From an uncultured Methylococcales bacterium (lineage in GTDB: Bacteria; Pseudomonadota; Gammaproteobacteria; Methylococcales; Methylomonadaceae), in contig CAIUVX010000050.1 in NCBI GenBank assembly GCA_903902705.1, positions 1-38,962 of the forward strand: a stretch of 38,962 bases of DNA. The letters are read 5' to 3'. The notes beneath the pieces were generated by a model that saw nothing but the letters and a program-made list of their open reading frames with translations, had not been told where the DNA came from and made no database searches. A program made the translations under genes and the position numbers. Positions 1 through 38,962 of the stretch are shown here, piece by piece. Numbering within the stretch: position 1 is the stretch's first letter; every line of letters begins with the position of its first letter.

Positions 1-4
1 TGTC

Positions 5-81
<77 letters not shown>

Positions 82-220
82 ATTGATTTAGGCAATTATA
101 AAGACTTTGTCAGAATTAGCAATCTATTTCTATTTAAAGTTTACAGACTACCCTTTGTTTGAAATTATCTTGAGCGTGTTTGATAAAATTAAACACACTA
201 TCCTCACCTTACTTTCAACC

Positions 221-781
221 TCATACGATTTCAATACGAATCGGCATATTCAATTCTTTGGCTATGCTCTCTAAAACCGATTTGGCAGTTTCTCTACCTA
301 CATGGGTTGTAATATACCAACCGCCGATGTGTTGTTGAGTTTGATAACTGCTTGTCGGTGTTTTAGAGAAAAGCGCAATATTACACACTGTTTTATTCAA
401 CCTTGCCGCACGGTCAAAACCAAACACTTTTAAGGTTTCCACAAAGGTGTTGGCAATGGTATTTTCTTCAATCATTTTACCCGCGAGCGATACGCGCAAA
501 TGACCGCCAGATGTTCTCGTACCAGCCGCCGCTTGTCTAGGCTGACGTGTTCTTGTAGTGCTTTGAGACTTTTGTTTGGTTTCAAAATGATTCAATGCAG
601 TCGCAATATCCGCATCAAGCTCCCGCAAATTACTATGTCTGGTCGATAGCATCGTAAGCTGTGAAAAATCAGCATTCAAACTGGCTTCAGCGCATTCAAT
701 TTGTAAATCATCTTGAGCGTATTTAATGGCATTAAACAATTCAGTCAGTTTGTGGGTGATGGCTTCGGGTAGAGTGTACAT
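221..781 (-). CDS. Hypothetical protein with conserved C-terminal domain
   Basis: This 186-residue protein is not assigned to a named family. Residues 1-65 look helical. Residues 70-92 are a Ser/Thr/Arg/Gln-rich linker. Residues 93-186 form a compact alpha/beta domain with LRVSLAGKMI, ENTIANTFVETL and GGWYITTHVG, ending in an IRIEIV strand. From memory, similar C-terminal domains occur at the end of many uncharacterised proteins in accessory regions, but I cannot name a Pfam entry with certainty. It is the last gene of a leftward cassette, 10 nt after the 91-residue gene, so it is probably co-transcribed with it. No signal peptide, membrane segment or catalytic motif is visible. A role in a toxin-antitoxin or defence cassette is inference from neighbours only. 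Confidence 0.7.
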   Translation of the reverse strand: MYTLPEAITHKLTELFNAIKYAQDDLQIECAEASLNADFSQLTMLSTRHSNLRELDADIATALNHFETKQKSQSTTRTRQPRQAAAGTRTSGGHLRVSLAGKMIEENTIANTFVETLKVFGFDRAARLNKTVCNIALFSKTPTSSYQTQQHIGGWYITTHVGRETAKSVLESIAKELNMPIRIEIV

Positions 782-791
782 AGTGATGTCC

Positions 792-1067
792 TTATTTACG
801 ATTAATGCGTTTGGTTAAATGACCTGTCGTAATCACCGTGCCATCGTGATTTTCAACTTTATAGATGTTGAGATATTGCGCCAATTTACTGACTAAATCC
901 CTGCCTAATTCGCGTTCCATTTTTCTGCGGCTAACGCGGGTGAAGTAGCGGATAATTGCGCCGTGTCCGTCGTAAACTTCCTCGCCGAAATTATCCAAGC
1001 AATCGAGAATGAAAGGGGGAATGCCGCGTTGTTGGCTTCTTGCGCCTGCATGATAAGTCATGTTCAT
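792..1067 (-). CDS. Small DUF4258-like (RelE/BrnT-type?) protein
   Basis: The 91-residue protein begins with a His/Arg pattern, YHAGARSQQRGIPPFILDCL, then a strand with DGHGAIIRYFT, a basic helix RRKMEREL, and a closing strand pair around NHDGTVITTGHLTKRI. The HAxxRxxxRGI opening and the late DGTVIT strand resemble DUF4258-type small proteins, which are distant relatives of RelE-like RNases. I base this on motif resemblance only. Its ATG overlaps the stop of the upstream RHH-like gene (ATGA), a tight coupling typical of antitoxin-toxin pairs. A second in-frame ATG lies two codons in. A toxin role with the upstream gene as antitoxin is plausible but unproven. Confidence 0.7.
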   Translation of the reverse strand: MNMTYHAGARSQQRGIPPFILDCLDNFGEEVYDGHGAIIRYFTRVSRRKMERELGRDLVSKLAQYLNIYKVENHDGTVITTGHLTKRINRK

Positions 1068-2119
1068 TTTACTTCTCCTGCTGATTTTGCTGATTGTTTG
1101 GTTTTTTCAGTGCGTGCTTGTTTTTCTTTTTGCATAACAGCGAGTAATTTATCTCCTTTGTTCTCACTGATATAACTATCTCTTTTAGCATCCATTCTTT
1201 CTAGTATTTCTAGTTGTTCATCAGTCATAAACGTATTAAAGCCGATACAGTTCTTTGCCTCCAAATCATCATATCCTTCTGGAAGATTTTGTAATGATAT
1301 TTTTGGGAATGGATAAGAATACATTGCCTGTTGATACTGCGGCAGTATTTCATACGCTGCTGCAATATGCTTCAGAAAGCCTCGTATTTTAGAAAAGGGA
1401 TTACTGGTTACGAGTTCTTCAATAGCATCTAATCCGTTGGCACTGGCGGTTACAGCCATATAATCATTACAATGAGAATATGTTTCAGGAGCTCCGTAAC
1501 GATTGCCTCCCCAGCTACCCCCCAATACTTGCTGATCTAAATCATGATCAACCCAATAATGATCAAGCAAGTCAGACCAGCGTTCACGTTCATCGTATTT
1601 CTCAGTCACAGGAATACCGTATCGACTATTCTTTATTCTTCCTTCTTCATCTTCTGTGAAATGTATATAATATAGGTCTCCAATACCTCGGTAATTAAGG
1701 TGGTAGCGGTCTGTAAGATCATGTTTACAAGAAAGTTCCGAAAAAAACTCACGAAAGAGAGCAGATAAAATGGTATCGGATGCAATTAACAGCAGAAAAA
1801 ACCGATTCATAAACGCATCACGCGGCACATTTTTTTCTTTGCAAACCTCATTGATTAAATCCACCGTTTCTGTGGATAACAACAAATTTAACGGCTTTAA
1901 TTTCAAATCACTCAATTGCGCGGCAATATAGCTTTTCGCCTTATCCGAATTAGGCGTTGCTATCTCCTTTCTTAAAAACTCCGCTTCCACCCGCAACGCT
2001 TTATCAAGATACGCATCGCGTTTTAAACAAGCCGCTTCCATTTTGTGCTGCATGATTGCAATGAGCGGTTCATGTACTTTGACCAAGATTTTGGTTTTGT
2101 TGATTTCTTTTGTTTCCAT
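1064..2119 (-). CDS. Large ribbon-helix-helix-like protein of unknown function
   Basis: About 351 residues from the preferred ATG at 2119, which has AGGA 8 nt upstream. An upstream in-frame ATG at 2134 has no clear ribosome binding site. The N-terminal segment TKILVKVHEPLIAIMQHKME and a later one, PLNLLLSTETVDLINEVCKE followed by NVPRDAFMNRF, both look like strand-helix-helix units of MetJ/Arc-type regulators. The protein may therefore carry two RHH-like modules before a long C-terminal region (about 150-350) rich in aromatic and acidic residues. The C-terminal part is unfamiliar. It is the first gene of the leftward cassette and overlaps the next gene by 4 nt. By position it would be the DNA-binding or antitoxin component, which is inference. 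Confidence 0.65.
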   Translation of the reverse strand: METKEINKTKILVKVHEPLIAIMQHKMEAACLKRDAYLDKALRVEAEFLRKEIATPNSDKAKSYIAAQLSDLKLKPLNLLLSTETVDLINEVCKEKNVPRDAFMNRFFLLLIASDTILSALFREFFSELSCKHDLTDRYHLNYRGIGDLYYIHFTEDEEGRIKNSRYGIPVTEKYDERERWSDLLDHYWVDHDLDQQVLGGSWGGNRYGAPETYSHCNDYMAVTASANGLDAIEELVTSNPFSKIRGFLKHIAAAYEILPQYQQAMYSYPFPKISLQNLPEGYDDLEAKNCIGFNTFMTDEQLEILERMDAKRDSYISENKGDKLLAVMQKEKQARTEKTKQSAKSAGEVK

Positions 2120-2344
2120 GATGTGAATCCTCATATCTTTATTGAAGTTGGCAATAGAATATCATAGATAGAAATTTAGACAATACTTTTTATTAAAAAT
2201 AATAATCTAAATTTCTTTCTCACAAAATCTATGCTTTCGTAAGCAATGAAATGACGGCACATCACAGTCCTAGCCTCTGCCAGTAATGCAGGTTACAATT
2301 GCCACAGTTACAAAAACACAGCGCAAAAAACCGCAGGCTAAACC

Positions 2345-2572
2345 ATGATTACCTTGCCCGAACATTTAGAACAGCCGTTTTTGCACATTGCAGAAATGGA
2401 ACATAAGCCTGTTAATACACTCATTGAGCAAGCATTAACGGATTTTTTAGAAGATTATTATGATGTCCAACTTGCCACAGCCGCCATTAAACGTTTAGAA
2501 AGCGGCGAATCTGAACTTATATCACTAGAAGATGCTGAAAGGATGCTACATGAAATGGACTGTGAAGATTGA
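2345..2572 (+). CDS. RelB/CopG-like antitoxin
   Basis: The 75-residue acidic protein opens with a strand (MITLPEHLEQPFLHIAEM) followed by NTLIEQALTDFLEDYYDVQ, the ribbon-helix-helix plus linker helix seen in RelB/DinJ and CopG-type antitoxins. The tail, SLEDAERMLHEMDCED, is typical of the toxin-wrapping C terminus, including the SLED/E motif common in RelB-like proteins. Its last codons overlap the start of a RelE-like reading frame in +1, the normal gene arrangement for relBE. The toxin frame is cut short (separate entry), so this antitoxin appears orphaned. Such antitoxins normally repress their own promoter, which here would lie in 2135-2344. Confidence 0.8.
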   Translation: MITLPEHLEQPFLHIAEMEHKPVNTLIEQALTDFLEDYYDVQLATAAIKRLESGESELISLEDAERMLHEMDCED

Positions 2573-2630
2573 GCAAGCTTTGTTTGCGCGTGGCAAGCAA
2601 AACTTGCACTCCTTGATAGCTTTAATTTAA
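2550..2630 (+). pseudogene. Truncated RelE-family toxin remnant
   Basis: An ATG at 2550, overlapping the antitoxin's end, opens a frame that reads MKWTVKIEQALFARGKQ and stops at 2628-2630 after 26 codons. The opening (W-T-V-x-I-E followed by an A-containing helix) is the usual N terminus of RelE/ParE-type mRNA interferases, which are about 85-95 residues long. Nothing resembling the rest of the fold follows, because the convergent HupE-like gene ends at 2622 and overlaps the remnant. I infer deletion of the toxin body. An alternative is a chance short frame, but the start overlap and motif argue against it. Confidence 0.65.
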
Positions 2631-3674
2631 CAACGTCCGTTCTATTAACCAATAAGCTCCCGCTAAACTGGCTAACACAGAACAAACAGGGGTTAGATAC
2701 GGTTCTATGGTTGGTTTTTTATGTAGCCACCAAATAATCGGTAATACGATGCTGGCAACGGTAATCTGCCCGATTTCCACACCTAGGTTAAAAGAAAACA
2801 GCGGCACTAAAATTCCAGTTTCTAAGGAAGAAATGCCCATTTCGCGTAGCACTGCGGCAAAACCAAAACCATGTATTAATCCGAAAAAAAATGTCAGCCA
2901 TTGCCGTCCTTTGGGATGATCGCCACGAATGATATTTTCTACACCGACATAAATAATGGTTGCGGCAATTAATGGCTCAACGATGGTGCTGGGTATATCG
3001 ACGACATTCATTGCCGCCAATGCCAGAGTAATGGAATGGGCAACGGTGAAAAAAGTGATGATTTTGAGCGCGGGTAAAAAACTGCGCGTGACTACCAGCA
3101 ACGAAAACAAAAATAACAGGTGATCGTAGCCTGTCAAAATATGTTCTATGCCTAACAGCAAAAAGTCGGTAAAGGTGGATGACTTGCCAACCAGAGAATT
3201 CATCACGCTGTCTTCTTGAGACAGCATTTTTTCGCTGAGATTTTTACCTGCTTCATTTTTTACCGTGACATACTGTTTATGATCTTTGGGCAGTTTGCTT
3301 AAAAAATCAGCGCGTAACTCGGTGGGTATTTGCGCATAACGCATAGAAATATGGGCGTTATTTTGTTGATCAAAACTGACTTCACCCGCCGCGATAGGTT
3401 GAATCACTTGCCCCTCAACTATCAGTTGTACGCCTTGTTGTACCCATAGTGCAATTTTGGGTTTGGCAGCGTCCTGTTCAGCGGCGGTGACTTCTGCATC
3501 TTGATCGCTGTCCATCGGTACAAAGGCTTCTATGTCTTGCAAAGAAAAAGTGATGCTAACATCAACGCCCTGTTCTTTGACGATGACATCGACAGAACTC
3601 AATCCAGGATCATGCGCTAAACTGAATGGTGCGTAGGTAAGTAGAAAAATAACTGCGATTAGTCTACCGAACAT
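2622..3674 (-). CDS. HupE/UreJ-like membrane protein with periplasmic N-terminal domain
   Basis: The 350-residue protein has a signal peptide (cleavage near A20, before HDPGL), a periplasmic domain of about 145 residues, and then a polytopic HupE/UreJ_2-type domain (about 168-345). In the membrane part, histidines and an aspartate sit in conserved places: H178 and D184-H185 in IEHILTGYDHLLF, H213 in VAHSITLA, and H268 in LIHGFGFA. HupE/UreJ relatives are thought to move or sense metal ions, mainly nickel. The family member with this N-terminal extension is uncharacterised. Its ATG overlaps the previous stop (TAATG), so it is translationally coupled to the lipoprotein, and CopC begins the operon. 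A copper-related role is suggested by context only. Confidence 0.85.
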   Translation of the reverse strand: MFGRLIAVIFLLTYAPFSLAHDPGLSSVDVIVKEQGVDVSITFSLQDIEAFVPMDSDQDAEVTAAEQDAAKPKIALWVQQGVQLIVEGQVIQPIAAGEVSFDQQNNAHISMRYAQIPTELRADFLSKLPKDHKQYVTVKNEAGKNLSEKMLSQEDSVMNSLVGKSSTFTDFLLLGIEHILTGYDHLLFLFSLLVVTRSFLPALKIITFFTVAHSITLALAAMNVVDIPSTIVEPLIAATIIYVGVENIIRGDHPKGRQWLTFFFGLIHGFGFAAVLREMGISSLETGILVPLFSFNLGVEIGQITVASIVLPIIWWLHKKPTIEPYLTPVCSVLASLAGAYWLIERTLLN

Positions 3675-4438
3675 TAAGCATTCCTCGCGGCTTTACGTTT
3701 TTTCCAATACCAAATAAGAGCGGTAATAATGATTAAGAATAATATAACCACGCCGACTGCCATTAACATCAAGGTCTTTTTAAATAAGCTGTCACCACCG
3801 ACATGAAAGGCAACTCGTAATTTGTCTTCGTCAGAAATCGCCTCTTCGCCACCTATTATTAAAAATAAAGCGTAATAACCGTTTTTATCAAGATCAGCTT
3901 GCGCTTCAACCACGCCTTTAGAATATACCTTAGGGGCGACTTCGTTAATCGTACGCACTTCTTTAAAGTCTTCTGGGCTGCTGGATGCAATAATCAGATT
4001 ATATTCCAATGCGTTTTCTGGGTGTTTTATCAGCAATGTTAATGCGTTTTTTGAATATTTCGCCTTTAATGCTAAACGCTCTATGAACCCCATATCGTCC
4101 GACTGGGTGAGTTCAAGTTCTACCACACGAATGCCAATAGGGGTTTTACGAATATCACGGTCGATTAAATCAGCGGCAAAAAATGCTTTGCCTGTCGTAG
4201 ATAATTCTTGGCAATAGGGTTTTAACAGAGCCTCACGGTCGCTTGCATCTTTTGGCGCGACGGCAGTTTTGACATAAACGCTAAAATGTACCGCGTAAAA
4301 ATCATTGGCAATCAAACAGCCAACACTGTTGAGGTCAGGAATTTGTGGTTGTGTGCCGAGTTTATTTTTATCACAGCCCACTAAGCTAAGCACCAGCAAC
4401 AAACTCAACAACCATGTAACAACGGTTTTATTTTTCAT
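3674..4438 (-). CDS. Lipoprotein with C-terminal membrane anchor, unknown function
   Basis: This 254-residue protein begins with a lipoprotein signal whose lipobox LVGC places the acylated Cys at residue 22. A periplasmic domain follows, and a hydrophobic helix near residues 220-243 (VGVVILFLIIITALIWYW) ends in a basic KKRKAARNA tail. It is thus both lipidated and membrane-spanning, with the body outside the cytoplasm. I do not recognise the family. It starts 2 nt after the CopC stop and overlaps the HupE-like start by 1 nt, so the three are one operon. The order suggests that CopC, this protein and the HupE-like protein form a periplasm-to-membrane metal handling path, which is inference. 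Confidence 0.8.
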   Translation of the reverse strand: MKNKTVVTWLLSLLLVLSLVGCDKNKLGTQPQIPDLNSVGCLIANDFYAVHFSVYVKTAVAPKDASDREALLKPYCQELSTTGKAFFAADLIDRDIRKTPIGIRVVELELTQSDDMGFIERLALKAKYSKNALTLLIKHPENALEYNLIIASSSPEDFKEVRTINEVAPKVYSKGVVEAQADLDKNGYYALFLIIGGEEAISDEDKLRVAFHVGGDSLFKKTLMLMAVGVVILFLIIITALIWYWKKRKAARNA

Positions 4439-4440
4439 GA

Positions 4441-4824
4441 TTAAGGGGCTTTAATAGTGAATTGATATTTACCTGTGACGATATGGGTGTCAATAGATAC
4501 CACACGATAACGGACAGTATAGGTATCGGGAGGTAATAAGGGCAAGGTGGTATAAAGATGGGCTGAATCAAAGGTTTCTTGCACCAAATCTTTATTGTCA
4601 ACACGCTTACCTTTGCTATCAATGACAGCGAGGGCTTTGTATTCCGTGCCGACTTTATCATCGAACCAGACATCAACTTGTTTAGGTGATTCAGTTAAAA
4701 CGGCATCTTGCTCAGGTGAAGAACGCACCATTTTAGCGTGTGCAAACGATAACGAGGGCAACATCGCCAGTGCAACAAACAGGGCTAAGCCCCAAATTTT
4801 TTTATTATGTTGGTAATGAGTCAT
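4441..4824 (-). CDS. copC: Periplasmic copper-binding protein CopC
   Basis: The 127-residue protein has a signal peptide ending SLSFA, giving a mature N terminus at His29 in HAKMVRSSPEQ, the hallmark start of CopC. The C-terminal strand VVSIDTHIVTGKYQF supplies D112 and H114. The mature N-terminal His plus D-x-H is the known Cu(II) site of CopC proteins. Met/His-rich Cu(I) loops are not apparent, so it looks like the Cu(II)-only type. No fused or adjacent CopD is present, and the downstream partners are a lipoprotein and a HupE-like protein instead. It heads a leftward operon whose promoter should lie in 4825-4950. Confidence 0.93.
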   Translation of the reverse strand: MTHYQHNKKIWGLALFVALAMLPSLSFAHAKMVRSSPEQDAVLTESPKQVDVWFDDKVGTEYKALAVIDSKGKRVDNKDLVQETFDSAHLYTTLPLLPPDTYTVRYRVVSIDTHIVTGKYQFTIKAP

Positions 4825-4951
4825 AAAATCTACGAGTGAAAGAGTGAACTGTCGAGCTAGTGAGGGCGGCTATTATATAACTGATATGCAGGAATACTCA
4901 GTAAAAATGCACATGGACTTTAGGCTTACTGCCCACAGTTAAGGAGAGCAT

Positions 4952-5050
4952 CGTCATTTCGGCAGGGATTGCCGAAATCCAGAAGCCACGGATGGCATAC
5001 ACTCAAACACATCCTTGTGACTGGATTCCAGCATCCCTGCTGGAATGACG
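4952..5050. repeat. 99-bp imperfect inverted-repeat element (REP/MITE-like)
   Basis: The left arm (4952-4982) and right arm (5021-5050) are reverse complements over about 30 nt with a few mismatches. The ends read CGTCATT and AATGACG, and each arm is itself a small palindrome around GCAGGGAT. The intervening 38 nt is unique. This is the form of a dispersed non-coding palindromic element. It occupies most of the gene-free stretch 4825-5141 between copC and the FGE operon end. Confidence 0.8.
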
Positions 5051-5086
5051 GATTAACTTAATAGTGGCGGGATTTAACGGAAATCA

Positions 5087-5108
5087 AGTCCAAAACCTGT
5101 TTTGGACT
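5087..5108. repeat. Hairpin repeat, copy 1 (downstream side of FGE operon)
   Basis: A 9-bp perfect stem (AGTCCAAAA against TTTTGGACT) encloses a CCTG loop. A 20-nt stretch here (5089-5108) matches 11689-11708 at 19 of 20 positions in the same orientation. It lies 34 nt beyond the stop of the last operon gene. It may act as a terminator-like hairpin, although no T-run follows on the minus strand, or mark an insertion boundary. Confidence 0.7.
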
Positions 5109-5141
5109 CCTAACAAACAGACACACCCACTACCGAATTTC

Positions 5142-6059
5142 TCATTGGTAATCGTCCTGCCCGCCCGCATCGTCACCACTGACGGGCTTCGCTACCGCTT
5201 GCCTGTCCGTGGCAACGGTGCGGGCTTGCTTAACTGCCTCTGTTTGACCTAGGGCAAAACGGAAGCCGATGAGGCCGTTGCCATTAACAGGCGCGGAGCT
5301 GCTACGGTTAGCAGAACGTGCGTACCTCGCGCCGTTGCCCCAAGAACCGCCGCGCAACACCCGCGACGAGTCTTCAATAGCCCCTGTGGGATTAGTGACT
5401 GGTTCACTCGAATAGCCACCATACCAATCATTGCACCACTCCCAAACATTGCCGTGCATTTCATACAAGCCCCAATCGTTTGGTGGTAGGGATTTAACAG
5501 GCACGGTTTTTTCACGATACAAGCCTTTTTCAGCGTTGTTATAAGGGTAATTTCCATCATAATTCACTTGTTCAGGGGTGATGTTGTCGCCAAAGGAAAA
5601 TGGTGTTGTTGTGCCAGCTCTGCACGCATATTCCCATTCTGCCTCAGTCGGTAAACGGGCGTTTAAGTCGGGTATCAACTGATTAAGTTTACTTAAAAAA
5701 TCTTGCACATTATCCCAACTGACTTGTTCAACAGGATTATTTAAGCCTTCTTTAAAACTAGCTGGATTTTCACCCATGACTGCCATCCATAAGGCTTGGG
5801 TACAAGCGGACTCCGCTAACCAGTAACCCTGAGTGAGTGTGACTTTATGTTGTGTTTCTCTGTCGAATCTTTCTGGTTCATCAGACGGCGAACCCATTAA
5901 GAAACTCCCCGCCTCTATCCAGCGAAAAATTTGTTTGACCTCCTTAACAGTTAATTCCATCCATAAGCCAAACTCATCTTCACCAAAGGCAGTTGCCCAC
6001 GAGGCAGGGAAAGGATGGGGAAAGTTAATATTGGGTTTTAGATTAGAGGGCATGGGCAT
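5142..6059 (-). CDS. Stand-alone FGE-sulfatase/CLec-fold protein, probable DGR target
   Basis: A 305-residue cytoplasmic protein whose residues about 45-270 form an FGE-sulfatase (SUMF1-like, C-type-lectin fold) domain. Visible motifs are GSFLMGSP, PVEQVSWDNVQDFL, RLPTEAEWEYACRAG, WGLYEMHGNVWEWC, RVLRGGSW and IGFRFA. The catalytic cysteine pair that true formylglycine-generating enzymes carry after GGSW is absent, so I read it as a binding domain rather than an oxidase. It is a tandem paralogue of the C-terminal domain of the preceding 878-residue protein, starting 44 nt downstream of it. The C-terminal variable segment (5268-5339) has the pattern of a DGR variable region. A hydrophilic tail of about 25 residues follows the homology. 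The start ATG at 6059 has only a weak ribosome site; a second ATG lies two codons in. Confidence 0.9.
   Translation of the reverse strand: MPMPSNLKPNINFPHPFPASWATAFGEDEFGLWMELTVKEVKQIFRWIEAGSFLMGSPSDEPERFDRETQHKVTLTQGYWLAESACTQALWMAVMGENPASFKEGLNNPVEQVSWDNVQDFLSKLNQLIPDLNARLPTEAEWEYACRAGTTTPFSFGDNITPEQVNYDGNYPYNNAEKGLYREKTVPVKSLPPNDWGLYEMHGNVWEWCNDWYGGYSSEPVTNPTGAIEDSSRVLRGGSWGNGARYARSANRSSSAPVNGNGLIGFRFALGQTEAVKQARTVATDRQAVAKPVSGDDAGGQDDYQ
5268..5339 (-). other. Candidate DGR variable region VR-B
   Basis: These 24 codons lie between TGG (of GGSW) and GGC (of GFRFA). Against VR-A they differ at 22 of 72 nt, 21 of them at codon positions 1 or 2, and 14 codons change amino acid. Altered codons end in C or T except one. 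The downstream coding flank is identical for 34 nt, and the upstream 27 nt differs by one silent base. This fits adenine-directed mutagenic retrohoming from a template with AAC/AAT codons. The template itself is not in the window. A small hairpin with a CCAC loop lies beyond it at 5171-5184, of uncertain relevance. Confidence 0.8.
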
Positions 6060-6103
6060 ACTCGTTAGGTCGCTACCTATTTGAATTTTATCTTATCAAA
6101 GAT

Positions 6104-8740
6104 TCAGCTAAAAAAATTCTTGCTGTCCGTGGCGACGGTGCGGGCTTGCTTTTCTGCCTCTGTTTGACCTAGGGCAAAACGGAAGCCGAGGTCGTGGAAG
6201 CGAATAACAGGCGCGTCGTAGTTACGGCTAGCAGAACGCGAGTACCTCGCGAGGCTGTACCAAGAACCGCCACGCAACACCCGCGACGTGCCTTCAGTTG
6301 CGCCTTTAGGATTCGTGACAGATTCATTCGGATAGTCACCAAACCAATCATTACACCATTCCAAAACATTACCGTGCATTTCGTACAAGCCCCAATCATT
6401 CGGTGGCAAGGATTTTACCGCAACGGTTTTGCCGCGATCCAGTCCTTTTTCAGCATTGTTATAAGGACGACTACCATCGTAATTAACTTGTTCAGGCGTG
6501 ATATTGTCACCAAAAGAAAACGGCGTTGTTTTTTTTGCTCCTGCTCTACAGGCGTATTCCCATTCGGCTTCGCTGGGTAAATAGGCGTTTAAATCGGGTA
6601 TCAATTGATTAAGTTTACTTAAAAAGTCTTGTACATCATCCCAACTGACTTGCTCAACGGGGTTGTTTTTATCCTCTTTAAAACGGGCTGGATTATCGCC
6701 CATCACCGCTTGCCATAAGGCTTGCGTGCAAGCTGTATCCGCTAACCAGTAGCCTTGTGTCAGTGTCACTTGATGCTGTATTTCATCGTCATAGCGTTCT
6801 GGTTCATCAGGCGGCGAACCCATTAAGAAACTACCAGACTCTATCCAGCGAAAACGCTGGCTGACTTTGTTAATGGTTAAATCGGCATAGATACCATACT
6901 TATCTTTACCAAATGGCGGTTTCCATGCCCAATCACTGTATTCAGCGACACGCCAAGGCAGGATGTGGTGTTTGCCTCGCCAGTTGACACTAACAAATAA
7001 ACCTTGACTATCCCGCCATATACGACTTGCCCAATCGGGTTTTTTAATGGCTTTTAGTTCCAGTTGTTCGGTTTCTGTTTCAATGCTGACGGTTTCAGCT
7101 TCATTTAAACTGAAAACTTGTCCATCTTGAATAATGTTTTGTTTACCATCGGCGTTGCGTTGTACGGGTGTGTGTTTTGTTGACAGCGTGGCAATGCTTA
7201 ATGGCTGCGCGTTGCTTTGCACACAAAACTGCCCTTGTCCTTGTTGGACAATGTACCACTGCTGTGTTTTTGTATTAGGATTATTTTCTTCAAGTTCATA
7301 CAGATCATAGCCTTGATTCAGTAGCTGTTGGCGTTGTGTTTCGTTATGACTGAGGGCGGCGATACGGTGTAATAACGGGCTTATCCTTGTGTCTAAAATG
7401 CAGTTTGGCGTTAAGGCAATCACGGTTTGCGCTTGGGCTTGTAACGCGCTGTTAGTTTGTTCGGTGTTTAACCGTGTGACCAGATTTTTATAATAGCGGT
7501 TGATGTTGTCATCCAATGGCGTATTCCGCTGCATGGCGTGTTTATTTAAGCCTTCTAAACATTTTAAACCTTGAAAAGCGGTGGCATGGTGTTCATTAAC
7601 AATTTGCCAAAAATCTTTGGTATCGTGTGGATAATATTGACGATAGTTTTCAGCGGTTTCTTTAGGAAAATAAATGCCTAAGCCGTTATCAACCACATCA
7701 GGATGTCGCCAGATAAAATGTTCGAGTTCACTGCCGCCCCACTGTAGTTCTTTGCGTAAGCGGCGCAATAAAGCGGTATCAATCAAGGGTAATACGGATA
7801 ACAGCGCGAAAATTTCGCGTCTTTTGGTTTCCGACAGTTCGGGCAGTGTAAAGCCTTTTTGATACGGATGACGGCGTACAGCTTGGCTATCGTTTAAGGG
7901 ATTGGGTTTAAGGTGTTGACACAGGTTTACATCATTTGGCGTGTTTCTGCTGGGGCTGAGTGTCAACATCGGTGCGCTGCGTGCTTGTAGGCGTTTGCTT
8001 AAGTATCGCCAATGCTTTGCGTTTAAATCACTTAAAATTAACACTGCAACATCATCGGCGGGTTCTTGCCATCTGTGCCATGAATCGTTAGACCTTGCAG
8101 GATAAGGCAAACAATACGCCTGTTCGTGAGTCATACTGTCTTCATCAAAACGTATCGCGCTAACGGCTTCTTTTCCTAAGCGTTTTTTCAGTTCATCGAC
8201 GATAAATTCAAAATCAACCCAATAGGGTTCTAAATCTAATCGGGCATCGACAATGATTTGTACGCGCTGTGACCAAACTTGTCTGGGCAAATAGGGCAAA
8301 CGCTTTAAGGCTTTACCTTTTGCCAGTTGTGAACTTAAACGGGTTAAGTCTAGGTTGTTACCTTCGCGCTTCTGCCCTAAGCCGTTATGCAGTAACGGAA
8401 TTAATCGTGCCATTGTGAGCAAAGGCTCGGCGGCTTTAAAACGATAACTGCCTTCTGTGGTTTCTGGCGGTGCGCCTGAAAAGGTATCGGGTTCGGGAAT
8501 AATGTCTGGTTTGGTTTTTGATTGACTGATTACGATGAATAAGGCGGGCGGGCGTTTTGGAGTTTGTTCTGCGTTGTCGTCTGCTGTTGTTGAAACAGTC
8601 GGTTCAGTGGTTGAACTAAAGCTCTGTTCAGCAATATAGTGTATTGGTTCATGTTCATAACCAAATAACTGCGCGATTTTTTCCAAAGTTTCATCTGATT
8701 CACCCGCAGCGTGTATCAGTGCTAAACGTCCCCATGCCAT
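6104..8740 (-). CDS. vWA-like protein fused to C-terminal FGE/CLec domain, probable DGR target
   Basis: This 878-residue cytoplasmic protein is the operon's largest. Residues 1-110 hold a short conserved opening and a Ser/Thr/Pro-rich linker. Residues about 158-265 look like a vWA fold (strand VQIIVDARLDLE, later VAVLILSDLN), but the metal-site DxSxS motif is degenerate (D165-A-R-L-D169). Residues about 290-460 are mainly helical. Residues about 628-878 are an FGE-sulfatase domain (GSFLMGSP, PSEAEWEYACRAG, GLYEMHGNV, RVLRGGSW, LGFRFA) lacking catalytic cysteines after GGSW. The overall form resembles SAV_2336-type proteins encoded beside MoxR ATPases. It starts 1 nt after the MoxR stop. The final domain carries variable region VR-A (6188-6259). 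I infer a sensor whose lectin-like end binds a changing ligand and whose vWA part couples to the ATPase. Confidence 0.9.
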   Translation of the reverse strand: MAWGRLALIHAAGESDETLEKIAQLFGYEHEPIHYIAEQSFSSTTEPTVSTTADDNAEQTPKRPPALFIVISQSKTKPDIIPEPDTFSGAPPETTEGSYRFKAAEPLLTMARLIPLLHNGLGQKREGNNLDLTRLSSQLAKGKALKRLPYLPRQVWSQRVQIIVDARLDLEPYWVDFEFIVDELKKRLGKEAVSAIRFDEDSMTHEQAYCLPYPARSNDSWHRWQEPADDVAVLILSDLNAKHWRYLSKRLQARSAPMLTLSPSRNTPNDVNLCQHLKPNPLNDSQAVRRHPYQKGFTLPELSETKRREIFALLSVLPLIDTALLRRLRKELQWGGSELEHFIWRHPDVVDNGLGIYFPKETAENYRQYYPHDTKDFWQIVNEHHATAFQGLKCLEGLNKHAMQRNTPLDDNINRYYKNLVTRLNTEQTNSALQAQAQTVIALTPNCILDTRISPLLHRIAALSHNETQRQQLLNQGYDLYELEENNPNTKTQQWYIVQQGQGQFCVQSNAQPLSIATLSTKHTPVQRNADGKQNIIQDGQVFSLNEAETVSIETETEQLELKAIKKPDWASRIWRDSQGLFVSVNWRGKHHILPWRVAEYSDWAWKPPFGKDKYGIYADLTINKVSQRFRWIESGSFLMGSPPDEPERYDDEIQHQVTLTQGYWLADTACTQALWQAVMGDNPARFKEDKNNPVEQVSWDDVQDFLSKLNQLIPDLNAYLPSEAEWEYACRAGAKKTTPFSFGDNITPEQVNYDGSRPYNNAEKGLDRGKTVAVKSLPPNDWGLYEMHGNVLEWCNDWFGDYPNESVTNPKGATEGTSRVLRGGSWYSLARYSRSASRNYDAPVIRFHDLGFRFALGQTEAEKQARTVATDSKNFFS
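6188..6259 (-). other. Candidate DGR variable region VR-A
   Basis: This is the equivalent 24-codon segment in the 878-residue protein. Residues at variable sites are Y/G, S/N, L/G, S/A, S/N, N/S, Y/S, D/S, I/N, R/G, F/N, H/G, D/L and L/I (VR-A/VR-B). The codons between them are identical at the DNA level. Every difference can be explained by an A in one template: AAC at codons 1-3, 11, 13-15 and 20-23, ACA at 7, AAT at 19 and ATC at 24. Outside this block the paralogues differ mainly at third positions. Confidence 0.8.
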
Positions 8741-8741
8741 A

Positions 8742-9656
8742 TTAATCAGCCAATTCTTTTTTCAACGCATAATCTTTGATTTTGGCTAATCGTTGTTGTT
8801 GATCATCTAGTTCTAATTTGCCTAACGCACTGAGTAAATCAATATATTCGGCTAATCCAGGTGGATAACGCTTGTATAGTTTTCTATCATCCAATAATAA
8901 CTTAGCCGCGTCTACATAAACCGATTCTGCGATTTTGTCGCCAAAATGTAATTCACCACGTTGTTTTAACCACAGTTCGTCTTCTTCCATTTTCAAAGTA
9001 TGCACAAAACAACGGCGCACAAAAGCGGTCGGCAATTCGCGTTCTTCATTGGTGGTAATAATCACCAATACTTTTTCAGGATTTGCTTTAATGGTTTGGT
9101 TAATGTATGGCACGGTAAACTGATAATTGCCCAAAGTTTCTAATAAACCATTGGGTAAATCAGGTTCAGCTTTATCAATTTCATCAATCAATAACACTAC
9201 GCCATTTTCATGAGCGTTATTATTTTCTGGTTCAGCTCTGAGTTTTGTATGGCATTGGTCATATTGTGCTTTAGCCGTTTCCCACTGATATGCCCACCAA
9301 AAAGCACTGGGTGATAAAAATTTTTCGGCTTTTAATTCTTTTAAATCACACTCCGCTTTGCTCATGGCTTGCGCTTCACCCAAACGCCCAATCGCATCAA
9401 AATTCCAATGTAAATCCGATAATTCAGTATTGCCGCGTATCACTTCACTGACAAACGCCCAACCCAATTGATGAGCGATAGCTTTTGCCATTTGTGATTT
9501 ACCTGTTCCTGATTTGCCCCGCACTAATAACGGTCTTCCTGCCGCGTAGGCTGCCCACAGTGCGTAACAATCGTCTTCATTGAAAATGTGAAAAAGGTTT
9601 TTATCTGGCTTGGAAATCGTGAGATTTTCGGGTTTGAAGTGTTCAAGTTTGGGCAT
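8742..9656 (-). CDS. MoxR-type AAA+ ATPase
   Basis: The 304-residue protein is a single AAA+ module. Walker A is GKSGTGKS at residues 47-54, Walker B VVLLIDEID at 153-161, sensor 1 around TTN 201-203, and the arginine finger candidates R214/R215 follow LPTAFV. An insertion between Walker A and B (about 95-150) is longer than in minimal MoxR proteins. The C-terminal lid helices are basic and acidic without extra domains. MoxR ATPases usually remodel or activate a vWA partner, and here the vWA-like protein is encoded immediately downstream with 1 nt between them. It is probably the NTP-dependent switch of the operon. It begins 6 nt after the protease stop. Confidence 0.93.
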   Translation of the reverse strand: MPKLEHFKPENLTISKPDKNLFHIFNEDDCYALWAAYAAGRPLLVRGKSGTGKSQMAKAIAHQLGWAFVSEVIRGNTELSDLHWNFDAIGRLGEAQAMSKAECDLKELKAEKFLSPSAFWWAYQWETAKAQYDQCHTKLRAEPENNNAHENGVVLLIDEIDKAEPDLPNGLLETLGNYQFTVPYINQTIKANPEKVLVIITTNEERELPTAFVRRCFVHTLKMEEDELWLKQRGELHFGDKIAESVYVDAAKLLLDDRKLYKRYPPGLAEYIDLLSALGKLELDDQQQRLAKIKDYALKKELAD

Positions 9657-9662
9657 GGGGGA

Positions 9663-11219
9663 TTATTCCTTTCGATGATATTCAAGTGCTTGCAAAAAAT
9701 CCTTAACTTTTGCAAGTACAGAGATTTGCTTTACAGAACAAGGGTTTTCTTCAGTGAGTTGTTCTTTTGGAGCGCAGCAAATAAAGCGCAAACAGCCTGC
9801 TAGTTCTGCTTGAGCCTTTAAAAACCAGTCTTTTGATTCCAGAATTTCAAGATAGGCTGGTGTTACTAAATAATAGATTAATTTCCCTTCTTGATTGTCA
9901 CGTTTTGACTCTGCTGCTGCGACTATTCTCTCTATTAAGTCATCCACTGGATGATTAGGTGGGGGAAGAAAATTCCACAAATCCTTATAAATTGGCGTTA
10001 ATAATATCTGGTCAGTCGATTCATCATCGGCATCATAGATAATAAGCGGCAAGCGAATATTTTTGTCATCCGTTTTAAATGGCTTGGGATTACCCAATTT
10101 AGACTTATCCGATTCATCAGGTTTATCGGATTTCTCTAGCATATATTGAGCGGGTCTAAAAAAGCTGCGCGAAATAATAACTTCAATATAATCGGGTTCT
10201 TTCAGATTAAGTTTACCTGTTGCCTGCTTCATTTGTTGTTCATGATGAAACCACCAGACAGGATCAACACTGTTAGTCAGTAACCAGCCAGCTATTTCTT
10301 CTACCTCGTCTATCCTATTCGGCGGGTATTTTTTCAAAATTCTTGTTATCACTGAAATAGAGTCAAGAACTGACATGGATTTACCCGTCTTATCGACTAT
10401 CAGAGATTCTTCAATAAGTTCATCTATGCTCTTATCTTTCTCCCCTTTCAAAAATTCTCTTAAAATCTTATCGGTAAAATTCTCTTGCAGAAGCCTTGAA
10501 ATGTTGGCTTTAATTTTATCGTGTAGCTTTCGCGTTTGTTTTTTTATCGCTTCTTCGTCAATGGGTTGCGATTTTGCTTTGAAGTCTGGATTAGTTGCTA
10601 ACAAGCTAGGGATAGATACTGCAAGAAAAAGACCTTCAATCGTTTTATATTCATGGGTGATGACTGCAACCAGTTTGTCATCAATGAATACAGGAGAACC
10701 AGAAAGCCCTGCCCAATCTTTATTTTCCTCTTTAACCGCTGCGCTTTTAATTTTTAGACCAGTATGCAGCTCGATAACACCATCTGCCCTTATTCCCGCT
10801 ACAACTCCCACATTAGGAATACTTTCACGGGTTTTGCCTACCTCATTTGCTTTTGCCTGATTAGACACTGTTCCTATTTTTCCTGCTTTTGGAAAACCCC
10901 GTGTTGACCATGACTTATTAATTTTTGGCACTCTATCTGCTAACGTCACTTGGGGTGCTTTAAACGGGGTTGTTTCTGAATAATGAATGATTGCTAAATC
11001 AAGCTGTTCGTCTTGAAACACAATGGTAAATGGTGTTTCAAGATATTCTTGTTTATGCCAAACCAGTGTAAATTGAGGAATAGCGTTACGCTTAGTAAAT
11101 GACACAACATGATTAGCCGTTAAAACAACGCCATTGCCAATTGGGTATCCCGTGCCTATAGTCCAATCACCGTCACTGTCTTTTACCAAAATTTGTACTA
11201 ACCATTTATCCTCTAACAT
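9663..11219 (-). CDS. Cytoplasmic trypsin-like serine protease with unknown C-terminal module
   Basis: The 518-residue protein begins directly with a chymotrypsin-fold protease. The triad is visible as H37 in TANHVV, D74 in QLDLAII and S173 in GLSGSP. There is no signal peptide, so it should act inside the cell. Residues about 210-310 are helical (KLHDKIKANISRLLQENF, ITRILKKYPP). Residues about 335-518 form another alpha/beta region with YIEVIISRSFF, LIIYDADDES and GKLIYYLVTP. I do not recognise this part; it could be a divergent VMAP-like or effector-associated adaptor of vWA-MoxR conflict systems. It lies 16 nt after the Trypco2-like gene, whose family is named for co-occurrence with such proteases. 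A role as the death or processing effector is inference. Confidence 0.88.
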   Translation of the reverse strand: MLEDKWLVQILVKDSDGDWTIGTGYPIGNGVVLTANHVVSFTKRNAIPQFTLVWHKQEYLETPFTIVFQDEQLDLAIIHYSETTPFKAPQVTLADRVPKINKSWSTRGFPKAGKIGTVSNQAKANEVGKTRESIPNVGVVAGIRADGVIELHTGLKIKSAAVKEENKDWAGLSGSPVFIDDKLVAVITHEYKTIEGLFLAVSIPSLLATNPDFKAKSQPIDEEAIKKQTRKLHDKIKANISRLLQENFTDKILREFLKGEKDKSIDELIEESLIVDKTGKSMSVLDSISVITRILKKYPPNRIDEVEEIAGWLLTNSVDPVWWFHHEQQMKQATGKLNLKEPDYIEVIISRSFFRPAQYMLEKSDKPDESDKSKLGNPKPFKTDDKNIRLPLIIYDADDESTDQILLTPIYKDLWNFLPPPNHPVDDLIERIVAAAESKRDNQEGKLIYYLVTPAYLEILESKDWFLKAQAELAGCLRFICCAPKEQLTEENPCSVKQISVLAKVKDFLQALEYHRKE

Positions 11220-11235
11220 GATTTCAGCGTCTCAA

Positions 11236-11568
11236 TTAGGCTTTGCTACTGATTGTTAAGGCATTAGGTGTCCATGTGCCATCTGAATTTTGTGTATAAC
11301 TCACTGCCCCTAAACTCAATTTAATTTTCTGCTTAATCGCTTTTTTGTATTTCGCACCTGCTTCAGCACTTGCATCAACGACACCGAGTCTAATTTTAAA
11401 CCCACCTTTACCATCGGCTTCTTTTTCTACGACTGTTTCCAATTCGACTTCTACATTATTCACATTAAAGCGAATTTCTTTATCTGTACTTTCTCGTTGC
11501 GCTTTTACTAACTCTTCACGCAATGCTTTGATTACATCCGCTAGTTCGAGTGCTGTATTATCTGTCAT
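11236..11568 (-). CDS. Trypsin-co-occurring domain (Trypco2-like) protein
   Basis: A 110-residue protein with ALELADVIKALREELVKAQ at the N terminus, a central strand set IRFNVNNVEVELETVVEKE, a glycine-rich turn, then FKIRLGVVDASAEAGAKYK and a final strand QKIKLSLGAVSY. This helix-plus-beta arrangement matches what I know of the Trypco2 family, found next to trypsin-like proteases in conflict operons. The adjacent gene is such a protease, which supports the call. GGAG lies 8 nt upstream of the ATG. It is the first gene of the leftward five-gene operon, so the promoter should be within 11569-11709. Function in the family is unknown; a recognition or inhibitor partner for the protease is a guess. 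Confidence 0.8.
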   Translation of the reverse strand: MTDNTALELADVIKALREELVKAQRESTDKEIRFNVNNVEVELETVVEKEADGKGGFKIRLGVVDASAEAGAKYKKAIKQKIKLSLGAVSYTQNSDGTWTPNALTISSKA

Positions 11569-11686
11569 GTTCTTGCTCCAGTTAAAAATGATAAGTTTTT
11601 GTTTAAATTTGGTTGTTGGCTTTGTTTAGTATCTTGGATTCAAATATAGACATATCTCACTCAATTAGAACTTAAATATATGTTGG

Positions 11687-11708
11687 AATCCAAAACCTGT
11701 TTTGAACT
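11687..11708. repeat. Hairpin repeat, copy 2 (upstream side of FGE operon)
   Basis: The segment 11689-11708 matches 5089-5108 at 19 of 20 nt in the same orientation, including the CCTG loop. It sits immediately after the Asp-box lipoprotein stop and 119 nt upstream of the operon's first gene, so the two copies bracket the five-gene module. Confidence 0.7.
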
Positions 11709-11709
11709 T

Positions 11710-12897
11710 CTATTCGTTGAGCATTTTAACAACCCATTTATTAGGTTGTTTAGGATGTTTTTCTGTCCACATTGCTAAAAATCCTGACTGCGTTGCCATA
11801 AGACGCGGATGGGTTGCCATGATGCCTTTGGTGGTTAAGCGTTTTGGTGCTGACCAAGTGACACCGCCATTTTGCGACTGTGCGGAAAAAATACTCGCGC
11901 CGTCTGGCTCGCGTTCATCCCAAATCGCCATCACCTGCTGATTATTGACCGCAATGTCGCTATGACTGGCTAAACCGCCTAGCGATTGTGGCGCAGTCCA
12001 TGTTTTACCGTTGTCCCCTGAATGCAATGTGTATAAACCCGCTTTGCCCTCAACACCTGTCCATACCGTGCTATATAAAGTATTGTCATCGCTAATGGCT
12101 AAGCCACCTCCAATATGCGGACAACCTTCAAATTGCCAGTTAAACAGTCCCACTGTACTGGTGCGTTGCCACGTCTCGCCATTATTGGCTGATTGCATCA
12201 ATGCCATATCACGCGGTTTCATATCCCGATACAGGATATTAATTTCGCCTGATGGTGATAGAGCTAAGGTATTCCAACAGCAAGAGCAAGTGGAATCATC
12301 CAATTTTTGGCTGGCTTGCCAATGCTCACCGCCATCAAGCGAACGGGCATAACGTAAACTTTGATAGCCATTTTCCTCAGGATCAGCTAACCAAACTGTA
12401 TGAAAAATGCCTTTTTTATCGGCAATCACATCGATATGTGCTTGATCGCCATTATTATCAACGGCAGGATTTGTGCCTTGTTGCCACGTTTTGCCAGCAT
12501 CATGAGAATAATAACTGACCATCGCACCCATACTGGGTAGTTCACCTTTCACTTGCCAGATTGCAAGCAGATTGTCACCTGCGACGGCAATTTGAACATC
12601 ATTACCACGCACGGCAAGTGGCTGGGTATTGGTGGCAACATCAACCGCACTACCCCAATGTTCACCACCATCGTCAGAAGATAAATAGCGAATGACAACA
12701 CGGTTATTTTTTTCGCCCACTTTACCTGCAATCAAGGTGTGGATAATATTATGGTCAACGGTCACATCGAAGCTGGTCACTTCCTGTAAACCCAAAGAAG
12801 AGGATGTTGGCTGTGCAACTTGCGGAGTAACGCACGCCGTTAAAGACACTAAAACCACGCCAACAAGCAGTGTGTGTAAATAAGAAAATCGATACAT
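11710..12897 (-). CDS. Asp-box (BNR/sialidase-like) beta-propeller lipoprotein
   Basis: This 395-residue protein has a lipoprotein signal with lipobox LTAC (Cys22). It then carries at least six Asp-box repeats of the S-x-D-x-G-x-x-W type, for example SSDDGGEHW, SHDAGKTW, SLDGGEHW, SANNGETW, SGDNGKTW and SQNGGVTW, spread through the chain as in a six-bladed propeller. A cysteine cluster, CSCCW, near the middle is unusual for sialidases and could bind metal. The sialidase arginine triad cannot be confirmed, so enzyme activity should not be assumed. It probably sits on the periplasmic face of a membrane. If the neighbouring FGE module was inserted, this gene was once next to the copper operon, which would suit a metal-linked role. 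Confidence 0.85.
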   Translation of the reverse strand: MYRFSYLHTLLVGVVLVSLTACVTPQVAQPTSSSLGLQEVTSFDVTVDHNIIHTLIAGKVGEKNNRVVIRYLSSDDGGEHWGSAVDVATNTQPLAVRGNDVQIAVAGDNLLAIWQVKGELPSMGAMVSYYSHDAGKTWQQGTNPAVDNNGDQAHIDVIADKKGIFHTVWLADPEENGYQSLRYARSLDGGEHWQASQKLDDSTCSCCWNTLALSPSGEINILYRDMKPRDMALMQSANNGETWQRTSTVGLFNWQFEGCPHIGGGLAISDDNTLYSTVWTGVEGKAGLYTLHSGDNGKTWTAPQSLGGLASHSDIAVNNQQVMAIWDEREPDGASIFSAQSQNGGVTWSAPKRLTTKGIMATHPRLMATQSGFLAMWTEKHPKQPNKWVVKMLNE

Positions 12898-13015
12898 AGC
12901 AGCTTAAAATACCGTGTTAATAAACCTGTCAACGCAGGCAGAATGATTTAATTTGACACTATACAATGAAATCTATTTATTGTAGTAGTATGGAACTCGC
13001 TTAATTCATCCGCCG

Positions 13016-13054
13016 ACCTTTATCCGTCGGAGGGTGTCACTCGACGGATAAGGT
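13016..13054. repeat. Inverted repeat upstream of secreted FGE gene
   Basis: Arms around TTATCCGTCG and CGACGGATAA form an 11-13 bp stem with a single bulged T and a 12-nt loop. No T-run follows. It lies 45 nt upstream of the 13100 gene, so it could be a 5' leader hairpin, or a dispersed repeat between the divergent genes. Confidence 0.55.
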
Positions 13055-13099
13055 TGAGTGTGGATTGAAACATAACTATAAAATAATGAGGAGAAAGCC

Positions 13100-13873
13100 A
13101 TGAATATAAAATTTATTTTTACTTTCATTGCCATAATAATACCTTGGCAATCAGTATACGCGGTAGAGGTTCAACATAAACCGTTTGCAGGAATCGGCTT
13201 TGTCAAAATAGAGGCGGGCTGTTTTTTGATGGGGCGAGATACAGAAGTTAAAGAAAGTAGCGAAGTTGAATTGCCGCAGCATCGTGTTTGCATTGAAAAA
13301 CCTTTTTACCTGAGTGAAACCGAAATTACTCAGAAACAATGGGAAACTGTGATGGGCAGTAATCCCAGCAAGTACAAGGGACAGTATAAACCTGTAGAAA
13401 AAGTTAATTGGAATGATACCCAAGATTTTATCAAGCGTTTAAACGATCAAGAAGGCGGTAGCTTTTTTCGCCTCCCTAGCGAGGCGGAATGGGAATATGC
13501 CGCTAGAGCAGGCAGTACCACGCTGTATTCCTTTGGTGATAAACCCAAGGATTTAGTCGATTATGCGTGGTTTGGTAATGAGGGTTATCACGGTACTAGC
13601 AAAGAAGTTGGCACTAAAAAACCTAATCAATGGGGATTATATGATATGCACGGTAATGTTTGGGAATGGGTGCAGGATTGGTACGATCCTAACTATTACC
13701 ATAACAGCCCAGAAAAAGACCCCAAAGGCCCAGAGTCTGGTCAATATCGCGTCTATCGTGGGGGAAGTTGGGTGGGTAAAGCCGTTAATTTACGCTCAGC
13801 TCTGCGCTATAGCGGTTTACCTGTGAGCCGTACTAGCGACATTGGTTTTCGTCTGTTAAGAGAGGTCGAATAA
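13100..13873 (+). CDS. Secreted FGE-sulfatase/CLec-domain protein
   Basis: The 257-residue protein has a signal peptide (cleavage near VYA, about residue 21) and then a complete FGE-sulfatase domain: FVKIEAGCFLMGRD, TEITQKQWETVMGSNPS, PVEKVNWNDTQDFI, RLPSEAEWEYAARAG, GLYDMHGNVWEWVQDW, RVYRGGSW and IGFRLL. The cysteines of catalytic FGE after GGSW are missing, so copper-dependent formylglycine formation is unlikely. It is closer in layout to generic SUMF1/PvdO-like proteins. GAGGAG lies 8 nt upstream of the ATG. It is a third FGE paralogue in the window but is exported and not in the operon. Its C-terminal segment (YSGLPVSRTSD) occupies DGR-type variable positions, with many NNY codons, but there is no close nucleotide match to the other two copies. 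Confidence 0.9.
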   Translation: MNIKFIFTFIAIIIPWQSVYAVEVQHKPFAGIGFVKIEAGCFLMGRDTEVKESSEVELPQHRVCIEKPFYLSETEITQKQWETVMGSNPSKYKGQYKPVEKVNWNDTQDFIKRLNDQEGGSFFRLPSEAEWEYAARAGSTTLYSFGDKPKDLVDYAWFGNEGYHGTSKEVGTKKPNQWGLYDMHGNVWEWVQDWYDPNYYHNSPEKDPKGPESGQYRVYRGGSWVGKAVNLRSALRYSGLPVSRTSDIGFRLLREVE

Positions 13874-14046
13874 TCACTTCAAAAATCAAAATCAACTGGC
13901 AAAAATGACGCTATATCTTTAAGCCATTCTAATGTTTTTATGTGTTAGAATGCTTCTTGGCAATCATTAGTTGTTAGTTGAATGCCTTTTGTTGCACATC
14001 CCTTAAATTAAACAGTGGAATCTACATTCTACCGAGGATAAAAATT

Positions 14047-14442
14047 ATGAAATTATTGAACAAAATTGCAGTTTCTCTTGTTATGGCGGCATCAATGTTG
14101 ACCGTTTCTTCAGCAACTTTCGCTGCTGCAGAACATAAAGATTTAAATGCTATCGTGTTAAAAGCAGGCGAAAACACTGAAGCATCACTGTTAGAAGCTA
14201 AAAAATTGTTGACAGAAGGTGCTACAACTGACCAAATCCAAAAAGCACTGAATGATGCACGTCAATTCCAAAAAGAATTTCGCTATGAGCAAACTGAGCG
14301 TTTACGTCAAAAATTGAATGACAAACTGAGCAGTGCGCGTAAAGCATTTGACAACAATGACAATACAAAAGCATTGGAAGATGTAAATGCAGCGATAGCT
14401 TACTACGCAGAAATGAAAAAAATCTACGCAGCAGCTCACTAA
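14047..14442 (+). CDS. Small secreted helical protein
   Basis: Starting at the ATG at 14047, which has GAGG 9 nt upstream, the protein has 131 residues; a longer frame back to 13978 lacks such a site. A signal peptide (MKLLNKIAVSLVMAASML, cleavage after TFAA) precedes about 105 mostly helical, charged residues (LEAKKLLTEGATTDQIQKAL, LRQKLNDKLSSARKAF). I do not recognise a named family. A related gene follows at 14715 with the same layout, including the RxKLxxKLxxARKxxxxxxxxxA pattern, so the two appear to be old tandem duplicates. Periplasmic location is expected. The hairpin at 14483-14515 probably ends the transcript. Confidence 0.8.
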   Translation: MKLLNKIAVSLVMAASMLTVSSATFAAAEHKDLNAIVLKAGENTEASLLEAKKLLTEGATTDQIQKALNDARQFQKEFRYEQTERLRQKLNDKLSSARKAFDNNDNTKALEDVNAAIAYYAEMKKIYAAAH

Positions 14443-14482
14443 GTTAGCCAATTAGTCCGCCAGAACTCATTAGTTTGAGTTT

Positions 14483-14515
14483 AACACTGTAAGGGTTGCA
14501 TACCCTTATAGTGTT
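14483..14515. terminator. Strong 14-bp hairpin after first small secreted gene
   Basis: Arms AACACTGTAAGGGT and ACCCTTATAGTGTT pair with one G-U and enclose a 5-nt loop. There is no T-run after it, so it may be an mRNA-stabilising 3' hairpin or a factor-dependent terminator rather than a classic intrinsic one. Confidence 0.6.
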
Positions 14516-14555
14516 ACCCGAAATAAAAACTAAACGTTGCGTTGTACAAAAATAA

Positions 14556-14584
14556 ACTGCCTTTTTAAATGCTTAAAAAGCAGT
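14556..14584. repeat. Hairpin between the small secreted genes
   Basis: ACTG-c-CTTTTTAA pairs with TTAAAAAG-CAGT around an ATGC loop, a 12-bp stem with one bulged C. It lies 131 nt upstream of the second small gene and may belong to its leader or be a second 3' hairpin of the first. Confidence 0.45.
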
Positions 14585-14714
14585 ACCGACCTTTGTTACC
14601 CTACCAAATAAACGATAATTTCAAAATGTGGTAGAATGCAACTTGGTAGCTAACTCAATAAAAAAAATGGCTGCCAATACACACAAATAAAAATAACCTT
14701 GAGGATTTAGAAAT

Positions 14715-15098
14715 ATGAGAACCTTAAAAAAAATCGCACTGGCTTTATGTATTGCTGCCTCTATGGGTGCAGTTTCAACTTCAGTTATGGCTGAGGACGC
14801 TGGTCGTGTTACTTATGCACCCGCTGATGCCATTGATATGGTAGCAGCTAAAGTAGGCGTTGCTATTGACGCACTGACAAAAGGTGAAGATGCTGCGAAA
14901 GTTGACGCACTTATTAAAGATGTACTGGCTGCAAGTAAAGAAATTAATGCCAGTGACAAAGTATTTGCTGCTCGTGACAAAGTGCATAGCAAACTGAAAG
15001 CCGCTCGTAAACATTTGACTGAAGGTGCTACACAAGAAGCTGAGCAAGAATTAAGAGATGCTCAAAAAGCTTTCTTAGCGTTGAAAAGCATATTGTAA
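14715..15098 (+). CDS. Small secreted helical protein, paralogue of the previous gene
   Basis: The 127-residue protein has a signal peptide (MRTLKKIALALCIAASMGAV, cleavage near VMA-ED) and a helical body with VDALIKDVLAASKEINAS, HSKLKAARKHLTEGATQEAE and a closing helix. GAGGA lies about 8 nt upstream of the ATG. The fold-level likeness to the preceding gene and its similar size suggest duplication, with clear divergence since. No cysteines are present in the mature part, and no catalytic motif is visible. It ends ahead of two hairpins (15145-15192 and 15233-15267), so it is probably a single-gene transcript. Function unknown. Confidence 0.8.
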   Translation: MRTLKKIALALCIAASMGAVSTSVMAEDAGRVTYAPADAIDMVAAKVGVAIDALTKGEDAAKVDALIKDVLAASKEINASDKVFAARDKVHSKLKAARKHLTEGATQEAEQELRDAQKAFLALKSIL

Positions 15099-15144
15099 TA
15101 GCGCGTTACGTTCTCGAACATGAGTAATCACAACTGAACTGCTG

Positions 15145-15192
15145 AAAAATCTGTTTGGCTAGTTAATCCGCCTTTTAAGGCATAGATTTTTT
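15145..15192 (+). terminator. Probable terminator of 14715 gene
   Basis: AAAAATCT at 15145-15152 pairs with AGATTTTT at 15184-15191. An inner palindrome, GCCTTTTAAGGC, lies between them, and the outer 3' arm is T-rich. Positioned 47 nt after the stop. Confidence 0.5.
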
Positions 15193-15232
15193 ACTATTAT
15201 AAGTAACTTTTGTGTTCTCAGATAAGAGCTTG

Positions 15233-15267
15233 AAAACCTCGTTACCCACAAGTGACGAGGTTTTTTT
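15233..15267 (+). terminator. Intrinsic terminator
   Basis: A 13-bp stem (AAAACCTCGTTAC with GTGACGAGGTTTT, one G-U) has a 6-nt loop and runs straight into seven T residues. This is the clearest intrinsic terminator in the window. The rest of the gene-free stretch 15099-15421 shows nothing else beyond a presumed promoter for the next gene. Confidence 0.85.
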
Positions 15268-15421
15268 ATGTCCACTCAAATTGTTCATTGGTAAATTCAA
15301 ATAATATTTGCTAGTTATTACTTACCTATCTGATTAGCTTCTGGTATATTCAAACAGTAGAGTCCATCGACCTACACGGATTTACTTTCTAGGGCTTATA
15401 TAGTAGAGGTGGAGAACTGTC

Positions 15422-15865
15422 ATGACTGAAGGGTTATTTGTATTAATTGTAATTTATGCTGCTTATGTGTTTTACGTCGTTCTTAATGATAAAAAGACCA
15501 TCGCTAAATTCATAACGCCAACAACAGAACTTGAAAAACAGGCGGTATCGGTAGAGTCTTTGCCATTTAAATCGGCTTTAACCGAAAAAACAATAATAAA
15601 AACGCTTGAAGAAAATATCACTAAAAAACCAGCACCTACCACCAAGCAGATTACCCAGAAAAAAGGTTTGAAAGATCCTAAAACAGGTGATATTGCTACC
15701 ACATACAGCAATTATAGATTTAGCAAACGGTGGATAAAAGACGCTTTGGTTACTGAAGGCTTATTAGAAAAAGTGTACAAAAATAACGAATTGAATGCTG
15801 AAATCGAGGCATCCATTAAAGCCGCTATTGCTAAGCTTGAGTCAATAGAAAAATACAAGGTTTAG
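15422..15865 (+). CDS. Small membrane-anchored protein, unknown
   Basis: The 147-residue protein starts with a hydrophobic helix (LFVLIVIYAAYVFYVVL) that should anchor it in the inner membrane, followed by a charged stalk and a C-terminal domain from about residue 80 (KGLKDPKTGDIATTYSNYRF, then RWIKDALVTEGLLEKVY). GGAG sits 8 nt upstream of the ATG. The C-terminal pattern hints at a small winged-helix-like or adaptor fold, but I do not recognise it. It is convergent with pilR and overlaps its end by 4 nt. No operon partner is evident. Confidence 0.7.
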   Translation: MTEGLFVLIVIYAAYVFYVVLNDKKTIAKFITPTTELEKQAVSVESLPFKSALTEKTIIKTLEENITKKPAPTTKQITQKKGLKDPKTGDIATTYSNYRFSKRWIKDALVTEGLLEKVYKNNELNAEIEASIKAAIAKLESIEKYKV

Positions 15866-17250
15866 TCTTTGCTGTCCAAATTAAGCCGTTTCAGTCGATA
15901 ACGAAAGGATCGAAAAGACAGCCCCAATTGTTTTGCAGCGGCTGTCTTATTCCACTTATTATCTTCCAATGCGCGAGTAAGCATATTTTTTTCAATGGTT
16001 TCCAGATAATCCTCTAATGAACCATCGGCTGGATTAAATGCTGGGCAAGCCGCATTGTCTTGAGCATTGGTTAATCCCCTATGAGTATAACTATTGATAG
16101 CGGTAGTTATTGGTAAATTTAAGTCTTTAAACTCAATACGATTGCCTTCATAAAGTGCCAATGCTCTTTCCAAAATATTCTCAAGTTCTCTAACATTACC
16201 TGGAAATTCATAGCGTTGTAGTGCTACCAAGGCGGTATTTGATAATATTGGTTTATCGTGTGCGCTATTACCTATGAGTTTGATTAGAATATGATCTATC
16301 AATTCTGGCAGGTCTTCAGGTCTTTCCCTCAACGAGGGGACGTGGAGATTAATAACATTGATACGATAGTACAAATCTTGTCTAAAACTACCCGCTAACA
16401 CCATATCGTTGAGGTTTTGATGCGTTGCACTGAGTAAACGCACATCAACGGGAATTTCTCGACTATCCCCTACAGGGCGAATTTTTTTCTCTTGTAGTGC
16501 GCGTAATAACTTAACTTGTAATGACAAAGGCAGATCAGCAACCTCATCAAGAAATAATGTCCCCCCTTCTGCTGCTTGAAATAAACCTTGTTTATCACAG
16601 GATGCCCCTGTGAAGCTCCCTTTCTTATGCCCAAAAAACTCACTTTCCATTAATTCCAAAGGAATCGCGCCGCAGTTAATAGCAACGAAAGGATTAGTAC
16701 ACCGCGCACTTTGTTTATGAATTAACTTAGCCACTAATTCTTTACCCGAACCCGATTCGCCACTGATATAAATAGGAGCTTGACTAAGAGCCAGTTTATT
16801 TATTTTTCCACGAATTTCACGCATGACAATAGAATCGCCTAACAGAATATGTCGTGTTCGATTATCTTTGGCATGGCTGGGTTCGATGGTTTTTAAGGCA
16901 CTATTAACGAGTTGTCGTAGTGCCAACAAATCAACAGGCTTGGAGATAAAATCAAACGCGCCTTTTTTCATCGCTAAAATGGCGGTATCCATATTGCCAT
17001 GCGCAGTAATCACGGCAATGGGTATAGAAACTGCTCTATCCTGTATTAAATCGACTAACTCTAACCCATTACCATCAGGCAATTTCATATCGGTTAAGCA
17101 AAGATCAAACGATTCTTCTTGTAATAAGGCTTTAGCACGACTGATATTTTTGGCGCAACGAGTATCAATGGACATTCGGTTCAGTGTGATTTCCAATAGT
17201 TCACGAATATCAGGTTCGTCATCTACAATCAGTACCAGTGGTTTTTTCAT
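15862..17250 (-). CDS. pilR: Sigma-54-dependent response regulator PilR
   Basis: The 462-residue protein has a receiver domain (1-120; acidic pocket D10-D11, phospho-acceptor D54), a sigma-54 AAA+ domain (Walker A GESGSGKE, GSFTGA loop that contacts sigma-54, Walker B as FLDEVADLP) and a C-terminal Fis-type helix-turn-helix (NKTAAAKQLGLSFRSFRYRL). The whole matches PilR, which activates pilin transcription when phosphorylated by PilS. The start overlaps the pilS stop by 4 nt (ATGA), so the two are coupled. No type IV pilin gene is in the window, so its target is elsewhere. Other NtrC-family regulators share the layout, but the PilS-like partner makes PilR the best name. Confidence 0.9.
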   Translation of the reverse strand: MKKPLVLIVDDEPDIRELLEITLNRMSIDTRCAKNISRAKALLQEESFDLCLTDMKLPDGNGLELVDLIQDRAVSIPIAVITAHGNMDTAILAMKKGAFDFISKPVDLLALRQLVNSALKTIEPSHAKDNRTRHILLGDSIVMREIRGKINKLALSQAPIYISGESGSGKELVAKLIHKQSARCTNPFVAINCGAIPLELMESEFFGHKKGSFTGASCDKQGLFQAAEGGTLFLDEVADLPLSLQVKLLRALQEKKIRPVGDSREIPVDVRLLSATHQNLNDMVLAGSFRQDLYYRINVINLHVPSLRERPEDLPELIDHILIKLIGNSAHDKPILSNTALVALQRYEFPGNVRELENILERALALYEGNRIEFKDLNLPITTAINSYTHRGLTNAQDNAACPAFNPADGSLEDYLETIEKNMLTRALEDNKWNKTAAAKQLGLSFRSFRYRLKRLNLDSKD

Positions 17251-18881
17251 ATTTCGATTAGAGTATGGTCAGCATTGAATAAACACAACCGAAAACAAGT
17301 TTTATTGTCGGCAGTGACATAGTAAATCAATTTTGCTTGATTGAGTTCAGCTAATTCTTTAGAGATATAAAGTCCTAAGCCAGTTCCACTCGACGATGTG
17401 GTAAAAAAAGGCTCAAAAAGATGACTAAGATTTTCACGACTTACGCCAGAGCCATTATCAATCACATCGATACAGGGTATTTGTTTTAGCATCACCGTTT
17501 GCACTATTATTGCACCAGCCTCTGGTTCACCGTATTTCAGTGCATTTTGGCATAAGTTATCCATGATTTGTTTTAAATGGTTAGGATCAATAAAAACGAA
17601 CAACGGTTCATTTAAGAGTAGCAAGGTAATCGTATTTTGTGTAATGGACTGTTCAAGAATAAAAATTTTTAAGTAACCATCCAACCAGCTATTTAATTCT
17701 AGTTTTTCTCGTCTTGAATCTTTACGGCGAGACAACTGCAAAATATCCTCGATGATATGATTAACTCGTGCCGTATTAGCTTGAATGATGTGAGTTAAAC
17801 GCCTGTCTTCAGCAGGTAAATCAGGATTTTCTGAGAGTAATTGCCCTGCATGATTAATAGCACTGAGTGGATTGCGTATTTCATGGGCAATACTTGCACT
17901 GAGTCGCCCTAAAGAAGCCAATTTGCTTTGTTGTAAGCGTTGATTATAAACCGTGCCATCTTCGAGGATAATCATATAAAAAAATTGACAGCCTGTTGGT
18001 AATAACATAAAACGCACATGAACATCGGACTGATTCAAAACAGCTAGCACTAAAAAATTCTGTTCGTTATTGGCTAACCATAGTTGAAAAGCGCGTTCTA
18101 ACTGCTCAGAAATATCATTAAGCTTAGAAGGCAATACCGTTAAATTTATTAATCGTAATGCTGCTTCATTCGCCATTTGAATGACTTGTTGCTGATCAGT
18201 AATAATAATACCCGATTGTAAATATTGAATAATGTAGCGGTTAAGCTCTTCCAAATTGGAGATAGCTTGTTTTTGCTGATCGGCAAGTTGTAACATTTGT
18301 TCACTACGTTTTGCCAACACGAAGGACAACAAAGAAATCGTGAAAAATGAAGCTCCTAACATTCCCGTATAAAAATAAGAATAAGGCGTTATATCAAAAA
18401 TCTTCGTGTAATCAGCATAAACTTGTTCTGCCAATACTGCCAAACTCGCTAAAGCAGCAAAAAACATAGCACAGCGACCACCAATCAATAAACCGCCTGA
18501 GGCAATGGACACTGCGAGCAAAATCCCGATGCCACTGCTAATACCGCCATAAGCGTGCATAATCAGTGTCAATATGAGTATATCAGTGACAATCAATAAC
18601 TGCGCTTGAACGGTATAGCGGGTCAATCGCCAAATAATGCACACCGCAGATATAACCGAAAGGACTAAATAACTCTGAGAACTGTAAGTAAATAATGGAC
18701 TATGATGGATACTTAATAACGGAGAGCCTGTATGCGTGTAGAACAGAACAATAAACAGACTCGCTAACGTCAGCCGATACCCTAAAAAAACTTTCAGCAA
18801 CAACCAAGCTTGTTTAGCAGGAATGCCATAAGCTTTAGAAAGTGGGCAAGGATAGATAGTCTCAGAAGTATTTTCGATCAT
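17247..18881 (-). CDS. pilS: Membrane sensor histidine kinase PilS
   Basis: About 544 residues from the ATG at 18881; a TTG 48 nt upstream is also in frame, and neither has a strong ribosome site. The N-terminal 170 residues hold about six membrane helices, followed by a PAS-like region (NRYIIQYLQSGIIITDQQ). A HisKA domain follows (phospho-acceptor His in SASIAHEIRNPLSA). Then comes an HATPase domain with N-box NLCQNALKYG, G1 DNGSGV and G2 GTGLGLYISKEL. The arrangement is that of PilS, which controls pilin expression through PilR. It is transcribed divergently from sucC; the shared promoter region is about 100 nt. Confidence 0.9.
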   Translation of the reverse strand: MIENTSETIYPCPLSKAYGIPAKQAWLLLKVFLGYRLTLASLFIVLFYTHTGSPLLSIHHSPLFTYSSQSYLVLSVISAVCIIWRLTRYTVQAQLLIVTDILILTLIMHAYGGISSGIGILLAVSIASGGLLIGGRCAMFFAALASLAVLAEQVYADYTKIFDITPYSYFYTGMLGASFFTISLLSFVLAKRSEQMLQLADQQKQAISNLEELNRYIIQYLQSGIIITDQQQVIQMANEAALRLINLTVLPSKLNDISEQLERAFQLWLANNEQNFLVLAVLNQSDVHVRFMLLPTGCQFFYMIILEDGTVYNQRLQQSKLASLGRLSASIAHEIRNPLSAINHAGQLLSENPDLPAEDRRLTHIIQANTARVNHIIEDILQLSRRKDSRREKLELNSWLDGYLKIFILEQSITQNTITLLLLNEPLFVFIDPNHLKQIMDNLCQNALKYGEPEAGAIIVQTVMLKQIPCIDVIDNGSGVSRENLSHLFEPFFTTSSSGTGLGLYISKELAELNQAKLIYYVTADNKTCFRLCLFNADHTLIEI

Positions 18882-18983
18882 GAATGCGTAAAGGATAGCG
18901 TTTTGTGGGGACTTCGTTAAAATATTCAATTAAAGGGCAATAATAGCATCAATATAAAACCATCCGTTAATCAGGAGTTAATA

Positions 18984-20153
18984 GTGAATATTCACGAGTA
19001 CCAAGCAAAACAATTATTTCAGCAATATGCCATACCCATTCCCGAAGGTAGTTATGCTGATACCCCCGAACGCGCAAAACAGGTTGCCAGTGAATTAGCG
19101 GGTAATGGTTGGGTCGTTAAAGCACAAGTCCACGCAGGCGGTAGAGGTAAAGTGGGTGGTGTGAAGCTGGCAAAAAGTTTGGTCGAAGTTGCTGAGTTTA
19201 GCCACGAATTACTGGGTAAACGACTGGTAACTATACAAACTGACAGTCTAGGCCTACCGATTAACTCTCTATTAATAGAAAAAATTTATCCGATTAAACG
19301 CGAGTTATATCTCAGTTTAATTCTTGACCGCGCCACCGAGCGGGTGATGTTTATCGCCTCCGCCGCAGGCGGTATGGACATTGAAGCGGTTGCCCATGAA
19401 ACACCTGAGAAAATTATTTCCGTCGCGGTGCATCCTGCCGCTGGTTTGCAAGGTTATTCCTGTCGTAAAGTCGCCTACACATTGGGACTAAAAGGGCAGC
19501 AAATCAAAGCTCTGGAAAAAATAATGCAAGGTATGTATGCCTTGTTTTTAGCCAAAGATGCCAGTCAAATTGAAATCAACCCGCTGATTGAAACCGACAG
19601 CGGTGAGTTAATGGCACTGGATGCCAAAATCAATTTTGATGATAACGCACTAGCATTGCACCCTGAAATCTTGGCAATGAAAGACCCTAGCCAAGAAGAC
19701 GACAAAGAAAACGAAGCGCAACGCTTTGGGCTGAATTACATCACGCTGGAAGGCAATATCGGCTGTATGGTCAACGGTGCTGGTTTAGCAATGGCAACCA
19801 TGGATTTGGTTAAACTCAAAGGTGGTTTACCTGCCAACTTTCTCGATGTTGGCGGCGGCACCAATGTCGAAAAAGTCTGTGAAGCTTTTAAACTGATTAT
19901 TTCAGACAGTAATGTCAAAGCCGTATTAGTCAATATTTTTGGTGGTATCGTCAAATGTGACGTGATTGCCCAAGGTATCTTGGCGGCGATTGAACAAGTT
20001 CATGTCACTATTCCCGTTGTTGTGCGCTTAGAAGGCACCAATGTCGAAGAGGGCAGAGCCTTATTAACCAACACAGGGCTGAATCTATACGCAGCAGAAG
20101 ATTTAAGTCATGCCGCAGAAAAAGTAGTCGAATTAGCAAAGGCGGTCGCATGA
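18984..20153 (+). CDS. sucC: Succinyl-CoA synthetase beta subunit
   Basis: The 389-residue ATP-grasp protein begins [12 protein letters not shown], as SucC does, from a GTG with AGGAG 6 nt upstream. It has the ATP-binding segment [16 protein letters not shown], the metal/ATP site [10 protein letters not shown] and the C-terminal [13 protein letters not shown]. With SucD it makes succinyl-CoA synthetase, interconverting succinyl-CoA and succinate with nucleotide phosphorylation in the TCA cycle. Malate-CoA ligase (MtkA) shares this architecture, and assignment to succinate rests on the overall fit rather than a proven residue. It overlaps sucD by 4 nt. Confidence 0.9.
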
Positions 20154-21016
20154 GCATTTTAATTAACAAAGACACTAAAGTAATTTGTCAGGGTTTTACT
20201 GGCAAACAAGGCACATTTCATTCTGAGCAAGCGTTGGCTTATGGCACAAAATTAGTCGGTGGCGTAACACCTGAACGTGGCGGCGAAACCCATTTAGGTT
20301 TGCCTGTGTTCAATACCGTGCAGGATGCCGTAACAAGCACAGGCGCAACTGCCAGCGTCATTTATGTACCACCCTTTTATGCCGCCGATGCCATTTTAGA
20401 AGCCGTGGATGCAGGCATACAACTCATTGTCTGTATTACCGAAGGTATTCCCACACTACAAATGTTGCGCGTTAAAGCAGCAATGGCAGGCACTGGCGCG
20501 TTATTAATTGGACCTAACTGCCCTGGTATCATCACTCCCGATGAATGCAAAATTGGCATTATGCCCGCTAAAATTCACTTGGCAGGTTCTATCGGTATCG
20601 TGTCACGCTCTGGCACACTGACGTATGAATCCGTGCATCAAACCACACTACAAGGTTTAGGACAAAGCACTTGCGTAGGTATCGGTGGTGATCCTGTTCA
20701 TGGTATGAACTTTGTCGATGTACTCAGTCGTTTTCAAGCCGATGAGCAAACAAAAGGCATCGTCATGGTCGGTGAAATTGGCGGTGGTGAAGAAGAAGAC
20801 GCGGCAGAGTACATTAAAGCATTCGTCACAAAACCTGTGGTAGCCTATATCGCAGGACAAACAGCTCCCGCTGGTAAACGTATGGGACACGCAGGTGCGA
20901 TAGTCACAGGTGGTAAAGGTACAGCAGCGGGTAAAATAGCCGCACTCAGAGCCGCTGGCATTGAAGTTGTTAGCTCACCTACCGATATTGGCGTAGCCAT
21001 GAAAGGTTGTTTTTAG
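20150..21016 (+). CDS. sucD: Succinyl-CoA synthetase alpha subunit
   Basis: The 288-residue protein has the CoA-binding N-terminal domain ([28 protein letters not shown]), the central [10 protein letters not shown] and the phosphohistidine segment [17 protein letters not shown] that carries the catalytic phospho-His. It overlaps sucC by the ATGA sequence, a standard coupling for subunits made in equal amounts. The same caution as for sucC applies, since malate-CoA ligase alpha looks alike. Length is normal for the family. Confidence 0.92.
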
Positions 21017-21041
21017 TTCTCCCACATTGTAGGAATAAACA

Positions 21042-21713
21042 ATGAATTATTACGAAGGAGTCAATGTTGATGTACTATCCATGCTTCCCAAAGAAGCACG
21101 AACTGTCGTAGAAATTGGTTGTGGCGCAGGGCGATTGACGGAAGTATATCGCGCTATCAACCCGACTGTGCGTTATCTAGGCGTAGAGATTTCTACAGAG
21201 GCTGCGCAACAAGCGGCAACTCAAATGGACGATATGATTATCGGAAACATTGAAGATACTGATGTGTTTTCTGAATTAGAAGACATATTAGGAGGCAGCG
21301 AGATTGATGTACTCGTTTTTAGCGATGTACTGGAACATTTATTAAACCCTTGGGATATTCTTGCCAAATTTAGACAAATAATGTCCCCCGATGGATATTG
21401 TGTGGCGTGCATTCCTAATATTAGCAACTGGACTATTTTGGCAGGCTTGATTCATGGCGAGTGGAATTACGCCGATTATGGACTTTTAGATAAAACCCAT
21501 CTTCGCTTTTTTACCAAAAAAACCATGATTGAGCTTTTTGAACAAGCAGGTTGGCAAATTGAAGCATTTACACCACGCATTTTCGCTCCACGCGAAACAG
21601 AGCAAGCGATGAGTGTATTTACTTCCTTAGCATCGCCTTTTGGATTAACACCAGAACAAGTCAGCGAAAATTTGACTGTATTTCAGTGGGTCATTCGCGC
21701 CAGATGTGTATAA
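21042..21713 (+). CDS. Class I SAM-dependent methyltransferase
   Basis: The 223-residue protein has the Rossmann motif I VVEIGCGAGRLTEVY, motif II YLGVEISTEAA, an acidic motif DVLVFSDVLEHLLNPWDIL and a late KTHLRFFTKKTMIELF segment. This layout belongs to the Methyltransf_23/UbiG-like group often attached to glycan or antigen biosynthesis, but no neighbour fixes the substrate. AGGA sits 8 nt upstream of the ATG. It follows sucD by 25 nt and precedes the DedA gene by 37 nt, so read-through from sucCD is possible. Cytoplasmic. Confidence 0.85.
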   Translation: MNYYEGVNVDVLSMLPKEARTVVEIGCGAGRLTEVYRAINPTVRYLGVEISTEAAQQAATQMDDMIIGNIEDTDVFSELEDILGGSEIDVLVFSDVLEHLLNPWDILAKFRQIMSPDGYCVACIPNISNWTILAGLIHGEWNYADYGLLDKTHLRFFTKKTMIELFEQAGWQIEAFTPRIFAPRETEQAMSVFTSLASPFGLTPEQVSENLTVFQWVIRARCV

Positions 21714-21750
21714 AAATCACTAAATCTACTCATTGGGAGCGTATTAAAAT

Positions 21751-22365
21751 ATGAACGAAATCACTCAACTGATTCAAAGCTATGGTGATTGGATTTATCT
21801 AATCGCCTTTTTCTGGGCAGCACTAGAAGGCGAAACCTTCGTTATTTTTGCAGGACTTGCCGCACAGCGCGGTTATTTAAACATTTACGAATTAATCCTT
21901 GCCGTTGGTTTAGGCAGTTTAATGGGCGATCAAATTTGCTTCTGGTTAGGGCGTTGTTATGGTGCGCGTTTGTTACATCATTTTCCTAAACTAGAACGCG
22001 GTGTAAAACAAGCCATCGTCTGGTTAGAAAAACACGCAGTTGGCTTTATTCTCTCTTACCGCTTTATGTATGGGATTCGTAATGTCAGTAGCATCGCTAT
22101 CGGTATGAGTCATCTTAGATGGGAGAAATTTGCCTTATGGAATTTCATTGCTGCGTTCGTTTGGGCAGTGGCATTTTCTAATATCGGTTATCTATTTGGT
22201 GGTTTAATTCAGCAAATGCCAGAAGGTGAAGACAAATTGGTATCAGGCATACATCAAGTCATGCTGGGTGTTGTCGGTTTATTCCTACTGGTAATGGCGA
22301 TGCGCTTTATCTCCGCTCGCCTACATAAACACCATACTGAAAAATCGCTTGATAAAGCGGAATAA
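21751..22365 (+). CDS. DedA-family membrane protein
   Basis: The 204-residue protein is polytopic and fits the DedA/SNARE-associated family. It has an N-terminal helix with the acidic WAALEGETFVIFAG segment, a GxLMGDQICFWLG motif (LGSLMGDQICFWLGR) and a basic FILSYRFMYGIRNVSSIAIG loop with the conserved arginine. These proteins scramble or recycle lipid carriers such as undecaprenyl phosphate and support envelope stability. GGAG precedes the ATG by 10 nt. It stands just before lgt, a sensible envelope context, but it is not clearly the same operon. Confidence 0.88.
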   Translation: MNEITQLIQSYGDWIYLIAFFWAALEGETFVIFAGLAAQRGYLNIYELILAVGLGSLMGDQICFWLGRCYGARLLHHFPKLERGVKQAIVWLEKHAVGFILSYRFMYGIRNVSSIAIGMSHLRWEKFALWNFIAAFVWAVAFSNIGYLFGGLIQQMPEGEDKLVSGIHQVMLGVVGLFLLVMAMRFISARLHKHHTEKSLDKAE

Positions 22366-22402
22366 TCGACATAATAATTTTTTCATTTTATAACAAACTC
22401 TT

Positions 22403-23191
22403 ATGCTAAGTTACCCCACTATTGATCCAATACTCATCGCCTTAGGCCCTGTCAAAATTCATTGGTATGGCATTATGTACCTCATCGGTTTTGCTGCCGT
22501 CTGGTTTTTAGGACAACGCCGCGCAGCACAACCGTGGTCAGTTATTAAACCTGAATCTATTGAAGATTTAGTCACTTACGGTGCGTTAGGTGTCATTGTC
22601 GGTGGTCGCTTAGGCTACATACTGTTTTATAACTTTTCTGCTTTCCTCGCTAACCCGTTCATCCTATTTAAAATCTGGCAAGGCGGTATGTCCTTTCATG
22701 GCGGACTGCTAGGTGTATTTATTGCCATGTGGTTTTTTGCGAAAAAACAAAACTGCACTATGTTACAACTGACTGACATTATTGCCCCGCTTGCCCCTAT
22801 TGGATTAGGTGCTGGACGTATCGGCAATTTTATAAACTCTGAATTATGGGGCAGAACCACCGATGTACCTTGGGCTATGGTATTTCCCAATGGTGGGGAA
22901 TTCGCTCGACATCCATCACAGCTATACGAAGCGTTTTTAGAAGGGCTAGTATTATTTGTCATTCTGTGGATTTATACCAGCAAACCCAGACCGACAATGG
23001 CGGCAACTGGTTTGGCTGTTCTGCTCTATGGCTGTTTTCGATTTTTCATTGAATTTTTTAGAATGCCCGACGCACACCTCGGTTATTTAGCATTGGATTG
23101 GGTAACGATGGGGCAAATACTGTCCACACCCATGATAATCATCGGTGCGTTAATGGTTTATTTTGCCTATCATCGAACTGAGCAAGCATAA
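22403..23191 (+). CDS. lgt: Prolipoprotein diacylglyceryl transferase
   Basis: The 262-residue integral membrane protein carries the Lgt signatures: HWYGIMYLIGF near the start, GGRLGYILFY, the MSFHGGLLG segment with the essential His, and GLGAGRIGNFINSELWG with the Lgt signature arginine. It transfers the diacylglyceryl group from phosphatidylglycerol to the lipobox Cys of preprolipoproteins. Its substrates in this window would include the lipoproteins at 3674-4438 and 11710-12897. The stop overlaps the thyA start by one base (TAATG), the well-known lgt-thyA pairing. Confidence 0.97.
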   Translation: MLSYPTIDPILIALGPVKIHWYGIMYLIGFAAVWFLGQRRAAQPWSVIKPESIEDLVTYGALGVIVGGRLGYILFYNFSAFLANPFILFKIWQGGMSFHGGLLGVFIAMWFFAKKQNCTMLQLTDIIAPLAPIGLGAGRIGNFINSELWGRTTDVPWAMVFPNGGEFARHPSQLYEAFLEGLVLFVILWIYTSKPRPTMAATGLAVLLYGCFRFFIEFFRMPDAHLGYLALDWVTMGQILSTPMIIIGALMVYFAYHRTEQA

Positions 23192-24027
23192 TGGCGACGC
23201 ACTATCTCGGACTGTTAAATGACATCCTCACTAACGGCATACAAAAAGACGACCGTACAGGGACAGGTACATTGTCTGTTTTTGGAAGAATGTATCGTCA
23301 CGATTTAAACGCAGGCTTTCCGTTACTGACCACTAAAAAACTACACATCAAATCTATCCTTTATGAATTACTCTGGTTTCTTCAAGGCGGCACTAACACC
23401 GACTATTTAAACCAAAACGGCGTAACCATCTGGGATGAATGGGCAACGGAAACAGGCGAATTAGGACCTATTTATGGCGCACAATGGCGGTCATGGCGCG
23501 GTGAAAACGGGCAAATTACCGATCAGGTCACTGAATTAATTGCAGGTATACGCGCCAATCCCAACAGCCGCCGCCATATCATCAATGCGTGGCACGTTAG
23601 CTATTTACCCGATGAACGCAAAACCGCCGCCGAAAACATCGCCGCAGGTAAAATGGTACTTGCCCCCTGTCACGTTATGTATCAATTTTGGGTAGCCAAT
23701 GGCAAACTCAGTTGTATGCTCACTCAACGTTCTGCCGATTGCTTCTTAGGTGTGCCATACAACATGGCATCTTTAGCTTTTTTAACGTCTATGGTAGCCC
23801 AGCAATGCGATTTACAAGTCGGAGACATTGTTCACTCTTTTGGCGATTTACACCTGTACAACAACCACCTAGAACAAGCTAAATTACAGTTATCACGCCA
23901 GCCCCGTCCCCTGCCCTCTTTGGTATTGAAACGTAAACCCGCTTCTATTTTTGATTATCAATTTGAAGATTTCGAGATTGTTGGTTATGAACCATATTCG
24001 GCAATTGCTGCTGAGATTTCGGTTTAA
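23191..24027 (+). CDS. thyA: Thymidylate synthase
   Basis: The 278-residue ThyA methylates dUMP to dTMP with methylene-tetrahydrofolate. The catalytic Cys is in LAPCHVMYQFWV, with RSADCFLGVPYN and HSFGDLHLYNNH following, and the early DDRTGTGTLSVFG is standard. It is slightly longer than the 264 residues of E. coli, with an extra stretch LPDERKTAAENIAAGKM. Translationally coupled to lgt. Its last 27 codons have a second, displaced copy 1550 nt downstream (25491-25586), hinting that this 3' end was delivered by an inserted cassette. Confidence 0.97.
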   Translation: MATHYLGLLNDILTNGIQKDDRTGTGTLSVFGRMYRHDLNAGFPLLTTKKLHIKSILYELLWFLQGGTNTDYLNQNGVTIWDEWATETGELGPIYGAQWRSWRGENGQITDQVTELIAGIRANPNSRRHIINAWHVSYLPDERKTAAENIAAGKMVLAPCHVMYQFWVANGKLSCMLTQRSADCFLGVPYNMASLAFLTSMVAQQCDLQVGDIVHSFGDLHLYNNHLEQAKLQLSRQPRPLPSLVLKRKPASIFDYQFEDFEIVGYEPYSAIAAEISV

Positions 24028-24037
24028 TCAAAACATA

Positions 24038-24064
24038 CGGCGGAATAGGCAAGCTATTCCGCCG
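24038..24064 (+). terminator. Perfect 11-bp hairpin after thyA
   Basis: CGGCGGAATAG pairs with CTATTCCGCCG around a 5-nt GCAAG loop, 11 nt past the thyA stop. No T-run follows, so it is either a weak terminator or a mobile hairpin at the left edge of the cassette. Confidence 0.55.
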
Positions 24065-24098
24065 CCGTGAAAAATTTAATTTAAGTGGGAGACAAACC

Positions 24099-24824
24099 AT
24101 GAATTCAAACCGTAGAAAATTTTTAAAAAGCACGGCTTTGTTCTCAGCTGCATTGTTTTGTAGTCACCACACTTGTGCGCGGGCAAAAGATGCACCTAGG
24201 GCGTGTTCACTGCGCGGCGGGTTGCAAGCCAATGGTATTGAGATGTTTAAAACATCAGGTAATAGTGATCTTGATCGTAGTATTAACTTAGAGCTAACTC
24301 ACGTTGCCGATAGTTTTAACATATTACCAGGCTTCGGTTTTTATGATGACAGTGACGGGAAAAATGCGTTTGCCATTAATGTAGATGTGATACCCAATAC
24401 AAAAGGCACAGTGGTTTTTGGTATTGGATTGTTATCTGATCAATTATTCCGTAATGAATGGGGCGGTTTAGCAGTAGCAGGTATTATGGCGCATGAATTT
24501 GGGCATATTTTTCAATACCAAAGTACGTTTTATGACCTATTAACGCAATCAGAAACTACCGATAGATTATTAGAGCTACACGCTGATTATTTGGCGGGCT
24601 ATTATCTAGGCTTAAAACGGCTACGCAGTGGTGAAATTGATATTAAAGGCTTTCTCGACAGCTTATATTTAATGGGTGACACACATTTTAATTCACCCAG
24701 CCATCACGGTACGCCGATAGAACGCGCAAAAGTAATGCTAGAAGGTTATAAAATCGGCTTAACAAACAATAACAATATTCAGCAAGTTGCTGAAACAGGC
24801 ATGAATCTAGTATTTACTCTTTGA
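24099..24824 (+). CDS. Exported M48-like zinc metallopeptidase
   Basis: The 241-residue protein has a leader starting NSNRRKFLKSTALFSAALF, a Tat-type twin-arginine motif, then a zinc site GIMAHEFGHIFQYQS (HExxH) with a likely third ligand downstream in LELHADYLAGYYLG. This HExxH plus E/H-x-x-AD pattern is that of M48 and related gluzincin-like peptidases. The body otherwise matches no named subfamily I know. It is predicted to be secreted folded to the periplasm. GGGAG is 6 nt upstream of the ATG. It lies in the segment between the thyA 3' end and its displaced copy, together with the next gene, so it may be cargo. Confidence 0.82.
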   Translation: MNSNRRKFLKSTALFSAALFCSHHTCARAKDAPRACSLRGGLQANGIEMFKTSGNSDLDRSINLELTHVADSFNILPGFGFYDDSDGKNAFAINVDVIPNTKGTVVFGIGLLSDQLFRNEWGGLAVAGIMAHEFGHIFQYQSTFYDLLTQSETTDRLLELHADYLAGYYLGLKRLRSGEIDIKGFLDSLYLMGDTHFNSPSHHGTPIERAKVMLEGYKIGLTNNNNIQQVAETGMNLVFTL

Positions 24825-24833
24825 GATTAACAA

Positions 24834-25256
24834 ATGACCACACTTAATTTTAAAATCATCGCTATCGGCTTAACGTCATTATTATTGGTTTCGGTTTCGG
24901 TTTCGGTTGCAGAAGCTAAATGCTATCCTGGTTTAGACTGCCAAGAAGATTTGCCTAATGCGAATAACACTGCCAGCCAACAAGTACCTGAATCTCAACT
25001 CGAGATTTCGTTTAAAGTACACAACACCACTAAATACACCATTAAACAACTTTTAGTTTCTGAAAATGGTAAAAAATGGGGTAGTGCTAACATAGGTACT
25101 GGCATCAAAGCAGGTGAGTCAGAAACGTTAGTGTGGAATGCTAGTGCCGATAACCAAGACTGCAAACAGCTAATTAAAGTCGTTTTTTCCGATGGTGTAG
25201 AAAGTGAGCCAGCTATATTTGATTTTTGTGAAACAGGTTTGGAATTAGAGTTTTAA
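24834..25256 (+). CDS. Secreted beta-rich protein of unknown function
   Basis: The 140-residue protein has a signal peptide with a Val-Ser repeat (LLLVSVSVSVAEA), followed by CYPGLDCQEDLP and a beta-sandwich-like domain: VHNTTKYTIKQLLVSENG, GSANIGTGIKAGESETLVW, then a Cys-containing end QDCKQLIKVVF ... FDFCE. The NxTxYxIxxLxVS and LVW patterns recall small secreted domains that adopt a single beta-sandwich, but I do not have a firm family name. It starts 9 nt after the metallopeptidase stop, so the two likely form one operon. The repeat in the signal region could change length by slippage without a frameshift. Confidence 0.75.
   Translation: MTTLNFKIIAIGLTSLLLVSVSVSVAEAKCYPGLDCQEDLPNANNTASQQVPESQLEISFKVHNTTKYTIKQLLVSENGKKWGSANIGTGIKAGESETLVWNASADNQDCKQLIKVVFSDGVESEPAIFDFCETGLELEF
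24887..24908 (+). repeat. (GGTTTC)n hexanucleotide tandem repeat in signal peptide
   Basis: Three full GGTTTC units plus GGTT encode the VSVSVSV run of the preceding gene's leader. Units are 6 nt, so gain or loss keeps the frame and only lengthens the hydrophobic core. Confidence 0.8.
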
Positions 25257-25257
25257 C

Positions 25258-25401
25258 CCGTAAGATGGGTAGAGTGATAACGAAACCTATCATCTTAACG
25301 CGATAAGGTGTGCTAAGTCATAGGATGTGCTGAGGCACGAAGCGCATCGGTCGAGAAATATGACGCGAATGATGCGCCTCCTATCGTCGGCACATCCTAT
25401 G
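25258..25401. repeat. Composite REP-like palindromes
   Basis: Two adjacent inverted repeats lie in the gene-free stretch 25257-25576. The first (25261-25297) pairs TAAGATG with CATCTTA. The second has 12-bp perfect ends, CATAGGATGTGC (25319-25330) and GCACATCCTATG (25390-25401), around an internal GATGCGC-type palindrome. They are probably dispersed repeats between convergent genes. Confidence 0.7.
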
Positions 25402-25490
25402 GAGACGATGAAAGCAAGTAGCCAGCATGGAGCTTGCGGAATGCGGGGCTTTTCATGATGATACTATTGTTCCCCCGTGTCCGCTACGCC

Positions 25491-25586
25491 ACTTCAATCT
25501 TTGATTATCAATTTGAAGATTTCGAGATTATCGACTACAAGCCACATTCAGCAATTGCCGCTGAAATTTCGGTGGGTTATTTGTGA
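25491..25586 (+). pseudogene. Displaced thyA 3'-end fragment
   Basis: Reads SIFDYQFEDFEI, then IDYKPHSAIAAEISV, closely matching the ThyA C terminus. It differs at 4 of the last 27 residues and reads on four codons (VGYL region) to a stop at 25584. Positions 25501-25529 are identical over 29 nt to 23951-23979, exactly 1550 nt apart. No upstream part of thyA is attached. It overlaps the end of the convergent 25577 gene. Confidence 0.85.
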
Positions 25587-26545
25587 TTGTTTTTCCGCGC
25601 TATTTCTATTTCTAACGCCGTTTTTATCTCCGATGCTGGCATAGCATGGTTATTAATGATGGCTTGCCAGACTGGATTTTGTGCCATAAGTTTTCGCCAT
25701 TCGCTAAAAAATACTTCATCGACTGGAAACTTACTAGACCACGCCATGTTGGCAAATTTCCAGCCTAGCTCTTCGTGACCTTTGTACATTAATCGCATCG
25801 CGTTTTGGATGAGGGCAACGGGAATGTTTTTGACTTCGTATTTATCGCCCCATTTTTTATCCTCACTAATCAGCTTTGCTTGCTTTTCAAGTTCAGGCAG
25901 TGGTGGCGGGTCTTTACGCATTAAATCTGGGCGAAGAACGTACTCAGTGCCGTTCCAGCCAAACACGATGGGCGGATTGGGATAATCCAGCTCTGCATCA
26001 CCTGAATGCCAGCCGAAATAATTATTGTCAGTCAAAATAGCTTCGGGAAGTTTATCTCCATTTATATCTTTAAATCCCACCCCCCATGAGCCGCCTTTTA
26101 TTTTGGCAATCTTCTTAAATTCTTTACCCAACTCAAAAATCACTACACTACCGCAACAGTGAGTAGCATGGTAAGAATAAGAGATAACTAATTTTGGTAC
26201 GCCATCTCCCGTTATATCTTCACCAACCGCAGGCTCTAGCTGTTTGGATTTATCATCGGCAAACGAAATATGCCACGCAATGCCAACCGTTTCATTCAAA
26301 CCTTTAGTTTCTTCTATGACTTCATCATATAAATCGCAATTGCTGTAAACTAGTTTATCGCCCTGTTTAACGGTAAAAGTCCCTTCTTTGGTGATAGTAA
26401 ATTCATAACCAGCAATGAGGCGTTTGTCTTGTGCGTCCACAATTGAATGATAGGAGGCATTAGAGGCGCATGGCTTTTCGGCTGCTAGAGCTATATTTAT
26501 AGTTAAGGTGAGTAGTGTAGCGGTGATTAAAAATAGTTTGGTCAT
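25577..26545 (-). CDS. Periplasmic protein with EF-like/FG-GAP-type repeats
   Basis: The 322-residue protein has a signal peptide (MTKLFLITATLLTLTINIAL, cleavage after LAA). Two Ca-binding-like loops, DITGDGVPKLVISY and DINGDKLPEAILTD, sit about 45 residues apart as in FG-GAP/VCBS-type propeller repeats. A CC pair (THCCGSV) lies between them. The C-terminal third is helical and charged with a repeated Trp pattern. No enzyme motif is visible. It is convergent with the metallopeptidase cassette and ends over the displaced thyA fragment. It is upstream of the SDR gene's end by 31 nt, with no clear operon partner. Confidence 0.75.
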   Translation of the reverse strand: MTKLFLITATLLTLTINIALAAEKPCASNASYHSIVDAQDKRLIAGYEFTITKEGTFTVKQGDKLVYSNCDLYDEVIEETKGLNETVGIAWHISFADDKSKQLEPAVGEDITGDGVPKLVISYSYHATHCCGSVVIFELGKEFKKIAKIKGGSWGVGFKDINGDKLPEAILTDNNYFGWHSGDAELDYPNPPIVFGWNGTEYVLRPDLMRKDPPPLPELEKQAKLISEDKKWGDKYEVKNIPVALIQNAMRLMYKGHEELGWKFANMAWSSKFPVDEVFFSEWRKLMAQNPVWQAIINNHAMPASEIKTALEIEIARKNNHK

Positions 26546-26586
26546 AATCGTTATCTCGTATTTTGATGCGGTGTATTTGGTTGACG

Positions 26587-27300
26587 TTATTTTTTAAACT
26601 TTATCACTTTGTTTAAAGGATTTAGATTAATTTCATCAATGACGATATTGGGGTTAGCGTTCAGCACATAATCCACTGCGTCGGCAATATCTTCGGGTAG
26701 TAAATAATTAGTTTCATCATCCGCAGGTTCAAAGGACAGATTATCAAAAAATGCGGTTTTGACCATGCCAGCGTTGATTAAACACACGCGTATTCCGCTT
26801 TTACTGCATTCTTCGCGTAGGGCTTGAGTAAATCCACGCAAGGCAAATTTACTGGCACAATAAATCGCACCTTTACGGCTACCTTTTAACGCCGCTTCTG
26901 AGCCGATATAACACAAGTCACTGCGTGATTTACGTTTTAATTGCGGTAATAAGGCGCGGGTTAAAAATACTTGGCTGGTAAAATTGACAGTCATTAGAGC
27001 TTCAATTTGGGCGTAAGAAAATTCTTCGAGTGAGCCAAATTGTCCAATTCCTGCGGCAAAAATGACTGTATCAATGTCTGGATAATTTTTTGCCAACTGC
27101 TTAAACTGTGAAGGCAAATCAGGCAAGTGACTTAAATCCAACTGCACGGCACTGAACTCTGGCATGGTTTTGGTGAACTGTTGGATATTACGCGATACAC
27201 CAATAACATGGTGTCCGTGGTGTAATAGCTTTTCGGCAATCGCACGACCTATGCCAGAACTCGCGCCTGTAACTAAAATGGTACGCTTTATAATCGGCAT
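26587..27300 (-). CDS. Short-chain dehydrogenase/reductase
   Basis: The 237-residue protein is a classical SDR: cofactor motif TGASSGIGRAIAE near the N terminus, NAG-type segment AAGIGQFG, catalytic Ser in YIGSEAAL and YxxxK as YCASK. The early VSRN at the end of beta-2 suggests NADP preference. Substrate unknown. Its ATG lies within the end of the radical SAM gene upstream (13-nt overlap), so the pair is translationally coupled and may act on the same compound, which is inference. Cytoplasmic. Confidence 0.9.
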   Translation of the reverse strand: MPIIKRTILVTGASSGIGRAIAEKLLHHGHHVIGVSRNIQQFTKTMPEFSAVQLDLSHLPDLPSQFKQLAKNYPDIDTVIFAAGIGQFGSLEEFSYAQIEALMTVNFTSQVFLTRALLPQLKRKSRSDLCYIGSEAALKGSRKGAIYCASKFALRGFTQALREECSKSGIRVCLINAGMVKTAFFDNLSFEPADDETNYLLPEDIADAVDYVLNANPNIVIDEINLNPLNKVIKFKK

Positions 27301-28280
27301 GGAAAAAATTTACTCGCTGGAATGTAACTTAAAAGTTGTTCGCTGCAATAGCCCATCATGTCTTGTTCGATGCTATTACGATAAGACATCATGCCGTGTT
27401 GACTGCTAAAATCACCTGCGAACAGTTTCTCTTCGGGATAGAGTTTGTGTATTTTTTTAAAAAATGCGTCGGGTAAACGAAAAGTGCCTAGACTCACAGA
27501 ATGCAGTTGCGCTAAGTCAATATGGGCGAATACTTGGGCAAATAGTTGTTGATACTGTTCACGGTAATCGCTTTGGTAAATGAGAGGATCAAAACGTAAA
27601 CCAATTTGCCAGCCGTGGGCTTGGGCTTTAATTAATGCGTCCAATCGGCGTTGTAGATTAGGGGCTTTGGCTTCTACTTTACGAGCAATCGCATCGGGCG
27701 ACAAGCTAAACGCCACTACGCAATTGGCTAAGGGTTGGCGATTTAATAAGCGTCTGATTTGGGTGCTTTTAGTGCGTAATTCTAAAAACGCATTGGGTAG
27801 TTTGGCAAACACAGGTAAAAAATATTCGCTAAACGCACTGACAGGTTCTAAAGCTAAACTGTCACCATCATAGCCAGAAAAAAAATGTAGGTGTTCATCG
27901 GGTGAGTCTTGGCAAAGTTGTTCAATTTCAGCTTGAAAATCTTCGTAATTCACAAATAATACATAGTGTGCCGATTGATACATCCCCTGTAAAAAACAGT
28001 AGCGACAATCGTATAAGCAATTTAACACATGGGAAAAATAATAATTTCGTGCTGAGCCTATGCCATAACCTGAGGGTGCAGGCAGTACGAAATGTTGGTG
28101 TTTTTGAGCTAAAATGAGCGCGGGATTTTGTTTTTGTAAACGAAAATTTTGCGCTTTGGGATTAAATACTTGCGTATAGCGTTCGCAACTAATGCGTCTT
28201 GCTTTTGGAAATCGTGCCAAAATATCGTGTACACGCGGATGCTGGGAAATAGCGTCTTCAATGTAAATAGTGTCAATCAT
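27288..28280 (-). CDS. Spore-photoproduct-lyase-like radical SAM protein
   Basis: The 330-residue protein has the SPL-type cluster motif with three Cys in NCLYDCRYCFLQG, preceded by SARNYYFSHVL, and the conserved YxxxxF segment after it. It belongs to the SplB-like family. In non-spore-formers such proteins are widespread and their substrate is unknown; repair of DNA photodamage is only one possibility. It lies divergent from proC with a 100-nt gap and overlaps the SDR gene. Spore formation is not implied. Confidence 0.85.
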   Translation of the reverse strand: MIDTIYIEDAISQHPRVHDILARFPKARRISCERYTQVFNPKAQNFRLQKQNPALILAQKHQHFVLPAPSGYGIGSARNYYFSHVLNCLYDCRYCFLQGMYQSAHYVLFVNYEDFQAEIEQLCQDSPDEHLHFFSGYDGDSLALEPVSAFSEYFLPVFAKLPNAFLELRTKSTQIRRLLNRQPLANCVVAFSLSPDAIARKVEAKAPNLQRRLDALIKAQAHGWQIGLRFDPLIYQSDYREQYQQLFAQVFAHIDLAQLHSVSLGTFRLPDAFFKKIHKLYPEEKLFAGDFSSQHGMMSYRNSIEQDMMGYCSEQLLSYIPASKFFPCRL

Positions 28281-28380
28281 AGGTTTTAGTTTGTCAGTAA
28301 GGGCTTGTGATTTATTGCACAGACCTTATTTTCTAATATAGAGTAATATAGTTTTAATAATCACCACTATAACGTAAATC

Positions 28381-29208
28381 ATGAAAACAAAAAAAATAGG
28401 TTTTATCGGCGGCGGTAATATGGCATTAAGCTTGATGAGCGGTTTGATTGCTAGCGGTCATCCAGCAGAGCAACTGTGGGCTTCGGATATTAGTGCGGAT
28501 ATTCTTAGTAATTTAGCCGCTACATTGAACGTAAATACGTCAATAAACAACGATGACGTGCTTAATGAAGTAGATGTGGTCGTTTTAGCGGTCAAACCAC
28601 AAGTGTTAGCCGAGGTGGCTAAAAATGCAGCCGCTTTAGTACAGCAAAGAAAAACCCTGATTGTCTCTATTGCAGCGGGTATTAATCAACACAGTTTAAG
28701 CCAGTGGTTAGGCGAAGATATTGCAATTGTCCGTTGTATGCCTAATACCCCTGCTTTAGTGCTAACAAGTGCCACTGCGCTACACGCTAATAACAAAGTT
28801 AACACCAAACAACGCAACTTAGCCGAAACGATTTTGCGTTCTGTCGGTATCGCGCTGTGGGTTGACGAGGAAAGCGAGCTTGATGCAGTGACTGCGGTAT
28901 CTGGCAGTGGCCCTGCATATTATTTTCTACTGATGGAAGCGATGGAAAAAACGGCGTTAGAATTAGGGCTTAGTGCGAAAACCGCTCGATTATTAGTTCA
29001 ACAAACCGCTTTAGGTGCGGCGAAAATCGCTTTAGAATCCAATGAATCGCCTGAGCAGTTACGCAAACGTGTCACTTCACCAGGTGGTACAACGCAACAC
29101 GCAATAGAAACCTTTACCGAAGGTGGCTTTTCTGAACTGGTTTCCAAAGCACTCCACGCGGCGCGTGACCGCTCTATTGAAATGTCTAAGCCATCGGAAA
29201 ATAGCTAA
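28381..29208 (+). CDS. proC: Pyrroline-5-carboxylate reductase
   Basis: The 275-residue enzyme carries the NAD(P)-binding start IGFIGGGNMALSLMSGL and the family signature toward the C terminus, with SGSGPAYYFLLMEAM and VTSPGGTTQHAIE. It reduces pyrroline-5-carboxylate to proline, the last step of proline synthesis. It overlaps the yggT start by one base. The usual upstream yggS/PLPBP gene is missing here, the neighbour being a divergent radical SAM gene. The upstream 100 nt is AT-rich and probably contains its promoter. Confidence 0.95.
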   Translation: MKTKKIGFIGGGNMALSLMSGLIASGHPAEQLWASDISADILSNLAATLNVNTSINNDDVLNEVDVVVLAVKPQVLAEVAKNAAALVQQRKTLIVSIAAGINQHSLSQWLGEDIAIVRCMPNTPALVLTSATALHANNKVNTKQRNLAETILRSVGIALWVDEESELDAVTAVSGSGPAYYFLLMEAMEKTALELGLSAKTARLLVQQTALGAAKIALESNESPEQLRKRVTSPGGTTQHAIETFTEGGFSELVSKALHAARDRSIEMSKPSENS

Positions 29209-29783
29209 TGAATTCTAATTACCTAACTGCACCTATTATTTTTTTAATCGGCACGTTATTTTATTTGTACATATTGGCGGTGTTATTGCGTTTTTTATTG
29301 CAATATTGTGGCTCTGATTTTTATAATCCTATTTCACAATTTCTTATCAAAATAACTCATCCACCTTTAAAAGTTTTGCGCCGCTACATACCCGCTGTGC
29401 GAAAAATAGACACGTCGTCGCTGGTGTTAGTTTTTGCTTTACAAATGCTGGCTGATTTTTCCATCGGATTATTAAAAGGCGATGCTATTGGCATAGCTTC
29501 ACTGGCTATTTTATCTACTTCGCACTTGATCGAATTACTTATCGATATTTTCATTTATGCAGTATTTATTAGAGCGTTATTAACTTGGTTTAGCCCTGTC
29601 GGTTTTGATGCGGTTTCTGCTATTTTAACTAGCCTAACAGAGCCATTACTGAATACTTGTCGAAAATTCATCCCCTACATCGGTGGTGTTGACCTTTCAT
29701 CTTTAGCAGTATTGTTGTTTTTATACTTAGCCAAACTGGTGGTTTTGCTACCGTTGTATGATTTGGTCAATTTAGTGCGCTAA
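29208..29783 (+). CDS. yggT: YggT-family membrane protein
   Basis: The 191-residue protein has two copies of the YggT module, each with a pair of membrane helices and a loop of the type NPISQFLIKITHPPLKVLRRY (first) and DAVSAILTSLTEPLLNTCRKF (second). The first is the intact P-I-x-x-P version. YggT proteins are found beside proC and have been linked to envelope or osmotic functions in some bacteria. The protein is inner-membrane. It starts in the proC stop region, so they share a transcript. Confidence 0.88.
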   Translation: MNSNYLTAPIIFLIGTLFYLYILAVLLRFLLQYCGSDFYNPISQFLIKITHPPLKVLRRYIPAVRKIDTSSLVLVFALQMLADFSIGLLKGDAIGIASLAILSTSHLIELLIDIFIYAVFIRALLTWFSPVGFDAVSAILTSLTEPLLNTCRKFIPYIGGVDLSSLAVLLFLYLAKLVVLLPLYDLVNLVR

Positions 29784-29871
29784 AAAATGACGACAGCAAA
29801 GAGTATTAATTTTTATCTTTGTCGTCTTTACAATATAATCCTAGAATCAATAAAAACCCGTTGAATAGTCT

Positions 29872-31784
<1,913 letters not shown>

Positions 31785-31787
31785 TTA

Positions 31788-32783
31788 TCAATCATCAAAA
31801 AAATCATCCATACGCACATCATCGTAATTATCAGGCATAGTGTCATCGTTATCTTGATCCAAGACACGTTTATATTGTGCTAAAGTAGGAATTACACCCT
31901 CCATTTCAGTTAGATTCACAGGATAGGTGTTATAAAGTTTCTGGGTAGTCATTATGTCCTTGATAGCTTTCATAATGCAATTTACATCTTCTGACAGTAA
32001 GGCTGATAATTTTCGGTGTACAGAAAAAAAGCCTAGCAATACTATCAATCCAGCAATAAAAACAACCGTAGCGGACACGGTCAATTCACTGACATCCATA
32101 CCAGAAGTATAGTAATAAATAATTTCCCAGTCAGAATCATCTACTTTTACACGAATATTGGCAGCTTTTTTAGTATCGATTATTGATCCCGAAACACCCA
32201 ATACCAGCATATCTTGTTTTAATTCAATGTATTCATCTTTAGCGGCGGCTGTGCGTATGTTTTTACTAATAAAATCATAGTTTAAACTGACTAGAATAAC
32301 GCCGACAACTTCATTGTTCTGCTTAATTGCCCTCGTGATAGCAAGATGTCTATCAGGTCCACTATCGCCTTGTATGCTAGGTAGTCGGCTTTTGCTGAAG
32401 GTTTCGCGTACCATTTCAATATCAGCAAAGCCCATTTTCGGCACAATTTGATCATCTGTTGGACTCAAACCTGGGACGAACAACCTGATTTTTAGGACTT
32501 CTGGAAAATATTTTTCCAATTTCGTTGCTGTCGCACTTAGCTGAACAGGATTTGCATTGCTGATGATCGCTAATATTTCTGGATCACTCACTATTTTATC
32601 GATTGTTTTGTTAAGTAAATCTATTTGTGCTGATAGTGTTACGGATACCGCTTTGGCAATAGCTGTTGCAGATTCCTCTTTTGAGTGCATTACAGCAATA
32701 TTGGACATCCAATAAATGCACGCGCCAGAAATTAAAAACATCAGCATAGTAATGCCTGCTAACCACGAAAAAAGTTTTATCAT
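31788..32783 (-). CDS. AlgC-type N-terminal membrane sensor domain, catalytic part absent
   Basis: The 331-residue protein has a membrane helix near residues 5-28, a periplasmic single Cache/PDC-like domain (about 30-230; ALTRAI-like and MGFADIEMVRETF segments), a second helix near 235-255 (VVFIAGLIVLLGFF) and an acidic cytoplasmic tail ending MDDFFDD. The periplasmic domain resembles the N-terminal extension of long phosphomannomutase/phosphoglucomutase (AlgC) in gammaproteobacteria, and the dut to argB position is where algC sits. The phosphohexomutase motifs (TASHNP, metal loop) are absent and only 57 nt separate it from argB. I infer a gene that lost, or never had, its catalytic half. An unrelated Cache sensor is the alternative. 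Confidence 0.75.
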   Translation of the reverse strand: MIKLFSWLAGITMLMFLISGACIYWMSNIAVMHSKEESATAIAKAVSVTLSAQIDLLNKTIDKIVSDPEILAIISNANPVQLSATATKLEKYFPEVLKIRLFVPGLSPTDDQIVPKMGFADIEMVRETFSKSRLPSIQGDSGPDRHLAITRAIKQNNEVVGVILVSLNYDFISKNIRTAAAKDEYIELKQDMLVLGVSGSIIDTKKAANIRVKVDDSDWEIIYYYTSGMDVSELTVSATVVFIAGLIVLLGFFSVHRKLSALLSEDVNCIMKAIKDIMTTQKLYNTYPVNLTEMEGVIPTLAQYKRVLDQDNDDTMPDNYDDVRMDDFFDD

Positions 32784-32809
32784 AAGTGATACCTCGAATA
32801 AATTGTAAC

Positions 32810-33265
32810 TTAATGACGACCCGTATGACCAAAACCGCCAAGACCGCGTGAGCTTTGTGCAAACGCTTCGATCTGCTCGAATTCCACCTGCACAATAGGG
32901 ACAAAAACCATTTGCGCAATTCTCTCACCAACATTAATAGTAAACGCTGTCGTGCCACGATTCCAGCAAGACACCAATATTTCACCTTGATAATCTGAAT
33001 CGATAAGCCCTACTAAATTTCCCAACACGATACCGTGTTTATGCCCCAAACCTGAACGCGGTAATAAAACTGCTGCTAAACTAGGATCATCAATATGAAT
33101 AGCCAAGCCTGTTGGGATTAGTAAACTTTCTCCACAGTTTAACGTTATAGCTTCATTGACACAGGCACGCAAATCTAAGCCTGCTGCCCCTGTTGTTGCG
33201 TATTCTGGCAAAGGAATCTCTTTACCTAATCGGGCATCTAAAATTTTAAGTTGTATTTTTTTCAT
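32810..33265 (-). CDS. dut: dUTP diphosphatase
   Basis: The 151-residue trimeric dUTPase has the five motifs in order: [38 protein letters not shown] and the flexible [12 protein letters not shown] end. It hydrolyses dUTP to dUMP, the substrate of ThyA. It overlaps the coaBC end by 20 nt, so it is translationally linked. Start at the ATG at 33265 gives the standard length. Confidence 0.96.
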
Positions 33266-34448
33266 TAAATCTCTCTGCGCATAACAAAATAAATTGTTCT
33301 GCCAACTGTGTTTTATTCATCATTTCCAACGTTTTTTGACCTGTTTGCCAAAAAACCTGTAACGCATTTTCATTGCTGTCAAACCCCCCTTGTTCCCGTC
33401 CTACCCAGTTTGCGGCAATCATATCGAGGTTTTTTTCGTGTAATTTGTGTAGTGCGTAGCTTTCAAGATTATTGGTTTCTGCGGCAAAGCCCACAGTAAA
33501 CGGACGTTTATCGAGTTTGGCAACGGTTGCCAAAATATCTTGGGTCTTTTGTAGGATTATAGTGCTTTGTTGGGCTTGTTTTTTTATTTTTTGCGCTTGT
33601 ACGGTAATGGGTGTGTAATCAGCCACTGCTGCTGCACCGATATAGATATCACAATCGGATGCTTTTGCCATAACGGTCTCAAACATTTGGGCGGCTGTTT
33701 CCACCTGATAAGCATCAATAGCCGCTGGAACGACTAAGGTGACAGGGCCACTCACCAGTGTTACTTTCGCGCCCGCCTGAACAGCCGCGTTAGCCAATGC
33801 GTAACCCATTTTCCCAGAACTACGATTGGTAATATAACGCACAGGGTCTAAAGGTTCACGAGTAGGACCCGCACTAATTAATACCCGCAAACCTTGTAAA
33901 CACTGTTCAACGGGCTTAGCCAGTATCCGTTCACAAATCGCCACAGGTTCTGACATTCGACCAAATCCTGTGTCACCACAGGCTTGATCACCTTGTTCAG
34001 GTCCAATAATTATCACACCGTGCGCTTTAAGTTTAGCGATATTTTCTTGCGTAACCGCCTTATGCCACATCGCCTGATTCATAGCAGGGGCGATATAAAC
34101 AGGGCAGTCAACCGCCAAATACAGTGTTGATAGTAAATCATCCGCCAAACCGTGACTACATTTGGCAATGGTATTTGCGCTTGCAGGTGCGATAACAAAC
34201 ACATCAGCCCAACGTGCCAGACTAATATGACTCATCGCATTCTCTGCTTCAGCGTTGAGTAACTCGAACTGCACTGAATGACCAGAAAGAGCTTGAAAAG
34301 TCAGTGGACGGACAAACTGTGTAGCCGCTTCAGTCATCACCACGCGTACCTCAGCCCCTTGTTTACGCAACAATCGAACTAACTCAGCCGACTTATACGC
34401 TGCAATACCGCCGCTAACGCCTACCAAAATATGCTTGTTAATCGTCAT
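33246..34448 (-). CDS. coaBC: Bifunctional phosphopantothenoylcysteine decarboxylase/synthetase
   Basis: The 400-residue protein joins the flavin-dependent decarboxylase CoaC (about 1-185; [36 protein letters not shown]) and the synthetase CoaB (about 190-400; [20 protein letters not shown] with the nucleotide site, AAVADYTP). It makes 4'-phosphopantetheine for coenzyme A. It shares a leftward operon with dut. Divergent from radC with about 86 nt between starts. Confidence 0.96.
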
Positions 34449-34534
34449 GTTTGAAAATAAATAAAAGAGGGTATTATGGCAAGTCTAGCAAAATTCTTCT
34501 ATGCTTAATTTTCAACTCAACAAGGCGGTGTGTT

Positions 34535-35209
34535 ATGGCGATAAAGGATTGGCTGGTAGAAGATAGACCCAGAGAAAAACTATTACAACGCGGTGCATCG
34601 GCATTAACCGATGCCGAATTACTGGCTATTTTTTTACGCACAGGCGTACAAGGTAAATCAGCAGTCGATTTAGCGCGTGATTTGCTCGCCGATTTTGGCT
34701 CATTAAAAGCCTTATTGAATGCCAATGAACAACGATTTTGCCTAGCGCGTGGCTTAGGCAGTGCAAAATACGCCCAACTACAAGCCGTGTTAGAAATGGC
34801 AAAACGCCATTTTGAAGAGATTTTGCAACGTGGCGACGCGCTAACCAGTCCAGACATTACCCGCGCCTATTTAAGTGCGCAACTACGCGGTTATAGCTAC
34901 GAAGTATTTGCCTGCTTATTTCTCGATAACCAACACCGCGTCATTCAACTTGATGAATTATTTAGAGGCACTATAGATGGTGCCAGCGTTTATCCGCGTG
35001 AAGTGGTTAAGCAAGCCTTACATCATAATGCCGCAGCGGTTATTTTTGCCCATAATCACCCCTCAGGCATTGCCGAACCCAGCCAAGCCGACAAACAAAT
35101 CACCGAAAAACTCAAACAAGCCTTAGCCCTATTTGACATCCGCGTATTAGATCATTTTATTATCGGTGATGGAAAACCCTATTCAATGGCAGAACATGGT
35201 TTACTATAA
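34535..35209 (+). CDS. radC: RadC-family JAB-domain protein
   Basis: From the ATG at 34535 the protein is 224 residues; a longer frame from a TTG at 34451 has no support, and E. coli RadC is also about 222. It contains an N-terminal helix-hairpin-helix-like region ([16 protein letters not shown]) and a JAB/MPN domain with the zinc motif [14 protein letters not shown]. RadC proteins are associated with DNA repair or natural transformation, but the enzymatic function remains unclear. It is downstream of the divergent coaBC promoter region. Confidence 0.93.
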
Positions 35210-35212
35210 TTT

Positions 35213-35782
35213 TTAATAATGTTCAGGAAATGATTGTAATAACGTATTTAATTGCTCAGCGGGTAACTGTACGATTACCCGCACTTGTTCAGCAAAATCC
35301 TGTTCGATAATACGCCCGTCCAGTTTTTTTAACGCATATTCCAAAGGCTGGATTTGCTTGTAATCCAAGGTTAAGGTGACAGTCACCTGCTCGATATACG
35401 GATAAATATCGGCGGCTTCAATCACTTGTCTTGCCGTCTGCCCATAAGCGCGAGTCAAGCCCCCTGCCCCTAATTTAATCCCACCAAAATAACGAATCAC
35501 TGCCACCAGCACATTGATGATTTGTTTGCCTTCGATATGCTGAAAAATAGGTTTACCCGCTGTACCAGTGGGTTCACCTGCATCATGGAAACGATAGACT
35601 AAGCCGTTATCTGTTTTGAGTTGGTAGGCGTAAGCGATATGAGAGGCATCGGGATAAGTCGTATGCAGTTGTTTAAGCTGCTGTAAGACTTCGCCTTCAT
35701 CAGCACACGGCACAATGACACCAATAAACTGCGATTTTTTAATACTTTCTTCAATGATTTTTTTGGCTTTAACACAGTTCAT
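35213..35782 (-). CDS. yigZ: YigZ/IMPACT-family protein
   Basis: The 189-residue protein has the IMPACT N-terminal domain (SQFIGVIVPCADEGEVLQQL, then ASHIAYAYQL, RFHDAGEPTGTAGKPIF and VAVIRYFGGIKLGAGGLTRA) and a C-terminal ferredoxin-like domain. The family is linked to translation or peptide cleavage, but the molecular role is unsettled. Its ATG overlaps the ABC ATPase stop (TGATG), giving coupling with the upstream gene. It is convergent with radC, 3 nt apart. Confidence 0.9.
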   Translation of the reverse strand: MNCVKAKKIIEESIKKSQFIGVIVPCADEGEVLQQLKQLHTTYPDASHIAYAYQLKTDNGLVYRFHDAGEPTGTAGKPIFQHIEGKQIINVLVAVIRYFGGIKLGAGGLTRAYGQTARQVIEAADIYPYIEQVTVTLTLDYKQIQPLEYALKKLDGRIIEQDFAEQVRVIVQLPAEQLNTLLQSFPEHY

Positions 35783-37389
35783 CAGGCGATTTTTAACACA
35801 GGAACAGCGGCTAATAATTGTTGTGTATAAGCGTGTTGGGGATGTTGTAATATTTGTTCTGCCCTGCCCTGTTCGATAATTTTACCTTGATACATCACCG
35901 CAATTTCATGAGCAATTTCAGCTACTACAGCAATATCATGAGTAATAAATAAATAACTCACGCCTTTTTCTTGTTGCAGGGTTTTTAATAACTGAATAAT
36001 TTGCGCTTGTACGGAAACATCCAACGCGCTAGTAGGTTCATCACAGACAATTAATTTAGGTTCAACGGCTAAAGCCCGCGCAATGCAAATCCGTTGCCGC
36101 TGTCCACCTGAAAACTCATGCGGATAGCGGTACACTGACTCTTCTGGTAGATCCACTTGTTGTAATAATTGTTTAACACGGCTGATCCGTTGTTGTTCCG
36201 TTACTTGCGGATGCAAAGCACACAAGCCTTCGGAAATAATATCACCCACTAACATCCGTGGATTCATCGAAGAAAATGGGTCTTGAAAAACGATTTGAAT
36301 ATTTGCCCGTTGTTGGCGTAACTCTTCGCCTTTAAGTGTGTTCAACGCCACACCGTTAATCACCACCCTACCCTGACTGGGTAATAAATTTAACAAACTT
36401 TTACCTAACGTAGTTTTACCACAACCTGATTCACCAACTAATGCCAAAGTTTTGCCTTGCTCAATACTAAAATCTACCCCATCAACGGCACGGACATAAT
36501 CCACAATGCGCTTAAAAATACCTTTGCGTATCGGATAGTGACAGTAAAAATCACTGACTTGCAATAATGGCGTAGGCTGCGCATCGCGTATCTGTTGTTT
36601 ACCCGCATGATGAATAGACGGTAAAACGTTCAGTAATTTTTGCGTATATGGGTGTTGAGGATTAGAAAATAATTCCGCAGTTAAACCAGATTCAACAATT
36701 TTTCCCTGTTGCATCACCGCGACTCTATCCGCCATAGTAGACACTAACGCTAAATCATGACTAATCAACCACAACGCCATGCCTGTTTGCCGTTGAATAG
36801 CTTTCAGCAACGCCAAAATTTGCGCCTGAATAGTCACATCCAGCGCGGTAGTAGGTTCATCAGCAATTAATAAATCGGGCTTACCTGCTAAGGCGATAGC
36901 AATCATCACCCGTTGTCTCTGACCGCCTGATAACTGGTGCGGATAATCTTTTAACCGCTGTTCTGGATTGGGAATTTCCACTTGCTGTAATAACTCCAAC
37001 ACCCGTTGATTTAACTCAGTTTTTGATAGCTTAAAATGAATATCGAGGACTTCGGCAATTTGACTGCCAATAGTCATCACAGGATTTAATGACGACAGCG
37101 GATCTTGAAAAATCAAGCCAATACGCCGACCACGAATTTGACACAGCTCCAGTTCCGAATGCGTCAACAAATTATCACTCTGCAAATCAATAGCTTGTGC
37201 GGTTAACTTGGCATTATTGGGCAATAAACGCAGTATCGACAACGCAGTCATCGATTTCCCCGAACCTGATTCACCGACTAAGGCAAAAGTTTCACCTGCA
37301 TGAATAACAAAACTGATCGCATCCACCACGGTTTGCGACTGATTAAAAATAACACTGAGTTGTTCGACCGACAGTAAAGGTTGATTCAT
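35782..37389 (-). CDS. yejF: Fused two-domain peptide ABC transporter ATPase (YejF-like)
   Basis: The gene from the ATG at 37389 encodes about 535 residues; a GTG at 37452 adds 21 basic residues with no family support. Two ABC domains lie in tandem: Walker [17 protein letters not shown], signature [15 protein letters not shown] and Walker [14 protein letters not shown] in the first; [31 protein letters not shown] and [13 protein letters not shown] in the second. This is the YejF/GsiA layout. It drives uptake of microcin-C-like or other peptides with YejABE partners, none of which is in the window. It is coupled to yigZ. Confidence 0.92.
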
Positions 37390-37641
37390 TGCTTGGCTTA
37401 GGCTCTTAAAGATTGTAGGCTTGATTCTACCTTTAGTTGGCTTTTTACGCACTATTGCTTTGGTTTAAAAAGTACGCAAACCTACATGAGATATGAATTA
37501 CAATAGAAAAAATGGTAGTGGTAAGAATTGAGTGATTAGAATATAAACCTAGGTTTGTATTCCGCCGTATCAAAATATAAAAATCACTTTGTGTTTTAAG
37601 GCGGCTGAAAAATTATATCGTGTGATTTTTAAGGAAAATAG

Positions 37642-38481
37642 ATGAAAAAAGATTATAAAGGTTATGTTTATATTGTAACCAATGAAGGATATAAAGATTC
37701 AGTAAAAATTGGATATTCCACGCTCGACCCTAAAAAAAGAGCAAAAGAGCTAAGTAACGCAGGAACTATTCACCCTTGTATTGCTAAATATGAATTTTTA
37801 GTTGAGAACCCACGATCATTGGAGCAAGCAACTCATAAATCACTTAAGTTAAAACGTGAAGTTGAAAATAGAGAATGGTTTCGTTGCACATTAGCCGAAG
37901 CAATCGCTGCAATTAAAGAAGTGGCAGGACAAAAAGATATTTCAATTCTTTACGAAGGCGATGTTAAACCAGAATCCATCAATCCATTTGGTGAGCATCC
38001 AGATATTTTTGCTCCTGATGAAGGTACAAAACCACCGTCCCAAGATTTTGTAGACTGTTTTGAGTTAGTCAAGCAAGGCAATCTGAATGCTCAATATCGC
38101 TTGGGGCTTATGTATCAGCAAGGACAAGGTGTTGATAGAGACTATCCGAAAGCAATAGGATGGTATCGAGAAGCCGCAGAACAGAATTATATAGATGCTC
38201 AAGTTAATTTAGGTCGGATGCTTTATAACGTATCGTGGCTTCATAAAAATTATAATGAAGCAGTTAAATGGTTTAGTAAAGCTGCTGAACAAAATAATGC
38301 GGATGCGCAGTATTACCTGGCTAATATGTATCAGCATGGACAAGGCGTTACCCGTAATTTAAAAGAAGCTGAAAACTGGTATGTGAAAGCACTTAAAAAT
38401 GGTGATGATGAAATGAAAAATAAGGTAGTTCGTGCTTGTTTGAATAAAACTGCCAATGCAACTTTTAGACCCGATTTATAA
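37642..38481 (+). CDS. T5orf172/GIY-YIG-like domain with Sel1 repeats
   Basis: The 279-residue protein begins with a T5orf172 (Mug113/GIY-YIG-like) domain, about 1-95 (YVYIVTNEGYKDSVKIGYST, RAKELSNAGT, EWFRCTLAEAI). A linker follows, then three Sel1-type helical repeats from about residue 145 (AQYRLGLMYQQGQGV, AQVNLGRMLYNV, AQYYLANMYQHGQGV). T5orf172 domains are nuclease-like and are often found in mobile or defence proteins; Sel1 repeats bind partners. AAGGA is 8 nt upstream of the ATG. It is followed by a secreted DUF2380-like gene. Function is unknown. Confidence 0.85.
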   Translation: MKKDYKGYVYIVTNEGYKDSVKIGYSTLDPKKRAKELSNAGTIHPCIAKYEFLVENPRSLEQATHKSLKLKREVENREWFRCTLAEAIAAIKEVAGQKDISILYEGDVKPESINPFGEHPDIFAPDEGTKPPSQDFVDCFELVKQGNLNAQYRLGLMYQQGQGVDRDYPKAIGWYREAAEQNYIDAQVNLGRMLYNVSWLHKNYNEAVKWFSKAAEQNNADAQYYLANMYQHGQGVTRNLKEAENWYVKALKNGDDEMKNKVVRACLNKTANATFRPDL

Positions 38482-38527
38482 ACCCTGCCTTTAACTAAAA
38501 AACTAATAATAACAATAAGATACAACC

Positions 38528-38962
38528 ATGAAAAATATAAATATTATATCAATGCTGTTTTTTTTATTAGTATTGTTCAGTCATTCAGTTTATGCAGAAG
38601 TGCGCGTAGCTATATTAAATTTTGAATTAAAAGATGTGACTTATTTGCCGAATCGTCCTGAGGAAATAGAGCGTACTGCGTCAATAAAACCGTTATTATC
38701 CGCTGAATTACAAAAAGCAGGATTAACTATATTGCCGATTGATTCAGCGGCACAGCAAGCATTGAATATGGGTGAGGGTTATCTTTTCGATCATGTTGAT
38801 GTTGCTGCACAATTAGGTAAACAGGTAAATGCTGATTATGTGATTGTCGGGCGTTTACATAAGCCGAGCTTTTTATTTGCGTATTTATTAACTGAAATTG
38901 TGGATGTAAAATCAGGGACGTTAATTGACAGTCTGTCGGTAGAAACCAAAGGTGGCGAGAAA
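38528..38962 (+). CDS. Secreted DUF2380-like protein, cut by window end
   Basis: The first 145 codons of a gene continuing past the window. A signal peptide (cleavage near VYA, residue 23) precedes VRVAILNFELKDVTYLP, an RTASIKPLLSAELQKAGLTI segment and ADYVIVGRLHKPSFLFAYLL, which match the predicted secreted DUF2380 family (also similar to DUF3280). The function is not known. It starts 46 nt after the T5orf172-Sel1 stop and probably shares its transcript. Confidence 0.82.
   Translation, partial: MKNINIISMLFFLLVLFSHSVYAEVRVAILNFELKDVTYLPNRPEEIERTASIKPLLSAELQKAGLTILPIDSAAQQALNMGEGYLFDHVDVAAQLGKQVNADYVIVGRLHKPSFLFAYLLTEIVDVKSGTLIDSLSVETKGGEK

What the first reader, a model, noticed from the sequence alone, without database searches (positions are those of the whole stretch)
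5268..6259. Two FGE/CLec domains carry DGR-type variable regions
The 72-nt segments 5268-5339 and 6188-6259 differ at 22 positions, 21 at codon positions 1-2, and 14 of 24 codons change residue. All 22 differences fit adenines in one template (mostly AAC codons). The 34-nt downstream flank is identical, while the paralogues otherwise differ mainly by silent third positions. This is the signature of adenine-specific mutagenic retrohoming by a diversity-generating retroelement, here hitting two adjacent targets.
Basis: partly seen in the sequence, partly recalled or inferred. Interest (0 to 1): 0.96.

Follow-up and report, generated by a model that had tools for sequence, protein, structure and literature searches.

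The report
Orphaned hypervariable sensors without their writer
Two neighbouring bacterial sensor genes carry the fingerprint of a natural gene-diversifying machine, but that machine is missing from this genome, while a sister species still has it between the same two genes.

Summary
The two 72-nt segments are variable repeats (VRs) of a diversity-generating retroelement (DGR), in the C-terminal FGE/C-type-lectin domains of two adjacent minus-strand genes. A congener (G005, a Lake Pavin Methylococcales MAG) has the same operon with an HRDC accessory, a DGR reverse transcriptase (RT) and a template repeat (TR) between the two genes. Of the 22 VR1/VR2 differences, 21 fall on adenines of that TR.

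The present tense is not supported. In this 99.8%-complete, 210-contig genome no RT and no TR were found, by searches that did find the congener's. The two genes are joined by 44 bp. A second genus has the cassette at the same place, and three other paired loci keep truncated HRDC relics with RT and TR gone. This is therefore most likely a loss, and similar losses recur in the family.

I read the pair as frozen sensors of a MoxR/trypsin/Trypco2 conflict operon, written by a former DGR and still carrying the VR-type target mark. DGR loss with leftover VRs is in print (Treponema denticola), and so is this operon type (DGR clade 5A): a new, clean member of a known kind. The main open rival is an RT on unbinned DNA.

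The parts
5142..6059 (-). Short FGE-only target gene (FGE1, 305 aa); counterpart of the short CLec-only target of clade 5A DGR loci
   Evidence: PF03781 E 1.3e-45; matches solved FGE structures and Treponema denticola variable protein 1, 2y3c, E 2.5e-22; 86% aa identity to the G005 ortholog
5268..5339 (-). VR1, 24 hypervariable codons
   Evidence: In the 96-nt VR frame 17 of 31 template adenines changed against 2 of 65 other bases
5245..5267 (-). 3' end of VR homology (IMH-like) with the VR-type mark CCTAGG; the TR has CCTAGC
6104..8740 (-). Long target gene: about 600-aa N-terminal extension without a Pfam domain plus C-terminal FGE domain (878 aa)
   Evidence: PF03781 at residues 632-856 only; 92% aa identity to the G005 ortholog
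6188..6259 (-). VR2, 24 hypervariable codons
   Evidence: In the 96-nt VR frame 19 of 31 template adenines changed against 2 of 65 other bases
6165..6187 (-). 3' end of VR2 homology with the VR-type mark
6060..6103 (-). Junction (44 bp) where G005 and G171 carry HRDC-RT-TR; keeps the old 3' end of the long gene and the sequence that follows the TR in G005 and G171; TCAAA microhomology at the two breakpoints
   Evidence: deletion by microhomology is inferred
8742..9656 (-). MoxR-like AAA ATPase
   Evidence: PF07728 E 4.8e-12
9663..11219 (-). Trypsin-like peptidase (putative effector)
   Evidence: PF13365 E 2e-6
11236..11568 (-). Trypco2 adapter
   Evidence: PF19631 E 2.5e-21
4441..4824 (-). CopC-domain gene, one flank of the inserted operon
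   Evidence: lies directly beside the 11710-12897 gene in 4 of 4 congeners examined (G001, G003, G006, G007)
11710..12897 (-). BNR-repeat gene, other flank of the inserted operon

Best explanation
The two segments are variable repeats written by mutagenic retrohoming from an HRDC-type DGR that once sat between the two genes. An operon (Trypco2, trypsin-like peptidase, MoxR ATPase, long FGE target, HRDC, RT, TR, short FGE target) entered the CopC/BNR site in the ancestor of this species and G005. The RT copied the TR with random bases at adenines, and the cDNA replaced the VRs. In this lineage HRDC-RT-TR was then deleted from just after the stop of the long gene to just before the start of the short one. 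This left a five-gene operon whose two sensors are intact but frozen at their last written specificity. The target mark at the 3' end of each VR is intact, so a cognate RT/TR arriving in trans could in principle write them again. Shown: the VR signature, the congener's cassette, its absence here, conserved synteny, relics elsewhere. Inferred: the order of events, the sensor role, the frozen state.
For: 21 of 22 VR differences on template adenines. The G005 RT's best PDB match is 8ub7 'Reverse transcriptase', E 7e-47 (that 8ub7 is the Bordetella phage DGR RT is recalled), with LPIGSLTSQ and YMDD motifs conserved in 6 relatives. Cassette order long FGE - RT - TR - short FGE in 7 loci of 6 genomes; in these, 14 VRs differ from their own TR at 2 of 972 non-adenine sites in all, against 8-19 of 23-31 adenine sites each. 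Other genus G171 has Trypco2-trypsin-MoxR-FGE-HRDC-RT-TR-FGE. HRDC relics without RT or TR between paired FGE genes in G177 C913, G011 C273 and G011 C208. Genes still constrained outside the VRs: dN/dS 0.23 and 0.19.
Against: This is a 210-contig assembly, so a missing RT is not proof of absence. Deletion is inferred from outgroups, not seen as an event. The G000 VRs are hardly decayed: 0-2 non-adenine differences from the G005 TR per 65 sites. An excess over intact loci is weak: 4 of 260 private changes against 2 of 972, p = 0.02; p = 0.07 if the VR2 base shared with the G171 TR is dropped. The loss must be recent, or writing in trans has gone on. Genome-wide HRDC absence was tested only with DNA.
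Confidence: 0.82

Rival explanations
1. The VRs are still being written in trans by an RT and TR on DNA missing from this assembly (unbinned contig, plasmid, gap, or a minority strain that keeps the cassette).
For: 210 contigs. VRs elsewhere in the genome also match the TR: C82 0 of 65 and C130 2 of 65 non-adenine differences. G005 has two VRs on other contigs. Trans writing and loci disrupted in the reference but intact in reads are reported for Thiohalocapsa PB-PSB1 (PMC10907252, section 8). Both C50 VRs carry C at TR position 24 where the G005 TR has T, so their template was not identical to the G005 TR.
Against: Completeness 99.79%; 0 RVT_1 candidates; no seventh, TR-like copy; the home locus is assembled through without a break.
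Confidence: 0.14
2. The cassette was never in this lineage: G005 gained HRDC-RT-TR between two pre-existing FGE genes after the split, and the VRs here were written in trans by a DGR since lost.
For: Paired FGE genes without a cassette occur in other genomes. The operon is mosaic between the two sister species.
Against: The same cassette order occurs in 7 loci of 6 genomes. Three loci show truncated HRDC where RT and TR are gone. The sequence after the TR is shared by G005 and G171, and its end remains at the junction here.
Confidence: 0.03
3. Ordinary positive selection or gene conversion among paralogues, with no retroelement involved.
For: dN/dS above 1 inside the VRs (10.8 and 2.6).
Against: 21 of 22 differences on template adenines (p = 1e-9); an actual TR and RT in the congener.
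Confidence: 0.01

Closest known systems
DGR clade 5A loci, e.g. DGR 8 of Thiohalocapsa PB-PSB1 (PMC10907252; sections 8 and 13 read, other passages)
   Same: MoxR-like ATPase immediately upstream of a target with a domain-less N-terminal extension; [quoted passage not shown] Trypco and trypsin neighbours
   Different: Those loci are described around their RT; here RT, TR and accessory gene are absent. The word HRDC does not occur in that paper's text. No clade assignment by tree was made here
Treponema denticola DGR and its leftover target genes (PMC4891356; passages)
   Same: HRDC accessory overlapping the RT gene; strains without RT and TR that keep target genes whose VRs differ from other strains' TRs mostly at adenines
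   Different: Different phylum and targets (many predicted lipoproteins). Here the deletion junction is resolved inside an intact conflict operon, against a sister species
MoxR-vWA / VMAP ternary conflict systems (PMC7159879; passages)
   Same: MoxR ATPase, trypsin-like peptidase, Trypco2 neighbour, DGR-linked FGE domain
   Different: No vWA or VMAP domain was found in the operon's proteins by Pfam
Nanoarchaeal DGR fragments without RT (PMC4372165; passages)
   Same: VRs with adenine bias at sites without an RT gene, which the authors call possible fossils or remotely diversified sites
   Different: Archaea; targets without known relatives
Bordetella phage BPP-1 DGR (PMC3240598; passages on IMH and hairpin)
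   Same: A 3' IMH boundary and a target-side structure
   Different: The BPP-1 hairpin lies downstream of the VR; here the VR-only feature is a short palindrome-like CCTAGG at the end of the VR homology, and its role is untested

Membership tests
Diversity-generating retroelement (complete, in this genome) | DGR-type reverse transcriptase | tested here: not met
   0 RVT_1 matches with E up to 10 and 0 candidates; 0 tblastn matches to the G005 RT
Diversity-generating retroelement (complete, in this genome) | Template repeat matching the VR at non-adenine sites | tested here: not met
   6 VR-like copies, each in an FGE frame; 6 marks, all VR-type and none TR-type
DGR target gene (former or trans) | VR differs from the TR almost only at template adenines | tested here: met
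   17 of 31 and 19 of 31 adenines against 2 of 65 and 2 of 65 other sites, with the congener's TR
DGR target gene (former or trans) | VR at the C-terminus of a C-type-lectin/FGE fold | tested here: met
   PF03781 and PDB sequence matches including 2y3c; fold not modelled
DGR cassette in congener G005 | RT of the DGR lineage | tested here: met
   8ub7 far ahead of group II intron RTs (E 7e-47 against 1e-14 for the next); motifs; no tree was built
DGR cassette in congener G005 | Accessory protein (Avd, HRDC or MSL) | tested here: met
   HRDC PF00570 E 4.9e-18
VMAP ternary conflict system | MoxR ATPase plus vWA protein plus VMAP protein | tested here: not met
   MoxR present; no vWA or VMAP Pfam match in the operon. 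It may work like a clade 5A variant
Active DGR | VR polymorphism within a population confined to template adenines | not testable with these tools
   no reads available

The most novel reading that the evidence does not exclude
In this methanotroph family the DGR writer is disposable. Paired sensors of MoxR/trypsin conflict operons are written, then HRDC-RT-TR is repeatedly deleted while both sensors are kept under purifying selection, fixing a useful binding specificity ('write, then freeze'). The retained VR-type end mark leaves them open to rewriting by a DGR acting in trans.
Probability: 0.3. Interest if true: 0.68.

Novelty: new member of a known kind. Interest (0 to 1): 0.45.

Why it matters
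DGRs are usually recognised through their RT, so sensor pairs like this one would be missed. Here a sister-species pair gives a before/after view of one locus, with the template that wrote the variable codons still readable in the sister. In 237 family genomes, 12 of the 21 that carry the end mark have no RT match at E of 3e-24 or better (some of the 12 are incomplete or closed genomes whose single mark was not confirmed as a VR). If such losses are selected, bacteria would have a counterpart of fixing a chosen receptor after hypermutation, and that can be tested by comparing strains. If they are mere decay, the sensor genes should now be drifting.

Tried and rejected
Active DGR in this genome: rejected for this assembly. 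RT matches in congeners G001, G007 and G003 and a second one in G005 were considered as the writer. The two proteins of G001 and G007 and the G003 one at L067 match retron-type models in PADLOC. The G005 protein at L068 was only read, not scanned, and looks like L067. The second G003 protein (L065) was read and not classified. Avd (PF05635) search of this genome: 0. A viral-contig search with the G005 RT gave one locus, 34% identical, not followed. The genome-contig search gave the G005 record and distant FGE proteins, and could not show this genome's own name. Retention of VRs in RT-less near-closed genomes G202, G187, G206 and G090 was examined as support and largely dropped. In G206 no VR motif was found. 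In G090 the two copies differ 6/5/7 by codon position. In G202 and G187 the second copies are identical in protein and differ from the first copies at all positions. A decay test on non-adenine sites was inconclusive (one search used 984 as denominator, recounted as 972).

Structure prediction was tried five times and never queued, so no fold was modelled. Literature: searches. 'Diversity-generating retroelement' with 'Methylococcales' gave 0 papers; '8UB7' with the same phrase gave 0.
Full report
What was checked. The window is the whole of contig C50 of an assembly (G000) of 3.97 Mb in 210 contigs, 99.79% complete and 0.31% contaminated. Elsewhere the aligned genes differ at 56 first or second and 85 third positions (Fisher p = 3.8e-7).

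The template exists in a sister species. In the genus (8 genomes, this one included) only G005 has a DGR-like RT. Its contig C39 carries the same locus in the order long FGE gene, HRDC gene, RT gene, TR, short FGE gene. The TR reads as RGGSWNNNARNTRSANRNNNTPDNRNNNIGFR; its asparagine codons are the variable sites. Of the 22 VR1/VR2 differences 21 are on TR adenines. In the 96-nt frame VR1 differs from the TR at 17 of 31 adenines and 2 of 65 other bases, VR2 at 19 of 31 and 2 of 65. The RT's best solved relative is 8ub7 at E 7e-47, against 1e-14 for the next (that 8ub7 is the Bordetella phage enzyme is recalled). The accessory is HRDC (PF00570), as reported for T. denticola (PMC4891356, passages).

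The writer is absent here. RVT_1 gives 0 matches with E up to 10 and 0 candidates. The G005 RT gives 0 tblastn matches. A DNA search with VR1 finds six copies, all in FGE frames, and no TR-like seventh, although the same query finds the G005 TR. At the home locus the two FGE genes are 44 bp apart. The junction keeps the old end of the long gene and the last bases of the stretch that follows the TR in both G005 and G171, with TCAAA at both G005 breakpoints. The long gene's tail is shorter than in G005.

Loss rather than gain. G171, of another genus, has Trypco2, trypsin, MoxR, long FGE, HRDC, RT (79% identical to that of G005), TR, short FGE in the same order. Seven loci in six genomes have RT and TR between the two targets. 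In these the 14 VRs have 2 non-adenine differences from their own TR in 972 sites. Three other paired loci keep a truncated HRDC directly after the long gene, followed by repeat-like sequence, with RT and TR gone: G177 C913 (116 aa), G011 C273 (about 44 recognisable residues) and G011 C208 (28 residues). Paired targets 0.92-1.1 kb apart without a detectable relic are seen in G031, G167, G168, G171 and G174 as well as here; of these, G031, G167, G168, G171 and G174 have a DGR-like RT elsewhere in the genome and may be served in trans, whereas G000 has none. In four of four congeners examined (G001, G003, G006, G007; G002 and G004 were not examined) CopC and the BNR gene are neighbours with no operon between, so the operon came in before G000 and G005 split.

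Other VRs of this genome. C82 (0 of 65 non-adenine differences from the G005 TR) and C130 (2 of 65) are recent targets of the same kind of template; C104 (15 of 89, 3-nt insertion) and C91 (6 of 89, 6-nt insertion) look old. The C130 gene has counterparts in G005 and in G001, which has no DGR RT. The two C50 VRs carry C at TR position 24, as does the G171 TR, while C82 and C130 carry T as does the G005 TR. So at least two template versions have acted on this genome, and neither is in it now.

A mark at the VR end. In the loci read, 33 of 39 rows called VR have CC-N(1-3)-GG just after GFR, and 0 of 8 TRs do. The six misses are four rows of L180, one of L188 and the unrelated FGE protein at 13100-13873. 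A pattern built on it (G or C at the telling base, one mismatch) matches 21 of 237 family genomes, 62 matches, with 0 in the reversed control; TR-type matches occur in 6 genomes (G005, G042, G140, G141, G171, G174) and not in G000. It fits only one kind of VR end, so counts are lower bounds. This resembles the IMH/IMH* distinction of BPP-1 (partly recalled; IMH and hairpin passages in PMC3240598). All six G000 copies carry the VR-type mark, two of them with one mismatch to the pattern.

How it most likely works. By analogy with clade 5A DGR loci (PMC10907252, section 13) the FGE domains are the sensing ends, MoxR relays, and the trypsin-like peptidase with Trypco2 acts. That chain is inference. 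What the sequence adds is that this lineage has stopped writing, or writes from DNA we cannot see. Outside the VRs the two genes are under purifying selection relative to G005 (dN/dS 0.23 and 0.19), but most of that time may precede the loss. A test for drift inside the VRs is inconclusive (4 of 260 against 2 of 972, p = 0.02; 3 of 260, p = 0.07 without one shared base).

Novelty. Target genes left behind by DGR loss are reported in T. denticola (PMC4891356, passages) and suggested in Nanoarchaeota (PMC4372165, passages). Disrupted and trans-served loci are known in Thiohalocapsa (PMC10907252). A search for DGR with Methylococcales found no paper. The case is a new and clean member of a known kind. 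The recurrent loss, with relics, from paired conflict-system sensors is its most interesting side.

Noticed in passing
window 9663-11219 and 8742-9656 against L070 10239-11852 and 9090-10097: Effector exchange between sister species: the trypsin-like protein is only 34-38% identical to that of G005 (dS about 1.8) while flanking genes are 95-98% identical; it is slightly closer to that of G171 (40%). MoxR is patchy (dS 0.5), with divergent stretches at residues 1-30, 120-150 and 240-270.
   Followed up: partly
L070 8469-9093: In G005 a TumE-like toxin gene and an HVO_A0114/HTH gene stand between MoxR and the long FGE gene; this window has neither.
   Followed up: no
G000 C104:20460-21217 (L007): An old, decayed VR copy sits in an FGE domain at the end of a 728-aa protein with weak caspase-like matches (Peptidase_C13 and Raptor_N).
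   Followed up: no
G000 C130 (L071 4690-4900) and G005 C53 (L075): A further target gene shared by G000, G005 and G001; in G000 the conserved RVLRGGSW reads RVLCGGSW, and in G005 the gene appears split over two reading frames.
   Followed up: partly
L247 (G042 C344) 781-3146: A TR and a VR are present, but where the RT is expected there is a plasmid-type initiator gene (Rep3_N and Rep3_C); the RT search found only a 16-residue match. It could be a chimeric contig or a replaced RT.
   Followed up: partly
window 4964-5050 and dispersed: A repeat of up to about 146 bp, also found upstream of HRDC in G005, makes up most of the 57 matches of the cassette search in this genome.
   Followed up: no
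L248 4783-5112, L250 about 5543-5740, L188 about 4885-4700: Palindromic repeat-like sequences sit at the points where the HRDC relics break off, which hints that small repeats take part in cassette loss.
   Followed up: no
L180 (G031 C62): A second kind of DGR array with VR end GCCCGAGTTC and a TR-like copy ending GCCCGAGCTC, so the VR/TR end difference uses another base there.
   Followed up: no
window 13100-13873: A third FGE gene in the window, conserved in the four congeners examined at 80-84% identity, without the DGR end mark; an ordinary FGE-family protein.
   Followed up: partly
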